This document shows positions 1-64,000 of a stretch of DNA of 64,000 nt, piece by piece. The notes under the pieces were generated by a model. The model was not told the origin of the DNA. It did no database searches and saw only the letters and a program-made list of their open reading frames with translations. Position numbers and translations under genes: made by a program. Origin of the DNA: Thermococcus bergensis (lineage in GTDB: Archaea > Methanobacteriota_B > Thermococci > Thermococcales > Thermococcaceae); NCBI RefSeq assembly GCF_020386975.1, contig NZ_JABFNK010000005.1, forward strand, positions 992,001-1,056,000. The letters run 5' to 3'. Numbering within the stretch: the stretch's first letter is position 1; every line of letters begins with the position of its first letter.

Positions 1-102
1 TTTTACGAAAAGAGAGGTTTTGTGAGGATTGCTCTGATAGATCCGTACCCCAAGTGGGGCGAGGAAGCACTGATATACGTGAAATGCCTCCACAAAATTT
101 AA
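1..102 (+). CDS. GNAT-type N-acetyltransferase, C-terminal end only
   Basis: An open frame enters from the left edge and stops with TAA after 33 residues. The tail starts FYEKRGFVRIAL, the usual last strand and helix of GNAT acetyltransferases (the F-Y-E-K-x-G-F signature near the acetyl-CoA site). The 5' part lies outside the window, so substrate and start are unknown. It runs toward the NadM gene on the other strand; the 122-bp gap between them holds no clear promoter. Confidence 0.6.
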   Translation, partial: FYEKRGFVRIALIDPYPKWGEEALIYVKCLHKI

Positions 103-224
103 ATGTAGGGTTTTTCATCTTTTTCCATGCACTGGAGTGAAATCCCAAGATGCCAAAGCCCTTCACAAGACCAAACTCTCCCATCAGCTCTTCAGTTTCT
201 GGCTAGAAGTGAATAAATGAGGAA

Positions 225-785
225 TCAGAACTCAGGAATCCTTATCGGTGCCTGAAGCTCCTTCTCGTTCTTCTCCAAGTCTGTCGCCAGCATTCTTATT
301 CTCTCAACTCCTTTGATCTCTTTAATGTATTCCGCCACACTCTTTGGGACGAGGTCCTCCCAGGGTTCTCCTTCTATCATTCTTCTCCTTATCTCCGTAG
401 CGGAAAGAATGTCCTTTCTGAACATCGGCTGAACTACCACTTTGTATCCCCTCTCCCTGAAGAGCTGGGCTACGAGAGAGTTCCCGGTAAAGACGACCTC
501 AAACTTTGGAACCATAGCCTCTACATAGGGAACCCAGATAGAGTTGAAGTTTATATCCGGCAGGGGGATCATCATGTATTTACTCCTTTCAATCCCGGCT
601 TCATTAAGTGCTCTTATTAGCATCTCCATTCTTTCGCTTGTTGTGAATGGGTTTTTTAAAGTATGGCTAACCTGAGCACTCCCGATGCCGATTATAACCT
701 CATCAACCTGCTCAAAAACATATTCAAGAGCTTTTAAATGCCCGTTATGTACCGGCTGAAATCTACCAACAAAGAGACCCCTCAT
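225..785 (-). CDS. nadM: Nicotinamide-nucleotide adenylyltransferase (archaeal NadM type)
   Basis: The protein has 186 residues, the normal length for archaeal NMN adenylyltransferase, which joins NMN and ATP to make NAD+ in the cytosol. Residues 4-16 carry the nucleotidyltransferase start GRFQPVHNGH (HxGH motif), and LSATEIRRR near residue 130 is the ISxTxxR-like ATP motif. The ATG sits 3 bp beyond the stop of the frameshifted SAM-hydrolase tail (789-791), whose last codons GAGGAGGGG supply the ribosome site, so the two genes form one leftward operon. Confidence 0.95.
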   Translation of the reverse strand: MRGLFVGRFQPVHNGHLKALEYVFEQVDEVIIGIGSAQVSHTLKNPFTTSERMEMLIRALNEAGIERSKYMMIPLPDINFNSIWVPYVEAMVPKFEVVFTGNSLVAQLFRERGYKVVVQPMFRKDILSATEIRRRMIEGEPWEDLVPKSVAEYIKEIKGVERIRMLATDLEKNEKELQAPIRIPEF

Positions 786-788
786 CGT

Positions 789-1572
<784 letters not shown>

Positions 1573-1618
1573 CTAAAAATTATTAAGGTTTATCTTTAAA
1601 AGAACTTTGGGGGAAAGC

Positions 1619-3229
1619 ATGAGGTATTCAAAGTTCATTCCACTTATACTCATTTTCCTGATTTTCTCTTCTGGCTGTCTAGTTAAGGAACCCGCAAAGG
1701 TTGAAATTAATATTGACAAGAATGCTGTTAAGGAAGGGGATATCTTTCATATAATAGTCAAAGTTAACAACACGGGAAAAGTAGCAATAACGGGAGTTAA
1801 CTTGTATCTTAGCAATCCGGAATTCAAGATACTTCAGACACCTTCTCTGCAAGAACCCCTTAAAGTCGGCGAGATTGTAGAGCTTATATGGATAGTTCAG
1901 GCTCCATCAAACCCCGGCAGATATATGCTTAAAGCTTCTGTAGAGATTGTAGATGAGCTTCAGAGAACATGGGGCGGATTCTATAAAGAATTGATAATAA
2001 ACGTCGTGGAAAAAGAAAGCGAGATACCTTCATTTGGATCATTAAGTGTGAACGTTGTTTCACCAGAAAAAGTCGAAGGGGGAAATGAGTTTGGAGTTGA
2101 TATACAGCTGAAAAATACTGGTAGTGGCCCTATAACACTTAGAGAAATCTCAATAAAACTGTTAGAAGGCATGGAAATTGTTAGGGAGCCAGATGTTCCC
2201 ACAAATATCCTTCCCGGAGAAGAACATGGATTGAGCTACGTGCTTAAAGCCCCCTACATACCAGAGGAGGGATATATGGCGATTTCCATACTCTATATTG
2301 AAAACGGAGAAGAAAAGAGAGAGCTCAAAAACAAGTTCATTAAAATAATCTGGAAGCCGTGGAGCTACGATAATGAAACCTTGAGACTGGCATATGAAGA
2401 AGAATACTATTGGATTCAGTTGCCTTATCTTGTCGACGGATTTTGGAAAGAGAAATTTAATTCCACATCCAGAATAGATCGGGGTTTATTAAGGAATATC
2501 TCAATATCGCTTGTTAAAAACGCCACTTCAGAAGTTGAGGCTGCAAAAGCTGTCTACGACATGATTAAAAGCAGATACGCCCTTGGAGATGTCACAACAA
2601 CCACAAATCCCTCCAACATACTTCCCCAGAACAGGATAAGCTACGAAGAGGGCACACTTCTTTTCACAGGAATCTTAAGATCCCTGAATATCCCGGCTAG
2701 AGTTGTAACATTTTACAACGGAGAAGACTGCACGGAAAATGCAATCGCAGAGTTTTATTCCGCAGGAAAATGGCACGTTGTGGACTTCAAAAGAGGCTTC
2801 TTTGGTCCGAGGGAAGAATACATAGCAACCCCACATTTTCCCAGGATTTACCAGATGATGACAAATGAGGCATACAATCTTGTTGCCCACGTACCGGAAG
2901 AGGAAAAAGGACATGAGCACTTGGATGTAAGCTCCGAGTACCTCGCCAATATAGAAGAATCTCTAAAGAAAGTCGTTTCAGAAAGACTTGATCCCCCAGT
3001 AAGGCCAAAATTATCCATAGTGCTAATCAATATGAACCAGAATGAGCGTATTTTTGCCCTGTTCCTATTTGCTTCCGCTCCCGAAGCAGAGCTAAACATG
3101 GTCTTTCAGAAAGCCGATCCAAAGAGTCTCGCAACAAACGTTGATGCACTCTACAAATTTTATAAGGACAAACCATGGCCAGAAGACTTTAGGAAGTACT
3201 GGAACATTTTGGCGGAGGTGTACAAATGA
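1619..3229 (+). CDS. Lipoprotein with two repeat-like beta domains and a degenerate transglutaminase-like domain
   Basis: From ATG 1619 (GGGGGAA just upstream; the TTG at 1607 is in frame but poorly placed) the product has 536 residues. Residues 1-20 are a lipoprotein signal with lipobox SSGC (Cys20). Two Ig/CARDB-like stretches follow (about 25-120 and 140-235, both about tone of VEINID...GEI and [12 protein letters not shown]). Residues about 300-400 match the transglutaminase core ([17 protein letters not shown], then WHVVDF), but the position of the catalytic Cys is Tyr and the His of HAWVE is Asn (NAIAEF). It therefore looks like a surface-anchored non-catalytic domain. The stop overlaps the Trm56 start by 4 bp. 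Confidence 0.75.
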
Positions 3230-3768
3230 TAGTGGTGCTTAGATTGGGACACAGACCGGAAAGAGATAAAAGGATTACGACCCACGTAGCCTTAACTGCG
3301 AGGGCTTTTGGGGCTGATAGGATTATAATAGCAGCTGAAAAGGATGAGCATGTGTACGAGAGCGTTTCGGATGTTGTAGAACGCTGGGGAGGGCCGTTTG
3401 AGATTGAGTTCAACCCTCACTGGAGGCAGGTTCTGAGAGAGTGGAAAGGAAAAATAGTCCACTTGACCATGTATGGAATACCCATAGATGAAGCTATCCC
3501 AGAAATAAGGAGAGCATTAGACAAGGAAGACATTTTGATCGTCGTTGGGGCGGAAAAAGTTCCAAGGGAAGTGTATGAGATTGCTCACTACAACGTGGCC
3601 GTAGGGAATCAGCCACACAGTGAAGTTGCAGCGCTAGCTGTGTTTCTAGACAGACTCCTCGAAGGAAAAGGACTTAAAAAGGAATTCAAAAACGCGAAGG
3701 TTAAGATAATCCCGCAAGAAAAAGGGAAAAAAGTAATCTCCTTGGAGGAACAGAAAGATGTTGAATAG
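3226..3768 (+). CDS. tRNA (cytidine(56)-2'-O)-methyltransferase, aTrm56
   Basis: 180 residues of the archaeal SPOUT enzyme that 2'-O-methylates C56 in the T-psi-C loop of tRNA using SAM. The N-terminus [19 protein letters not shown] is the family signature, and the knot region appears as [17 protein letters not shown] and [21 protein letters not shown] (about 103-145). ATGA overlap with the lipoprotein gene and an 11-bp overlap with the next gene point to one transcript. Function is inferred from family resemblance. Confidence 0.93.
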
Positions 3769-4318
3769 ATACCGTTCAAACGTTAAGGGGTACTTAGAAG
3801 CCATAGTAAAGCCCTTGGTCAGAATGGGCATTACTCCAAACCAGCTTACATTTGTTGGACTGCTGATATCTCTGTTAGGGGCATATTTCTTTGCTCAAGG
3901 CGCTCAGAGGATTGCCGCATTAATACTGCTCTTTGGATCACTTGTAGATGCCCTCGACGGAACTTTGGCGAGGATTACAGGAAAGACAAGCAGGTTTGGA
4001 GCCTTTTTGGACTCGACCTTCGACAGGATAAGCGATGGGGCAGTACTGTTTGGAATTGCATATGGGGGACTGGTAAAGTGGGAAATCGGAGCGATAGCTC
4101 TCATAGGCTCGTATTTAGTCAGCTACGAGCGATGCAGGGCAGAACTTGCTGGAAGTGGCACACTGGCAGTGGGGATAGCTGAGAGGGCAGAGAGGCTCCT
4201 CATAATAATTGTGACGGCCCTACTCAATAGGGTTGATGTTGGTGTTTATGCGGTTGCCGTCTTAGCGTGGATAACGGCATTTCAAAGGTTGTGGGAAGCA
4301 AAGAAAAGATTAAGCTGA
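3758..4318 (+). CDS. CDP-alcohol phosphatidyltransferase, likely archaetidylinositol phosphate synthase
   Basis: 186 residues with about five membrane segments. The full CDP-alcohol phosphotransferase motif DG-x2-AR-x8-G-x3-D-x3-D is present: [20 protein letters not shown] and D downstream, residues about 67-89, binding the CDP-archaeol and Mg2+. The family makes polar headgroups of ether lipids; the [17 protein letters not shown] start is that of the archaeal inositol-phosphate branch. Last gene of the rightward operon starting at 1619. Assignment of inositol phosphate as acceptor is inferred from similarity, not from a residue visible here. Confidence 0.85.
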
Positions 4319-4334
4319 AATAAAAACGCTAAAA

Positions 4335-4391
4335 CGGGATGATGAAAATTTCGCTAGCGGAACTGTGAAGAGCCCTGCCGTTACTGACCGT
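4335..4391 (+). ncRNA. C/D box guide sRNA
   Basis: C box ATGATGA at 4339-4345, D' CGGA (off-consensus) at 4358-4361, C' GTGAAGA at 4365-4371, D CTGA at 4384-4387. Both guides are exactly 12 nt (4346-4357 and 4372-4383), the archaeal norm, and the D'-C' spacer is 3 nt. The D' guide AAATTTCGCTAG is complementary to TAGCGAAATT, which I recall as a conserved stretch of 23S rRNA (helix region of E. coli about 1930-1945), so rRNA 2'-O-methylation there is a reasonable inference. The D box overlaps the end of the convergent HAD gene by a few bases. Confidence 0.8.
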
Positions 4392-5091
4392 TTAGCTCCT
4401 CCGCTATTACTATTACCTCCCTAAGGTCGCTTATAACAAATTCGCATTCTCCCCACAGCTCTTTTTTGTTTCCTTTTTTATCCAGCAGGATGCTAATCAT
4501 ATCAACCTGTCTAGCACCGACACAGTCTTTGAGAGGATTATCACCAACGTATATTGCTTCTTCTCCTTTGACATTTGCTTTTTCCAGGGCTAACTCAAAT
4601 ATTCTCGGGTGGGGCTTGTAAAAGCCTGCTTCCTCGCTCGTTGTTATGCTGTCAAAGAGCTCTAAAATCCCCAATGCTTCAAGATGGGCCTTGAGGTATT
4701 CACTGTCAGAATCTGTGATAAGCCCAACGTGATATCCTTGCTCCTTTAACGTCTTTAGAGTTTCAATGGCCTCATCGTAGAGCCTTCCATACTGTTGGTG
4801 CATTTTGAGGTGAATTTCCCAAAATCTTGGAGAGAGCTCAAAACCATATTTTTCGGCAAGCTCCTGCATGACTTCTTCTTCAAGCAATTTAATTGGCTTG
4901 TAGGGTTTCCCGGCAAATTGCCTGAATCTTTCGCTTGTAATGGCTTCATATTCTTCCCATACCTTCATCGGGTCAACGTTTTCTGCCTTGGCGTCTCTCA
5001 AAACTTCCCTTATTATGTTCTGGTGGGTGGTATCTTCATACTCTTTGCTTAGGAGTGTGCCAACGAAATCAAAAAACACCGCCTTTATCAT
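4381..5091 (-). CDS. HAD superfamily (subfamily IA) hydrolase with altered motif I
   Basis: 236 residues, HAD-IA fold: motif I FFDFVGTLL (residues 6-14), motif II LITDSD near 130, K of FYKPHPRIF near 158, motif IV IYVGDNPLKDC near 178. Motif I normally reads DxDGT; here the second Asp, the general acid/base, is Val, while the other two HAD proteins in this window keep Asp or Glu. It may be a slow or different enzyme; the substrate cannot be told. Preceded by GGTGAT and an ATG; a TATA-like TTTTTATAG lies about 5107-5115 on the coding side. Confidence 0.8.
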   Translation of the reverse strand: MIKAVFFDFVGTLLSKEYEDTTHQNIIREVLRDAKAENVDPMKVWEEYEAITSERFRQFAGKPYKPIKLLEEEVMQELAEKYGFELSPRFWEIHLKMHQQYGRLYDEAIETLKTLKEQGYHVGLITDSDSEYLKAHLEALGILELFDSITTSEEAGFYKPHPRIFELALEKANVKGEEAIYVGDNPLKDCVGARQVDMISILLDKKGNKKELWGECEFVISDLREVIVIAEELNGQ

Positions 5092-5172
5092 TGTTTATCA
5101 CCACTATAAAAATTATCTTTTGTCTTAAAAACCCTTTATTGTGAAAAATTAAGTATAGCCTCAAAAGCCCTC

Positions 5173-5742
5173 TTATAATTTCGGCTCCATAATACCCATT
5201 TCTTTGAGTTCTTCATAAGCTTTCCTCAACACTTCTCTGATTTTATATCTTTTGTTGAGCCCTCCAAGCTTGTATGCCGCTTTCCTAAGACTGCCTGACT
5301 GCAGGAATAGCTTCAACAGCGCAATTTCCTCAAAACTTAAATCTTTCAGGTGTTTCAGTGCAAGCTCCGCTATCTCGATTGGATTGTTGCCCTCATAGGG
5401 AAAATCTGCTGACAATATAGGCTTATCCAGCAGCTTTGTGAACTCGAATTCAACAACCGTTACCTCTGTATCCGGGGTTAAGTTCCTGTAATGTTCTTTA
5501 AGAGCCTCCAAAAGCTCTTCTTTATTGTTGAACCCATCTTTAATGGCATCTTCATCAGTAAGCTCGGAAACCTTTTTTCGTTCAACTCTCTTTATTTTGG
5601 CCTTTCCAAGAACATAACCTCCCGCATGGATAAGAACTTCATCCCCAGGCTTTAAGTTAACTTTGCCTACCCTCACCGTGGCGTTTTTCTTCCCGCTGAG
5701 GAGCAAGTCCTTGTATCTCCCATCGAACTTTAGATTCCGCAT
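5173..5742 (-). CDS. ASCH domain protein with C-terminal helical (HTH-like) region
   Basis: 189 residues. Residues 1-110 form an ASCH domain (PUA-like RNA-binding fold): LLLSGKKNATVRVG, KPGDEVLIHAG and a final VVEFEFTKL strand. Residues about 125-189 are helical, with SLRKAAYKLGGLNKRYKIREVLRKA resembling a helix-turn-helix. It starts 1 bp after the stop of a second ASCH gene, so the pair is co-transcribed. ASCH proteins are proposed RNA-binding or RNA-processing factors; no specific role can be assigned. Confidence 0.75.
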   Translation of the reverse strand: MRNLKFDGRYKDLLLSGKKNATVRVGKVNLKPGDEVLIHAGGYVLGKAKIKRVERKKVSELTDEDAIKDGFNNKEELLEALKEHYRNLTPDTEVTVVEFEFTKLLDKPILSADFPYEGNNPIEIAELALKHLKDLSFEEIALLKLFLQSGSLRKAAYKLGGLNKRYKIREVLRKAYEELKEMGIMEPKL

Positions 5743-5743
5743 T

Positions 5744-6085
5744 TTATTCCCTCCTTGGTTTCAGGAGGCGGAATTTTATGGCAATTACCCCATAGCGGTT
5801 CTCCTTCCATTTTGGATACATATTGTGAAACCTCTTTACAGCCTGTTCAAAGCTGGGCTTATCTGGAAAAATCCTCTCTATCGATTCCTCTCTCAAAACC
5901 TGCCTAAAAGTCTCATATTTTTTGACCGAGATGACCTCTGCAGGAACTTCGTTGTTAAATAAAATTTTATCCTTGGGCTTGATGTCTTTCAGCTGTGGAT
6001 ATGCCGCTCTAACCTCTATGGTCTTTTTCCCGCTTTTTATCATCTCAAGATATTCATCCCTAACATATAATCTGTACACTTTCAT
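5744..6085 (-). CDS. ASCH domain protein (short)
   Basis: 113 residues from ATG 6085, which follows GGGAG by five bases; an in-frame extension to 6202 lacks family character and overlaps the divergent promoter. The sequence [35 protein letters not shown] and [13 protein letters not shown] is a complete small ASCH domain. It lies head-to-head with the pilin-like gene at 6181 and directly upstream of the larger ASCH gene. Confidence 0.75.
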
Positions 6086-6180
6086 GGCTCCCTTACTTTG
6101 TGGGACGAATACTTTAAAAAGGTTGCACAAAATGAAAACGTTTAAATCATCTGAAGACCAAACATATGTGGTGTGAGAAA

Positions 6181-6345
6181 ATGCGAAGAGCTCAAAGTGC
6201 ACTTGAGTATTTGTTTATACTGGCCGCTGTTTTGATACTGGTTATGGTAACCATAAGGGTTGTTCTCACGAGTGTTCAGGCAATAAATTCATCGGTAACC
6301 GGATATATTGACACCATAAAGGACAAGATTCTCGAAACCCTGTGA
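6181..6345 (+). CDS. Small pilin-like protein with class III signal peptide
   Basis: A 54-residue frame, ATG to TGA. It begins [16 protein letters not shown]: the [10 protein letters not shown] pattern is the archaeal class III (type IV pilin/archaellin) signal, cut before Gln by the prepilin peptidase, followed by a hydrophobic helix (about 8-29) and a short polar tail. Ribosome site GGTGTGAG; TATA GTTTAAATC at about 6138-6146 with an A-rich BRE. The gene for an A24 peptidase starts 9 bp after its stop, so substrate and enzyme look co-transcribed. Secreted or membrane-assembled; role in a pilus is inferred. Confidence 0.8.
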
Positions 6346-6354
6346 GGTGATCAG

Positions 6355-7470
6355 ATGGAGTTCCTTTTGATAGCTCTCGGGGTTATAATGGGAATTCTAA
6401 CCTCTTACACCGATATCAAAACTGGTTTTATAGAGGACAAACATGTGTTTCCAATTGCCGGGATTGGAATTCTTTATTATCTCTACTATGGGATTGCCAT
6501 AAAGCATGACGTTTTCCACGCATTCTCCGGATTAATAGGACTCGCCATCGGATTTTTGTTGGGTTATTTGCTCTATCTCATGGGAGGCTGGGCAAGTGGA
6601 GATGTTGTTATCTTAATGGGTTACTCGGCTCTCTTCCCATATGCATCAAGTTATGCGAAGATAGTCCCCCCGTATGCGGCTAGATATCCCTTGCACAGCA
6701 TAACACTCCTATTTAACAGCATACTTGCGGTGTTTCCATTTATCTTCTTCTACTCCCTCGCAGTGTTAGTGGTAAGGAGAAGAACCACCCGGTTGAAAGA
6801 GGTTTTCCTCGATAAATGGCCCAAACCCTTTGAAGTCGCCCTCTGGGTATCCGCGGCTTTTGTTGTTCTCGGAATTGTTGGGGAAGCCCTTCCTCTCCAC
6901 TTTGGGGTTTTGATATGGGCAATAACGATAGCTATCTTAGCAAAACTGCAAAAGGTCGGAGATGTTGTTGGGATACTGCTTTTTGCCTACGGTGCTTTTG
7001 AGACTCCAGAAATCATTTACAGCTATTTGAAACTTGCCGCAACATTTTATGCCTTTAAAGTGTTCTTCTCCCTTGTGAAGGTTTTAAGAGAGGAAGTATT
7101 GACAAAAAGAGTTACTGTTGACGAACTCAAAGAATGGGACATCCTCGGCGAGTGGATATATGAAAAGGACGGCAAAATCTACAGAGACAGGGAAAGTTCC
7201 TTTGACAAGCTTGTTCGGGCTTTAAGGACTCTCGACCTAAATGCGCTGAGAGTTGAATACGACAAACTAATCGCCTCGCCAACGGCTGAAGGTCTCAAAA
7301 AAGAGGATCTAGAAACCCTCAAAGCTCTTGTGAATGAAGGAGCACTGGAGAATGAGTTTCTTGTCAGAAACGCAATGCCCTTTGCACCGGCTTTATTTTT
7401 GGGCTTCTTGATATCAGTGTTTTACGGCGACTTATTCTGGTGGCTTGTGCTAAAAAGCATCGGGCTTTAA
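6355..7470 (+). CDS. A24 family prepilin/preflagellin peptidase
   Basis: 371 residues, polytopic. The two aspartates of GXGD aspartyl peptidases are visible: Asp20 in SYTDIKTGFIED and Asp83 in GGWASGDVVI. Four or more membrane segments precede a soluble stretch (about 235-350, KRVTVDELKEWD...) and a last membrane helix, which makes it longer than bacterial PilD or archaeal FlaK (about 230). It would cleave class III signal peptides, and the neighbour at 6181 is an obvious substrate. ATG follows GAGGTGATC. Confidence 0.88.
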   Translation: MEFLLIALGVIMGILTSYTDIKTGFIEDKHVFPIAGIGILYYLYYGIAIKHDVFHAFSGLIGLAIGFLLGYLLYLMGGWASGDVVILMGYSALFPYASSYAKIVPPYAARYPLHSITLLFNSILAVFPFIFFYSLAVLVVRRRTTRLKEVFLDKWPKPFEVALWVSAAFVVLGIVGEALPLHFGVLIWAITIAILAKLQKVGDVVGILLFAYGAFETPEIIYSYLKLAATFYAFKVFFSLVKVLREEVLTKRVTVDELKEWDILGEWIYEKDGKIYRDRESSFDKLVRALRTLDLNALRVEYDKLIASPTAEGLKKEDLETLKALVNEGALENEFLVRNAMPFAPALFLGFLISVFYGDLFWWLVLKSIGL

Positions 7471-7505
7471 ATTTTAAAAATACCTTGGCACAACTAAACA
7501 CAGAA

Positions 7506-7562
7506 AAGGGATGATGAACTTTTGCTTTGCTGATTATGATGAACACGCCCTTCTCTGACCTA
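7506..7562 (+). ncRNA. C/D box guide sRNA
   Basis: All four boxes are perfect: C ATGATGA 7511-7517, D' CTGA 7530-7533, C' ATGATGA 7536-7542, D CTGA 7555-7558. Guides are 12 nt each (ACTTTTGCTTTG and ACACGCCCTTCT), spacer 2 nt. It fills the gap between the peptidase gene and the convergent phosphatase gene. It would guide L7Ae-Nop5-fibrillarin to methylate targets matching CAAAGCAAAAGT and AGAAGGGCGTGT; I cannot place these targets without a search. Confidence 0.92.
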
Positions 7563-8189
7563 CCCTTTTTCTTTCAGAATTTTCTCGATGATCTCCATCA
7601 CTTCATATAGGTCTCTTGCGAGGTAATCCCCTTCAACGCCCTCGTGGGGGTTAATTGCTATGCTCACATCCGCAACTTTGAACATGGCTATATCGTTGTG
7701 CCCATCACCCACAGCTATGGTCAGCTTCGGCCTGAGCTTTTCTTTAAGCTCGAGCAATATATCTCCTTTGTTTCTGAAGTCCACCCATGGAAGGACTTCT
7801 CCCGTTACTCTACCTTTCTCATCAAAGACAAGCTCGTTTGCATACACAAAATCGGCCTTAAGCTCTCTCCCTATTCTCTCGGCAAGGCATTTAAGGCCGC
7901 CGCTGATTATTGCAATTTTAAAGTTCCTCTCTCTCAGGAATCGAAAAAGCTCTTCCACACCTTCAAAATACTCAACTGAATTTGCCCATTCCATAATCTC
8001 CTCTTTTGTTCTCCCCTTCCAGAGAGAAGCGTCCAACCTTGCCCATGTTGCGTAGTCAAACTCCCCGGCAAAGAATCTCTCGGCGTATTCTCTCCCTTTG
8101 TCCCACGTACCAAACTTTTTGTGAAGCTCAACCCAGCTTGATTTGGATTTTACCAAGGTTCCTTCTAAATCAAACGCTATGAGGTACAT
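7560..8189 (-). CDS. HAD-IB hydrolase, phosphoserine phosphatase-like
   Basis: 209 residues. Motif I AFDLEGTLV (Asp then Glu, as common in archaeal SerB-like enzymes), motif II IISGGL near 95, Lys in NKGDIL near 141 and motif IV VGDGHNDIAMF near 160 match the phosphoserine phosphatase group. The helical cap lies between residues about 20 and 80. Downstream of and 1 bp from the PIMT gene, probably one leftward transcript. Substrate could be phosphoserine or another small phosphate; similarity alone does not decide. Confidence 0.8.
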   Translation of the reverse strand: MYLIAFDLEGTLVKSKSSWVELHKKFGTWDKGREYAERFFAGEFDYATWARLDASLWKGRTKEEIMEWANSVEYFEGVEELFRFLRERNFKIAIISGGLKCLAERIGRELKADFVYANELVFDEKGRVTGEVLPWVDFRNKGDILLELKEKLRPKLTIAVGDGHNDIAMFKVADVSIAINPHEGVEGDYLARDLYEVMEIIEKILKEKG

Positions 8190-8190
8190 C

Positions 8191-9511
<1,321 letters not shown>

Positions 9512-9558
9512 TTTCCTCACCTTCCAGCTTTGGATGACTTTTCTTTATAAAGATTAGC

Positions 9559-10488
9559 TCAGCTTTCTTTTAATCTAACTAGATACGTTCTTCCCTCTTT
9601 AACCCTTTCTATTAAGCCTTTTTTCTCCATATCCTTTAACAGCAAGCTGACTTTTGCTTTTGAAAAGCCAAGGCGCTTTACAAGGTCGCTTTGGTAGAGT
9701 GGTCCTTCCCTAAGCAGTTCAAGAACCTTTTCTTCATCTGAGCGAAGGTCAATTAGGGTTTTTTCTTTTCTCCTATAGATAGTTCCAGCAAAAAAGCCGC
9801 CTAAAAAGGCTATAAAAATTGTTGCCAGAAACATCGCTAACGGGAACTGGTTTGTCACTTCTCCTGAAAATCCCACTATAAAATAGAACTCCTCCCCTGG
9901 TCTAACGTCTGTCTTTTTCCATTCCAAAATCAGTGCATTTCCCGTGCTTTCAACTTTATCCGGGGAGGGAACTATAGGGGATAAAATTGCATAACCCTTG
10001 GGAACGTAGAGTCTTGCGTAAAAATATCCCACCGGCTGGCTAAATTTCACATAGTATGAAAACTGCTTCTTTCCACTAACTTCTTGAAGCATCCCCTCTG
10101 AATAAAAGCTTATCCTTATCTTCACCCTGCTTCCGGGAGAAACTTCAGGGAACGCTATATAGACGGCATTTATGTCTCCCACAATTTTGGAAACGCTTAT
10201 GTTGGCTATTTGAGTTTTGCCGTTGATCTCAATTATTGCCTCTGGGTTTTCGATTGGGTACTCAGAGTAGAAAGTGTAATGGGAAAGGGGAACGTTTGGA
10301 AATAGAACAAGCTCGATGGTCTCTTTAACCCTATAGTCCTCCAGAATATCAAAGTAAAGGGAGTAGCTATCTAAATCATATTCGTACTCCTGGGAAATTA
10401 CAAAGTTGGACAGCACGAGTAGGAAAAATAACATGGCTATTAAAGCTGACTTCCTTCTTGAGGATTCTTTATTTTTAACAGCGGACAT
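9559..10488 (-). CDS. Membrane-anchored winged-helix transcriptional regulator
   Basis: 309 residues from ATG 10488, eleven bases after GAGGAG; this start lies inside the preceding gene, giving a 49-bp overlap. Order: short basic head, membrane segment (about 15-33), extracellular beta-rich domain (about 35-215), a second membrane segment (about 220-240), then a cytoplasmic winged helix (about 250-305, EEKVLELLREGPLYQSDLVKRLGFSKAKVSLLLKDMEKKGLIER). A regulator that may sense something outside and bind DNA inside. No enzymatic motif. The upstream sulfur-enzyme gene is its only neighbour in the run. Confidence 0.75.
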   Translation of the reverse strand: MSAVKNKESSRRKSALIAMLFFLLVLSNFVISQEYEYDLDSYSLYFDILEDYRVKETIELVLFPNVPLSHYTFYSEYPIENPEAIIEINGKTQIANISVSKIVGDINAVYIAFPEVSPGSRVKIRISFYSEGMLQEVSGKKQFSYYVKFSQPVGYFYARLYVPKGYAILSPIVPSPDKVESTGNALILEWKKTDVRPGEEFYFIVGFSGEVTNQFPLAMFLATIFIAFLGGFFAGTIYRRKEKTLIDLRSDEEKVLELLREGPLYQSDLVKRLGFSKAKVSLLLKDMEKKGLIERVKEGRTYLVRLKES

Positions 10489-12320
10489 ACTTCCATACAC
10501 TCCTCGCAGTGAATACATCTCGCTGAATCAACCTCTATCTTTTTTGTATGGGGGTTTATTCTTAAAGCATTTTCTGGACATTTTCCTACACAAACTCCGC
10601 ATCCAACACACTCATATGCCCTCTTTATTAGGTAGTATGCCCTTATAGCATCTTCTCTGCTCTTTGCCCTAACCTCTTCCTCCGTAAATACTATAGTACC
10701 TACTCTTATGGAGTTTTTATCTTCGTTTACTTCACCCAATATTGGGGCTACTTCTTTGATTCTTTTCAGGATTATTCTCGTGTTTATTCTGAGAATAAAC
10801 TCTCCATCTCTCTCTTCAAGCGAATATCTTATAGGTTCCCATGTCCGTTTTTCCGGAATCTTTACTCCAAGTTCTTTTGCAATGGCCTTCTGTCCTTTAG
10901 TTAACTGCCTCCACCTCCAGAAGCCGTAGGTTATCCATTCCTCTGGCATTCCAAAGCGTTCTTTCCACTTCCTAAGCTCACTCTCCCATTTTTCCCACAG
11001 CTGCGGCTTTTCTTCCTTTAGCGTTTGAATTTCGGCTAGGGAAGAGCTTGGACACATAAAGCAACCAATTCTATCCAGACGGTTCTCATAAAGGGGGTTG
11101 TATTTTAGCTTGCGGGAGAATATGTAGAGCCACACCTCAAGGGCGTTCCAGTGAAATATTGGGGAAGCCCCAATTTCATTAGGCACCCATGGATTTTTCC
11201 ACACTCTGGGCTGTTTGTATCTCTGCAGGCTCTCGTACTTTCTCTGGCCGACGAACATCAGGACACCATTTGGGTAGTGTTCCTTTATTGCAAGGGTTAT
11301 TGGGCCGAGCTTTGTAACCTTGCAGCACCACCTGTAATCTCTCCCGGGAGGTGAAAAAACACTGAGAGAACTCCAGAAAGCATTACCCGCATCAGCAACG
11401 ATGAATTTTATGTTCTTCTTCTCAAGCTCCTGCCTGATTTCTTTTACATATTCAAGGGTTTCCGGAAACTCTATTCCAGTGTTGTTAAAGAACACAGCAA
11501 AATCATCGAACTCCTCAAGGGCCAGACCCAAAACAGCCAAACTGTCCTTTCCGCCGCTGAAGGCAACGGCAATTGGCTTATTTGTATTTTGAGCAGTTTT
11601 TCTCATAAACGCTCTGGCTTCTTTAACTCTCTCCTCTAGTGCCGATTTGTTGGCTTTTATTACCTCCTTTATAGTTGCTTTCTTACCTTCCCGGTATTGA
11701 ACCTTTTTCTGGTGCCTTGTTTTTATCCCGGTGCCGCGCTCTTTTTTATCAATCAGCTGTTCGTAGTTCTTTTTAGCTATTCCTGTGGCAATCACTTCAT
11801 CCTCACAGACCACTATAACGTCGTCTCCAATTCTAATGCTTTCTTCTGCCTCGAGAACTCCCACAGGCAAAACACTTGCACCGTTTTTTACCGGCTCTTT
11901 TGCACCCTTGTCAACTATAACCCACTTCTTCATATTCTTTCCAAAGCGCTTCCATAAGGCTATAGCGCCTTCAATCTTCAGTCCCGGCTTCCACTTAAGC
12001 TCAAGCGGATCAAAGCGAAGCCATCCAAAGATGTAGCCGTCCACAATTATCTCATACACATCATCTTCACCGGGGGTTTTGTTCAAAAGAACTATCTTGC
12101 CATCTAGTATTTCTCCAACATCAACGCCATAGTGGGCTTTAAACTCTCTCTTAATGAACTCAATATCCTTTTCGAAGGCAAACCTCACATCAGCAGGCGG
12201 AGTTAAATCTACCCTGAAACCCTCACCGTGAATATCACACTTCTCGCTTATCAGGGGAACATTGCACTTCTCGCACCAGTGAATGTGAGCCTTACCCAAA
12301 AATACCGGGCCCTTTCTCAT
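10440..12320 (-). CDS. PAPS-reductase family protein fused to zinc ribbon, PUA-like and 2x[4Fe-4S] domains
   Basis: 626 residues from ATG 12320 (AGGTGAGATA before it). Domain order: zinc ribbon HWCEKCNVPLISEKC with CDIHG (about 10-35); PUA-like stretch with VLPVGVLEAEESIRIGDDV (about 145-190); PP-loop adenylyl transferase core with SGGKDSLAVLG near 255, RWCCKVTK near 330 and YNPLYENRLDRIGCFMCPSS near 430; ferredoxin tail CVGCGVCVGKCPENA and CIHCEECMEVCP (about 575-620). Canonical assimilatory PAPS reductases lack the flanking domains; this archaeal type may act in sulfur transfer or RNA thiolation. Substrate is not established. Confidence 0.85.
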   Translation of the reverse strand: MRKGPVFLGKAHIHWCEKCNVPLISEKCDIHGEGFRVDLTPPADVRFAFEKDIEFIKREFKAHYGVDVGEILDGKIVLLNKTPGEDDVYEIIVDGYIFGWLRFDPLELKWKPGLKIEGAIALWKRFGKNMKKWVIVDKGAKEPVKNGASVLPVGVLEAEESIRIGDDVIVVCEDEVIATGIAKKNYEQLIDKKERGTGIKTRHQKKVQYREGKKATIKEVIKANKSALEERVKEARAFMRKTAQNTNKPIAVAFSGGKDSLAVLGLALEEFDDFAVFFNNTGIEFPETLEYVKEIRQELEKKNIKFIVADAGNAFWSSLSVFSPPGRDYRWCCKVTKLGPITLAIKEHYPNGVLMFVGQRKYESLQRYKQPRVWKNPWVPNEIGASPIFHWNALEVWLYIFSRKLKYNPLYENRLDRIGCFMCPSSSLAEIQTLKEEKPQLWEKWESELRKWKERFGMPEEWITYGFWRWRQLTKGQKAIAKELGVKIPEKRTWEPIRYSLEERDGEFILRINTRIILKRIKEVAPILGEVNEDKNSIRVGTIVFTEEEVRAKSREDAIRAYYLIKRAYECVGCGVCVGKCPENALRINPHTKKIEVDSARCIHCEECMEVCPLLKIKNPQEGSQL

Positions 12321-12385
12321 TATCTCACCTCTTGGAGAAAAGAAAGGCATAGGGTTTATAATACCTGTGGTTCAGGAAAAGTATT

Positions 12386-12403
12386 GACCAAAAAATTTAT
12401 AAG
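12386..12403 (+). promoter_or_regulatory. BRE/TATA promoter of tRNA-Lys(UUU)
   Basis: GACCAAAAAATTTATAA: a purine/A-rich BRE followed by TTTATAA at 12396-12402, with the tRNA starting at 12429, about 27 bp from the TATA centre, which is the archaeal spacing. Confidence 0.75.
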
Positions 12404-12428
12404 CGCATTGTAATCCCTAACTTATCGA

Positions 12429-12506
12429 GGGCCGGTAGCTCAGCCTGGTTAGAGCACCGGGCTTTTAACCCGGTGGTCGCGGGTTCGAATCCCGTCCGGC
12501 CCGCCA
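12429..12506 (+). tRNA. tRNA-Lys (anticodon TTT), CCA encoded
   Basis: Acceptor arms GGGCCGG and CCGGCCC pair fully. D arm GCTC/GAGC, anticodon stem CCGGG/CCCGG with loop CTTTTAA giving anticodon TTT (Lys, codons AAA/AAG), T arm GCGGG TTCGAAT CCCGT. Discriminator G and encoded CCA at 12504-12506. No intron. Confidence 0.97.
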
Positions 12507-12579
12507 CTACAAATCTTAACTCTTCTGGGAATCGAAAGAGCTTAAAGTTCTTAATGCTAATTATCCTACGGGTGATAAC

Positions 12580-12813
12580 ATGGACGTTTTTGAACTGGCT
12601 AAAAAATATCATGTTGAGCTGGGCATAAAAGAGCCGAGTTTTGCCACGATGGCGGCGGAGCTTTTTGGAGACCTTGGACTGAGCATAATGAACCATTTAA
12701 AAGAAGAGGGATACACTTTAAAGGGTACAAGATTTTTGGACTATGAGAAAAGCCTTGTGCTGGAAATAGTAAAAGAAAACAAGAGCTACGAAATCCTCTT
12801 GAGAAAGCTCTAA
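12580..12813 (+). CDS. Conserved-looking small protein of unknown function
   Basis: 77 residues, start ATG after GGTGATAAC. I do not recognise a family. The sequence is helical in its first half (VFELAKKYHVELGIKEPSFATMAAEL) and ends with a basic/hydrophobic strand (SYEILLRKL). Its stop overlaps the stop of the convergent DUF4139 gene by 4 bp. Codon use and the ribosome site argue that it is real. Confidence 0.6.
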   Translation: MDVFELAKKYHVELGIKEPSFATMAAELFGDLGLSIMNHLKEEGYTLKGTRFLDYEKSLVLEIVKENKSYEILLRKL

Positions 12814-14129
12814 TAGTTCACTTCGTACTCGAAGATTATTTCCTCTTTTTCTCCCGGGCCAACTGTTACTTTAAATTCTACATAGTCTGCGGTCTCTGTT
12901 ATTGGGCTAACTGAGCTCTCTAAGATTTTTCCACGCCACTTGTAGTGTCTGACAACTACTTCCTTCTCTTCGTTGCCAAAGTTTTCCAGAGTGACTTTAA
13001 TTTTATAGTAGGAATATCTGTCTCCCCGCCTTTCTTCCAGCACCTCAGTTTTTCCTTTCAAGTCTACATCCCTGCCAAGCTTAAGCCTTAAACTGTCCCC
13101 CTTTGCAGTGTGATCTATAACCTGCTCCCCAATTAAGACGTTCTTGTCTTCCATTTCTTTGTAGATTTCCACAACACCTCCGGGGAGAACCTCACTTGTC
13201 TTTAAGGATATTATTTCATAAACATCCTGGCTTCCACCATAGGGATAGCTTTCATAGAGGTATTCCCTCGTGAACTCGCTCTCCTGGTAGATGTACGGGA
13301 TGAGTTTTTTCTCAAATGCCGCTATGTCAAGGGTTCCGAGCTTGTACAGGTAAAAGGCCTCTAATTTTGTTCCCTGAATTGGTTGTTGAGGCACTTCTTT
13401 TGTAGCTGACTCCATTGTATAGTATCTTCCCATAATCACCTGAGGAGGCTGGTAAAACTGAACATCTCCCGAAACAAGCAAAACATCAGCGTTTTCAAAG
13501 CTCTTGTTCGTAGGATTGTCAATCACCACATACCCATAAAACTCGGCCCTGTCTCTAAGGTAGAGCTTGTATCTTGAGCTCCAGCTTATTCCTCCAACCC
13601 TGTAAATGAGCTTAAAGAAGTACTTTCCATCTTCCTCAGCGTTTACTATGGCATAGATCTCTGCAGTGCTTTCTTCTCCGATTGAGTCCATTTTCATGTA
13701 AGCAATGTCTTCAGAGCTTACCAGATAATAGCCATCTCCCTGTATTGCTATTTTCCCGTCTTCATACCCCAAAAACTCGCCGCTTACGGTTTCTCCGCTT
13801 TTCAGTTTTACCGTAATCTCTTCTCCTATGTTCGCTTCCATAAGGTTCTTTCCCGCTGTCCCCTTGCTTACAACACCGAGTACCTTCACTTTCTCGTCAA
13901 GAGGCTTTAATGTAACTTCATCAATTCGGAGCCCCTCAAGCATATCTAGAGGGACTTTATTTATCCCTGTTTTCAGCTCAACTTGAATCGTCTTCTCGAC
14001 AACTCCAATCTTGGCAGAATCATAAAGTGCGAGGGCAGTAGAACCTTCTTCAGCTTTCGTTTGGTGAAATACAATCACAGCCAGAAGAACAAAAATCACT
14101 AATGCTCCTCCAATGATTTTTCTATTCAT
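12810..14129 (-). CDS. Exported DUF4139 domain protein
   Basis: 439 residues from ATG 14129, six bases after AGGTGA. Residues about 5-24 are a signal peptide or anchor. The rest is beta-rich: an N-terminal domain with AKIGVVEKTIQVELKTGINKV, then the DUF4139 core (YRVGGISWSSRYKLYL, near 180, followed by VVIDNPTNKSFENADVLLVSGDV) and a C-terminal Ig-like end (VTVGPGEKEEIIFEYEV). Probably a cell-surface protein; function of DUF4139 is not established. TATA ACTATAAATAGG at about 14163-14172 on the coding strand. Confidence 0.8.
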   Translation of the reverse strand: MNRKIIGGALVIFVLLAVIVFHQTKAEEGSTALALYDSAKIGVVEKTIQVELKTGINKVPLDMLEGLRIDEVTLKPLDEKVKVLGVVSKGTAGKNLMEANIGEEITVKLKSGETVSGEFLGYEDGKIAIQGDGYYLVSSEDIAYMKMDSIGEESTAEIYAIVNAEEDGKYFFKLIYRVGGISWSSRYKLYLRDRAEFYGYVVIDNPTNKSFENADVLLVSGDVQFYQPPQVIMGRYYTMESATKEVPQQPIQGTKLEAFYLYKLGTLDIAAFEKKLIPYIYQESEFTREYLYESYPYGGSQDVYEIISLKTSEVLPGGVVEIYKEMEDKNVLIGEQVIDHTAKGDSLRLKLGRDVDLKGKTEVLEERRGDRYSYYKIKVTLENFGNEEKEVVVRHYKWRGKILESSVSPITETADYVEFKVTVGPGEKEEIIFEYEVNY

Positions 14130-14264
14130 TTCAATCACCTGTAAGGGATATCTCCCCCCATCCTATTTATAGTAATCGACAGCTTCAACCACATTCGAAA
14201 TGGAAAGACTTTTAACATTGTCAACATAACTGAAACTGTCATCACTATAATCGAGGTGGTAGCT

Positions 14265-14963
14265 ATGGATAGAGTTGCAAAAGCTAGGGAAATAATCGAA
14301 AAGGCAAAAGCCGAAAACAGACCACTTGTCGAACCGGAGGCAAAGGAAATTCTCAAGCTTTACGGCATTCCAGTTCCGGAGTTTAAGGTCGCAAGGAACG
14401 AAGAAGAGGCCGTTCAATTCGCAAGGGAAATAGGATACCCAGTTGTTATGAAGATCGTTTCTCCACAAATTATCCACAAGAGCGACGCCGGTGGTGTTAA
14501 GGTTAACATAAAGAACGACGAAGAGGCTAGAGAAGCCTTCAGAACTATTATGCAAAATGCAAGAAACTATAAACCCGATGCTGACCTTTGGGGTGTCATA
14601 GTTTATAGGATGCTCCCACTTGGCAAGGAAGTCATCGTTGGTATGATAAGAGACCCACAATTTGGCCCCGCAGTGATGTTTGGTCTCGGTGGAATATTCG
14701 TCGAGATTCTCAAAGATGTAAGCTTCAGAGTTGCTCCAATAAGCAAAGAAGAAGCCCTTGAGATGATCAAAGAGATAAAGGCTTACCCAATCCTTGCTGG
14801 AGCAAGAGGAGAAAAGCCTGTTAACATTGATGCTCTCGCAGACATCATAGTCAAAGTCGGAGAATTATCCCTAGAGCTGCCCGAAATAAAGGAACTTGAT
14901 ATAAACCCAATTTTTGCTTACGAAGACAGTGCAGTTGCAGTTGACGCAAGAATGCTCCTTTGA
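14265..14963 (+). CDS. acdB: ADP-forming acetyl-CoA synthetase, beta subunit
   Basis: 232 residues from ATG 14265 (GAGGTGG six bases before). ATP-grasp subunit of the alpha2beta2 enzyme that makes ATP from acetyl-CoA and other acyl-CoAs in peptide and sugar fermentation. Visible: YPVVMKIVSPQIIHKSDAGG near 62-80, the catalytic-His region, GPAVMFGLGGIFVEI near 143 and ELPEIKELDINPIFAYE near 205. The alpha subunit is not in this window, which is normal for Thermococcales. TATA CTTTTAAC at about 14209, T-rich tail after the stop. Confidence 0.93.
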   Translation: MDRVAKAREIIEKAKAENRPLVEPEAKEILKLYGIPVPEFKVARNEEEAVQFAREIGYPVVMKIVSPQIIHKSDAGGVKVNIKNDEEAREAFRTIMQNARNYKPDADLWGVIVYRMLPLGKEVIVGMIRDPQFGPAVMFGLGGIFVEILKDVSFRVAPISKEEALEMIKEIKAYPILAGARGEKPVNIDALADIIVKVGELSLELPEIKELDINPIFAYEDSAVAVDARMLL

Positions 14964-14997
14964 TTTCTTTTCTTTTAAAAATTTAGAGAAGAAAAGA

Positions 14998-15795
14998 CTA
15001 ATACCAGGTTTCAGCTATAACGTCGTGCTTGTGTATGCTCTCATGGCTTATGACTTTCACGTGGATTTTACCTTTAAACTTCTGCTTTGCCTTGAAGATT
15101 ATCTCCCTCGCAACGTCTTCCACGAATTTGGGGTTTGAATACATGTTCTGAACAACTGCGTTCTCATCAATCGTCTTCAATAGAGTATATGTCGGGGAGC
15201 TGAAAGAACTCTCCACAACATCTATCATGTCCTCAAGAGCGATTGCCTCATCATAGTCCGTTCTTACTTCAAGCCTGGCAACTGCTCTCTGAATGTGGGT
15301 TTTCCCCTGATTATTGGCCATAGCATGTGGGCAAGCAGTGTTTCCAATTACAATAACCCTTAAAACTTTTTCGAGCTTTTCCGGCTCCTTTATTACTCCG
15401 ACTTCAACATCATACGTCTCAAGGCTGAGTTTTTTGCTTGCAGGGGTTTCTCTTTCCATAATAAGCTGTGTTTTAATCCATACTTCAGCCCTTTTGTGCG
15501 GATGCTTTCTTTCCAGCCTCTTTATAACCGAAAGGCCGAGTTCTTCGAGGGAGGTGTGTGCTTCTTTCACTTCTTCCTCAATTGCCTCGCTCATCGTTTC
15601 AGTAATGCTTTCAACAAGCCTGCTCATGTGAATGCCTTTCTTTTCCTCAGGAACGTCTATCGTTATCTCAAACGTTGGGATAAAAGTGTAAAGCTTACCT
15701 TTCCAGTTTATCCTCGCTATTGTTCTTAAGTTTGTTATGCCAACTCTATGAAGCCTCTCTTTAATCTCGGGAATCTCTTCCTGGGTTTCAAACAT
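14998..15795 (-). CDS. mptA: GTP cyclohydrolase MptA (type IB)
   Basis: 265 residues from ATG 15795 (GGAGGTGAGAAG before it); the open frame extends upstream but without family sequence. MptA is the Fe(II) enzyme opening GTP to 7,8-dihydroneopterin 2',3'-cyclic phosphate, first step to methanopterin-like folates. Seen: [21 protein letters not shown] near 27, GIHMSRLVE (active-site His-Met-Ser-Arg) near 58, and [19 protein letters not shown] (Cys/His ligands) near 155. TATA TTTAAAAG at about 15830. Confidence 0.93.
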
Positions 15796-15968
15796 CTTCT
15801 CACCTCCATTAGGAAACCTAACCGGTTCTTTTAAACTTATCTCAAAACTCCATATGATTTTCATAGCTTTTTTGCACGGTAGTGTCTTCTTGCTGAGATA
15901 AACCAATACTTGGCTTGTCTCATACTTTTGACAAAGCAACATAAGCAAAAATGGCAGTATCTACTCAT

Positions 15969-16358
15969 CTACCTACCGTTTATTATATAATAGACGGTTC
16001 TCAGTGGAATGTTGAGCTCTTCACTTATTTCTCTAGGCGTTTTCCCCTTCTTAATGAGTTCTTCAATAAGCTTTAAGGTATCTGGATCGTACTTTTTAGG
16101 CCTTCCCCGGGAATTGTTCATAGGAACAAGCTTGATTCCCATTTGATTGAGGGCTTTGATAATTTTTTTGGAGACCTTTGGATACAAACTGGGAGGGCAT
16201 CCAATGACCTTCACATTTGGGGCCCTTTCAAGTATTTTCACAAGGATTATCTTGGTCGGCCGGAGATTTATGTAAACCTCGGTGACGTCTTTATTGAGCT
16301 TCTCCTCTAGCTTCCTCAAAAGGTCATCATTATTCCTCGCCTTTATCTCGATCTTCAT
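15969..16358 (-). CDS. DUF1699-like protein with C-terminal helix-turn-helix
   Basis: 129 residues. N-terminal part: KIEIKARNNDDLLRKLEEKL, INLRPTKIILVKILERAPNVKVIGCPPSLYPKVSKKI, resembling the archaeal DUF1699 group. C-terminal part: GRPKKYDPDTLKLIEELIKKGKTPREISEELNIPLRTVYYII is a resolvase-type helix-turn-helix. Starts 6 bp after the DUF530 gene, at the end of the topoisomerase VI run, so it could be a DNA-binding regulator of that operon; this is inference. Confidence 0.7.
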   Translation of the reverse strand: MKIEIKARNNDDLLRKLEEKLNKDVTEVYINLRPTKIILVKILERAPNVKVIGCPPSLYPKVSKKIIKALNQMGIKLVPMNNSRGRPKKYDPDTLKLIEELIKKGKTPREISEELNIPLRTVYYIINGR

Positions 16359-16364
16359 ATCCCC

Positions 16365-17612
16365 TCACCCTTGGAGAAGCTCCAAAAATTGCTTTGCTTT
16401 ATCACTCTTCGGCATAAACCTCTCAAATTTGCTTGTATCCTCAAACAGACTCATATGCAGGCCAGAAAGTACGAATTTTTCGATAGCCTCCTTAAGCTCC
16501 TCTTCATTTATCCCAAGTAGCTCGCTGACTTTTTTCTCATCGAACGGGCTAACACCATAAAGGATAACTCCGCCCAAAAGGTAGTTTGGAATGTTTGAAA
16601 TCTCGCTCCTTCTCCCGCTTAAAAGGGTTTCAGCCTCGCATTTTCTAATGAGAAGCATGCTGCCAAATCCGGTACGGAACCCGGGCTCATCCATAAACGG
16701 CAGATCAAAAATTGAGTAGTGACAATCTATACACGGCCTTAGCTGAGGATATAAGCCGATTGTCTCTCTTTCTTTTTCAGAGGTTAGGTAATAATACCTG
16801 AACAAATCGAGGGCAAGGATTTTAGCTCCCTCTTCTGGATAGAGAGAAGCATAGGCAAGCGCCAAATTATCTATGGTGTAGTGGCTGTTTATAAGAACCC
16901 CCTTGGTTTTCACGTAGGTTAAGAGCCTCCATCTGAACTTCTGGCCAAAGCGCTTCTTGAGTTCTCTGTCCACATCTGCGTCCAGCGGAAGCTCGACTTT
17001 CTCCTTCTTTAACCGCCCGCCCTGCCAGTACTCTACCTCTATCCTCATTCCCTTTCTTTGCACCTGTCCTTTTTCTTTGAGCTTGGATTTTATTTCCTTA
17101 AATGTATCTCTGGTCTTGGTGTCTTTCTGACTTAGAATCCTAAGGACATCCCCCGAATAAGCCAGATATGGCAGTATTTCTATCCTCCCAAGTTTAATGG
17201 GCTTTTCAGACACTTTCATTGAATCAAGGTCCTCTTTGTTGGTAATGTCCTTAATCTCGATGACTTTCTTCCCCTTGTAGAAGGTATAGTTGGATTCAAT
17301 TGTGGCAAGAGCCATCTTATGGGCGGTTATCGCTGTTCTAAGCCGCTCGAGGGTTAGCATGCGGTAGTGATTTCTTAACAGAATTCTTCTAATATGTGGG
17401 TCTACTTCCTTTTTACTTGATGTTGCATAAGAGAGCGTTTCACCAACTCTGCGGGAAAGTTCATCTTCCAGGTCTCTAAGAAAGGCAAGATTGCGGTTTA
17501 AATTAAAAGCTAAATAAAGAGGGTCAAAATTCTCAAATAACCTGTTCATGTTTGTTTTTATGTCGTCCAAAACCCTATTTATCTGAGCTATAAGCTCTTC
17601 AGTTGTCGTCAT
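16365..17612 (-). CDS. DUF530 family protein
   Basis: 415 residues. N-terminal 130 residues are helical ([18 protein letters not shown]...); a Cys/His patch [30 protein letters not shown] near 290 and [16 protein letters not shown] near 320 could bind metal. Last 60 residues include a winged-helix-like [21 protein letters not shown]. The start overlaps the Top6A stop by 4 bp, so translation is coupled to topoisomerase VI. Its biochemical role is unknown. Confidence 0.8.
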
Positions 17613-18754
17613 GGCAGGAGCTCCTCGTTGGCAATTTTTTCGGGGAGGTATTTCTTCGCAACGAACTCCAAACTCTTGTTTGCCAGAGCCTGCTGTTCAA
17701 TCCTTACTCCCCATTTGAGAGCCAACTTAAGCTGTCTCTGCCACTCCTTGTTCTGGAACCATGGGTAGTTCATCTCCTCTATGATACGCTTGTAATCTCC
17801 CGTTGGACCGCCTTTCTTGTTCGGTGGGATTCCCTTGAGCTTTTCTGTAACGTTTTCGAGACCGTATTTTTTAATATCGTCCATCGTCATACCAACGAAT
17901 TTTGCCTCTGGCGTTGCAAGCTTTTCGCTGAGGTAAGCGAGATTTATTGAGCCCTGCTTGATTGTAGAGTATATATACCATCCGTAGGGGTCACCATCAG
18001 TAAAGACGATGATTGGCAAACCTTCCTCGTAGTGGAGCCTGTGTATAAGTCTTCTAACACCTCTTGAAGCCTGACCTTGAGTTGCCACTATTAAGGCTTT
18101 CTCCTTCTTCGGATACTTTTCTTCTATAAGCCTATCGGCCATAGCGGCGGTTTCTACTACAAGGACGTAATCCACATTGATTTCCGGGAACTCTATGTGC
18201 TCCACTGTTCCAGGAACTGCCCATCCACCCATACCAAGCTTTGAAGCGTTGAACTCGTCTTCGCCATCTTTAATGACTATGTCCCCGTAAATGTATCCTC
18301 TTCTGTCTGCAGTTATGTGCATTTCCTCTCTCAAAACTCCGAACATTCTCTCCAAATCCTCTATGATGGGGTCGCTCTCGCTCTGGTCTTCGAAGGTATT
18401 TTCATGTGTGCCGGGAATGGTGTGTTTGTTTGCATAGTAAGCTTCTCTCAAGCTCGCGTGTTTGCCCTCGGCAACTAACCTCTTTATATAAGCCGCTATC
18501 AAGAGCGTCTGCATGAATTTTCTCGCATGGGCAACGTTAAAGAGATATCTCCTTGAAGTCTTGTCACCCATCTTAATCACGCGGTCTTTTTCGTCGAAGT
18601 AAACGTTGCTGAGACCTCTGGTGGGAACATCTATGAAGGGGTTCCTGCCAGCTTTTAGTTCTTCAAGGATTTCTTTTCCAAATTCCTCAAGCTTTTGAAG
18701 GACTTTCTTAGGATCGTAGCTGAAGCGTTCCTTAGGCTTCTCACGTTTAAGCAT
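17609..18754 (-). CDS. top6A: DNA topoisomerase VI subunit A
   Basis: 381 residues, Spo11-like subunit that cuts DNA through a tyrosine. The active-site box SLREAYY spans 101-107 (second Tyr is the nucleophile by analogy with Spo11). TOPRIM residues: Glu in [15 protein letters not shown] region and [18 protein letters not shown] near 248-265. It overlaps the Top6B gene by 8 bp and DUF530 by 4 bp. The A2B2 enzyme relaxes and decatenates DNA. Confidence 0.97.
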
Positions 18755-20450
18755 TCTCCTCAGCCTCCAGTGGCTTTTCTTCTATGGTTTCAAATTTCTT
18801 TTCAATAATCTTTATCAGAAGGGTTTTTATTGTGCCTTCAGGCTCTCCGGTTAGAATGCTCAAAGCCCTACTTATCTCGGGAACGTACTTCTCAAACGTC
18901 TTCCTTCTTTTCACCTGGTAGAGCTTGCGGTGTTTTCCTCCGAGATATTTGGCAAGCCTTCTAGCGACTTCCATTATGGCGAGTCTTATTTCTTCATATA
19001 TTTCATCTTCACTGGCAATACTCTGCTTTCCTGTAGAAGTGTAGGGGACGTGCACGCTGACCACATTAACCAAAAGCACCAGCGGCGTTCTTTCGAGATC
19101 ATCCACCCTGTATCTCTTCCAGTCAATGCTTCTTGCTGCTGAAGTTATAACACACGAACCGGCATCAAAGAGCAGAGGAACTCTGTTAGCATACCTAAGA
19201 ACGTCAAAGCCACTGCTCAGCTCTCCCCCAAATGCCAAGCCCACTTCTACTTGGAAAGGAATCCCCCCGCGGTAGACTTTGGGAGGTCTCGTTACGGCAG
19301 TTACGAACTCTGGCTTTAAAATGCCCGAAAGTCCTTTTTCTATGTTTTCCTCTCCAATTGGCCTCAATCCATGGGTGGGTGGGGCCAAGAAAGTCATGTA
19401 CTTAAATGCCTCTACAATCTCTTCAGCTTCGTGCCAAGTGAGCTTTTCAGGAGGCTTTTCCATGAGTTTCTCGGCTTCCTTGAGGGCATTTTTGCCTTTC
19501 TTTCCAAAACTTGCGAGTACTTTATCGACCTCCCCTTCGGCGAGCCTCTTTAGGAGTTGCTCTCTAACTCTCTGCTCCTCCTCTTCCTTTATAAGCCTCA
19601 ATGCCGCGATGTACTTCACAAGCTCCTCTACCTTTTTGTCACTTATTCTCGAAAACTCGCCTATAAGGAACGTTCTCACTGTTGTCCTTGATGTCCTCCT
19701 GGCCATCCTGTAAATGTCATCCGTCATTACTCCCTTTGGATGTGGCTTCATTTCCTCCGGTGGCTCTGGAATTTCTTCACTGCTCCTTGGGAAGACTATC
19801 AGCTTTCCATCTGGTTCTATAAGTTCAATATGAGCATGAGGATTGGCTATAGCGGTGAGCTTAAGATACCAGTAAGGGCCCTGTTTAGAGCGGATGTAAC
19901 GAACTTCTTTGACTTCCATCTCTATCCTTGTTCCTCTCCATCCAGTGGGATTGGGGTGCTTTATCTTCTTGAAAATCTTTCCTTCGTTCTTTTCCACATC
20001 TATGCCAACCCATGCCTCGATTATCTCATCCCCGCCAGTGGATGTTATGACTCTAGTAGCTTTACCGCTTGTGATTTGAGCAAACATTACAGCACCGCTA
20101 ATACCAATACCCTGCTGCCCTCTGCTTTGAATGTTTCTGTGGGCCTTTGTACCGGCAAGCATTTTACCAAAGACGTGTGCTATGTAGTTTTCAGGGATTC
20201 CAGGGCCGTTGTCCTCGACGATTATTTTGTAGTGCTCAGATCCGAGCTCCTCTATCTCCACTCTAACGTAGGGCGGTATTCCAGCTTCTTCACAAGCGTC
20301 CAGAGAGTTTGTTACAGCCTCGTGAATAATGGTTGTAAAGGAGCGCACTTTTCCGGTATAACCAAGCATTGCAGCATTTCTTCTAAAGAACTCACTGACG
20401 CTCTGGATTTTAAATTCTTTAAAAAGCTTGTTTGCTTCAGAATTTGCCAT
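18747..20450 (-). CDS. top6B: DNA topoisomerase VI subunit B
   Basis: 567 residues from ATG 20450, eight bases after GGAGG; an in-frame upstream start at 20468 is less well placed. GHKL ATPase: N-box [18 protein letters not shown] near 40, G1 VEDNGPGIP near 78, G2 [12 protein letters not shown] near 105. The transducer domain is in 230-470, ending with basic [14 protein letters not shown]. It overlaps the KH-domain gene by 14 bp. Confidence 0.97.
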
Positions 20451-21099
20451 AGTACATGCCTCCTTCAAGTTCTAAATCCTTCTTCCTTCTTTCAAGGTAT
20501 TTGTAAACGGTTCCGTGTGGAGAACCTTTTGCAAGTTTTTCAACTGCAGTTTTAGCTATTTGAACTTGGATTGGATTTCCAATGATGGCAACAGTCTTCC
20601 CGTAGACGCTTATATCTGCTCCGCTCATTTCTTCGATTATCTCTCTCGTCCTGCCTTTTCTACCGATTATTCTCCCCCTAACTCTCGGAAGTGCATTCTT
20701 CTCGTTCCCTACAACAACGTCGGTCAGGTCAACCACTTCGAGAATCTCACCTTCATTAAGCAGCCTAAATGCCCTCTCCGGGGAAAATCCCCTTCCGATG
20801 GCCAACACAATGTCTCTCGCCTTCCATACTGCCAAAGGATCGTCGGTTTTTTCTGTAGAAGTAATGAATACCTCTCCAGTCTGGCTGTCTATCTCTATCT
20901 TGGTTTTTGTAGCCTCTTCAATCTTTTTCTTTGTCTCGCCCTTTTTCCCAATAACCACTCCAATTCTCTCTTTTGGAATCCTCACGAATTCTTCCTGCTC
21001 GCCAAGAGCTTCAAACTCTTCAATCTCAAAGGACTTTTCCGGTTCTCCCTCCTTGTCCACATACTCATACTCTTTCAGCTTCTTTTCAAATTCGTCCAT
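20437..21099 (-). CDS. KH-domain RNA-binding protein of the Dim2/Pno1 (KRR1) family
   Basis: 220 residues from ATG 21099 (GGGTGA before it). Two KH units: VRIPKERIGVVIGKKGETKKKIEE near 38-62 (GxxG GKKG) and RGRIIGRKGRTREIIEEMSGADISV near 140-165 (GRKG). The eukaryotic relatives bind the 3' end of 18S rRNA during small-subunit maturation; an archaeal role in 16S rRNA 3' processing with RIO1 next door is a fair inference. One base separates it from the RIO1 stop. Confidence 0.9.
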   Translation of the reverse strand: MDEFEKKLKEYEYVDKEGEPEKSFEIEEFEALGEQEEFVRIPKERIGVVIGKKGETKKKIEEATKTKIEIDSQTGEVFITSTEKTDDPLAVWKARDIVLAIGRGFSPERAFRLLNEGEILEVVDLTDVVVGNEKNALPRVRGRIIGRKGRTREIIEEMSGADISVYGKTVAIIGNPIQVQIAKTAVEKLAKGSPHGTVYKYLERRKKDLELEGGMYYGKF

Positions 21100-21100
21100 A

Positions 21101-21877
21101 TCAATCACCCGTCAGTTCCTTAAACTTCTCCTCAAGGTTGTCAACGCTCACTCCTTTTTTGGCGAAGTAATTGATGATGTTTCTCAAATCACGATAAAGC
21201 AGTGAGAGTGCCATCCTATTCCTTTTTACCGTTGCCTGAGACCAGTCAATTATCACTGGCTTATCCCATATAAGGATGTTATACTCACTAAGGTCACCAT
21301 GAACCATGTCTCCCCTTTTCCAGAGCTTTTCAATTGAATCCATGACAAAGTTATAAAGCTCTTCAAATTCTTCTTTGCTGAGCTCTTTTTCCACGTCTTT
21401 TAATCTTGGAGCGGGGTATTCATCTCCGATAAACTCCATTATGAGCACGTTATTGCTGAACGCTATTGGCTCCGGGGCCCTAACAGCGTATTTCATGGCC
21501 CTCTGGAGATTTTTAAATTCCCTCCTGGTCCATACAAAGACAAGCTTTCTAATGTCTTTCGGCAGATACCCAATTCTTGGATCCGCTGCCAGATACTCCC
21601 ATATTCGCCTAAATTCAGTTGTATAGGTGCGATAGATTTTAACAGCAATGGGATTGCCCTCGGCATCAATGCCCATGAACACATTTGCCTCTTTTCCCGT
21701 TGAAATCACACCGAGCAGTTTCTCTATGTTTCCCCTTCGGTGGAAGTAGGAAAGAGTATCAACTGTAGTCCTATCGAATACCTCACTAAACACTTTATAG
21801 AGCTCACTATCCTTTTCTCTGTGTTCTTCTAATCCTAGGATGCGTGCTATTTCCCTATCTATGTCTTGAATTTTCAT
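21101..21877 (-). CDS. rio1: RIO1-type serine protein kinase/ATPase
   Basis: 258 residues. Nucleotide loop STGKEANVFMG near 58-68, Lys in IAVKIYRTY near 80, catalytic loop MVHGDLSEYNILI near 193-205 and metal loop VIIDWSQAT near 210 replace the DFG of ordinary kinases, as in all RIO1. It acts on 30S ribosome maturation. Six bp gap to aIF1A; clustering with aIF1A and the Dim2-like KH protein makes a small-subunit assembly group that is co-transcribed with topoisomerase VI. Confidence 0.95.
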   Translation of the reverse strand: MKIQDIDREIARILGLEEHREKDSELYKVFSEVFDRTTVDTLSYFHRRGNIEKLLGVISTGKEANVFMGIDAEGNPIAVKIYRTYTTEFRRIWEYLAADPRIGYLPKDIRKLVFVWTRREFKNLQRAMKYAVRAPEPIAFSNNVLIMEFIGDEYPAPRLKDVEKELSKEEFEELYNFVMDSIEKLWKRGDMVHGDLSEYNILIWDKPVIIDWSQATVKRNRMALSLLYRDLRNIINYFAKKGVSVDNLEEKFKELTGD

Positions 21878-21883
21878 ACTCCA

Positions 21884-22225
21884 TCACAGAGTCAAACCGC
21901 CAGTAAGGAAGTCCTGAGTAATCTTGTTCTTCCTGATAAGCCAGTCAACTTGGGTCCTTGTATAACGATAAACTATGTCTCCCCTCTCGTCGCTCTGTAC
22001 TTCCCATGGTTGGACTATAACCACATCTCCCACCTTAATCCACATTCTCCTTCTAAGCTTTCCTGGTATTCTGCATCTTCTAACCTTTCCATCTGAGCAT
22101 CTGACATCCATCCAGCCTGAACCCAGTGCTTGCTCCACTATTCCAAACACTTGGTTGTCCTTCGGAAGAGGAACCCTAATAACTTCCTCCCCTTCAAAAG
22201 TTCTGTTTTTATCGTTCCTTGGCAT
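21884..22225 (-). CDS. Translation initiation factor aIF1A
   Basis: 113 residues from ATG 22225, six bases after GAGGTG (the ATG at 22231 overlaps the ribosome site). S1/OB fold: [59 protein letters not shown]. Promotes scanning-like 30S initiation complexes. First gene of the leftward run that ends at 15969; the region 22226-22400 carries its promoter. Confidence 0.97.
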
Positions 22226-22402
22226 GAGCATCACCTCAAGTGGTTTGTTTGATAACTTTATAAGCCTAAGCTTTTGCAAATATTTTCTACTGTCCTATTA
22301 GGTGGGGTGTTTTTAAAATTTTTGCATGAACTCATTTAAACATCCACAAAATTGAAAAGGGGAGGAGTCTAAATTCTAATTACAAAAAGCGAGGGATGAA
22401 AT

Positions 22403-23584
22403 ATGAAAGAAATAATACTCCTCACGGGTCCTCCCCTTAATGGGCGAGATGAATATGCGGAAGACGCATTAAAACTTGCAAAAAACGAGAGCTTTCAGTA
22501 TTATCATGTGTTTGATTACCTGAAGGAAGTCGGAAGAGAAAAAGGCGTCAAAATAACAAGAAAAAACGTTTTAGACTTTGCAATAAGCCATCCGGACTTA
22601 ATGAACAGCATTCGAGATGAGGCTTTCAAAAGGATAAAAGACGAAATCGATAAGAGCGAAAAGGCATTTCATATAGTCTCAACCCCGGCCCTCTTTAGAT
22701 GGGGAAGTGGGAGCGTTTTGGGCTTCACCCTGAGCAACCTGAAGCTTCTAAGACCGAGTAGGGTCATCATAATGCTTGATGACATTCTAAGCGTCAGAAG
22801 AAGAATAATTCACGACAAGGAGTGGTTTGAACGCTTCGGAGAAGACAAAGAGAACATCAAGCTTACTACCCTTGTTATGTGGCGTGAGGATGCAATAAAC
22901 CACGTAAAGACCCTCGTTCATGAGCTTAACAAAGAGGGAATTCAAGTTAGATACGTCCTGCACTTTGGAATTAGACACCCGCCTCAGACGTTTGTAGATT
23001 TGATTTTCCATGAAAAAGAGAAACCTCTGGTATATCTGAGCTACCCCATGACGGGACACGAAGAGGAATACTATCATAGGGTTAGAGGGTTTTACGAAAA
23101 GCTCAGCAAGTACTTCACGGTTTTAGACCCCGGAGCGCTTGATGACTGGTGGATTGTTGCGGAGTATGATGCTCAAGTGGAGAAAAATCCAGAGGTGCAG
23201 AGAATAAAAATTAGGAACATCTGGGACGGAGAAGAGATAGAAGAGCTAGACAGAGAGGACATAGAACAAGCCACAGACATTTTGAGGAGGCAACTTGTTG
23301 AGAGGGACTTCAATCTAGTGGATGTAAGCAAGGCTATAGCGGTTTATCACTACGCTGAAGGCGTTTCCGCAGGGGTCATAAGTGAGATGGCGGAAGCATA
23401 TAGGACTCTCGGAGCTATCTATCTCTATTACCCATTTAAAAAGAGGCCAAGCCCTTTCATGGAGTTCTACGGCATGCAAAATCCCTCAAGGAGAACCATG
23501 TTCAAAGACGAAGATGAGATGATCCAAGCTATGGTTGAAGAGAAGGAGTACTGGACAGGGCGTGTTTATAGTAACCTTTATTAG
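22403..23584 (+). CDS. Kinase-like/deoxyribosyltransferase-like fusion, last residues replaced by an IS
   Basis: As it stands 393 residues. Residues 1-200 look like a nucleotide-kinase P-loop protein whose loop is degenerate (LLTGPPLNGRDEYAE in place of GxxxxGK[ST]). Residues 205-385 resemble nucleoside 2-deoxyribosyltransferases: LVYLSYPMTGHEEEYYHRV, then VDVSKAIAVYHYAEGVSAGVISEMAEAY, with Glu of the SxGxxxE pattern. The IS at 23558 was inserted in codon-level register near the end: native sequence was ...EYWTKAL then TGA (seen again after the right duplication at 24427-24445); the current reading ends EYWTGRVYSNLY. Probably still functional. Function unknown. Confidence 0.7.
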   Translation: MKEIILLTGPPLNGRDEYAEDALKLAKNESFQYYHVFDYLKEVGREKGVKITRKNVLDFAISHPDLMNSIRDEAFKRIKDEIDKSEKAFHIVSTPALFRWGSGSVLGFTLSNLKLLRPSRVIIMLDDILSVRRRIIHDKEWFERFGEDKENIKLTTLVMWREDAINHVKTLVHELNKEGIQVRYVLHFGIRHPPQTFVDLIFHEKEKPLVYLSYPMTGHEEEYYHRVRGFYEKLSKYFTVLDPGALDDWWIVAEYDAQVEKNPEVQRIKIRNIWDGEEIEELDREDIEQATDILRRQLVERDFNLVDVSKAIAVYHYAEGVSAGVISEMAEAYRTLGAIYLYYPFKKRPSPFMEFYGMQNPSRRTMFKDEDEMIQAMVEEKEYWTGRVYSNLY

Positions 23585-24426
23585 GGTTTTTGCCGAATTC
23601 TTTCAGGTGGTTGCCGTGATCCCCAGATGGGATCACAGACTCAAAGACCCTGAAAGCGTGGCATTCACAATTCTTGACGTTTTAGCAGACTTCGAATCAG
23701 AAGGAAAGCTGAAGAACCTGCCAAAATCCAAAAAATTTCCAGTAAAAACAATACTGGCAATACTCCTCTTTAAACAATACTACAACCTACCCCTCAGAGA
23801 CGCCCAGCACTACGGCAGAAAATTCTTCGGAGCAAACATTCACTACTCAACCCTCCACAACTGGGAGAAAAAGCTGAACCTCGAAGAACTGACAAACCAC
23901 CTCCTGAAAAAACTCCAGAAATTACCCTACGCCAGCACTCAAGCAGACTCAACCATTATCACAAATAAAAAAAGGGCAGGATAGAAGTTCAGGCAATAAC
24001 GAGAATCCTGCCGGGTTTACTGTATCCGGTTGCTGTGAGGATCACAACTTCTGAGAACGAGCTGATTGAACTCCTGCCGGAGGGTTCTGGGAATTTTTAT
24101 GCTGATGGGGCTTATGATTCAAAGAAAGTTCTGAACACTGTGGTGGAAAAGGGTTATCGGCCGATTGTTAAGAAAACTAAGAACCCTCCAGGTGGTTTTG
24201 GTAGTAAGAGGAGAGATAGAGTGTTTTCTGAAGAAGAGTACAGGCATAGGAATCCTCATGAGGGGTTCTGGGGTGCGTTTACAACGTGGTTTGGCAGTAG
24301 GATCCCCTGTTTTCTGAAAAAGACTACTGTAACCCGAATCCTGCTTGGGGTAATGTGTTATGGTCTGAAAATCCTCCTCAGAGTCAAATACTGTTTAAAT
24401 AACAGGGGGTGAAACTAAACACGCCC
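23558..24426 (+). mobile_element. Insertion sequence, IS4/IS5-superfamily, copy 1 (869 bp)
   Basis: Ends are inverted repeats GGGCGTGTTTA / TAAACACGCCC. The flanks GTACTGGACA (23548-23557 and 24427-24436) are a perfect 10-bp target duplication. Two further copies of exactly 869 bp lie at 40000 and 41113 in the same orientation; copy 1 differs from them at a handful of positions. The left end itself contains TTTATAG (23565-23571), a possible TATA. Family placement from the DDE pattern and the Y-x2-R-x3-E string, not from a search. Confidence 0.95.
23616..24412 (+). CDS. Transposase of IS copy 1, made from two frames by -1 shift
   Basis: Best start is GTG 23616, five bases after AGGTGG; frame 1 ends at 23984 (TAG). 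Frame 2 continues from just after the A7 run at 23967-23973: reading back one base gives KKGRIEVQAITRILPGLLYPVAVRITTSENE and so on to TGA 24412. The joined protein has DDE residues: Asp in TQADSTII, Asp in FYADGAYDSKK, Glu in YRHRNPHEGFW (YxxRxxxE). A hairpin GGCAGGAT/ATCCTGCC (23975-23982, 24005-24012) follows the A run. All three copies share the same split. The start codon sits in another hairpin, GTGATCCC/GGGATCAC (23616-23636). Confidence 0.85.
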
Positions 24427-24535
24427 GTACTGGACAAAAGCATTATGAACATAAGAGTCATTGAAAAGCCAAGAAATTTCTAATTTTTATCTCTTTTTCT
24501 AAAACAAGAATTAAGAGAAAAATGAGGAGAAAAAA

Positions 24536-25798
24536 TCACTTCTTGACCCATCCGCGGTCCTTCATTGCTTGGTAGACTCTGCTGACTGCGAGTACGTAAG
24601 CGGCGTCTCTCATGTTGATGTTCTTCTCCTTGTGTGTGTTGTAAACGTCCCAGAATGCCTTGCTCATCTTCTTGTCAAGCTTGGCCCTTGTGGTCTCGGT
24701 GTCCCAGTAGTCGCCGGTTATGTTTTGTACCCACTCGAAGTAGCTGACCGTAACACCACCTGCGTTACAGAGGAAGTCTGGGATAATGAGTATGCCCTTC
24801 TCGTAGAGGATCTCATCTGCCTCTGGTGTGGTTGGACCGTTTGCAAGCTCGGCAACGATCTTGGCCTTGATGTTGTCGGCGTTCTTCTTTGTGATGACCT
24901 CTTCGATAGCTGATGGTGCAAGGACGTCAACTTCGAGCTCAAGGAGCTCTTCGTTGGTTATTGTTGTTGCTCCTGGGAAGTCCTTAACGCTACCGGTCTT
25001 CTTCTTCCATTCGAGGACTTCATCAGCGTTGAGACCATCTGGGTTGTATATACCACCCTTGCTGTCGCTTACTGCAACAACCTTCATTCCGTACTCTTCG
25101 CTCATGATCTTGGCCATGTAGTATCCAGCGTTACCGTAACCTTGGATGGCTATTGTCTTACCCTTAAGGGTGTCCCATCCAAGAGCCTTTGCGGCTTCCC
25201 TAACGGTGTAGCTTGCACCTCTAGCTGTGGCGTCCATTCTTGCTACGATACCACCAACGCTTGGTGGCTTACCGGTTATAATACCGAAGGATGGGTCTCT
25301 TCTTCTTGAGATTGTTTCATATTCGTCCATCATCCATGCCATGATCTGTGGGTTAGTGTAAACGTCTGGAGCTGGAATATCGGTGTATGGGCTTATAACA
25401 TCATAGACAGCTCTTACATATCCTCTAGCAAGTCTCTCCTTCTCTCTGTCGCTCATTTCCTTTGGATTACAGATGACACCACCCTTACCTCCACCATATG
25501 GGAGGTCAAGAACAGCTGTCTTCCAGGTCATCCAAGCAGCCAGAGCCTTAACGGTGCTGAGTGTTTCTTCAGGGTGCCATCTAATACCACCCTTTGTTGG
25601 ACCGCGAGCCCAGTTGTATTGGACTCTAAATCCTGTGAAAACTTTTACAGAACCGTCATCCATCTCGACTGGAATGCTGACCTCAACAATTCTTTGTGGC
25701 CTCTTTAAAAACTCAAGGGCCTCTTCACTTATGTCCATATATTGGGCAGCTCTTTCAAGCTGCTTAACGGCAATTTCAAATGGGTCTTGCTCAACCAT
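24536..25798 (-). CDS. gdhA: Glutamate dehydrogenase
   Basis: 420 residues from ATG 25798, six bases after GGAGGG (an ATG at 25804 overlaps the ribosome site). Hexameric enzyme interconverting glutamate with 2-oxoglutarate and ammonia with NAD(P); a major protein in Thermococcales. Seen: [15 protein letters not shown] near 70, catalytic-Lys loop LPYGGGKGG near 101-109, [10 protein letters not shown] near 145, dinucleotide fold [10 protein letters not shown] near 213 followed by [14 protein letters not shown]. Similar to T. litoralis and P. furiosus sequences as I remember them. The IS copy lies 110 bp from its end, convergent. Confidence 0.98.
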
Positions 25799-25844
25799 GT
25801 TCATCCCTCCAATTTAGGTGATTGGCGATACAAATTTGAGCAAT

Positions 25845-25868
25845 AGCCTATATAAACTTTTCGCCGAA
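25845..25868 (-). promoter_or_regulatory. Strong BRE/TATA promoter of gdhA
   Basis: On the coding strand: CGGCGAAAAGTTTATATAGG. BRE CGAAAAG is followed by TTTATATA, placed about 50 bp before the ATG, which leaves room for a start about 25 bp downstream and a short leader with GGAGGG. Confidence 0.75.
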
Positions 25869-25982
25869 AGTGGTTAGAGAACCGATATTTTTAAACAAAA
25901 GGTTATGTACATACATTTTCCTATAAATAAAAAACATCTAAAAAAGTTTTCTGATGGAGGAGCTCCCAGAGGCTTTTTTTAG

Positions 25983-26018
25983 CATACATCAATGCCTAAA
26001 AAAGTGTATTGACGTATG
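25983..26018. repeat. Imperfect inverted repeat between gdhA promoter and a C/D RNA
   Basis: CATACATCAAT (25983-25993) and ATTGACGTATG (26008-26018) pair at 10 of 11 positions with a 14-nt loop. A T7 tract precedes it. It lies in the 266-bp stretch 25799-26064, which otherwise holds only the gdhA promoter and no gene. Could be a regulatory hairpin or a decayed repeat. Confidence 0.4.
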
Positions 26019-26060
26019 GAAAGTTTTAACTATGTCAAAATATTTTAAAAAAGTAAAAGT

Positions 26061-26119
26061 GCCCTCAGCGAGAAGTCGGTCATCACCCTTCAGCTCACTC
26101 TTGTTCCAATCATCGGGAC
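26061..26119 (-). ncRNA. Probable C/D box guide sRNA
   Basis: On the minus strand: C-like CCGATGA (26116-26110, one base off), D' CTGA (26093-26090), C' GTGATGA (26086-26080), D CTGA (26068-26065). The D guide is 11 nt (CCGACTTCTCG), the D' guide 16 nt, spacer 3 nt. Three perfect boxes with correct spacing support it; the C box and long D' guide weaken it. The IS6-type element begins 12 bp upstream of it, and a TATA-like TTTTAAAA that could be its old promoter now lies on the far side of the IS (about 26930-26940). Confidence 0.55.
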
Positions 26120-26130
26120 ATACTTAATTA

Positions 26131-26911
26131 GATACTGTTAGGATAAGCTGTGGGGTGTCAGGTTTAAGTTACTGGCAATACTTCAGAAAAAGAAGGGGGA
26201 ACATGAAGTCTGAAACCATTATTTACTGGGTGGTTTCAGCCTTAAAACCCTTTCGTCGCAACAAAATCCCACCAGAAAAGAAAATCAGGGGAGTAGAATT
26301 ATACCTGCGAGGCCTCAGTTACCGGCAAACCGCCAGAATCCTCAAAATCAGTCACGTAACAGTCTGGGAGGCCGTCCAAAAACTCGCAGAAGCAGTTTAC
26401 AAGCCAAAAATCCTCGCAGTCAAAAAACAGCGAAACTTCATCGCAGTTGACGAAACAGTAATAAAAATCAACGGAAAGAAAAGATTCCTCTGGGCTGCAA
26501 TTGACGTTGAGAGCAAGGAAGTTTTGGCAGTCTGGATTACGACTGTTAGAAACTGGTGGGTTGCCAGGGATTTCATCCTGGTTGTTTTAAAGTCGTGTGA
26601 AGGGCAGCCTGTCTTTCTGGTTGACAGGGCTAGCTGGTATAAGTCTGCTTTTAAGAGTCTGGGGTTGGGTTATCTGCATGTGACTTTCGGGCCGAGGAAC
26701 AGTGTTGAGCGCTGGTTTAGGACGTTGAAGGAAAGAACAAAGCGTTTCTGGAATAATTTCAGGAGTGAGGACTGGAGAAGGGTTCATAGGTTTGTTTTTC
26801 TGTTTGCCTTCTGGTACAATTTTGTCAGAATTCATTCTAGTTTTGGTGGTCCGCCTGGTGATTTTGCTGAGTGGCTTCAGGAGGTGATGCCCCAGTTATC
26901 CTAACAGTATC
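26131..26911 (+). mobile_element. IS6-family insertion sequence (781 bp, ISPfu-like)
   Basis: Ends GATACTGTTAGGATAA (26131-26146) and TTATCCTAACAGTATC (26896-26911) are perfect 16-bp inverted repeats. CTTAATTA flanks it on both sides (26123-26130, 26912-26919), an 8-bp target duplication typical of IS6. Length and transposase fit the IS6 elements known in Pyrococcus. The intact duplication means a fairly recent insertion. Confidence 0.96.
26203..26904 (+). CDS. IS6-family transposase
   Basis: 233 residues from ATG 26203 after GGGGGA. N-terminal helix-turn-helix YLRGLSYRQTARILKISHVTVWEAV (near 30-55), then DDE catalytic core: IAVDETVIK (Asp near 84), VFLVDRASWYKS (Asp near 147) and RNSVERWFRTLKERTKRFW (Glu near 180). 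No interruption, so it should be active. Confidence 0.95.
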   Translation: MKSETIIYWVVSALKPFRRNKIPPEKKIRGVELYLRGLSYRQTARILKISHVTVWEAVQKLAEAVYKPKILAVKKQRNFIAVDETVIKINGKKRFLWAAIDVESKEVLAVWITTVRNWWVARDFILVVLKSCEGQPVFLVDRASWYKSAFKSLGLGYLHVTFGPRNSVERWFRTLKERTKRFWNNFRSEDWRRVHRFVFLFAFWYNFVRIHSSFGGPPGDFAEWLQEVMPQLS

Positions 26912-27092
26912 CTTAATTATCCCCAAATCTTTTTAAAACTAAACCTACAGCAGTGCCCATTATTTATGAAATTTTGGACAGTTGTCAAAAAACTCATGCT
27001 TACACCAGTTTTAAGTATTGCTCCCTTGACAAATGTCTAATTTCTAGGTTTTAGGTGGTTGTAAATCGCCTTTTGTCGAAATAAACTGAGAG

Positions 27093-27149
27093 AAAAATTT
27101 ATTAATGAAGAAAAACAGATACACACTTGCCGATATTAGTACATCGGCA
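27093..27149 (+). promoter_or_regulatory. Promoter and palindromic candidate operator of the NSS transporter gene
   Basis: A-rich GAGAGAAAAATTTATTAATG (about 27088-27107) is a BRE/TATA. Near the expected start, TGCCGAT (27128-27134) and ATCGGCA (27143-27149) form a perfect 7-bp inverted repeat with 8-bp centre, about 35 bp before the ATG: a likely repressor site. The rest of 26920-27090 holds no gene that I can see. Confidence 0.55.
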
Positions 27150-27184
27150 TATTTTTTCATACAATATTACACGAGGTGAAATGA

Positions 27185-27620
27185 ATGGAGCAAAGGGATA
27201 GGTGGGCAACCAAAATTGGTTTGATCTTAGCTATGGCAGGAAACGCAATAGGTCTCGGAAACTTCTGGAGATTCCCCTATCAGGCCGCCAAGAACGGTGG
27301 CGGTGCCTTCATGATTCCCTACTTTGTTGCACTGTTCCTCCTTGGAATACCCATCATGTGGGTAGAGTGGGTTGAGGGTAGATATGGAGGTAAGTATGGC
27401 CACGGTACGTTGGGCCCAACATTCTACTTAATGGCCAGAGAAAGCTTGAAGCCAAAGACGGCATTGATATTTGGTATGATCGGTGGTATGTTGGCATTCT
27501 CAGTTACAACATTGCTCAACAGCTATTATCTGCACATTATAGGATGGTCTGCAGCGTACACCTACTTCAGCGCAACCGGAGCATACTTTGGAAAAGACTC
27601 CGTGGAGTTCCTTATTAGCT
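27185..27620 (+). pseudogene. NSS (SNF) family sodium-dependent transporter, N-terminal part, split by an IS
   Basis: Start ATG 27185 after GAGGTGA. The fragment covers about 145 residues: WATKIGLILAMAGNAIGLGNFWRFPYQ (TM1 with the Na+/substrate-binding unwound helix), IPYFVALFLLGIPIMWVEW (TM2) and TM3, ending VEFLIS. Reading continues into the IS and stops at 27643. The C-terminal part resumes at 28560. Precise removal of the IS and one 7-bp duplication restores VEFLISYLGNNTQVFIFWG in frame, about 522 residues, the usual family length. Confidence 0.93.
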
Positions 27621-28552
27621 ACCCTAGTTCCCACCACCTGTGAAGTTGTATAATCTGTCCAGATTCACGGCCAGAATCGCCCCTAAAATCCTGACAGCTA
27701 ACCCCCTCAAACTAACACTCCTGCTCGGCCTCAGAAGAAACTCAGAAAACTTCGAAAACAAAGTCTCAATCCTCCTGCGAAAGTCAGACAAGTACTTGTA
27801 AAACTTCTTCTCCTCCAGATTACTAACCTGATTCTCCCGCTTCACCGGCGTGTAAACAACGCCAAACTTCAGGAATTCCTCCTGAAGTTCTCTACTAACG
27901 TAACCCTTATCCAAAAACAGAAAACAGCCAGAAAACTCCTCAACAATCACCCAGAACTTTTCCCTGACAACACTCACATCATGCTTATTCGCCGGATCAA
28001 CGGACAGCAAAGCCAGCAAATTTCCATCAGAGTAACAGGTCAGCTTGTACCCATAGTAAAACTTTTTTTAGAGGGAACAAACCCAACTGCGGGCTTTTCA
28101 GAGATGACTTCTGAAGAACCCTCCTTATCCTTCCTGTTTTTTCTGGCCAACTCCTTGGTCTGAATGGGCTTTGAGTCCAGTATTCTAACGTATTCTCTGG
28201 CGTGTTTTTTGAATAATTCTTCCTGCGCTAGGAGCAGGAGTTTTTCGTGCCTGTTCAAGCGTTCTGTTAGTTTGTTGTACCTGATTTTGGGGAACAGCTT
28301 CATTTCTTCGATTAGGACTCTGTAAGCGTGCTTGTAAACTCCGTTAAAGTGCAAGTGTGCTAGTATTGCGAAGGTTATTAGGTCGTAGAGGCTGATTATT
28401 TCCCTGTGAGTGTTTTTCGGGTAGTGTTTGCTGATTATCGGATAGATTTCGGATTTTATGATCAGGATTTCCTGCTGAAAGTTCATAACAACCACCAATC
28501 AACCAAAAGACTTAAGTGCTTATAACTCTAACGATCTAATGGGAACTAGGGT
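27621..28552 (-). mobile_element. IS982-family insertion sequence (932 bp, ISPfu3-like)
   Basis: Ends ACCCTAGTTCCCA (27621-27633) and TGGGAACTAGGGT (28540-28552) are perfect inverted repeats. Flanks ATTAGCT at 27614-27620 and 28553-28559 give a 7-bp target duplication inside the NSS transporter gene. The transposase is on the minus strand. Confidence 0.95.
27624..28486 (-). CDS. IS982-family transposase, split by a -1 shift at an A7 run
   Basis: Start ATG 28486, five bases after GGTGG. Frame 1 runs to TGA 28040 (ends GFVPSKKSFTMGTS); the rest of the protein is one base back: KKFYYGYKLTCYSDGNLLALLSVDPANK, on to 27624. The switch lies at seven A (28079-28073, coding strand) followed by G. Joined length about 287 residues fits IS982. 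DDE residues: Asp in RILDSKPIQ, Asp in LFLDKGYVS, Glu in RRRIETLFSKF. Either decayed, or expressed by slippage like the other IS of this window. Confidence 0.85.
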
Positions 28553-28559
28553 ATTAGCT

Positions 28560-29692
28560 ATCTCGGTAACAATACTCAAGTGTTCATCTTCTGGGGTATC
28601 TCAGTTGCACTCCTTGGTGTCGCAGTAGGACAAGGTGTTAGCAAAGGTATCGAGAGATGGGTTAAAGTAATGATGCCAGCTTTGTATGTGGCAGCTATCT
28701 TATTGGTTTTGAGATCTCTCACCCTTGGTTCACCAGTAAAACCAGAATGGAGCTCAATTAAGGGATTTGAATTCCTATGGGAGCCAAGATTTAGCGAAGT
28801 AACATGGCAATCAGCCCTTGCAGCTGCAGGACAGATATTCTTCACACTCTCCCTTGGTATGGGTATCATACAGAACTATGCCTCTTACCTCGGCCCAGAG
28901 GATGACGTTGCACTTTCAGGTTTGGCAACAGTTTCACTCAACGAGTTTGCCGAGGTTATCCTCGGTGGTTCAATTGCTATCCCAATAGCCTTCGCTTACC
29001 TTGGCCCAGAAAAGGCTATAGCAGGTGGTGTCGGTTTAGCATACATAGCTTTACCAAACGTCTTCATGAACATGCCAGCTGGACAGCTATTCGGTGCAAT
29101 ATGGTTCTTATTGCTCTGGTTTGCAGGATTCACATCAGCTATAGCTATGTACAATTATCTTGTCGCTCTGCTTGAGGAAGACCTCAAGATAAGCAGAAAG
29201 ACCGGTGCAGTATTTGTGTTTATACTCTACTTCCTCTTGGGACTTCCAGTTGTGCTTGACCCATCAAAGAAGGCTCTTGAGCTTTACTACCTCACAGAAC
29301 TTGACAACTGGGTTGGAAGCTATCTCCTCGTAGTACTTGGTCTCTTTGACATTATAGTTGCAGTATGGCTCTTCAAGCCAGACAACTTCTGGGAGGAGCT
29401 TCACAAGGGAGCATACATCAGAGTTCCAGAGTGGGTTAAGCCTATTATAATGTACATTGCCCCAATTTACACAATCATACTCCTTGGAGCCACCACAATA
29501 GACTACATCAAGGGAGGATACTTCAAGGCAGTCCCCAGCTATGTCAAATTGGCCGAATATGCCAACTGGGTCTGGTACGCAAGAATAGTGATGTTCATAA
29601 TACTCATCATTGGTGCCATTGAGGCATACATGGCCATCAAGAAGAAGTACGGCGAGGAATTAGCAAAGAACGAGGTAATAATAAAGCTCTGA
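28560..29692 (+). pseudogene. NSS family sodium-dependent transporter, C-terminal part
   Basis: Continues the gene begun at 27185: after the duplication the frame reads YLGNNTQVFIFWGISVALLGVAVGQG, KGIERWVKVMMPALYVAAI, and further membrane helices to IKKKYGEELAKNEVIIKL, TGA at 29692. About 377 residues with TM4-TM12. A late ATG-less fragment, so not expected to make a working transporter alone. GAGGTGGTGA at its end is the ribosome site for the small partner gene. Confidence 0.93.
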
Positions 29693-29703
29693 GGTGGTGA
29701 AAA

Positions 29704-29808
29704 ATGAAAGCAAGTGCTTTGGCATTTATGGCCCTTGCATGGGGCGTAATATTAATCTGGATGTACTTGGCAGTGGGCAAGTTGCTCAAGGCAGGGCAAA
29801 AATCTTAA
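29704..29808 (+). CDS. MetS-like small subunit of an NSS transporter
   Basis: 34 residues: a single membrane helix (ALAFMALAWGVILIWMYLAVG, about 5-25) and a basic tail KLLKAGQKS. It starts 11 bp after the NSS gene, with GAGGTGGTGA as ribosome site. Corynebacterium MetP/MetS shows that such tiny partners are needed for methionine/alanine uptake by NSS proteins; here the role is inferred from position and shape. With the large subunit broken it is probably orphaned. Confidence 0.75.
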   Translation: MKASALAFMALAWGVILIWMYLAVGKLLKAGQKS

Positions 29809-29851
29809 AGCCCTTTTCTTTTCTTTATAATATTTAGAGGAGGTGTTCTTT

Positions 29852-30580
29852 GTGAAAAGTCCAGAGCTTCTTAGGGAAACTGCAAAGGTTTTAGAAGAGA
29901 CCGAGGAAAGAATTAAAAGTTTAACTTCCCTCTCACCAAGGAAGAAGCAAAGTGCTCTAAACAAAATAAGGGAGGCAAAAGAGAATTTTAAAAAAATGGC
30001 TGATGAAGTTGTTATTGATAACGAAGAGCTTGCTAACTTTTTCTTAAAGCGAGCTGTTAAGCTAAAGAACTCTACAAACGACAAGACCATAGAGCGATTA
30101 GGGGAGAAAGAGTACATGAAGAGCGTCGAGGCGATGTTTAAATATTCCAAGGCCGCGCCGTATGATTTTGCGGGGTATATGAAATATGTAAACAGAGCTT
30201 ACAAAGCATACGTGTGGGGTATGATAAGCTTTTTTGTTGTAACCGCGTTCTTGCCGGTGGAATTTAAAATAACTTCCCTCATATTGTTGATTCCGATATT
30301 GCTTTCTCTCCTGAGTTTAAGGAAGAGGGGATATACGGGACTTATGCTGGCTTTTGCGGCAACTCCAATTCCGCTAATAACGGGCGCCCTTGCAGTGAGG
30401 GCTTATTTAGATGTGTTCATAAGCCCCAGTGGACTTCAAGAAGCCGCTCAAGGATTGGGAGTATCTCCAACTACTGCCCAAATCGTCGCTGGAGTAATGG
30501 TGCTCTTTGGAATTGCCGAGCTGTTGCTGTTGAGCTACGCTATCTACATGTTTTACAAGCACAGGCACGCATTCCTCTGA
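29852..30580 (+). CDS. Membrane protein of unknown function
   Basis: 242 residues from GTG 29852, which follows GGAGGTG by six bases (GTG 29843 is in the ribosome site). Residues 1-110 are charged and helical (coiled-coil-like, LEETEERIKSL, KIREAKENFKKM); then four membrane helices (about 122-165 in two, 175-195, 215-238). I recognise no family. Placed between the transporter operon and the convergent PII-like gene. Confidence 0.65.
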   Translation: MKSPELLRETAKVLEETEERIKSLTSLSPRKKQSALNKIREAKENFKKMADEVVIDNEELANFFLKRAVKLKNSTNDKTIERLGEKEYMKSVEAMFKYSKAAPYDFAGYMKYVNRAYKAYVWGMISFFVVTAFLPVEFKITSLILLIPILLSLLSLRKRGYTGLMLAFAATPIPLITGALAVRAYLDVFISPSGLQEAAQGLGVSPTTAQIVAGVMVLFGIAELLLLSYAIYMFYKHRHAFL

Positions 30581-30602
30581 AAAGAAAATTAAAATTTAGC
30601 TC

Positions 30603-30920
30603 TCAATAGAGAGCTTCGTTTCCTTTTTCTCCCGTCCTTACTCTTATCGCTTCATAGACAGGCAGAATGAATATCTTGCCATCCCCGGGTATGCCTCGTC
30701 TCGCATTTTGAATTATTGTACTAACGACTTTTTCAACATCCTCATCTTTAACAACTATCTCAATCTTCATCTTCGGCATGAGCTCATAAGGTGGTACTCC
30801 TCCCTGCACACCCCTGCCCTTGACGGGATAAGCAGTCATGGGCACTATCCCCATTTGCTTCAAAGCCTTTTGAACTCTATCAAAATCCTCTTCCCTAACA
30901 ACAGCTTCAATTTTTCTCAT
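30603..30920 (-). CDS. PII-type signal protein (GlnB/GlnK family)
   Basis: 105 residues from ATG 30920, six bases after GGTGG. Core features: MRKIEAVVREEDFDRVQKAL, the T-loop region AYPVKGRGVQGGVPPYELMPK, KIEIVVKDEDVEKVVSTI and the ATP-binding GIPGDGKIFILPVYEAIRVRTGE at the C-terminus. It would sense ATP/ADP and 2-oxoglutarate. No ammonium transporter gene is beside it, unlike most archaeal GlnK; the branching-enzyme gene is next in the same direction. Confidence 0.9.
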   Translation of the reverse strand: MRKIEAVVREEDFDRVQKALKQMGIVPMTAYPVKGRGVQGGVPPYELMPKMKIEIVVKDEDVEKVVSTIIQNARRGIPGDGKIFILPVYEAIRVRTGEKGNEALY

Positions 30921-30965
30921 AAGTTCCACCAAATATAATTAGGAAAGAAAAGAAGATAAACTTTT

Positions 30966-32927
30966 CTAACCAAGGTATTTCAAAGCCCTTTCAAGTCTCT
31001 TCTTTGGAATTCTGGTTTCTTTTGCCAGTTTCACTAAATCGGCATTTTTAAGGTCTTCAATGTTTTTAATTCCAGCTTTCTTTAGCTTTTCAACGGTCTT
31101 TGGGCCTATACCCTTTATAGCCAGAAGCTTTTTCTCGAATTCTTTTTCTTCCTTTGTTATCTCTTCAAGCTCAAGCTGACGTTTGGCTTTACTGCTCTCC
31201 CACCTTTCCTCCAAGTTCTGAGCACTTGCAACGCTTATGCTTTCCCCTTTCTCCTCTTCCTCTACGGGAATTTCTGGCGGCTCAATGTGATCGGGAACAC
31301 TTGGAGGCTCCTCACTCACGTAAACCTCGATGTTTATTGGGTGGAATGGATTGTCAATCTCCTCCACCTCTTCTAAGAATTCCCTTTCTTTGAATTCACT
31401 GCCTTTGAAGTACTCTTCTAGAGCGTTTGCCAAGCGGTGGAAGTAGTTTGTGTGCTCCAAAAGACGTTTTTTCCCATATTCCTTTGCTTGACCCGTGGTT
31501 ATGAGGAATGGCCAATCACTGCTCTCAATAAGCAAAAGCTCCCTTCCAAGCTGTTCTAGAACTCTATCGCCAAACTCGTCCTCATGGAGATATTTACTTG
31601 CAAGGGCAACCATCCTTCTCTCTGCAAGATGTATATGCTCCCACATCCACTCCACTTCTGGATTCCACCATGTGTAATGAGTCCCGTACATTCCCCACGA
31701 ACCCTCTGGAAGCTCTATCTCATACCTCTCCCCCTGATAGTTCTCAAGGAACCTTGATATCGTTGTGCTCTCTATGCCCTCCTTTTCCATAAGCTCCAGT
31801 ACCCTCCCAAGCCATTTAACACCCTCAAACCACCAGTGACCAAAGAGTTCCGTATCGTAAGGCGCAACAACTATGCCTTTTTCTCCGTATTCTCTCTCAT
31901 ATTCTTCCAGGAGAGACTTAACTAAGCTTACAAAGTGTCTTGCATGTTCTTCAACCCTTTCTAAAGCCTTTTCTGGAACGTAGGGTTCTTTCCCCCCAAG
32001 GTCGACTTCTTTGGATGTAACCCTCCAGTACTGTCCTCCACTCTTTTCTGCTTTTTTGTGGAACTCCCTATACCAGAAATCCCCTGGATACCCTATATCC
32101 GCACTCCAAACTTGGAGCCCAGTTTCCCTGTTCCTCGCGAACACAGCTATGTTCGTTCCCTTTATGAAGTAAGGTCTCAGCGTGGACTTCTTGGTCTTTG
32201 CAGGGAGGATTTTCCCATAACCAAAGCTTGCTGGACCTTCATCTATCAGGTGGCTTTCAACAAAGAAAAACTCCAATCCGTACTTTTCTAAGAACTTTTC
32301 AATACCTTTTCTCCACAACACTTCTCCGCTGCTTGGGCTTTGCCAAAGCCCCTCTGGCCTGTAAGCACACTCTGGAAGCCATATACCCTTTGGCTTCCTT
32401 CCAAAATATTTTTCGTAGGTGAAAATTCCATTGACAATCTGTCCTTCAATTGCTTCATCCCTCTCTAAAAGGGGTAGATAGCCGTGGGTCGCTCCAGATG
32501 TTATTATCTCTATGTACCCTTCGTCTTGGAGCTGTTTGAGAACCCCAAGTATATCTCCGTTTATGCTCTTCCAGTACTCATAGACTCTAGTGAAGTAATC
32601 AAGCATGTAAGAAATTGCACGTTTAAGCTTTTCATCCTCGTATTTTTCCAAGTCCTCACGCATGGCTTTGAGTTTTCTCTCCATGTATTCCTCAAATCCC
32701 CTCTTTATGTATTCATCTGCAAGCTGTTCGGCTAATATCGGTGTGACACCTATTACCAGATGAAACTTTACCCCTTTTTTCTTGAGCCTCTCAAACTCCA
32801 TCAAAAGAGGTATGTAAGTCTCAGAGATAGCCTCAAAGATCCACTCCTCGCCAAAAGGCCATTTGCCATGTTTCCTTACATAGGGAATATGGGTGTGTAG
32901 CACAAACGTAAAATATCCTCTGACCAT
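30966..32927 (-). CDS. GH57 1,4-alpha-glucan branching enzyme with C-terminal helix-hairpin-helix
   Basis: 653 residues. GH57 signatures: FTFVLHTHIPYVRKHG (motif 1), GATHGYLPLL, GIWLPECAYRPEG (nucleophile Glu near 184), APYDTELFGHWWFEG (acid Asp near 353) and the TGQAKEYGKKR loop near 475. Same architecture as the characterised T. kodakarensis enzyme, including the two helix-hairpin-helix motifs at the end (IKGIGPKTVEKLKKAGIKNI). Makes alpha-1,6 branches in glycogen. Divergent from the RqcH gene across 180 bp. Confidence 0.93.
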   Translation of the reverse strand: MVRGYFTFVLHTHIPYVRKHGKWPFGEEWIFEAISETYIPLLMEFERLKKKGVKFHLVIGVTPILAEQLADEYIKRGFEEYMERKLKAMREDLEKYEDEKLKRAISYMLDYFTRVYEYWKSINGDILGVLKQLQDEGYIEIITSGATHGYLPLLERDEAIEGQIVNGIFTYEKYFGRKPKGIWLPECAYRPEGLWQSPSSGEVLWRKGIEKFLEKYGLEFFFVESHLIDEGPASFGYGKILPAKTKKSTLRPYFIKGTNIAVFARNRETGLQVWSADIGYPGDFWYREFHKKAEKSGGQYWRVTSKEVDLGGKEPYVPEKALERVEEHARHFVSLVKSLLEEYEREYGEKGIVVAPYDTELFGHWWFEGVKWLGRVLELMEKEGIESTTISRFLENYQGERYEIELPEGSWGMYGTHYTWWNPEVEWMWEHIHLAERRMVALASKYLHEDEFGDRVLEQLGRELLLIESSDWPFLITTGQAKEYGKKRLLEHTNYFHRLANALEEYFKGSEFKEREFLEEVEEIDNPFHPINIEVYVSEEPPSVPDHIEPPEIPVEEEEKGESISVASAQNLEERWESSKAKRQLELEEITKEEKEFEKKLLAIKGIGPKTVEKLKKAGIKNIEDLKNADLVKLAKETRIPKKRLERALKYLG

Positions 32928-33116
32928 AAAATACCACCTCTATGCTGCAATTCTGTAGAACTTTATTAACTTTTGAGTATTTAACGATTTCGGAATGGAA
33001 ATTCCTTTTATGGTTTAAAAATGGTTCATAACGATGAAATACTTGAGAATGTAGAGAATGTACAAGCACCGCTATAATTTAAAAGCATTTGGAACAACTT
33101 TCCCTAGGTGGGAAGA

Positions 33117-35069
33117 GTGAAGCAGGAAATGAGCAGTGTCGACATCAAATACATAGTAGAGGAGCTGAAGTCCTTGGAAGGGGCGAGGGTTGACAAAATA
33201 TACCATGATGGAGATCAAATTAGAATAAAACTCCACGTAGCGGGAGAAGGGAGAAAAGATCTTATTATTGAGGCGGGGAGAAGGATTCATCTAACAACCT
33301 ATATAAAAGAAGCCCCCCAACAGCCCTCTTCGTTCACAATGCTTCTCAGAAAATACCTGAGCGGCTCAAGGCTCGAAAAGATAGAACAGCACGATTTCGA
33401 CAGAATAGTAAAGCTCAAGATAGGGGAATACACACTAATAGCCGAGCTCTTTAAAAGAGGTAATATCATCCTCGTTGATAAAGACAACGTTATAGTCTCC
33501 GCCCTAAGGTACGAAGAGTTTAAGGACAGGGTGATAAAGCCAAAACACGAGTACAAGCTTCCCCCCGCGAGAGAAAATCCCATTGATATTTCCTGGGAGA
33601 AGTTTAAGGAACTCATATCATCTCAAGAAGTTGAGATAGTCAGGGCTCTGGCGAGAAACCTCAATATGGGAGGGCTATACGCGGAGGAGATTCTTTTAAG
33701 GGCTGGGGTGAAAAAAACTAAAAAAGCCAGTGAACTGAGTGAAGACGAGCTCAGGGTGGTCTTTGACAAAATGAAAGAAGTTTTTAACTCCCCGAAGAAG
33801 CCAAACATAGTATATAAAGACTCTGCACCCATAGATGTCCTTCCAATCGAGCTCAAGTGGTATGAAGGCTATGAGAAAAAATTCTTCGAGACTTTCAGCG
33901 AGGCTTTAGATGAGTATTTTGGAAAAATCCTCATTGAGAGTGCAAAAATTGAGAGAACCAAAAAGCTTCAGGACAAGAAAAGAGGGTTAGAGGTTACTCT
34001 TAGAAAGCAAGGGGAAATGATAAAAGGTTTTGAAAGGCAAATGCAGGAAAATCAGGAGATCGGCGACTTAATCTACGCAAACTTCACCTTTGTGGAAAAC
34101 CTCCTCAAGGAGCTTTCAAAGGCAGTTGAAAAGCTTGGGTGGGAGGAATTCAAGAAAAGAATAGAAGAAGGTAGAAAATCGGGCAATAAAGTAGCTCAGA
34201 TGATAAAAGGCGTAGATCCAAAAGAGAAGGCCGTAACGGTCGAACTCGAAGGTAAAAAGGTAAAGCTCTACCTCAACAAGAGCATAGGAGAAAACGCCGA
34301 GATATACTATGAAAAGGCCAAAAAAGCCAAGCATAAACTTGAAGGGGCCAGAAAAGCTCATGAAGACACCCTGAGGAAAATAGAGGAGATAGAGAAGCTC
34401 ATAGAAGAGGAAGAGAAGAAAGAGCTTAATGTGAAAAAGCTTGAAAAACGTAAGAAAAAGTGGTTTGAAAAGTTCAGGTGGTTCATAAGCAGTGAGGGCT
34501 TTTTGGTGATAGGAGGAAAAGATGCCACAACGAACGAAATAGTCGTAAAGAAGCATATGAGTGAGAACGACCTCTACTGCCATGCTGACATCTACGGGGC
34601 CCCACACGTGGTAATAAAAGATGGCAAGAAGGCCGGTGAGAAAACGATATTTGAAGCCTGTCAGTTCGCAGTTTCCATGTCAAGGGCATGGAAAGATGGA
34701 ATATACTCCGGAGACGCTTACTGGGCAGATCCGAGCCAAGTGACAAAAAAAGCTCCAAGTGGAGAATACCTGGGCAAAGGAGCCTTCATGGTTTATGGAA
34801 AGAGAAACTGGATGCATGGACTGCCCGTAAAGCTCGCCATTGGAATAGTGGGGTATGAAGGAGAGAAGCTCCCAATGTGTGGGCCTGTTGATGCCGTTAG
34901 GGCTCATACAGATAAGTACATCATTATCCGCCCGGGAAGAACAAAAAAGAGCGAACTTGCCAAAAAAATAGCTAAAATTTTCGAGAAGTGGGGATATAAA
35001 GTGGATCTTGACGACTTAATGCAAATCCTACCGCCCGGAAACGGTGAGATTGTGGAGGTGGTCGAATGA
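33117..35069 (+). CDS. rqcH: Ribosome quality control protein RqcH (NFACT family, Rqc2 homologue)
   Basis: About 650 residues. GTG 33117 follows AGGTGGG closely and gives VKQEMSSVDIKYIVEEL; GTG 33108 overlaps the ribosome site and ATG 33129 lacks one. Order: NFACT-N (1-180, SFTMLLRKYLSGSRL), HhH segment (about 180-280), long coiled coil (about 290-440), NFACT-R (WFISSEGFLVIGGKDATTNEI, DLYCHADIYGAPHVVIKDG). Binds obstructed 50S-peptidyl-tRNA and, in bacteria and archaea, adds Ala tails. TATA TTTAAAAG near 33077. Confidence 0.92.
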   Translation: MKQEMSSVDIKYIVEELKSLEGARVDKIYHDGDQIRIKLHVAGEGRKDLIIEAGRRIHLTTYIKEAPQQPSSFTMLLRKYLSGSRLEKIEQHDFDRIVKLKIGEYTLIAELFKRGNIILVDKDNVIVSALRYEEFKDRVIKPKHEYKLPPARENPIDISWEKFKELISSQEVEIVRALARNLNMGGLYAEEILLRAGVKKTKKASELSEDELRVVFDKMKEVFNSPKKPNIVYKDSAPIDVLPIELKWYEGYEKKFFETFSEALDEYFGKILIESAKIERTKKLQDKKRGLEVTLRKQGEMIKGFERQMQENQEIGDLIYANFTFVENLLKELSKAVEKLGWEEFKKRIEEGRKSGNKVAQMIKGVDPKEKAVTVELEGKKVKLYLNKSIGENAEIYYEKAKKAKHKLEGARKAHEDTLRKIEEIEKLIEEEEKKELNVKKLEKRKKKWFEKFRWFISSEGFLVIGGKDATTNEIVVKKHMSENDLYCHADIYGAPHVVIKDGKKAGEKTIFEACQFAVSMSRAWKDGIYSGDAYWADPSQVTKKAPSGEYLGKGAFMVYGKRNWMHGLPVKLAIGIVGYEGEKLPMCGPVDAVRAHTDKYIIIRPGRTKKSELAKKIAKIFEKWGYKVDLDDLMQILPPGNGEIVEVVE

Positions 35070-35506
35070 TAAACCTCTATGCAATAGCCCAGAGAGAACT
35101 TGCAAAGGATTTGCTCTTCGAGGTTGACGATGAAGTAGTGACGTTCTCTGTAAAGGGGGTTATGATAGCAAAGACGAACTCAAAGGGATATAATTTTTCT
35201 TTTGTTGAGATTACAGACAATGAGTTTGTGCTGGCAGTTCAGATGAGAGGGTATGTGATTTATCTCGGCTTAGAGAGCGACGAAATACTTGACGAGGATG
35301 CTTATCCAGAGCTTGTGAGGGCGTTGATAAACCACCTCTTGCCTGCCCTTCATACCCTTGTCAAAGAGGCCGAGAAGAGCTATAATGGAAAAGCAGATCT
35401 GCTTTTAGACGACAATATGAGCCCTGAAATGAAGGAATTCTTTTATGAGCTGCTCTTAAAACACAAAAAGGGATTGCCAACGCACGAGCAGGTCGACGTT
35501 GCGTAG
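35066..35506 (+). CDS. Unknown protein translationally coupled to RqcH
   Basis: 146 residues, start codon overlapping the rqcH stop (ATGA). N-terminal half is beta-rich (LLFEVDDEVVTFSVKGVMIAKTNS, FSFVEITDNEFVLAVQMRGYVIYL), C-terminal half helical and acidic (ELVRALINHLLPALHTLVKEAEKSY). No motif I recognise. The overlap suggests a shared or stoichiometric role with RqcH. Confidence 0.75.
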   Translation: MINLYAIAQRELAKDLLFEVDDEVVTFSVKGVMIAKTNSKGYNFSFVEITDNEFVLAVQMRGYVIYLGLESDEILDEDAYPELVRALINHLLPALHTLVKEAEKSYNGKADLLLDDNMSPEMKEFFYELLLKHKKGLPTHEQVDVA

Positions 35507-35541
35507 CAAAGGTTTTAAAGAATTCATCATAGGGACGAACC

Positions 35542-36624
35542 ATGAGAAAAACCAAATACTACTCATATGTGGTTGGAGAACTCCCAAAGGGATGCCAGCT
35601 GTGCGTTCAGGGGGCGAAGCTGGTACTCTTTACGACTGGGGTTTGCCCCAGAGATTGTTTCTACTGCCCCCTCAGCCCTTGGAGAAGAGGAGATGTCAGC
35701 TATGCAAACGAGAGACCAATAAAAAGCATAGATGATATAATAGAAGAGGCCAAAATCCAGGAGGCTTTGGGTGCGGGAGTTACTGGAGGAGATCCCCTTT
35801 CAAGGATAGATAGGACTGTGGAATATATAAAAGTCCTAAAAGAGAACTTTGGAGAGAAGTTTCACATCCACCTTTACACTACCGGAGCATTAGCCACAAG
35901 AGAGAACCTTGAAAAGCTTTACTCAGCAGGTTTGGATGAAATACGCTTCCATCCGGATATTTTTAATCCCAACTCAAAGCTTCTCCAGAAAGAGCTTGAG
36001 AACATAAAGAATGCTTTTGATTTTGATTGGGATGTTGGCGGAGAAGTTCCGAGCGTTCCTGGGCAGGAAGAGAGGATTAAGTGGTTTGCTGAGTTTTTAG
36101 ATGCCCGTGGAGCAAAGTTCCTCAATATAAATGAGCTTGAGTTCAGTGAGACCAATCTGGATGCACTCCTCTCAAGAGGACTTAGAACCGTTAGCAACGA
36201 AAGTTCAGCGATAGCGGGAAGCCTCGAACTGGGGCTGAAACTACTTAAATGGGGAGAAGAAAACACCTCCCTGAACTACCACCTATGCACAGCCAAGCTT
36301 AAGGACGCTGTTCAGCTGAGAAACAGGCTCAAGAGGATGGCAAAGAATGTCGCCAAGTCTTATATGGAAATCACGGAAGAGGGAACCTTAAGGTTCGGGA
36401 TTGCGGTGTATGATGACTTAATGGAGCTCTATACCTTGCTTGTAGAGGAAGCGGGAGTTCCGGAAGAGTGGCTCTACATAAATACAAAGAAAAGAAGGAT
36501 TGAAATGCCCATAGAGGTCGCGGAAGAGCTCGCCGATGCAATAGAAGGGGATGTAAAGTTCTACATAGTCGAGGAGTATCCGACGTGGGATAGGATAGAG
36601 GTCGAGAGGATTCCGCTGCCGTGA
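35542..36624 (+). CDS. Radical SAM protein
   Basis: 360 residues. [4Fe-4S] motif CPRDCFYCPLSPW at residues about 35-47 (C-x3-C-x2-C), preceded by an extra pair CQLC. TIM-barrel features TGGDPL near 82, FHIHLYTTG near 116 and DEIRFHPD near 137. A C-terminal domain (about 270-360) is separate. Predicted SAM-radical enzyme of unknown substrate. A TATA-like GGTTTTAAAG lies just upstream, so it may have its own promoter. Confidence 0.82.
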   Translation: MRKTKYYSYVVGELPKGCQLCVQGAKLVLFTTGVCPRDCFYCPLSPWRRGDVSYANERPIKSIDDIIEEAKIQEALGAGVTGGDPLSRIDRTVEYIKVLKENFGEKFHIHLYTTGALATRENLEKLYSAGLDEIRFHPDIFNPNSKLLQKELENIKNAFDFDWDVGGEVPSVPGQEERIKWFAEFLDARGAKFLNINELEFSETNLDALLSRGLRTVSNESSAIAGSLELGLKLLKWGEENTSLNYHLCTAKLKDAVQLRNRLKRMAKNVAKSYMEITEEGTLRFGIAVYDDLMELYTLLVEEAGVPEEWLYINTKKRRIEMPIEVAEELADAIEGDVKFYIVEEYPTWDRIEVERIPLP

Positions 36625-36679
36625 TATCTCATCTGTTAAAAAGGTGCTAAAATTAGAAATCAGAAAAAAGGAGAAACGC

Positions 36680-39600
36680 TCAGCTCTCGACTTTCTCAAT
36701 TCCTATCTTTGCCTCAACTTCCGGCCACTCGACAACGTATCCCTTTGCTTCCTCGAACCTAACCTCAACTGCCCTTGTTTCTCCCTTTATGTAGTCAAGC
36801 ATATTCTGCAAGAGCTCTTTGTTTTCTTCAGTTGTTTCAATATACACCATTATCCTATCGTTGACGTCTAAATCGAGGTGCTTTCTCATTTCCTGTATCC
36901 TTCTTACGAATTCCCTCGCAAGTCCTTCCATCATGAGCTCCCTTGTGAGTGTCTTATCAACAAAGACCTTGCCGTGATCGAATTCTTCTCCAACGAGGAA
37001 GTCCGGGAGTTCTTCCTCAACTACAATGTGCTCTCTTTCGATTGTAAACTCCTTACCCTCTATCTCCACTTTCAGCTTTCCTTGCATGAGCTTCTCATAG
37101 AGCTCCCTGTCGTTTTGCTCGTCGATCCATTTTGCAATCAGCTTCGCATCTCCCTTGAAGTGAGGCCCAAGTTTAGCGAAGTTGGGCTTTACTCTTATTT
37201 CCCTCTCAACCTTGGCAACCTTGACTTCCTTAGCGTTGAGCTGGTCTTTGAGGAGGTAGTTAAGCCTTTCAACGGCTTTCTTTGTTGTTTCGTCCTCGGT
37301 CTCTATGAGTATCTGCCTCACAGGATAGCGGAGTTTTATCTTTGCCTTCTGTCTCGCCGCAGAGCCAGCTTCCACTATTTTTCTGACTATCTCCATTTCC
37401 TTTTCAAGCTCTTCATCTACCCATCTCTCGTCTTTCTTGGGCCAGTCTTCGAGGTGGACGCTCTCCTTTCCACTGAACGGTCTTATGAGGTTCTGGTAAA
37501 TTTCCTCGGTGATGTAAGGTGTAAATGGTGCCATTAATCTAAGCAGAACGTCGAACACCTTCCACAATGTCCAATAAGCGGCAAGCTTATCTGGGTCGTC
37601 TTTCTCAATCCAGAGCCTCTTCCTTATGAGCCTCACGTACCACCTGCTCAGGTCTTCTGTTACAAAGTACTCTATTGCCCTCGTTGCCCTTGTAAGGTAG
37701 AATGTCTCTATTCCATCTTCAACAGCGCTTATGAGGGTGTTTACTCTCGAAAGTATCCACCGGTCCTCCTCTCTAAACGGAAGCTCCTCTGGGTTGACTT
37801 TTGTGGGGTCGAAGTTGTCCAGGCTCATGTAGGTCGAAGCCAGGATATAAACGTTCCAGAGGATGTTGAGCATTCTCTTAACCTGCGCAAGCCCCTTCCA
37901 GCTGAACCTCAGGTTTTCCCATGGAGTTGTTGCCCAGAGCATGTAGAATCTGAATGGGTCTCTTCCTTCCTTCTGGACAACTTCCTCCGGCCTTATTATG
38001 TTACCAAGGCTCTTGCTCATTTTATCTCCCTTTTCGTCCAGAACGTAGCCGTGCATTGCAACCTTCTTGTACGGAACGGTGTCAAATGCAACAACGCTTG
38101 CCGCCTGCTGGGAGTAGAACCACTTTGTAACCTGGTCTTCTCCCTCAACTATGAAATCCGCTGGCCAAAGCCTCTCGAAGAGGTCTTTCCTTCTCGGATA
38201 GTCAAGAGAAGCCCAGCTCGCTATTCCACTGTCGAACCAAACATCGAGGACGTCTTTGACCCTCTTCATGTCTCCTCCACACTTGGGGCACTTGAGGGTC
38301 ACTGTGTCAACCCATGGCTTGTGGAGGTCTACTTCGTGAAAGTCCTTCTCTATTGGCTCCTTGCTCATCTCTTTGAGCTCATCAAAAGACCCTACTACGT
38401 GGATGTTACCGCATTCTTCACATACCCAGATTGGGAGGGGTATTCCCCAGTACCTTTGCCTTGAGATGCACCAGTCTCCGCTGTTCATGACTCCGTTGTC
38501 GTACCTTATCTTTACCCAATCTGGATACCAGGTGACGTTCTTGTCGTTTTCTTCTATTATTTTGTCTTTAACCTTGCTAATCTTTAGGAACCACTGATCT
38601 GTAGCCCTAAATATCAGCGGAGTCTTACAGCGCCAGCAGTGTGGATACTTGTGCTCTATTGTGCCAGCCTTCACAAGGAGACCCTTTTCTTTGAGATACT
38701 CTATTATCTCCGGATCAGCATCTTTAACGAACTTGCCTTCCCACTTTCCTTCGACGTACCTTCCTTCATCGTCGAGAGGTGAGTAGATTGGCAAACCGTA
38801 CTGCTTTCCTACCTCAAAGTCTTCTTCACCGTGTCCTGGAGCGGTGTGGACTAAGCCAGTACCGTCTTCGAGAGTTACATGCTCTCCCAATATTACGCGG
38901 TGAGCCCATTCGTATTTTTCTCTAAACTCCTTCTGTCTCGGGTACTCCTCCAGAAACGGATGCACATACCTTAAGCCCTCAAGTTCTTCGCCCTTGAATT
39001 CTTCCACGATTTCTCCCTTGACACCGGCTTCATGGAGAACTCTTTCAACTAATGCCTTCGCTACTATCCAGTACTCTTCCTTTCCATCGAAGGATACCCT
39101 CACTTTTGCATATTCATATTCGGGGTGAACTGTAACGGCCAAGTTAGCCGGTAAAGTCCACGGCGTTGTTGTCCAGATAAGGAGGTACTCATTTTCTTTT
39201 CCTTCTATCGGGAACTTCACGTATATGCTTGGGTCTTCCCTTATTTTGTATTCTCCCCTGACTTCGTGTTCAGCCAAAGCAGTCTCACATCTGGGACACC
39301 AGTGGAGAACCCTCTGATCCTTCTCTAAAAGTCCCTTCTCCCATGCTCTCTTTAAAGTAAACCAAGCTGATTCTATGTACTCATTCTTGATCGTCATGTA
39401 GGGGTTATCCCAGTCCATCCAAACTCCAAGCATCTTAAACTGCTCTGTCATGATTTTGAGGTTCGTTAAAGCGAACTCCTTACACTTCTTTATGAAGTTT
39501 TCAACGCCAACCTTCTCTTCTATGTCCTTCTTGTATTTCAACCCAAGGGCCTGCTCAACTTTAACCTCTATTGGCAAGCCATGCATGTCAAAGCCTGGTT

Positions 39601-39847
39601 GCCTTCTAACGTTGTAGCCCTGCATGGTTCTGAATCTTATCACCATATCCTTGATTATTTTGTTCCATGCAGTACCCAGGTGTATAGCGCCACTCACATA
39701 TGGTGGTCCATCAAGAAAATAGTAGTCCGGTCCGTTTTCTCTTGCTTTTTTCACCTTGTTGTAGACGTCATTTTCTTTCCAGAATGCTTCTATTTTTTCC
39801 TCTAAGACTTGTGGATTATACTCCCTCATCTCTGGCTCCTTTATCAT
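36680..39847 (-). CDS. ileS: Isoleucyl-tRNA synthetase
   Basis: 1055 residues, start ATG 39847 eight bases after AGGAGG. Class I synthetase: HIGH as SGAIHLGTAWNKIIKD near 52, editing domain with WTTTPWTLPANLAV near 225 and GTGLVHTAPGHGEED near 320, KMSKSLGN near 605, anticodon-binding and a C-terminal extension. The pattern GDWCISRQRYWGIPLPIW is typical of IleRS. Promoter and long leader lie at 39848-39993. Confidence 0.97.
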   Translation of the reverse strand: MIKEPEMREYNPQVLEEKIEAFWKENDVYNKVKKARENGPDYYFLDGPPYVSGAIHLGTAWNKIIKDMVIRFRTMQGYNVRRQPGFDMHGLPIEVKVEQALGLKYKKDIEEKVGVENFIKKCKEFALTNLKIMTEQFKMLGVWMDWDNPYMTIKNEYIESAWFTLKRAWEKGLLEKDQRVLHWCPRCETALAEHEVRGEYKIREDPSIYVKFPIEGKENEYLLIWTTTPWTLPANLAVTVHPEYEYAKVRVSFDGKEEYWIVAKALVERVLHEAGVKGEIVEEFKGEELEGLRYVHPFLEEYPRQKEFREKYEWAHRVILGEHVTLEDGTGLVHTAPGHGEEDFEVGKQYGLPIYSPLDDEGRYVEGKWEGKFVKDADPEIIEYLKEKGLLVKAGTIEHKYPHCWRCKTPLIFRATDQWFLKISKVKDKIIEENDKNVTWYPDWVKIRYDNGVMNSGDWCISRQRYWGIPLPIWVCEECGNIHVVGSFDELKEMSKEPIEKDFHEVDLHKPWVDTVTLKCPKCGGDMKRVKDVLDVWFDSGIASWASLDYPRRKDLFERLWPADFIVEGEDQVTKWFYSQQAASVVAFDTVPYKKVAMHGYVLDEKGDKMSKSLGNIIRPEEVVQKEGRDPFRFYMLWATTPWENLRFSWKGLAQVKRMLNILWNVYILASTYMSLDNFDPTKVNPEELPFREEDRWILSRVNTLISAVEDGIETFYLTRATRAIEYFVTEDLSRWYVRLIRKRLWIEKDDPDKLAAYWTLWKVFDVLLRLMAPFTPYITEEIYQNLIRPFSGKESVHLEDWPKKDERWVDEELEKEMEIVRKIVEAGSAARQKAKIKLRYPVRQILIETEDETTKKAVERLNYLLKDQLNAKEVKVAKVEREIRVKPNFAKLGPHFKGDAKLIAKWIDEQNDRELYEKLMQGKLKVEIEGKEFTIEREHIVVEEELPDFLVGEEFDHGKVFVDKTLTRELMMEGLAREFVRRIQEMRKHLDLDVNDRIMVYIETTEENKELLQNMLDYIKGETRAVEVRFEEAKGYVVEWPEVEAKIGIEKVES

Positions 39848-39861
39848 ACCAAAAACCTCCT

Positions 39862-39993
39862 GGAATTTGTAGAATAAGCTAGATCAGCAGAATAGCCCAG
39901 GGAATCATGGGCAAAATGCACGGCGAAGGATAAAACCCTCCCCCCTCATGGGCATCGGTCAAAATTGCAGAGTTCCGTTTATAAATCTTTTGC
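39862..39993 (-). promoter_or_regulatory. ileS promoter and GC-rich leader
   Basis: On the coding strand, GCAAAAGATTTATAAAC (39993-39977) is a BRE/TATA. From the expected start (about 39952) the leader runs about 100 nt and is far more GC-rich than its surroundings: GCCCATGA occurs twice, the first in CCCATGAGGG (a 3-bp hairpin), the second in GCCCATGATTCCCTGGGC (hairpin GCCC/GGGC). It may be a structured regulatory leader or a small RNA. IS copy 2 ends its left side at 40000, 13 bp upstream of the TATA. Confidence 0.5.
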
Positions 39994-39999
39994 CAAAGA

Positions 40000-40868
40000 G
40001 GGCGTGTTTATAGTAACCTTTATTAGGGTTTTTGCTGAATTCTTTCGGGTGGTTGTCGTGATCCCCAGATGGGATCACAGACTCAAAGACCCTGAAAGCG
40101 TGGCATTCGCAATTCTTGACGTTTTAGCAGACTTCGAATCAGAAGGAAAGCTGAAGAACCTGCCAAAATCCAAAAAATTTCCAGTAAAAACAATACTGGC
40201 AATACTCCTCTTTAAACAATACTACAACCTACCTCTCAGAGACGCCCAGCACTACGGCAGAAAATTCTTCGGAGCAAACATTCACTACTCAACCCTCCAC
40301 AACTGGGAGAAAAAGCTGAACCTCGAAGAACTGACAAACCACCTCCTGAAAAAACTCCAGAAATTACCCTACGCCAGCACTCAAGCAGACTCAACCATTA
40401 TTACAAATAAAAAAAGGGCAGGATAGAAGTTCAGGCAATAACGAGAATCCTGCCGGGTTTACTGTATCCGGTTGCTGTGAAGATCACAACTTCTGAGAAC
40501 GAGCTGATTGAACTCCTGCCGGGGGGTTCTGGGAATTTTTATGCTGATGGGGCTTATGATTCAAAGAAAGTTCTGAACACTGTGGTGGAAAAGGGTTATC
40601 GGCCGATTGTTAAGAAAACTAAGAACGCTCCAGGTGGTTTTGGTAGTAAGAAGAGAGACAGAGTGTTTTCTGAAGAAGAGTACAGGCATAGGAATCCTCA
40701 TGAGGGGTTCTGGGGTGCGTTTACAACGTGGTTTGGCAGTAGGATCCCCTGTTTTCTGAAAAAGACTACTGTAACCCGAATCCTGCTTGGGGTAATGTGT
40801 TATGGTCTGAAAATCCTCCTCAGAGTCAAATACTGTTTAAATAACAGGGGGTGAAACTAAACACGCCC
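40000..40868 (+). mobile_element. Insertion sequence, IS4/IS5-superfamily, copy 2 (869 bp)
   Basis: Same terminal repeats as copy 1. Flanks TGCCAAAGA at 39991-39999 and 40869-40877 form a 9-bp target duplication. Almost identical to copy 3; small differences include CTACCTCTC here against CTACCCCTC and GGCATAGG against GGCGTAGG. Confidence 0.95.
40058..40854 (+). CDS. Transposase of IS copy 2, two frames
   Basis: As in copy 1: GTG start 40058 after AGGTGG, frame 1 to 40426, then the -1 frame to TGA 40854. The seven-A run, the following hairpin and the start-codon hairpin are unchanged. The DDE residues are intact. Confidence 0.85.
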
Positions 40869-40880
40869 TGCCAAAGATGG

Positions 40881-40975
40881 GATACTGTCAGGATATACAC
40901 CAAGAGAAAGAATATATAAGAGCTGAAATTACTCCTTGTTTCAGCCTTGAAGAACCCTCTTGTCCTGACAGAATC
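40881..40975. repeat. MITE-like 95-bp element with IS6-type ends
   Basis: Ends GATACTGTCAGGA (40881-40893) and TCCTGACAGAATC (40963-40975) are inverted repeats with one mismatch, and both resemble the ends of the IS6 element at 26131 (GATACTGTTAGGA). The inner bases CAAGAG/CTCTTG extend the symmetry. No coding frame inside, so it could be moved only by a transposase in trans. I see no target duplication. Confidence 0.65.
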
Positions 40976-41112
40976 CGCCTACAAAATAAAAATTGGGTAA
41001 TAACCTTACACCGCAAACCCGAGCCGCAGACAGATAGTTAAAACCTTGGAACCCTACCCCATACCATGCTGGGTATGGGTTGATGTTGAGAATATGACTT
41101 CATCTCTGACCG

Positions 41113-41981
41113 GGGCGTGTTTATAGTAACCTTTATTAGGGTTTTTGCTGAATTCTTTCGGGTGGTTGTCGTGATCCCCAGATGGGATCACAGACTCAAA
41201 GACCCTGAAAGCGTGGCATTCGCAATTCTTGACGTTTTAGCAGACTTCGAATCAGAAGGAAAGCTGAAGAACCTGCCAAAATCCAAAAAATTTCCAGTAA
41301 AAACAATACTGGCAATACTCCTCTTTAAACAATACTACAACCTACCCCTCAGAGACGCCCAGCACTACGGCAGAAAATTCTTCGGAGCAAACATTCACTA
41401 CTCAACCCTCCACAACTGGGAGAAAAAGCTGAACCTCGAAGAACTGACAAACCACCTCCTGAAAAAACTCCAGAAATTACCCTACGCCAGCACTCAAGCA
41501 GACTCAACCATTATTACAAATAAAAAAAGGGCAGGATAGAAGTTCAGGCAATAACGAGAATCCTGCCGGGTTTACTGTATCCGGTTGCTGTGAAGATCAC
41601 AACTTCTGAGAACGAGCTGATTGAACTCCTGCCGGGGGGTTCTGGGAATTTTTATGCTGATGGGGCTTATGATTCAAAGAAAGTTCTGAACACTGTGGTG
41701 GAAAAGGGTTATCGGCCGATTGTTAAGAAAACTAAGAACGCTCCAGGTGGTTTTGGTAGTAAGAAGAGAGACAGAGTGTTTTCTGAAGAAGAGTACAGGC
41801 GTAGGAATCCTCATGAGGGGTTCTGGGGTGCGTTTACAACGTGGTTTGGCAGTAGGATCCCCTGTTTTCTGAAAAAGACTACTGTAACCCGAATCCTGCT
41901 TGGGGTAATGTGTTATGGTCTGAAAATCCTCCTCAGAGTCAAATACTGTTTAAATAACAGGGGGTGAAACTAAACACGCCC
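41113..41981 (+). mobile_element. Insertion sequence, IS4/IS5-superfamily, copy 3 (869 bp)
   Basis: Terminal repeats as in the other copies; flanks TCTCTGACCG at 41103-41112 and 41982-41991 give a 10-bp target duplication. It lies 244 bp after copy 2 in the same direction; the 137 bp between the MITE and copy 3 have no gene but include a hairpin CCCATACC/GGTATGGG at about 41065-41087. Confidence 0.95.
41171..41967 (+). CDS. Transposase of IS copy 3, two frames
   Basis: GTG 41171 after AGGTGG, frame 1 to 41539, -1 frame to TGA 41967. Seven-A run and both hairpins conserved. One amino-acid change from copy 2 in the YRxRNPHE string (YRRRN for YRHRN), leaving the Tyr, Arg and Glu of that motif. 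Confidence 0.85.
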
Positions 41982-41988
41982 TCTCTGA

Positions 41989-42007
41989 CCGAAAGATTTA
42001 TAAATAG
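41989..42007 (+). promoter_or_regulatory. BRE/TATA promoter of tRNA-Lys(CUU)
   Basis: CCGAAAGATTTATAAATAG: BRE CGAAAG and TATA TTTATAAA (about 41998-42005), about 30 bp before the tRNA. The right target duplication of IS copy 3 ends inside the BRE, so the insertion stopped exactly at the promoter edge and kept it whole. Confidence 0.75.
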
Positions 42008-42033
42008 TCTCCAATCCTTATTGGATTGGGCGT

Positions 42034-42111
42034 GGGCCGGTAGCTTAGCATGGTTAGAGCGGCGGACTCTTAATCCGCAGGTCGGGGGTTCGAATCCCCC
42101 CCGGCCCGCCA
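42034..42111 (+). tRNA. tRNA-Lys (anticodon CTT), CCA encoded
   Basis: Acceptor GGGCCGG/CCGGCCC, D arm GCTT/GAGC, anticodon stem GCGGA/TCCGC with loop CTCTTAA giving CTT (Lys, AAG), T arm GGGGG TTCGAAT CCCCC, discriminator G, CCA at 42109-42111. The same acceptor as the tRNA-Lys(TTT) at 12429 supports Lys identity. Confidence 0.97.
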
Positions 42112-42190
42112 AATAGATTCCATATGCTTTTCTGGAGTGTTCCAAAAGATTTATGTATAGTGTTGCGTATAATATTATGCATGAATGAAT

Positions 42191-42214
42191 GTTAGTTTGT
42201 TAATTAAAACTAAC
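42191..42214 (+). promoter_or_regulatory. Palindromic candidate operator of the BlaI-type gene
   Basis: GTTAGTTT and AAACTAAC are perfect inverted repeats around GTTAATTA, 20 bp before the BlaI ATG and just after the expected transcription start (TATA-like TTTATGTATA near 42150). A second perfect palindrome, ATAATATTAT, lies at 42169-42178. Placement suits self-repression by the BlaI-type product. Confidence 0.6.
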
Positions 42215-42233
42215 AACTTGGAGGGAATGTTCA

Positions 42234-42599
42234 ATGCAACCTCATGAATTCAAGCTAAATGAAGACGGCCTAAAGGCCGTTCTTCCCCCAATGGAAGCCG
42301 AGATAATGGAGTATATGTGGAAAGTGAAGGTTGCAACGGCTGGAGATGTTTATGAATATCTAAAAGAGAAACATGAAACCTTAAGACGTTCTACAGTTAG
42401 CATATTAATGAACAGGCTCTGTGAGAGAGGGCTGTTAAAGAGAAGCATAGAGACGGGAAGAGGCGGAATGAGATACGTTTACAGCGTGGCTACAAGCAAA
42501 GAAGAGTTTGAGAAGAAAGTTGTTGAGAGCATTTTAAACGCTCTTATGAGCAATTTCAAGGAGGCAACCGTTGCATATCTTTCAAAAATAAAGAAGTGA
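42234..42599 (+). CDS. BlaI/MecI/CopY-family transcriptional repressor
   Basis: 121 residues after GGAGGG. Winged helix: LPPMEAEIMEYMWKVKVATAGDVYEYLKEK, then RRSTVSILMNRLCERGLLKRSIETGRGGMRYVYSV, then a dimerisation helix EFEKKVVESILNALMSNF, as in the BlaI family. The next gene, 6 bp away, is an M48 membrane protease; in bacteria BlaI partners a metalloprotease sensor of the related M56 type (BlaR1/MecR1). Signal in this archaeon unknown. Confidence 0.88.
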   Translation: MQPHEFKLNEDGLKAVLPPMEAEIMEYMWKVKVATAGDVYEYLKEKHETLRRSTVSILMNRLCERGLLKRSIETGRGGMRYVYSVATSKEEFEKKVVESILNALMSNFKEATVAYLSKIKK

Positions 42600-42605
42600 T
42601 AGCAG

Positions 42606-43388
42606 ATGCTCAGGCTTATATTTCTCGCTCAATTGGCGATTACACTGGTGTATTTGAGAAGGCTTGGCCTGCTATTTGTACTCGGGATACTCCTCGTTCT
42701 TTTTGGGTTATATTTGTGGACTATTACGAGGATCTTAAGGGGAGAGCATAGAAAGCTTTCCCCTGATGATATGCCATGGCTTTATGAAGGGATAGTAAGA
42801 ATGGCAAACAAAGCAGGGATAACAACGCCCGAAATTTATATATTGGACGACTACATACCAAATGCCTATTCTTTCAGAAATTCAATTGTGCTTTCTATGG
42901 GGCTGTTTGAAGTTCTTGATGAAGAAGAAATTCTCGCGGTTGCTGCTCATGAAATAGGCCATATAAAAAATAAAGATACCATCCTCTTTCCACTTGTTTC
43001 TTATGGGAGGTACTTCATGTTTGCGTTAGCCCTTTTGAATTCCCTGATCTCCCAGGAAGCATTAGTTTCACTGGTATCTTTCACGTTTTACCTTCTCTAC
43101 GAGGTGCTCAGGTCTGATTATTTAAAGCAGAGGGAGTTTAAAGCCGATGAAGCGGCACTACGTATAATATCCACCCCTCTAGCCCTAAAGAGGGCCCTCG
43201 AAGAACTCAAGTACTATGAGGATCTGAGAATTGAAGTTAAGGAGTCCGCATTTCCGTCTATAGAGCCTGAGATAGAAAGGCCCCATCAGAGATCGATCTT
43301 TGATACGCACCCAAGTTATGAAGAGAGAATATGGAGAATTATTGCAGAAGTTGAAGCGATGAATCTCAGGGAGAGAATTCTCAACTGA
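42606..43388 (+). CDS. M48-family membrane metalloprotease
   Basis: 260 residues. Two N-terminal membrane helices (about 2-45), zinc motif AAHEIGHIKNKD near 117-128, two central membrane segments (about 135-175), third ligand in KQREFKADEAALR near 180, and a cytosolic tail with DTHPSYEERI near 238, as in HtpX/Ste24-like proteases. Pairing with a BlaI-type repressor suggests it cleaves a regulator, perhaps BlaI itself; this is inference. Confidence 0.9.
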   Translation: MLRLIFLAQLAITLVYLRRLGLLFVLGILLVLFGLYLWTITRILRGEHRKLSPDDMPWLYEGIVRMANKAGITTPEIYILDDYIPNAYSFRNSIVLSMGLFEVLDEEEILAVAAHEIGHIKNKDTILFPLVSYGRYFMFALALLNSLISQEALVSLVSFTFYLLYEVLRSDYLKQREFKADEAALRIISTPLALKRALEELKYYEDLRIEVKESAFPSIEPEIERPHQRSIFDTHPSYEERIWRIIAEVEAMNLRERILN

Positions 43389-43435
43389 TGAAAAACTCTT
43401 TTAACCTTATTGTTTCTTTTTTATTTGGTGGTGCC

Positions 43436-43966
43436 ATGCAAGTGGAAATAGTTCTGAATAAAGAGAGAGCAGAGCACATCAAGAGAATACGCCCCACGAA
43501 AGATGAGTACTTCATGCTCATTGCAAAGCTTGTAAGTCTAAGGGCTACATGTCCAAGGCTTAGAGTGGGAGCAGTTGCCGTAAAAGACGGCTACATTCTA
43601 GCAACGGGTTATAACGGGGCTCCGAGGAATATGGATCACTGTATCGATGTGGGCTGCTTGATAGCGGATGGCCACTGTCGTAGAGCCGTACATGCGGAGC
43701 AAAACGTCATAGCGATGGCAGCCAGAAAGGGTATAAGTCTTGAAGGGGCCACACTTTATGTTACCCACTTTCCATGCGATGTCTGCTTTAAGCTCCTCGT
43801 AAACGCTGGAATCAAAGAAATAGTCTATGAAGAGATGTATCCAAATAAGGCAACTGAAATTTTGCTGAAAGAAGCCCAAGAGAAAGGGATTGTGAAAATA
43901 AGACAGTTTAAAGTCCCCAAGGAGAGGGTTAAAGTATTCCTGGAAGAGCTTTTTGGAGATGACTAA
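43436..43966 (+). CDS. dCMP deaminase family protein
   Basis: 176 residues from ATG 43436 after GGTGGTG; the longer frame from 43388 is leader. Zinc deaminase: VHAEQNVIAMAA (His, Glu) near 88 and THFPCDVCFKLLVNAG (two Cys) near 114. DHCIDVGCLIADGHC before HAE is the extra Zn/structural insertion of dCMP deaminases. Would make dUMP from dCMP. Overlaps the end of the convergent gene by 4 bp. Confidence 0.88.
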   Translation: MQVEIVLNKERAEHIKRIRPTKDEYFMLIAKLVSLRATCPRLRVGAVAVKDGYILATGYNGAPRNMDHCIDVGCLIADGHCRRAVHAEQNVIAMAARKGISLEGATLYVTHFPCDVCFKLLVNAGIKEIVYEEMYPNKATEILLKEAQEKGIVKIRQFKVPKERVKVFLEELFGDD

Positions 43967-44325
43967 TCCCTTTCTAGTTTTTCTAACATTTCCCTAATCT
44001 CCCGAAGTTCTATTGCAATCTGACGCGTCAGTTCAGTTATTTCCCTTTCAGCTCTATCTATTGCGATGTAAAGCCTAAACAACAGCAGGTAGCTGAGGCC
44101 TATAGAGACCACAAACAATGCATCTAGACCCCTTCCAAGCCCGAGTATGTTTTTTATTGTTAAGGAAATCTCCACAGGTTTCAGGGAAACTATCAGCATT
44201 ATGAGGAGCAAAGCTTCCCAGAACACAAAATCCTGCCAGTCAAGCTCTTTTCTCCCATATTTTCCAAGTACATATGTTATAAGAGCTAAAATAATTATAA
44301 CGGCGATGTATTGCACGGCATACAT
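43963..44325 (-). CDS. DUF2304 membrane protein
   Basis: 120 residues from ATG 44325 after GAGGTGAT. Three membrane helices (about 5-22, 33-50, 68-88) and a charged coiled-coil tail EREITELTRQIAIELREIREMLEKLERD. DUF2304 genes commonly stand next to family 2 glycosyltransferases, and this one follows the HAD-glycosyltransferase fusion by 5 bp; it may anchor or regulate that enzyme. Confidence 0.82.
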   Translation of the reverse strand: MYAVQYIAVIIILALITYVLGKYGRKELDWQDFVFWEALLLIMLIVSLKPVEISLTIKNILGLGRGLDALFVVSIGLSYLLLFRLYIAIDRAEREITELTRQIAIELREIREMLEKLERD

Positions 44326-44330
44326 TTTTA

Positions 44331-45653
44331 TCACCTCATCTTATCTAACAACAAATTAAAGGCTATCTTCACTCCCTCTAAAACGTTGGTTCCTTTCTTT
44401 TTGGAGTATTCGGTATAAACCGCTTTTATGGGTACTTCAACTATTCTGCATCCGTTTCTTGAAGCCTCGATTATTATTTCACTTGAAACAGCGTATCTAT
44501 CGCATGTGATTTTTATTTTGGATGCGCATTCCTTATTAAAGCACCGCAATCCGCTTTGGGAATCGGAAACGTATTTTTTAGCAAACACTGCCGTTATAAA
44601 GTCAAGAACAAAATTTCCAAAGCGTTTTACAAAAGGCATTTCACTTACGTCCCCTTTCAATCTTGAGCCCACGGCAAAATCTGCCTTCCCTTCTGCAACT
44701 GGCTTCATTACTCTTAGGGCATCATCAACTAAATGCTGGCCATCTGCATCAAAGGTCAATATTAATTCAGCTCCTTTAAGGAGGGCGTACCTTATCCCTG
44801 TACCCAATGCTCCCCCAAGCCCTCTGTTTACGAGGTGTGTTAACACTACCACGCCTTTTTCTTGAGCCACTTCTCTAGTTTTGTCTCTGCTCCCGTCATT
44901 TACGACCACAATCTCTTCTTCTTTGAAATACTGGAGCAAGTCCCTCAGGACGTTATCTATTGTTTTCTCTTCATTGTACGCCGGTACAACAACGTATGTC
45001 TTGAGCAATCGCTTGAAGAGTTCAATCGCCTCTTTGACGTTTGCTACTTCAAAATTTGCGTCTTCTTCAATTTTAAAGCTCATTCTTCCACTTTCGTTGG
45101 AGGTTATAAGTACACTCAGACACCTTAGTTCTTTTGCCGGGAGCAGGTCATATCCATGATCTCCCACTACAACTACTTTTGTTGGTGGAACATTAAAATG
45201 CTCTAGTATTGTCTTTAAATGGCCGGGATTTGGCTTAACGTCTTCTGGAGGTACATCATCCCTGGTAACTACAAGGTCAAAAAATTCCTCAATACCATGT
45301 TTTTTTAGCACATATTCTGTGGCCTTTCTGGAGCTTCTAGTCATAAGGGCGATTTTTACCCCATTTTCTTTTAAAAGCTCCAGCAACTCTCTGGAACCTT
45401 CAAACAAGTAGCTGTCTTTAGCTCTCTCAGCTTCCAGCTCAACAAGAAACGAGTGCAGATACTCAAAATCTATGCCAGTAGTTCGGGATATCTCAATCAA
45501 TGTTTCGTACATAGGAGTCAAATCGCCAATGAGCTCTGCAGATATCCCTTCCTTTTCTAGCCTCCCCCTTAGCCTCTCCTTTACTTCGTCAAAGCCCATT
45601 GAGGCACCCACGAGAGTTCCATCGAGGTCGAAGACAACTAACTGGATGTCCAT
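44331..45653 (-). CDS. HAD hydrolase fused to a family 2 glycosyltransferase
   Basis: 440 residues from ATG 45653, after GGGTGA. Residues 1-210: HAD with motif I VVFDLDGTLVG, ALMTRSSRKATE near 103, VVVVGDHGYDLLPA near 160. Residues 212-440: GT2 fold of the dolichyl-phosphate mannose synthase type, TYVVVPAYNEEKTIDNVL, VVVNDGSRDKT, LTFDADGQH (metal motif) and DSQSGLRCFNKE. Lacks a C-terminal membrane helix; DUF2304 next door could supply one. Fusion suggests that one half makes or removes a phosphate in the same lipid-sugar pathway. Confidence 0.88.
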   Translation of the reverse strand: MDIQLVVFDLDGTLVGASMGFDEVKERLRGRLEKEGISAELIGDLTPMYETLIEISRTTGIDFEYLHSFLVELEAERAKDSYLFEGSRELLELLKENGVKIALMTRSSRKATEYVLKKHGIEEFFDLVVTRDDVPPEDVKPNPGHLKTILEHFNVPPTKVVVVGDHGYDLLPAKELRCLSVLITSNESGRMSFKIEEDANFEVANVKEAIELFKRLLKTYVVVPAYNEEKTIDNVLRDLLQYFKEEEIVVVNDGSRDKTREVAQEKGVVVLTHLVNRGLGGALGTGIRYALLKGAELILTFDADGQHLVDDALRVMKPVAEGKADFAVGSRLKGDVSEMPFVKRFGNFVLDFITAVFAKKYVSDSQSGLRCFNKECASKIKITCDRYAVSSEIIIEASRNGCRIVEVPIKAVYTEYSKKKGTNVLEGVKIAFNLLLDKMR

Positions 45654-45730
45654 GCTTTTCACCCTGAGATATTCTTTCCAGCGGCGGAAGAGTTATTAAG
45701 CCTTTGCTTAATCTAGCCTAGGTGGTTATA

Positions 45731-46630
45731 ATGATAACGCCTGTTATAGGGTTTATCTTTTCCATTTTCCTCACTCCGTATATAGGTTCATTAATGAAAA
45801 AGGCCGGCATAGTCGGAAAAGACATCCACAAACCAGATAAACCCGAAGTTCCGGAAATGGGAGGCATTGTTTTTCTGCTTGTACTGCCATTAAGCCTTAC
45901 CGTTCTCTTAAATGAAACTCTCGCAAAGGCTCTTCTTGTGTTTCTCCTCTTTGGAGTTGTGGGCATAATAGATGACACAACCCAGCTTAAACAGTCTCAT
46001 AAAGTTTTGTTATCTTTGCTGGTCTCGTCAACGATAATTTCGATGTCCCTAGATACAGATTTGAATATTTTGCTGGCTTCTTTTGAACTTGGATTACTCT
46101 ACTATCTCTTTGCAGTGCTCTTCGTAACGGGCTCTGCCAATCTGGTAAACCTCCTTGCAGGATTCAACGGGCTGGAAGTTGGGACTTCTGCTATAGTCCT
46201 CTTCTTTTTGGGATTGATAACTTCTGGAAATGCCCAAATTTTGGCATTGACGGGAAGTGCTGTAGCCTTTGGATTTTTGTGGTGGAATAAATACCCCGCT
46301 AGAATCTTCCCCGGGGACACTGGAACGTTGTCTCTTGGGGCATTAATAGGACTGGTTGGCGTTTTAGGTAAAGTTGAAGTATTTGCAGCGTTTTTGCTGC
46401 TACCCCATTTTGTGGACTTCCTCCTTAAGTCTAAAATACGATTCAAGGGCAGGCCGTTGGGGCGAACAGAAGTTTTGGAAGATGGGACTTTAAAAGCCCC
46501 ACCTTACCTGAGCTTTCTGGGCTTGCTGATGAGGATAAAAAGAGTAAAAGAGCCCCAGCTAGTCGCTATGGTCTGGGAGATAGAGGTTATTTTAGGCTTT
46601 ATTGTTCTACTTCTTCATCAATTACTTTGA
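45731..46630 (+). CDS. GlcNAc-1-phosphate transferase, MraY/AglH-like
   Basis: 299 residues from ATG 45731 after AGGTGG. Polyprenyl-phosphate sugar-1-P transferase of glycosyltransferase family 4: VGKDIHKPDKPEVPEMGG near 28-45, GIIDDTTQ near 80 (Asp pair), NLLAGFNGLEVG near 137 and FPGDTGTLSLGA near 193. About ten membrane helices. Probably transfers GlcNAc-1-P (or alike) to dolichyl phosphate to start N-glycan assembly. Divergent from the HAD-GT2 gene of the same pathway. Confidence 0.88.
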   Translation: MITPVIGFIFSIFLTPYIGSLMKKAGIVGKDIHKPDKPEVPEMGGIVFLLVLPLSLTVLLNETLAKALLVFLLFGVVGIIDDTTQLKQSHKVLLSLLVSSTIISMSLDTDLNILLASFELGLLYYLFAVLFVTGSANLVNLLAGFNGLEVGTSAIVLFFLGLITSGNAQILALTGSAVAFGFLWWNKYPARIFPGDTGTLSLGALIGLVGVLGKVEVFAAFLLLPHFVDFLLKSKIRFKGRPLGRTEVLEDGTLKAPPYLSFLGLLMRIKRVKEPQLVAMVWEIEVILGFIVLLLHQLL

Positions 46631-47336
46631 CCATCCCAAAACCGTAACTGGTTTTGTCTCCAAAGCCGTTTTCATATCCAAACTTTGCTATTTCTTCCGA
46701 CCCATAATACCGAAAAACCATTAGAGAGCCCCTGTAATATGTCTTACCCACCTTTATCCTCACGGGTTTGAACTTTATGACATCAAGGTGAAACTCTGTA
46801 TTCTCTGGGAGCCTGCCATTTATCTCTGAAAACTTCGTAAGCATTATCTTTCTTAGTTTGTCTTGAAATCCTTCGTTGTTCGGATAAAGATCCCATGTCT
46901 TTACTTTGTTATCTTCAAACTTGGCCGTCCTCACGACTATAGGGCTTAACGTCGAAAAAAGTGTCCCGTCTCTTATCTTTGGCTCCCGGAGTATTTTTAT
47001 GTCCGCCATAGAGAAGGATGCTTCCCCAACCTTTAGGTTAGGATTTGAGATAAATCCCTCTGCAATTGCCTTTATGATTTCGGTGAGGGAAGATGAAACA
47101 CAAAGTGAGATATCATCTGAAAGGACTTTAATTCCTCTGTCCGGGATAATTTCTCTTTCCCTAATCATTATTCTGGAAAAAGTGAAATAGTCTTTATACT
47201 CTGTTTGAAGTAACTCGGCTAAGTCTGGCGCAGCAAGAAAAATCTTCTCAAGCAATTGATCATGAATTTCATCGTTGTAATTAAATGGCACTATAGCATT
47301 CTTATTTTCAGGCTTGAGTTTGATTTCAATTCTCAT
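46599..47336 (-). CDS. cas6: CRISPR-associated endoribonuclease Cas6
   Basis: 245 residues from ATG 47336, seven bases after GGAGGG. RAMP fold: MRIEIKLKPENKNAIVPFNYNDEIHD start and the glycine-rich C-terminal loop YENGFGDKTSYGFGMVKV near 222-240, hallmark of Cas6. It cuts pre-crRNA in the repeats. No repeat array and no other cas gene occur in the window, so it works in trans. Its end overlaps the end of the convergent transferase gene by 32 bp. Confidence 0.88.
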   Translation of the reverse strand: MRIEIKLKPENKNAIVPFNYNDEIHDQLLEKIFLAAPDLAELLQTEYKDYFTFSRIMIREREIIPDRGIKVLSDDISLCVSSSLTEIIKAIAEGFISNPNLKVGEASFSMADIKILREPKIRDGTLFSTLSPIVVRTAKFEDNKVKTWDLYPNNEGFQDKLRKIMLTKFSEINGRLPENTEFHLDVIKFKPVRIKVGKTYYRGSLMVFRYYGSEEIAKFGYENGFGDKTSYGFGMVKVIDEEVEQ

Positions 47337-47439
47337 TAACAGACCCTCCCTCTTCAAAACATATTTTTGTTTTTGGTGTTAATAAGAATTTCGAATACTG
47401 ATTGTCTTCTCACTTATTTTTTAAAAACGTAAACCACCA

Positions 47440-47536
47440 CAGGGGCAAACTTTTTAAAGCACCTCTTGCCACCCAATATTGGCAATCTTATAAGGGGCGG
47501 CTGGCAGTAGCTGGCCGTCACCGGGAGGTGTTGGAA
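47440..47536 (+). promoter_or_regulatory. Promoter and leader of the S15 operon
   Basis: CAAACTTTTTAAAGC (about 47448-47460) is a TATA. The leader then holds TTGCCA/TGGCAA (about 47466-47485) and a GC-rich CGGCTGGCAGTAGCTGGCCG before GGGAGGTG. The structure might serve S15 autoregulation, known in bacteria; only the inverted repeats are seen here. Confidence 0.45.
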
Positions 47537-47992
47537 ATGGCAAGGTTGCATGCAAGAAAAAGAGGAAAGTCTGGATCAAAGAAGCCACCGAGGACTGCTC
47601 CACCTACATGGGTGGAATATACAGCCGAGGAAGTCGAGAACCTTGTTGTTAAGCTCAGAAAGGAAGGTTATAGTGCCGCTATGATAGGCACTATTTTGAG
47701 AGACCAATATGGAATTCCGAGTGTTAGGCTTATCACTGGCAAGAAAATAACCAAGATACTCGAAGAGAACGGTCTTGCTCCTGAGATTCCGGAAGATTTA
47801 ATGTTCCTCATTAGAAAGGCAGTCAAACTCAGGAAGCACCTCGAGCAGCACCCCAAAGATCTCCATTCAATGAGGGGTCTTCAGCTTACTGAGAGCAAGA
47901 TCAGAAGGCTTGTGAAGTATTACAGAAAGACAGGAAAGCTACCAGCCAAGTGGAGATACGATCCAGAGCAGGCAAAGCTTCTCGTCCGCTGA
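47537..47992 (+). CDS. rps15: 30S ribosomal protein S15 (uS15)
   Basis: 151 residues from ATG 47537 after GGGAGGTG; the open frame upstream is leader. [17 protein letters not shown] start, then archaeal N-terminal domain and the S15 core [36 protein letters not shown]. Binds the 16S central domain. First gene of a five-gene run. Confidence 0.97.
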
Positions 47993-48024
47993 TTTTCACC
48001 TTTTTCCTTATTTAAGGTGGTATA

Positions 48025-49452
48025 ATGGATAAGAGCGCATTTTTAGAGAAGGTTAGGGAAGGTGCCGAACTAATAAAGATGCACATTGAGTTAGGTCATA
48101 CTATCCGTATTGTCTCACATAGGGATGCTGATGGCATAACTGCCGGTGCAATTTTGGCAAAAGCGCTTGCTAGGGAGGGGGCAGATTTTCATCTCAGCAT
48201 AGTGAAGCAACTGGGAGAAGACGTACTAAAAGAGCTTGCAGAAGAAAAGCAGAAAATTTATGTTTTCAGCGATCTCGGAAGCGGGTCTATAAAGCTGATT
48301 GAGAACTATCTAAAGGATGCTAGTGTTGTTATAGCAGATCACCATCCCCCAGAAGACGGTAAGATTGAGCAGGAAAACCACATACTTGTAAACCCCACAC
48401 AATTTGGGGCGGATAGCGTTAGAGACCTGAGCGGTTCTGGCGTGGCCTACTTCGTAGCAAAGGCAATAAACGAAAGAAACAAGGATCTGAGCTACTTGGC
48501 TCTTGTTGGTGCAGTCGGCGACATGCAGGAAATCGATGGACAGTTTCACGGAATGAATCTTGATATAATAGAAGATGCTAAGGAATTAGACCTGATAGAA
48601 CTCCGCAAAGAGCTGAGGCTTTTTGGAAGAGAGACCCGGACTTTGGCTCAGATGCTCGCTTATGCATCAAATCCAGAACTTCCGGGTATAACAGGAGACC
48701 TCAGAAATGCAATAGAATTCCTGCGCAGTAAGGGCTTTGATCCTGATATGAAATACTGGCAACTCAGAGAAGAGGAAAAAAGAAAGCTCCATGATGCCCT
48801 TGTTATTCATTTGATTAAGAACAATGCTTCCAAAGAAGACGTTGACAGACTTATCGGTGACGTCGTGTTGATTAAGCTCTATCCAGAAGGAGACCCAAGG
48901 CACGAGGCAAGAGAATTTGCCACCCTCCTAAACGCTACAGGAAGGCTTAACATGGGCACTTTAGGAGTTGCAATATGCTTGGGGGACGAAAAAGCATTCA
49001 AAGAAGCATTAAAGCTCGTAGAGGAGTACAAGCGGGAGCAGATAGAGATGAGGAGATACCTCATACAAAACTGGAGCAATGCAATTGAGAAAGAACATGC
49101 TTACATATTCTACGCAGGCAAAAACATTAAAGACACGATGGTGGGGATAGCAGCAACAATGGCGATAAACGCTCAGCTTGCAAAGTCTGAAAAGCCGGTG
49201 ATTGTTTTAGCAGACAGTGAGGAGGACGGGCTTGTAAAAGGTTCCGCCAGAACAACAAAGAAGGGACTTGAAAAGGGCTACGACTTAGGAGAAGCCCTAA
49301 GAAAAGCTGCAGAGATTCTTGGAGGAGAAGGAGGAGGGCATGCGATAGCAGCGGGCATAAGGATTCCCAAGGACAAAATAGATGAGTTCACTGAACTAAT
49401 AGACAAACTCCTTGGAGAGCAGAACTCAAGCGGTGAGACAAATGAAAATTAA
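48025..49452 (+). CDS. gan: GINS-associated nuclease GAN (RecJ/Cdc45-like DHH family)
   Basis: 475 residues. DHH motifs: [12 protein letters not shown] near 30, SDLGSGS near 91, IADHHPPED near 109; DHHA1 motif [12 protein letters not shown] near 435. Archaeal GAN is a single-strand 5'-3' exonuclease bound to the GINS complex of the replicative helicase. Gene order with S15 is as in other Thermococcales. Its last 11 bp overlap the Pcc1 gene. Confidence 0.92.
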
Positions 49453-49687
49453 GGCCAATGCCGAGATAATCTGGGAGTATGGGGATGAAAGTACGGCCAA
49501 GGCTATTGCCGAAGCCGTTGAAATTGACAATCTAAATCTACCAGAAAACTTTAAATTTAGAACTTACTGGGAAGATGGTAGAGTCATAACAAAAGTTAAA
49601 TACCTTGGTGAGATTGAAAGCTTGATAGTAGCTTTAGATGATTTGGTGTTTTCAATCAAGATCGCTGAAGATGTCATAAAGAAATGA
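49442..49687 (+). CDS. pcc1: KEOPS complex subunit Pcc1
   Basis: 81 residues from ATG 49442 (CGGTGAGA before it), overlapping gan. Sequence [40 protein letters not shown] and [22 protein letters not shown] is the Pcc1 dimerisation fold. KEOPS makes t6A37 in tRNA; Pcc1 bridges two Kae1 subunits. Confidence 0.9.
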
Positions 49688-49703
49688 AACTGGAGGTGTT
49701 AAG

Positions 49704-50306
49704 ATGGCAAGAGCTAACCCAAGGAAAGTTGCTGCCGCTGCAAGGGATAAGTGGAAGCTTAAGAATTGGTATATAGTCTACGCTCCAGAATTTTTCGGAA
49801 GCAAGGAGATCGGTCTAACCCCTGCAGATGACCCCGAAAAGGTGAAGGGAAGAGTTATTGAGACTACCCTAAAGGACTTAACAGGAGACTTCACAAAGGG
49901 CCACGTGAAGCTTTACTTCCAGATTTACGACGTTAAGGGTCAAAATGCATACACAAAGTTTAAGGGCCACAAGCTTGCAAGAAGCTACATAAGAAGCCTC
50001 GTAAGGAGAAGAACCACAAGAATTGACGGTATCTTTAACATAACAACAAAAGACGGCTACAAGCTCAGAGTTATGGGTATGGTCATAGCAATAAGAAGAA
50101 TCCAGACAAGCCAGGAGAGAGCCATTAGAGAAATAATGGAGAACATAATCCGCAAGAAGGCAGAAGAGCTCAACTTCACGGACTTTGTGCTGGAAGCAGT
50201 TAACGGAAAGATGGCCGCTGAGATAGCAAAGGAAGCCAGAAAGATATACCCACTTAAGAAGGCTGAGATAAGGAAGATAAAGGTTCTTGCAGAACCAGAG
50301 GCCTGA
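49704..50306 (+). CDS. rps3ae: 30S ribosomal protein S3Ae (eS1)
   Basis: 200 residues after [49 protein letters not shown] and [15 protein letters not shown] are family marks of eS1. Part of the S15-GAN-Pcc1 run, 16 bp after pcc1. Confidence 0.97.
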
Positions 50307-50341
50307 TTATTTCTCTTTTCTCTTAGCTTTTGGTGGTTTTT

Positions 50342-51397
50342 ATGAAGTTTTTAATTAAAACTCAACGGGGAATGGAAGCCGTTGCTGCCAATTACATTAA
50401 GGATGTTCTTGATGATGCTAAAGTTTGGATAGCTCCTCATGGGTATTCCGGTCTTGTTCTTGTGGAAACCGAAGATAAAGATGCAGAACAAAAGTTTTTT
50501 GAGATTCCTGAGATAGAGAGAGCCATTCCCGTGCTCTTCGAAGTGCCCGCCACGATTGAAGACATCTTAAGTGTTTCGGAGCAAATAGCAGCACACATAA
50601 AAGAAGGAGAGAGCTTTGCCGTAAAAACTAAGAGACGAGGAAGCCACAAGTTCTCAAGTGTCGACGTCAACGTAGCCCTCGGGGGGAAAATAAAAGAGCT
50701 TACAAACGCCGAAGTCGACTTAACTTTTCCCGATAAAACTGTTTTAGTTGAAATCATTGGGGATAGAGCTTACATCTCCATCACCGGAAAAGAGGAGTGG
50801 AAAAAATTTACTCCTAACAAAATAGACGCAAGAAAGCTCTTTAAAAAAGTTACAATAGTTCAGATGCCATACTGGGGCGATTACACAGCTTGCAGGAATT
50901 TTGGTGAGAAAATTGGTAGAGCTGCCCAGGCTTTTGAAGTTAGAGAGCTTATCATAGCACCCAAAGAGAAAATGAACGCTTATGAGTTAATGGAATTCAT
51001 AAAGGGGGTAAAAGTCGGCCAAGAGTCCAGATACCAGATTCAGCGGGAGGCGTACCCCTGGAAGGTAGAAAAAGTTCCAGTTAGCGTGTGGGACCTTTAT
51101 CAGGTCATAAGGGACAAAAGGAGGAACAAAAGGTTGCTCATAATCACCGACCCAAAAGGGCACAGTGTTTCTGAAGTAAAAGAAAACCTTGCAAAAGACA
51201 TCCACTATGCAAAAGAAGTGGTTGTTTTTATAGGATCAAGAGAAGGTATCCCTAGAGGGCTTTTTAGATACGCAGACTATGTCATTGATCTCGCACCTTA
51301 CATGACCTTTGCAACAGAACACGGAATTCCAGCCGCTCTAATTGCTCTCTGGACTATCTATGAGGAAGAATTAAGGAAAAAGGAAGAGCAAGGGTAG
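50342..51397 (+). CDS. THUMP-domain SPOUT-like RNA methyltransferase
   Basis: 351 residues from ATG 50342, five bases after GGTGG. N-terminal ferredoxin/THUMP part (1-155): FLIKTQRGMEAVAANYIKDVL, SFAVKTKRRGSHKFSSVDVN, VEIIGDRAYISI. C-terminal part (about 175-345) is SPOUT-like, with VVVFIGSREGIPRGLFRYADYVIDL and HGIPAALIALW forming the knot and SAM loop. THUMP usually binds tRNA acceptor ends. Precise target unknown to me. Ends at the convergent C/D RNA. Confidence 0.8.
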   Translation: MKFLIKTQRGMEAVAANYIKDVLDDAKVWIAPHGYSGLVLVETEDKDAEQKFFEIPEIERAIPVLFEVPATIEDILSVSEQIAAHIKEGESFAVKTKRRGSHKFSSVDVNVALGGKIKELTNAEVDLTFPDKTVLVEIIGDRAYISITGKEEWKKFTPNKIDARKLFKKVTIVQMPYWGDYTACRNFGEKIGRAAQAFEVRELIIAPKEKMNAYELMEFIKGVKVGQESRYQIQREAYPWKVEKVPVSVWDLYQVIRDKRRNKRLLIITDPKGHSVSEVKENLAKDIHYAKEVVVFIGSREGIPRGLFRYADYVIDLAPYMTFATEHGIPAALIALWTIYEEELRKKEEQG

Positions 51398-51452
51398 CTC
51401 AGATCCTAAGGTCGTCATCACGACTCAGCAATCCGCCATCTCATCACAGCAG
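51395..51452 (-). ncRNA. C/D box guide sRNA
   Basis: Minus strand: C GTGATGA (51447-51441), 12-nt guide GATGGCGGATTG, D' CTGA (51428-51425), spacer 3 nt, C' GTGATGA (51421-51415), 12-nt guide CGACCTTAGGAT, D CTGA (51402-51399). All boxes perfect. It occupies the 46-bp gap between two convergent genes and overlaps the stop of each. Targets would contain CAATCCGCCATC and ATCCTAAGGTCG. Confidence 0.93.
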
Positions 51453-52148
51453 GGCGAGGAAAATACCTGCCCCAATTATTCCCCCTATGAGGGTAGCTAA
51501 AAAGTTTGTGTGGTGGTTGTTTATAACTCCCCGGTTTTCAAGCGTTGCACCGAGCAGGCTATCAAGGTTACAACCCACAAACCCGGCAAGTGTTACCGCA
51601 AGAAGCATTTCAATTTTTTGGGATGTCAAAAAGACAGCGAAAATGCTTATGATAAATGCCCCGATTAGGGCTATGATTTCACCTTGCCATGATACAGCCC
51701 CATTTTCCCCCACATTTGCGGGCTTTAAGGTTGTTATCATCTTTGGAGCTTTACCAAATATCTTCCCCAGCTCACTGGCGAGAGTGTCCGCATTTGCAGT
51801 CGCTATTGCGGAAAACGTAGCTGCCCAGAAAACATCTTGCTTGGTGTAGTATTCAACTAGTAAAAATATTACAGCAGCAAGACCATTTCCAAGAACGTTT
51901 TGCCAGCTTCTTGTTCCTTTTCCTTCTTGGGCAACTCCTTTTTTGGCCTTTTCTGCAAAACGATACTTCGTAGCAAGAACCCCAAGTATGACAAAGGTAA
52001 GTAGCGCTAAAAATGGGAACATTCCTCCAAGTACGATGGTTGCTGCTCCAACAAGCACCGCAGCCATGACACCTTTGCCGTCGAGGGCCTTCAGCTTATA
52101 TGCCAAAGCGCCTAATAGTGCAATTGCTGCAATAATTGGGATATTCAT
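51444..52148 (-). CDS. DUF92/TIGR00297 integral membrane protein
   Basis: 234 residues, about seven membrane helices. Family signatures: LDGKGVMAAVLVGAATIVLGG near 24, SWQNVLGNGLAAV near 80, ATANADTLASELGKIFGKAPKMITT near 115 and GNLDSLLGATLENRG-like GCNLDSLLGATLENRGVINNHHTNF near 190. Plant relatives (VTE6/TMEM19) phosphorylate prenyl phosphates; an archaeal role with isoprenoid phosphates is inference. The end carries the C/D RNA. Confidence 0.82.
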   Translation of the reverse strand: MNIPIIAAIALLGALAYKLKALDGKGVMAAVLVGAATIVLGGMFPFLALLTFVILGVLATKYRFAEKAKKGVAQEGKGTRSWQNVLGNGLAAVIFLLVEYYTKQDVFWAATFSAIATANADTLASELGKIFGKAPKMITTLKPANVGENGAVSWQGEIIALIGAFIISIFAVFLTSQKIEMLLAVTLAGFVGCNLDSLLGATLENRGVINNHHTNFLATLIGGIIGAGIFLALL

Positions 52149-52240
52149 GAACGCTCACCGCTTATGGTTGTTTTGCTTGCTTCTTTTGTCCATGCGTTTA
52201 TTAGCTTTTCTTTCAGTTATTGTCGAAAAAAAGAGAGATT

Positions 52241-52690
52241 TTAGACTAACTCAAATTTGACAACTTCTGTCACAAATGTTACGTCAACTTTCTCCACGTT
52301 TTTAAGTTTCCCTGTTATTTCCGTTATTTTTTTCTCAACTTCCTTCATGTCTTTGGGCACCAAAATGTGAACTACCAGATTATGGGCCCCAATGGCTCTC
52401 TCTATCACCTTAACATCTTCATCATTTTTCAGAATTTCTATCTGCTCCTCCAAGGGAGTTCCTGGGGTTAGGGTAATTCCTAGTATCACATATATGTATC
52501 CAAGTCTGTCAAAATCCGGAATTATTGTGTACTTCTTTATTATCCCCTCTTTTTCTAATCTCTCCAAGCGCCTTGAGACTCTTTGACGGGTTGTGTTTAA
52601 ATATTCAGCTAGCTGTCTGTAATTTAGTCTTGCATTTTTTGAAAGCAGTTTTATTATCTGTAAATCAAACTTGTCAATTTTTTTCCTCAT
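52241..52690 (-). CDS. Lrp/AsnC-family transcriptional regulator
   Basis: 149 residues from ATG 52690 after AAGGTGG. Winged helix-turn-helix IDKFDLQIIKLLSKNARLNYRQLAEYLNTTRQRVSRRLERLEKEGIIKKY, then RAM domain with ligand loop EERAIGAHNLVVHILV-like ERAIGAHNLVV. TATA TTTATATAAATG at about 52723-52735 with BRE CGAAAAT. It may bind an amino acid and control metabolism; target unknown. Confidence 0.9.
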   Translation of the reverse strand: MRKKIDKFDLQIIKLLSKNARLNYRQLAEYLNTTRQRVSRRLERLEKEGIIKKYTIIPDFDRLGYIYVILGITLTPGTPLEEQIEILKNDEDVKVIERAIGAHNLVVHILVPKDMKEVEKKITEITGKLKNVEKVDVTFVTEVVKFELV

Positions 52691-52800
52691 GTACAACCAC
52701 CTTAATATATTTTCGTTGTTCATTTATATAAACATTTTCGAAAAATCCGTACCAGATTGATAGTGAATATGGATTTTATCGACTAATAAGTAGCAGGGAT

Positions 52801-53100
52801 TCAGCTCTTGTCACTCCATCTATTTTTGTCTCTTGTGGAATACTTGGAGATGCTCTCAAGGAGGGCTTCTTCTGCATCTATCTCATAGTAGTTCGCTATG
52901 CACAAAAGGGCAAACAACACATCACCAAGTTCTTCCTTGACCTTCTGCTTTTCCCCTTTTTCTTTAATGCCCTCAAATTTCAGCATTTCTCTCGACAGCT
53001 CTCCGAGCTCTTCAACAACTGCACCCAGCATTTCAAAAGGCTCCCAGTATCCACCAAAGCTTTTTATCACGTTATCTACCTCTCTCTGGAGCCGCTCCAT
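52801..53100 (-). CDS. MazG-like nucleotide pyrophosphohydrolase
   Basis: 99 residues from ATG 53100 after GGTGAGG. One MazG helix bundle: MLGAVVEELGELSREML (ExxE) and KVKEELGDVLFALLCIANYY (ExxD), the metal-binding pairs. Would hydrolyse NTP or dNTP to NMP and PPi, cleaning the nucleotide pool. 27 bp after the ArsR-type gene in the same direction. Confidence 0.87.
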   Translation of the reverse strand: MERLQREVDNVIKSFGGYWEPFEMLGAVVEELGELSREMLKFEGIKEKGEKQKVKEELGDVLFALLCIANYYEIDAEEALLESISKYSTRDKNRWSDKS

Positions 53101-53127
53101 AATCCTCACCCACTAAAAATTAAAGTT

Positions 53128-53505
53128 TTAGAGGAGCTCTTTTTCCAGCATCTCAACGTATTTCTTAAGCTCCTCAAGGTTTGTTCTGTAGAATCTAAGC
53201 TTTCCTTCTCTCCTCTCATGCAGAAGGTTCATTTCTTTAAGTGTTCTAATGTGGTGGCTTATGAGAGTCTGGTCTTGGTTCAGTGCCTTTGCTATCAAGC
53301 AAACGCACATCCACCTGTTCTTGAGCATTTTTATTATTCCTGCCCTTATTGGATTTGATAAAACCTTCAAGAAATCCACTAGGTCCCTGGAAAGCTCTGT
53401 TTCAATTTCCTCATCTAAATCGAGTATCTCACATGAAGCCAAGCATTTTTGTACAGTTGCTCTCTGCTTTTCGTTTAGAGATTCAATGAGTTCTCTAACT
53501 TTCAT
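53128..53505 (-). CDS. ArsR-family transcriptional regulator with four cysteines
   Basis: 125 residues. Winged helix: DLVDFLKVLSNPIRAGIIKMLKNRWMCVCLIAKALNQDQTLISHHIRTLKEMNLL, then a beta wing REGKLRFYRTN. The CxC at the start of the recognition part (MCVCLIAK) matches the metal or redox site of ArsR/SmtB relatives, and a second pair CLASC (residues 21-25) could complete it. Sensed signal not known. Promoter region 53506-53568 has TTTTTATAAATG. Confidence 0.85.
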   Translation of the reverse strand: MKVRELIESLNEKQRATVQKCLASCEILDLDEEIETELSRDLVDFLKVLSNPIRAGIIKMLKNRWMCVCLIAKALNQDQTLISHHIRTLKEMNLLHERREGKLRFYRTNLEELKKYVEMLEKELL

Positions 53506-53568
53506 GGATACTCACCGGAAGGTCTAAGAAAATTAGCATTTATAAAAATTTTCATATGAATTCTAATG

Positions 53569-53937
53569 TCACTCAACTATTTCTATCTCGATTCCTCTTC
53601 CTTCACTATCATAGGCTTTTACACTCTCTTCATCAAAAGGATATGCAATTATTATATGGACTCCTCCGAATTTGGAGAAAAAGCCCACATCTGCTAGAGA
53701 AGGCCTTGAAGAAGGGACTGGATGAGAATGAACCGTTCCCTTTATGTGTTTATCGTGCGGCAACAGCCAAGTGTCAAAATAAACAGAGCTCTTCCCAAAG
53801 TGGCCCTTTGGGATTATCAAGACTTCTTCAAAGATTCCGTCCTTTTCTCTTAGAAATCCTCCGAATTCGTTGGGATAAAAATCTCTTGCCAGCTGTAAAA
53901 GATACTCCAAAAGTTCCTTCCTAATTTTTACCTTCAT
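53569..53937 (-). CDS. JAMM/MPN+ metalloprotease domain protein
   Basis: 122 residues. Catalytic Glu in FYPNEFGGFLRE near 24; zinc motif GTVHSHPVPSSRPSLADVGFF (H-x-H-x10-D) near 68-85. Complete JAMM/MPN+ active site, as in archaeal SAMP-cleaving desampylases. May release ubiquitin-like SAMP proteins; the neighbour on the far side is the ArsR gene. Confidence 0.87.
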   Translation of the reverse strand: MKVKIRKELLEYLLQLARDFYPNEFGGFLREKDGIFEEVLIIPKGHFGKSSVYFDTWLLPHDKHIKGTVHSHPVPSSRPSLADVGFFSKFGGVHIIIAYPFDEESVKAYDSEGRGIEIEIVE

Positions 53938-54003
53938 CTTTTCTTTCCTCCTGCATATAAATTTCTCAAGAAGGTTTTTAAAACCCCTGTTCTATCTCCA
54001 CCC

Positions 54004-54597
54004 ATGCAGGCATATATACTTGCCTTTCCGGAAAGAAAGTGGGAAAACTATTTGACTCCAATACTTGAAGAACCTATGATAAGGATAGTTGAGAGGAGAC
54101 TTTTAAGCGCAAAAAGAATTGATGAAGTCATCACAATAGTCAGAAAAGACCAGTTGAGAAAGTTTTCACTCCATATTTCAAATCCCGTTGGTGTAAGTGC
54201 AAGAAACAAGCTCGAAGCCCTTTACAAAGCGTTGCCATTTTCGGGGGACGTCTTCCTTGTAGAAGGCAACATGCCCCTGGTGATGCCATTCTTAGTGAAT
54301 TACCTTTCGACGTTATTTTATGAGTCCGATGCAGATGCTTTAATCCCGGTTTGGGCCGATGGGAGCCCTGAAGTTACCCACGCGTTTTACAATGCAAGAG
54401 CCCTAAGAAAGGCCGTTGAGACATGCTTAAGCGAGAATGAGAGAAGGCTAAGCTGCATTTCAAAATACCTCGATTATGAAAAGGTCAGCATAGAGGAGCT
54501 TATCAAAAGAAATCCAAAAGTTTCGCTGAGTTTCTTTAAAGTAAGGACTGCCTTTGACGTTAAATTTGCGGAAGAAAATATTGAAAAGGGGTTCTAA
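54004..54597 (+). CDS. MobA-like nucleotidyltransferase with degenerate signature
   Basis: 197 residues. GT-A fold of the MobA type: MQAYILAFPERKWEN, PMIRIVERRLLSAKRIDEVITIV, GDVFLVEGNMPLVMPFLVNYL (Asp-like strand), DADALIPVWADGSPEVTHAFYN. The glycine-rich LAGGxSxRMG loop that binds GTP is replaced by LAFPERKWENY, so it may not transfer GMP. Leaderless: ATG at the expected start, no ribosome site. Ends within 4 bp of the BioY stop. Confidence 0.72.
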   Translation: MQAYILAFPERKWENYLTPILEEPMIRIVERRLLSAKRIDEVITIVRKDQLRKFSLHISNPVGVSARNKLEALYKALPFSGDVFLVEGNMPLVMPFLVNYLSTLFYESDADALIPVWADGSPEVTHAFYNARALRKAVETCLSENERRLSCISKYLDYEKVSIEELIKRNPKVSLSFFKVRTAFDVKFAEENIEKGF

Positions 54598-55109
54598 ATT
54601 TTAATGCTCTTGTGAATCCGGTCTGCAATTACAACTGCTATGGCCCCTTTTACAGCATCTATTGGGATAAAAGGAACAACCCCTACCATAAAGGCCTTTT
54701 CAAAATCTCCCCCCATAAAAAGCCCTAATCTCAACCAACCCAGAAGATAAATTACCAAAATGCCTATTGCAGAGCCTACAGCATAGTCAGTTATTCTTTT
54801 CCGTTTTTCACTCACCAACCCCGCTAAAAACGCCGCAAGGGGGAACGATATAAGGTATCCTCCAGTAGGGCCGTAAATGTAAGCGAGACCTCCGCTGAAG
54901 TTCGCAAAAACAGGAAGCCCGATAGCACCCATGAAGAGATACACTATCTGACTTAAGAAGCCCAATTTCGCCCCCAAGATCAGACCGCTTAGCAAAACGA
55001 ACAAGACTTGAAGCGTTATTGGCACAGTGCCGAGTGGAATCGCTATTTGAGCACCAACTGCAGTTAAGGCTGCAAAGAGTGCTGCATAGGTTATTTCCCT
55101 AGCCTCCAT
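54594..55109 (-). CDS. bioY: Biotin ECF transporter S component BioY
   Basis: 171 residues, six membrane helices. BioY marks: TVPITLQVLFVLLSGLILGAKLGFLSQ near 26-52, GAIGLPVFANFSGGLAYIYGPTGGYLISFP near 62-92. Binds biotin outside; needs the EcfA-EcfT module encoded divergently at 55200-56743. Confidence 0.93.
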   Translation of the reverse strand: MEAREITYAALFAALTAVGAQIAIPLGTVPITLQVLFVLLSGLILGAKLGFLSQIVYLFMGAIGLPVFANFSGGLAYIYGPTGGYLISFPLAAFLAGLVSEKRKRITDYAVGSAIGILVIYLLGWLRLGLFMGGDFEKAFMVGVVPFIPIDAVKGAIAVVIADRIHKSIKI

Positions 55110-55127
55110 TTTATCACCTGCCTATGG

Positions 55128-55180
55128 AACTTTTGTTAGCTTTAAAATTTTTTGCCAGCAGGGGCAATTTTTTAAAACAT
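55128..55180. promoter_or_regulatory. Compact divergent promoter between bioY and ecfA with central inverted repeat
   Basis: Toward bioY the coding strand reads GGCAAAAAATTTTAAAGC (BRE/TATA); toward ecfA GGGCAATTTTTTAAAACA. The two BREs share an inverted repeat TTGCC/GGCAA around about 55152-55166, with 4-6 bp between arms. One regulator bound there would block both promoters. EcfA looks nearly leaderless. Confidence 0.5.
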
Positions 55181-55199
55181 TACATCAAACTCTTGGAAG

Positions 55200-55988
55200 A
55201 TGATAGAGGTAAGGAATCTGTGGCATGTCTATGAAGGGAGAAAAGAAGCTCTCAAGGGGGTTAGTTTAACTTTTGGAAACGAGATTATAGCTCTGGTTGG
55301 CCCCAACGGTTCTGGGAAAACAACCCTTGCAAAGCACTTGAACGGACTTTTAAAGCCAACAAAAGGCGAAGTTATAGTGGATGGAATGGACACTAGGAAA
55401 TATAGTGTCGCCGAGCTTGCGAGGGTTGTTGGTTACGTTTTCCAGAATCCAGAGCATATGTTCTTTGAGGAGAACGTCTTTAAGGAAGTTGCCTTTGGCC
55501 CTAAAAATCTCGGTCTCTCAGAGAAAGAGGTTGAAGAGAGAGTTAAGTGGGCATTGAGAGAGGTCAACCTTGAGGGTTATGAGGATCGTTCCCCTTATTC
55601 CCTCAGCGGTGGGGAAAAGCAGCGTTTAGCAATAGCATGTATATTGGCCATGAAGCCCAAATATCTAATCCTCGACGAGCCAACTACAGGACTCGATGAA
55701 AAAAATGCCGAAAGCGTGAAGAAAATAATTAGAAACCTTCACAGAGAAGGGCACGGGATACTCTTAATAACCCACGAAATGGATTTGGTTCTCGAGCTGG
55801 CAGAGAGAGTTGTGCTCCTGTATCAAGGACAGAAGGTTTTTGATGGAGATGTTGAGGAATTTTTTGAGCTCGATTTAAGAAAATACGACTTGGATAAGCC
55901 GAAACTTCTCAAAATAAGCGAAAAAGCAGGTTTAGGATTTGTTAGAGACGTTGAGGAGTTTGTAAAGGCTTTGGAGATGAGAACATGA
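55200..55988 (+). CDS. ecfA: ECF transporter ATP-binding protein
   Basis: 262 residues. Walker A GPNGSGKTTLAKH near 34, Q-loop FQNPEHMF near 81, signature YSLSGGEKQRLAIA near 137, Walker B YLILDEPTTGLDEKN near 158, switch His in LLITHEMD near 190. Energises the biotin transporter; TGA overlaps the next ATG. Confidence 0.93.
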   Translation: MIEVRNLWHVYEGRKEALKGVSLTFGNEIIALVGPNGSGKTTLAKHLNGLLKPTKGEVIVDGMDTRKYSVAELARVVGYVFQNPEHMFFEENVFKEVAFGPKNLGLSEKEVEERVKWALREVNLEGYEDRSPYSLSGGEKQRLAIACILAMKPKYLILDEPTTGLDEKNAESVKKIIRNLHREGHGILLITHEMDLVLELAERVVLLYQGQKVFDGDVEEFFELDLRKYDLDKPKLLKISEKAGLGFVRDVEEFVKALEMRT

Positions 55989-56743
55989 TGTACACGCTGT
56001 ACCTTGAAAGGGACTCCCTCATCCACCGGCTTGATCCAAGGGTGAAGATAATCGGTTCGTTCTTTGGCATAGTAGCTTTAATTCTCTTTAACTCTCCCCT
56101 TTTGCTCTTCTCTATTTTCCTCCTGATAGTTTCTACCCTTGTTCTCTTGGGAAAGATAACGGTTAAGGAAATCTTCAAAGCCCTCAAACCTATCATCCCA
56201 ATCTCCATAGTTGCGATGGTCATATGGCCGTTTATTCTAAAACCATGGTATTTTGGCCTCTTTATAGGATTTGGTTATGGAATAAGGCTTCTTTCGGTTG
56301 CCCTGCTCACTCTGGGCCTGATAATGACAACGCCCCAAAGGGATCTTATCCTTGGGTTCATTAAAATGGGAATGCCCTACGGGATTGGCCTTACATTAAC
56401 AATAGCCCTCAGGTACATCCCAACCCTCTACATACTGGCCCAGACCATAATGGACGCCCAAAAGTCAAGAGGGCTTGAGCTTGAAAAGGGCAACTTTATC
56501 CAGAGGGCTAAAAATACAGTCCCCATTTTAATCCCTCTGATAGTTGCATCAATAAAAACTGCCCATGAGCTCAGCATAGCTCTGGAAAGCAGAGCATTCG
56601 GAGCAAGCAAAAGGAGGACTTTTCTCTATAACATCAAGATGAAAGCAAGGGATTACATAGCACTCGGAATAGTCTCCGCCCTGTTTTTCCTTGCAGTTTA
56701 TGCAAGGTACTTTCTAGGTATTGGATACATCGAGCTATTCTAA
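55985..56743 (+). CDS. ecfT: ECF transporter transmembrane component T
   Basis: 252 residues. Starts YTLYLERDSLIHRLDPRVKIIGSFFGIVAL, typical of EcfT/CbiQ. Cytoplasmic coupling helices with MDAQKSRGLELEKGN and ALESRAFGASKRRTF (Ala-Arg/Ser-Arg boxes) near 165-215. ATGA overlap with ecfA. End overlaps the convergent gene by 9 bp. Confidence 0.9.
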   Translation: MMYTLYLERDSLIHRLDPRVKIIGSFFGIVALILFNSPLLLFSIFLLIVSTLVLLGKITVKEIFKALKPIIPISIVAMVIWPFILKPWYFGLFIGFGYGIRLLSVALLTLGLIMTTPQRDLILGFIKMGMPYGIGLTLTIALRYIPTLYILAQTIMDAQKSRGLELEKGNFIQRAKNTVPILIPLIVASIKTAHELSIALESRAFGASKRRTFLYNIKMKARDYIALGIVSALFFLAVYARYFLGIGYIELF

Positions 56744-57385
56744 AATCATCTTTACCTTCGAGTCTATGGGTATGCTGTGTTCGCCAGTATTCTTTACAAA
56801 TTCTGAGGGAGCTTTAAGAACGGTTAGATTTAGCCTGTAGTGCCCTCTATAGCCGCTGACTCTCATGACCAGAAGATATTCAAAAAGCTCCGGGACGAAG
56901 AAAAGTCTCCTAAACTCGGAGATTAGGTTGAGTTCGTTTATCTCAAGGGCATTGTGAGAAAGCACCAGAAAGATGCCCTTCCTATCAACGATTTTTCTCA
57001 GCTCCAGCATGCCCTTTTTGTCTATTTCCTCGAGGACCCCAAAGTTTGATACAAAAACAAAGGAGTCATCACGAACCATCCCAAGTGCATCTAGGAGCTC
57101 TCCCAGGGTGTAAACCTTGCCCATTAAGATGTTCTCGCTTTTCTCCGAGAACTTGCTAAGCAGCTTTGTGGAAAACCCATTTGTGGGTTCGAGGTAGTAG
57201 GTCGGAATCTCCGAATTCAAAGCATTTGCAATCGATGAGTATTGAATCAGGTTTTGAGCGAGAGCATCGGTGGTTATAACCCCCGCTATGCTGCTGTTCT
57301 CTAATCCACCAACTAACGGGGTAAGCTCTTCAAGTAACTCAATGGCATTTTTTGGAGCATCACTTGGCTTGAAGAACATTGACAT
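56735..57385 (-). CDS. Unknown protein, RecA-fold-like
   Basis: 216 residues from ATG 57385. A TATA (AAATATAAATATG, about 57404-57418) about 27 bp upstream and no ribosome site suggest a leaderless transcript. Sequence alternates beta and helix: SSIAGVITTDALAQNLIQYSS, IPTYYLEPTNGFSTKLLSKF, DSFVFVSNFGVLEE, GIFLVLSHNALEIN, a pattern like a P-loop ATPase without Walker A. I cannot name it. Confidence 0.65.
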   Translation of the reverse strand: MSMFFKPSDAPKNAIELLEELTPLVGGLENSSIAGVITTDALAQNLIQYSSIANALNSEIPTYYLEPTNGFSTKLLSKFSEKSENILMGKVYTLGELLDALGMVRDDSFVFVSNFGVLEEIDKKGMLELRKIVDRKGIFLVLSHNALEINELNLISEFRRLFFVPELFEYLLVMRVSGYRGHYRLNLTVLKAPSEFVKNTGEHSIPIDSKVKMILE

Positions 57386-57485
57386 CAATAAAATTTTGAC
57401 ATCTTCATATTTATATTTTTTGTAGTGCTATCGATTAAGCGTCGCCTTCCGAAGCCATCTAGGAAAAGATCTCTGAGAACATGGT

Positions 57486-57502
57486 AAGCTTTTTATAATT
57501 TT
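57486..57502 (+). promoter_or_regulatory. TATA promoter of the surface-polysaccharide operon
   Basis: GTAAGCTTTTTATAATT about 35 bp before GTG 57530 on the plus strand. The adjoining 57419-57480 is unusually GC-rich with no gene. Confidence 0.55.
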
Positions 57503-57529
57503 TAATTCCACTGGATTTTGGTGGTAAGT

Positions 57530-58195
57530 GTGGCGAATAAGAAAGTCTTCATGCTAATAGCTGTAATAGCTCTTCTTGGCTTTGTAGCCAATTATTATAC
57601 TGACCACTATCTAGGGGGAGAAATCTACGAAGCTGCGAATGAAGGCTTCGATCTGGTCACAAAAGGGTTTAACGTCACTGTTTTCGTGGAAACTGTGGAC
57701 GGAAAAACTTTGGAAGGTGAGCTTTTTTCGGTTAGCGGATCAACAATTTACATTGTTAAGGACGGGAAAAGGCTCACCATAGGGGGCCCCTCTGCCACAA
57801 AGGAAGACATAATGGCGAAGCATATTGAAATTGAAGTAAAGGGAAACGTTTATGTTTACGAGCTCCCACCCATAACCGGAAAGTGCAGTGAAGTTATTGA
57901 GCAGCTCAAAGTAGATTCCTACTCCGAGCGCTTTTCCGGGATGATCTTTGTAAAGGGGCTTACCAACCCAATAGAGATAGGGAAGCTCAAATATGCCGTG
58001 GATTACCTTACTTATGGGTCAATTGATGTAAAGCAGTCCCTCCCTGATGGTGTGATTTTAACAGCCGGGATGGTACCAATTGGGATGTTGGAGGAATACA
58101 TTGGAGATAAGGAGATTTACCTGTACGGAACACTTTACGTGAACTCAGAAGAACGCAACTTGCCCTTCAAGCTATTAGAGGTGAAAACCCCATGA
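57530..58195 (+). CDS. Membrane-anchored protein of unknown function in a polysaccharide operon
   Basis: 221 residues from GTG 57530, five bases after GGTGG. One N-terminal membrane helix (KVFMLIAVIALLGFVANYY), then an exported beta domain (VTVFVETVDGKTLEGELFSVSGSTIYIV...) ending KLLEVKTP. No family recognised. Overlaps the next gene by 4 bp. Confidence 0.65.
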   Translation: MANKKVFMLIAVIALLGFVANYYTDHYLGGEIYEAANEGFDLVTKGFNVTVFVETVDGKTLEGELFSVSGSTIYIVKDGKRLTIGGPSATKEDIMAKHIEIEVKGNVYVYELPPITGKCSEVIEQLKVDSYSERFSGMIFVKGLTNPIEIGKLKYAVDYLTYGSIDVKQSLPDGVILTAGMVPIGMLEEYIGDKEIYLYGTLYVNSEERNLPFKLLEVKTP

Positions 58196-59181
58196 GACCA
58201 GGGCTCCCTCTCCTAATTCCCATCCTCTTCGTGACTTTCATAACTTTGGGAATTGCTTCATATAAGACTCTCTTAGTAGGCACACTTTTTGCAGCAGCTT
58301 TTTCTTATGGGGTTTTTAAAGGCGAAAAGATACCTTGGAAAGAGAGAGAATTCAAATTCATAAAAGAGGAACACTTAGTCTGGGCATTTTTAATCTCGCT
58401 ACTTTTGATCGTGCTTCAGATATTTATGATTAGAAGGGTGCCCCTTCTGGATTCGTCAGCCAGGCACTTATTAAATCCTCGCCTAACGGCTTTGACGTAC
58501 TTTTTGGGTGTTCCATCCAGTGTATATCTTTTTTCAAAAGGGAAGAAATACTCGCTTGCTTACCCGCTTCTCGTGGCATTATACGGGTACAGAACTCCAG
58601 TTTTGGTTAGTTTCTTGGCATTAGGAGCCGCTTATTCCGAGAGGAGAAGCTTTGATTTAAAGTATTTAGTATCTTTTTCGCTCCTAATTTTGGTCGGGCT
58701 TATTGGGATTGCTCTCTTGAGGGGAGATGCGATAAGCAGTCAGCTCATTAGAATCCAAGCTACGACATCTGTTTTAGACGTTATAATCGACAGAGCCCCC
58801 TGGCATGGCTTCTATCACGGCCACCTCCAGTGGGCGGGAATTAGGTCGTATTTCTTGGGCGGATATTCTCCAAGGTACTTAGTGGCTCGCTTTTTGTACG
58901 TCGAGACAGGTGTTTCAATAACCCCAACGCTTTTGGGGGGCATGTACCTGGATTTTGGGGTATTTTCAATTTTGGAGGGCTTTTTGCTCGGGATATATTA
59001 TGGCATGATAAGCAAAGCTGAGAGCCTCCTTTTGAAGGTAGTTTACTACACCACTCTTGCCTATGGCATCGTGGGCGTTGAAACGGGGGTTCTGGATTTA
59101 CCGGTTTATGTCTTCTTTTTCATAGGCTTCTACGCCCTGATACGGGGTAAATACTCCATAAGGGTGACGAGAGTTGGATAG
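58192..59181 (+). CDS. Wzy-like oligosaccharide repeat-unit polymerase
   Basis: 329 residues, about ten membrane helices: LPLLIPILFVTFITLGIASY, AFLISLLLIVLQIFMI, SLLILVGLIGIALLRGD. A large loop has FYHGHLQWAGIRSYFLGGYSPRYLVARFLYVETGVSITPTLLGGMYLDFG near 205-255, the pattern of O-antigen polymerase-type proteins. Probably polymerises surface glycans. Translationally coupled on both sides. Confidence 0.7.
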   Translation: MRPGLPLLIPILFVTFITLGIASYKTLLVGTLFAAAFSYGVFKGEKIPWKEREFKFIKEEHLVWAFLISLLLIVLQIFMIRRVPLLDSSARHLLNPRLTALTYFLGVPSSVYLFSKGKKYSLAYPLLVALYGYRTPVLVSFLALGAAYSERRSFDLKYLVSFSLLILVGLIGIALLRGDAISSQLIRIQATTSVLDVIIDRAPWHGFYHGHLQWAGIRSYFLGGYSPRYLVARFLYVETGVSITPTLLGGMYLDFGVFSILEGFLLGIYYGMISKAESLLLKVVYYTTLAYGIVGVETGVLDLPVYVFFFIGFYALIRGKYSIRVTRVG

Positions 59182-60250
59182 TGGCAGGATATTTGCCCTC
59201 TTTTTAGCCACTTACCTATCGCTTGCACTGCTTGGAAAGTTCATTTTTAGGGGTTACCTCGGTGAGTTTAGTTCAGGTGCGTTTTTCTATGCTCTAACAT
59301 TTTCTCTGGCAGTATTTTCGGGATACAGCATCGAAAATAGGTTTAACCTCCCATTCGAGAGGGCTTATGTTTACCTAATCCTTGGCATTATAGCCAGTTC
59401 AGCCGCGGGAATTTTTGGAGTTCTGGTCGCTTTAATCGTCCTCTTGGGAGGGGTGCATGTTCTAAGAGGGAGTACCGGCAGATATCACAAACACGCTTAC
59501 TATGTTGGGATAGCTTTGTTAGTTATACCCCCTCTTTTAGCGATGTGGAAGGGTGTGATTCCCATTCTAAACCCTCAGACGAGATACAGCAATTTAAAAG
59601 AACTTTACATCGCGTCTGCCCTTTTTGCGTCTTTGCTCATTGCATACCGGCCAAGCCTTATTGTTTTCCTCGTGGGGGAAGTTTTTGCAGTAATTTCAAC
59701 ATCCAGAACCAATGCCCTCATGATTTTTTTAGCCTACTTATTTAGGGCTGAGAAAAAGGAGCTCAAACGGCTCTTGGTAGTTGGTATCCCCCTGGTCGCT
59801 TTAGCATTTTTGGCACGCTTTTACGCAACGAAGAGCGTATACATCATTTGGAAGCTCGGCTTTGTCCAGAGCTTACTCTATAGAGCTGGATTCTCTTACA
59901 TGGTTTATGAGAAGCTTTTTTCACTGGGGATGCCATTTGGAAAATTTGAACTTCTTCTCCTCAATCCAAGTGCCCGAGAATACGTCGCAGCGCTTTTTGG
60001 CAAGGTGAACAACTACACGTATACAATTTTTGGACAACCTGCATATGATTTTGGCATTTTTGGGCTTTTTGAAGCCTTCCTTGTTGGGTTGGCATTGAAA
60101 GATTCGGAAAAGATGCCTATGTTTAGAGCTCTCAGCTTGACCTTTTTAATCCTAGCAATTGAAAATGGCTTTGACGCTTTGAACTTTGGTATTTTAATGG
60201 GCTCAGCTTACTTTGCTACTGTTGGAGGGATGAGAAATGCAGGTCAATAA
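59174..60250 (+). CDS. Second Wzy-like integral membrane protein
   Basis: 358 residues. TTG 59174 is six bases after GGGTGA, the best start; it overlaps the previous gene by 8 bp. About eleven membrane helices; VFAVISTSRTNALMIFLAYLFRAEKK near 175-200 and FGKVNNYTYTIFGQPAYDFGIFGLFEAF near 275-305 parallel the loops of the preceding protein, so it looks like a divergent paralogue. Role inferred from place in the operon. Confidence 0.68.
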   Translation: MDSGRIFALFLATYLSLALLGKFIFRGYLGEFSSGAFFYALTFSLAVFSGYSIENRFNLPFERAYVYLILGIIASSAAGIFGVLVALIVLLGGVHVLRGSTGRYHKHAYYVGIALLVIPPLLAMWKGVIPILNPQTRYSNLKELYIASALFASLLIAYRPSLIVFLVGEVFAVISTSRTNALMIFLAYLFRAEKKELKRLLVVGIPLVALAFLARFYATKSVYIIWKLGFVQSLLYRAGFSYMVYEKLFSLGMPFGKFELLLLNPSAREYVAALFGKVNNYTYTIFGQPAYDFGIFGLFEAFLVGLALKDSEKMPMFRALSLTFLILAIENGFDALNFGILMGSAYFATVGGMRNAGQ

Positions 60251-61673
60251 AATAAAGGATATCGCTGGAAGCAGGGTGATTTTGGCTTCTATATTTCTAC
60301 TGGCGTTGTGTTTGGGCTTACTTCTCAAGCCCCCCAAGTTGAGTATAACCTACGATGAGGGCCTATACATTAACGTTGCAAGAAACCTCGCAAAAAGCCC
60401 CTCAAACTTTACGTACCAGGGAGTTTACATGATGTACCGCCCTCCTCTGTACCCCTATACGCTCTCCATATTCTATCGCATTTTTGGTTACGAATATCAT
60501 TTAGAGATAGCAAGAACAGTTTCTGCAGTTTTCTACGCCTTAACCGCCGCGCTAGTGTATATATTTACAGTGGAGCTTTTTAAGGACCAGAAAAAGGGTG
60601 TGGTTGCAAGCCTATTTTATATCCTGAATCCATTGAGCTTCACAATGTCAAATAGAGCTTTAGTTCACAGCGAATTTTCGTTCTTCTATACCTTGGCAGT
60701 ATTTTTGTTATACAAAGGGTATAGAGATGGAAACGCCAAAATGCTCTACGCATCATTTGTATCCGCGGGCCTGGCGATTTTAACCCGCTATACAGGGCTT
60801 TCAATAATCGGGGTCTTTATAGCGTATCTGTACTTGGTCTCCCACTGGGACTGGCTCAAGAAAAAAGAAACTTACGTAGGATTTGCACTCTTAGCTTTAA
60901 CTCTCGCACCTTGGCTGTATTTGGGCCATCTCTACTATGGAGGGGCCCTTAGGCCATTTTCAATTGCAACGAGGGTCATTACACTGGATACACCGGTTTC
61001 AGCATTTGAATACCTCAGCTGGGTTCTAGAAACCCTTGGAATTCCACTTGCAATACTAATCCTTTTAGGGTTTGGAAGCCTTGAAAAAGACAATGTAGGA
61101 TGGTTAGTAATTAGCTGGGGAGCCGTTGGTCTTGCGGGAATATTGACCGTTACACACAAAGAAGTGAGATTTTTGACTTTCTTAATGCCTCTTGCGGGAA
61201 TACTCTGTGCACAGGGAGCTTTCTTAGCTAGCGAGCTATTTTCCAAATATGTCCCATCTCAAAATAGATTCAAAAAGGTCTTTTTAGTCATTGTTATAGG
61301 GATCACCCTTGCGTCATCTACCTATCACTCGCTTCAATATAAACAAGCATGGGACGGTCAGTACCTTGAGGAAGGAAGGACTTTTCAATATGCCAGCGAG
61401 AACTTCAGTCCAAGAGTCATTGGAGTAAGTCCGAGGCTTTACATGCTGGCTGGTTATTACTTCCCTGAAGCAAAGGTCTATCAGCTGCTCCCAACGGACC
61501 ACATAAAAACCAGCATTAGGGAGGGCAAGTTTGATTTGATTGTGTGGCAGTATAAAACTAACATAGACAAGATCATGCTGGAAGACATAGAGGAGTCTGG
61601 CAAATACAAACTCGTCAAAGAATTTAGCAACGGGAGAATAAAAGTTTTTGCAGCATATGGCTTTCTCCAATGA
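60237..61673 (+). CDS. Membrane glycosyltransferase, family 39/PMT-like
   Basis: 478 residues. ATG 60237 in GGAGGGATGAGAA context, overlapping the previous gene by 14 bp. Early loop SITYDEGLYINVARNL with Asp-Glu (near 37) and YRPPLYPYTLSIFYRIFG (near 67) are the GT39/ArnT marks; about ten membrane helices follow, then an exported tail (about 365-478). Uses polyprenyl-phosphate sugar. Last gene of the polysaccharide operon. Confidence 0.82.
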   Translation: MQVNKIKDIAGSRVILASIFLLALCLGLLLKPPKLSITYDEGLYINVARNLAKSPSNFTYQGVYMMYRPPLYPYTLSIFYRIFGYEYHLEIARTVSAVFYALTAALVYIFTVELFKDQKKGVVASLFYILNPLSFTMSNRALVHSEFSFFYTLAVFLLYKGYRDGNAKMLYASFVSAGLAILTRYTGLSIIGVFIAYLYLVSHWDWLKKKETYVGFALLALTLAPWLYLGHLYYGGALRPFSIATRVITLDTPVSAFEYLSWVLETLGIPLAILILLGFGSLEKDNVGWLVISWGAVGLAGILTVTHKEVRFLTFLMPLAGILCAQGAFLASELFSKYVPSQNRFKKVFLVIVIGITLASSTYHSLQYKQAWDGQYLEEGRTFQYASENFSPRVIGVSPRLYMLAGYYFPEAKVYQLLPTDHIKTSIREGKFDLIVWQYKTNIDKIMLEDIEESGKYKLVKEFSNGRIKVFAAYGFLQ

Positions 61674-61787
61674 GCAAGACATTAAAATCTTTACTTTTTA
61701 ATTTTTCTGTCCTTCCAAAAGGGCAAATGACAACCCGCAAATTATAAATTTCCATAATAAGACAACTCGGGATGAGGGAGGTCAATG

Positions 61788-62732
61788 ATGAAGAACAAGC
61801 TAATTGTGGTCACCGGAGGGGCAGGGTTCATAGGCTCTCACATAGCTGAAGAACTCAGCAAAGAAAACGAGGTAATAGTGATAGACAACCTTTATTCCGG
61901 TAAAGTTGAGAATGTTCCGCCAAATGTGAAGTTCATTCAAGCGGATATAAGGGACTATCATAGCATAGCGGAGCTAATCTCCCAAGCTGATTACGTTTTT
62001 CATGAAGCAGCTTTAGTCAGCGTTGTTGAGAGCGTAGAGAAGCCAATTCTCACAGAGGAGATAAACGTTCTTGGCACTTTAAACATTTTAAAAGCCCTGA
62101 GTGAGGGGCATGGAAAGCTGATATTTGCTTCATCTGCCGCAGTTTATGGAGACAACCAGAACCTTCCACTCAAAGAGAGCGAAAACCCTAAACCCTTGTC
62201 CCCATACGGTGTGACGAAGATAACCGGAGAATACTACTGTAAGGTCTTTTACGAGCTTTATGGAATCCCAACCGTAAGCCTGAGGTACTTCAATGTCTTT
62301 GGAGAGAGGCAGGGTTACAATCAATATGCCGGTGTAATAAGCATCTTCATAAACAGGGCCCTTAGAGAGGAACCATTAATAATCTACGGCGATGGAAAGC
62401 AGACAAGAGACTTTATTTACGTGAAAGATGTTGTAAAAGCAAACATCCTTGCTGCCGAAAGCAGTAAGGCAAATGGAAAGGTCTTCAACGTTGCTAGAGG
62501 AGAGCGAACCACAATACTTGAACTTGCGCTCAAAATTATCGATGCCACGAATTCTTCAAGCTCAATTGTCTTTGATAAGCCAAGACCCGGCGATATAAGA
62601 CACAGCCAGGCAGATATAAGCGAAATCAGAAAACTTGGTTTCAAGCCGGAGTATTCACTTGAAGACGGGCTATCGAGAACAATTGAGTGGTATAGGGGAA
62701 AAGTCAATGAGGAAAGTAGTCCTCACCTCTGA
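61788..62732 (+). CDS. NAD-dependent sugar-nucleotide epimerase (UDP-glucose 4-epimerase-like)
   Basis: 314 residues from ATG 61788 (GGAGGTC five bases before; ATG 61785 is too near). Rossmann start VVTGGAGFIGSHIAEEL, DNLYSG, Ser in FASSAAVYGD near 117 and Y-x3-K in SPYGVTKITGEYY near 141. The KDVVKANILAAE and GKVFNVARGE parts are GalE-like. Supplies UDP-sugars for the nearby glycan genes. TATA AAATTATAAATTT near 61737. Confidence 0.88.
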   Translation: MKNKLIVVTGGAGFIGSHIAEELSKENEVIVIDNLYSGKVENVPPNVKFIQADIRDYHSIAELISQADYVFHEAALVSVVESVEKPILTEEINVLGTLNILKALSEGHGKLIFASSAAVYGDNQNLPLKESENPKPLSPYGVTKITGEYYCKVFYELYGIPTVSLRYFNVFGERQGYNQYAGVISIFINRALREEPLIIYGDGKQTRDFIYVKDVVKANILAAESSKANGKVFNVARGERTTILELALKIIDATNSSSSIVFDKPRPGDIRHSQADISEIRKLGFKPEYSLEDGLSRTIEWYRGKVNEESSPHL

Positions 62733-62895
62733 TTCCAGGCTTTCATTTTTGAAGAGAAAAACAAAAAGCTCGTACGGCCTTTTTCTGAAATTTTGCAGAT
62801 AGCTAGCACTTGATATTCCATTCTGACCGGATATAAAAGAAGAAATTGAGTTTGAGGCCACTCCAATGGAAGAAGCTACTCCTTGGGGACTTTGA
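62707..62895 (+). pseudogene. Degenerate gene remnant downstream of the epimerase
   Basis: A frame beginning ATG 62707 (AGGGG before it), overlapping the epimerase end by 26 bp. It reads MRKVVLTSDSRLSFLKRK... with in-frame stops at 62800 and 62824, then [22 protein letters not shown] and TGA at 62895. Both ends look coding and share one frame, which is unlikely by chance in non-coding DNA. Looks like an old gene with a large internal deletion. The last 20 bp lie in the prefoldin gene. Confidence 0.4.
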
Positions 62896-63319
62896 AGCTC
62901 ATTGCCTGCTTTTGCTGCAACTCTTGGGCTTTTTGAGCAAGATCCTGGAGCTTGTGCTGTATCTGATGCAGTGCCTCCTGAGTCTTGGCGATGGCACTTT
63001 CGTATTCTTTAATTCTTTCATCAAGGTAAGTTATAGCTTCATCCAAGCTCTTCTCAATCGCATAACCGGAACCAACGCTAACTATGGCATTGTGCTTGTC
63101 TTCTATCCTTCCCTTTAAGAACGAACCAGCCCCTATTGGAACTAAGATTTCAGGATTCTCTTCTTCAACGTTCTTTAAGCTCTCAAGGGTTTCCTTCACT
63201 GCCTGAAACTCGTTCCTCCCAAGGGTTAAAAGTTCAAGGTTCTGAGCTAAAAGCTCTGCCTGGGCCTGTAAAAGCTGATACTCATAAGCCAGCCTCTCAA
63301 GTTGTTCCCTGTTTTCCAT
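62876..63319 (-). CDS. pfdA: Prefoldin alpha subunit
   Basis: 147 residues from ATG 63319 (GGTGATGGGA). Two long coiled coils (1-52 and 90-140) around a beta hairpin ([38 protein letters not shown]) as in PfdA. Forms the alpha2beta4 jellyfish that passes unfolded proteins to the thermosome. Confidence 0.93.
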
Positions 63320-63383
63320 TCCCATCACCAAAAAAGAGTAACTGAAGAAGTTTTTAAGGGTGTTGGTTAAAAAAGATAAAATA

Positions 63384-63620
63384 TCAAGCGAGTTCCAGGC
63401 TGAGTCTTCTAACCACTATGTCCTCAGCTTCTTCCGGCTTTATCTCTTCAATGCCCTGTATGTATATTTTTGACCTCTTAACGCGGTGCTTGCTTCCGAT
63501 TTCTGAAAGGACGAGCTCTTTGACGTCTTCTGGCTTTAGAGCCCTGTACTCCTTGGTAAACTTGAACTTCTTTCCGTTCTTTTCGAAGATTCCATTAACT
63601 CTGAACACCTTAACTTCCAT
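63384..63620 (-). CDS. rplX: 50S ribosomal protein L18Ae (LX)
   Basis: 78 residues, [26 protein letters not shown] followed by [22 protein letters not shown], family of archaeal L18ae/LX. 6 bp after aIF6, same transcript; prefoldin alpha follows at 64 bp. Confidence 0.93.
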
Positions 63621-63626
63621 TGTCCC

Positions 63627-64000
63627 TCACCCCAAAAACCCTAACGCTTCTTCAATCTTAACAATCTCAGGACCCGTTGTAAGGTGGCCAACTACAACAC
63701 CAAAGGAGTTTGCAATCATGCATGAGCCCACAAAGGGGACACCCATGTTAGCGGTTCCAACATAAATATCAACCTTAAATAGGTCTCTAAGCCATTCAAG
63801 TTCTTCGTCAGTTGCCTCGGGGTGAACAAGACCTCCTTTGTTTGTAACAACCCCGACGCTTCCAACGGCGTGGTAGCTAGCTATTATGCCCCTCTCAACT
63901 TCGACATCAAAGATATCTTCAAACTGCTTTGCTTCTTCCCTCGTAAACTTCGAGCTTATCAAAGCAGCTTTATCGTTCACAAGTATAAGGTTTCCAAAGG
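63627..64000 (-). CDS. Translation initiation factor aIF6, C-terminal half
   Basis: The frame enters from the right edge (GNLILVNDKAALIS) and ends at 63627. About 124 residues of the roughly 228-residue anti-association factor: two of the five alpha/beta repeats, with GIIASYHAVGSVGVVTNKGGLVHPEATDEELEWL. Prevents 50S-30S joining. The start is outside the window. Confidence 0.92.
   Translation of the reverse strand, partial: FGNLILVNDKAALISSKFTREEAKQFEDIFDVEVERGIIASYHAVGSVGVVTNKGGLVHPEATDEELEWLRDLFKVDIYVGTANMGVPFVGSCMIANSFGVVVGHLTTGPEIVKIEEALGFLG

Follow-up and report, generated by a model that had tools for sequence, protein, structure and literature searches.

A gene for a winged-helix repressor of the BlaI/MecI/CopY type, followed directly by one that encodes an HtpX-like M48 membrane zinc metalloprotease, was identified in the 64,000-nt stretch of Thermococcus bergensis DNA analysed here (the window). 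As judged from the orthologous loci, this pair is real and near-universal in the Thermococcales, where it is probably an operon. It is best explained, with a probability of about one half, as an order-wide, self-repressed BlaI-M48 operon, in which the BlaI-family protein would repress its own promoter and thereby also the protease. The positions of the features discussed are collected in Table 1.

Table 1. Features of the repressor-protease region in the window, and related loci elsewhere.
Feature	Position in the window, or loci	Strand	Basis or remarks
ileS	36680-39847	-	divergent, upstream of the repressor gene
Insertion-sequence-like ORF pair, two near-identical tandem copies	39965-40854, 41117-41967		just 5' of tRNA-Lys
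tRNA-Lys(CTT)	42034-42111	+	upstream neighbour of the operon; ARAGORN, Rfam
Putative BRE/TATA element (AAAAGATTTATGTA)	42144-42157; TATA about 42150-42158	+	anchored conservation, genus alignment
Inverted repeat TGTTAGTTT-8 nt-AAACTAACA	42190-42215		arms 42190-42198 and 42207-42215
Likely ribosome-binding site (TTGGAGGG) for the repressor ORF	42218-42225	+	sequence
BlaI/MecI/CopY-type (PF03965) winged-helix repressor	42234-42599	+	121 aa; Pfam, model, orthologues
HtpX-like M48 membrane zinc metalloprotease	42606-43388	+	260 aa; Pfam, zinc ligands, model
dCMP deaminase	43388-43966	+	PF00383 4.2e-27 (Pfam); real start probably ATG 43436
BlaI orthologue directly 5' of RFC genes, Hadarchaea and Methanofastidiosia	L156, L158, L159, L139-L142
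BlaI + M48/M56 pairs, Methanofastidiosia/Theionarchaea-level relatives	L122, L124, L131, L132, L134-L136, L138
BlaI + M48/M56 pairs, Bacteria, examples	L162, L173, L204, L213
TTGTCANNNTGACAA dyad, BlaI side	L224, L226, L228, L231, L235
TTGTCANNNTGACAA dyad, glnA side	L229, L230, L233, L234
TTGTCANNNTGACAA dyad, HisZ/HisG-like side	L225, L227, L232

The repressor is encoded by 87 of the 94 Thermococcales genomes; among the 74 of good quality, 73 have it. The conservation analysis covered 87 loci, two of which stop at a contig edge, hence the downstream region was readable in 85. In all of these 85 the M48 gene lies directly 3' of the repressor gene, in a tight tandem on the same strand, and its active site is intact in 84 (80 scored by script and four more by inspection). 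The gap between both genes ranged from -4 to +15 nt in the 80 scripted cases, the commonest value being the 6 nt found also in the window between the stop side of the repressor gene (42599) and the start of the M48 gene on the same strand. Identity to the proteins of the window was 65-95% for the repressor orthologues and roughly 42-80% for those of M48, conservation being higher in the repressor than in the protease. Natural loss of the protease was detected at locus L084 (genome G005), in which an internal deletion takes out the HEXXH motif (HEIGH) and the repressor frame is open. The reverse state was found at L009 (G077), with an in-frame TGA in the repressor gene and an intact M48, and at L073 (G084) the repressor gene is frameshifted next to an intact M48; a sequencing error is possible in these two cases. 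No description of this Thermococcales unit was found in the open-access literature, outside which most subscription journals lie, and the unit is apparently undescribed so far.

The repressor ORF matched the PF03965 profile of Pfam with an E value of 1.1e-17 (64.9 bits, curated cut-off 22.6). Its structural model (pLDDT 89) had MecI (1okr and 1sd6) as top PDB matches, with BlaI (1xsd) close behind, and the predicted winged-helix fold is MecI/BlaI-like. The fold also matched that of Rv1846c, the BlaI of M. tuberculosis (TMq 0.60), a regulator of the BlaI type from beyond the usual staphylococcal context, although sequence group and lineage differ. The recognition region, STVSILMNRL, is near-invariant in repressors throughout the Thermococcales.

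The protease ORF matched the Peptidase_M48 profile with an E value of 8.2e-23 (81.6 bits) and reached 20 bits with the M56 profile, under its curated cut-off of 31. The earlier note had proposed a repressor followed by a membrane metalloprotease, of class M48 instead of M56, and both proposals are borne out by these assignments, the former also by the recurrence of gene order and strand across the order. The HEIGH motif corresponds to residues 115-119 and E177 to the third zinc ligand, and H115, catalytic E116, H119, E177 and D181, the zinc ligands thereby included, were invariant in 30 aligned orthologues. Hydrophobic stretches at residues 4-44 and near 126-157 appear as predicted membrane-spanning segments. 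The best PDB matches of the model (pLDDT 90) were ZMPSTE24 and HtpX (3cqb), whereas BlaR1 of S. aureus was a weaker match (E 0.013), so that the modelled protease resembles HtpX/ZMPSTE24 more than BlaR1. No extra Pfam domain, including a C-terminal extracellular beta-lactam sensor, was found in its 260 residues. With HtpX, a quality-control protease, it shares the M48 domain, the HEXXH motif plus distal Glu and the N-terminal membrane segments, but it scored below every cut-off of the NCBIfam HtpX equivalogs (best 86.9 bits vs. 341) and is linked to a BlaI-type gene. The only further M48 of the genome is a canonical-looking HtpX (C5:841309), 27% identical to the paired protease, and in the plasmid collection only distant HtpX homologues and no DNA match were detected.

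Taking the BlaR1 mechanism and the M56 class as given in PMC7593790, the pair is similar to BlaI-BlaR1 and MecI-MecR1 of Staphylococcus and Bacillus in that a PF03965 repressor of MecI fold adjoins a membrane gluzincin. It differs from them in its M48/HtpX-like protease without penicillin-binding sensor, in a shorter repressor with no C-terminal helix past the point of cleavage, and in the absence of both an adjacent beta-lactamase gene and an upstream TACAnnTGTA operator.

Within each genus, the strongest conserved element upstream of the pair was a BRE/TATA-like motif, a putative promoter element. The palindrome that the earlier note had taken for an operator sits 3' of this presumed TATA element (the transcription start is likewise a prediction); it is indeed perfect, though not of 8 bp, its arms being 9 bp long and separated by an 8-nt spacer. 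When aligned with 11 congeners, it was located inside roughly 20-30 nt unique to this genome; none of the 11 carries it, and it is likewise absent in the other genera. In the whole genome, its degenerate pattern with up to 3 mismatches was found 8 times, compared to 9 for the reversed control, and with fewer than 3 mismatches only the copy at 42190-42215 was recovered; about three places in the window hold an inverted repeat of this quality. As the recognition region is near-invariant order-wide, the true operator is expected to be conserved too, and the palindrome, private to this genome and without a second good copy, was therefore rejected as a conserved operator; from these comparisons it is unlikely to be the true binding site of the repressor. 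A 7-bp direct repeat, GAATGTT, lies on either side of it (42187-42193 and 42225-42231), as a possible trace of a small insertion or by chance. No match to TACAnnTGTA, the classical operator of MecI/BlaI systems, was found at one mismatch or less between 41804 and 44268. Rfam returned the tRNA as sole match, and an RNA regulator was not supported.

Another dyad, TTGTCANNNTGACAA, was present in genera g5 and g6 and is possibly the site of an amino-acid or nitrogen regulator. As a real operator of the pair in g5, where it is conserved, it is doubtful, because the same dyad is found upstream of glutamine synthetase and of a HisZ/HisG-like pair, and because its copy on the BlaI side lies in a stretch that BlaI has in common with a divergent UMP-kinase-like gene.

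Regarding the gene neighbourhood, two insertion-sequence copies and the tRNA-Lys gene separate ileS from the repressor gene in the window, and a related insertion-sequence-like ORF pair occupies the equivalent place at L009 (G077). A gene of the dCMP deaminase family lies close by at 73 loci; its strand is that of the pair in nearly all cases, and it is usually the next gene 3' of M48, whereas in genus g2 it is divergent and upstream of BlaI. The genes flanking the pair are otherwise rearranged across the Thermococcales.

Outside the order, repressor orthologues of Methanofastidiosia, Theionarchaea and Hadarchaea have in common the N-terminal signature WHEYRP..G..VLxPLExEIM and lack a protease neighbour, several of them lying directly 5' of replication factor C (RFC) genes. 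In Hadarchaea, they are located between divergent ileS and RFC genes. These few genomes suggest that an old ileS-BlaI neighbourhood may have been joined by M48 in the Thermococcales ancestor. Other class-level relatives, Theionarchaea included, have separate BlaI copies next to M56 or M48 protease genes, and BlaI-protease pairs, M48-leaning ones among them, are common in Bacteria and occur also in other archaea. As in the Thermococcales, the gluzincin gene directly follows the repressor gene in these pairs, the two frequently overlapping or separated by only a few nt, but most of their repressors have an extra C-terminal helix. Among the pairs tested outside the Thermococcales, M56 was the best profile for most and M48 for L134, L202 and L213. 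The novelty that had been attached to such a switch in a hyperthermophile for want of beta-lactam targets was thus overstated, since BlaI-protease pairs exist in many bacteria and in Theionarchaea and some of the proteases score best as M48.

A tentative alternative to the autoregulated operon is a BlaR1-like switch, in which a membrane signal would activate M48, which would cleave and thereby inactivate the repressor and so induce the operon and any other targets. The tandem pairing throughout the order is in line with it, as is the frequency with which BlaI homologues precede membrane gluzincins in Bacteria and Theionarchaea. The dipeptide N107-F108 (Asn-Phe) also fits, being invariant in 85 of 85 aligned Thermococcales repressors and absent from the sister-lineage orthologues without linked protease. 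However, MecI N101-F102, its Asn-Phe cleavage site, fell in the multiple alignment on Y115-L116, eight residues C-terminal of N107-F108, and the helix past the cleavage site is missing; NF was aligned with NF in a pairwise alignment, but N107-F108 as a homologous MecI cleavage site is unsupported by the multiple alignment. Since most protease-linked bacterial relatives carry Asp-Phe or Glu-Phe at this position, the dipeptide is perhaps structural. Further points against cleavage are the HtpX-like nature of the protease, with no added sensor domain, the intact repressor of G005 beside a protease that lacks HEIGH, and the sister-lineage repressors without neighbouring protease. A switch that evolved in the Thermococcales independently of BlaR1, with an HtpX-like M48 without separate sensor domain cleaving a shortened BlaI-type repressor under membrane stress, would be an archaeal pathway of signalling by regulated proteolysis, conserved across the order; its probability is rather low.

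A role of the repressor as general archaeal regulator of replication or nucleotide genes, or of itself, with an M48 acquired in the Thermococcales ancestor and merely co-transcribed, is unlikely. The protease-free orthologues next to RFC in Hadarchaea and Methanofastidiosia point that way, together with the ileS gene still divergent upstream in the window, the dCMP deaminase gene after M48 in most Thermococcales, and the opposite losses in G077 and G005; against this, the tight linkage is near-universal although flanking genes rearrange. Least probable would be a palindrome acting as a genuine species-specific operator or leader hairpin that rewires control in this genome. When the 122-bp upstream stretch was dinucleotide-shuffled 3000 times, about 0.6% of the outcomes contained a comparable inverted repeat, so that the palindrome is a local excess, and it could form a stable 9-bp hairpin in the 5' leader, just 5' of the ribosome-binding site (z -2). 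Yet none of the congeners has the site, despite repressors up to 95% identical with an unchanged recognition region, and a good second genomic copy is absent.

In the autoregulated operon, the operator would probably overlap or adjoin the BRE/TATA element instead of the palindrome, and membrane or protein-folding stress may act as inducer, relieving the repression. As no conserved operator dyad common to several genera was found upstream, autorepression is a step that we infer. The better conservation of the repressor compared to the protease, together with its protease-free sister-lineage orthologues, suggests that it may have further targets besides M48. The output would likely be an adjustable quality control of membrane proteins, beside the separately encoded canonical HtpX. 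The pair is directly testable, as hosts with working genetics are available (T. kodakarensis and P. furiosus). Were the pair to signal by proteolysis, archaea would possess their own equivalent of BlaI-BlaR1, kept order-wide and sensing through a protease of the quality-control type; as no more than an autoregulated operon, the pair would still be an apparently undescribed and near-universal regulatory unit of the Thermococcales.
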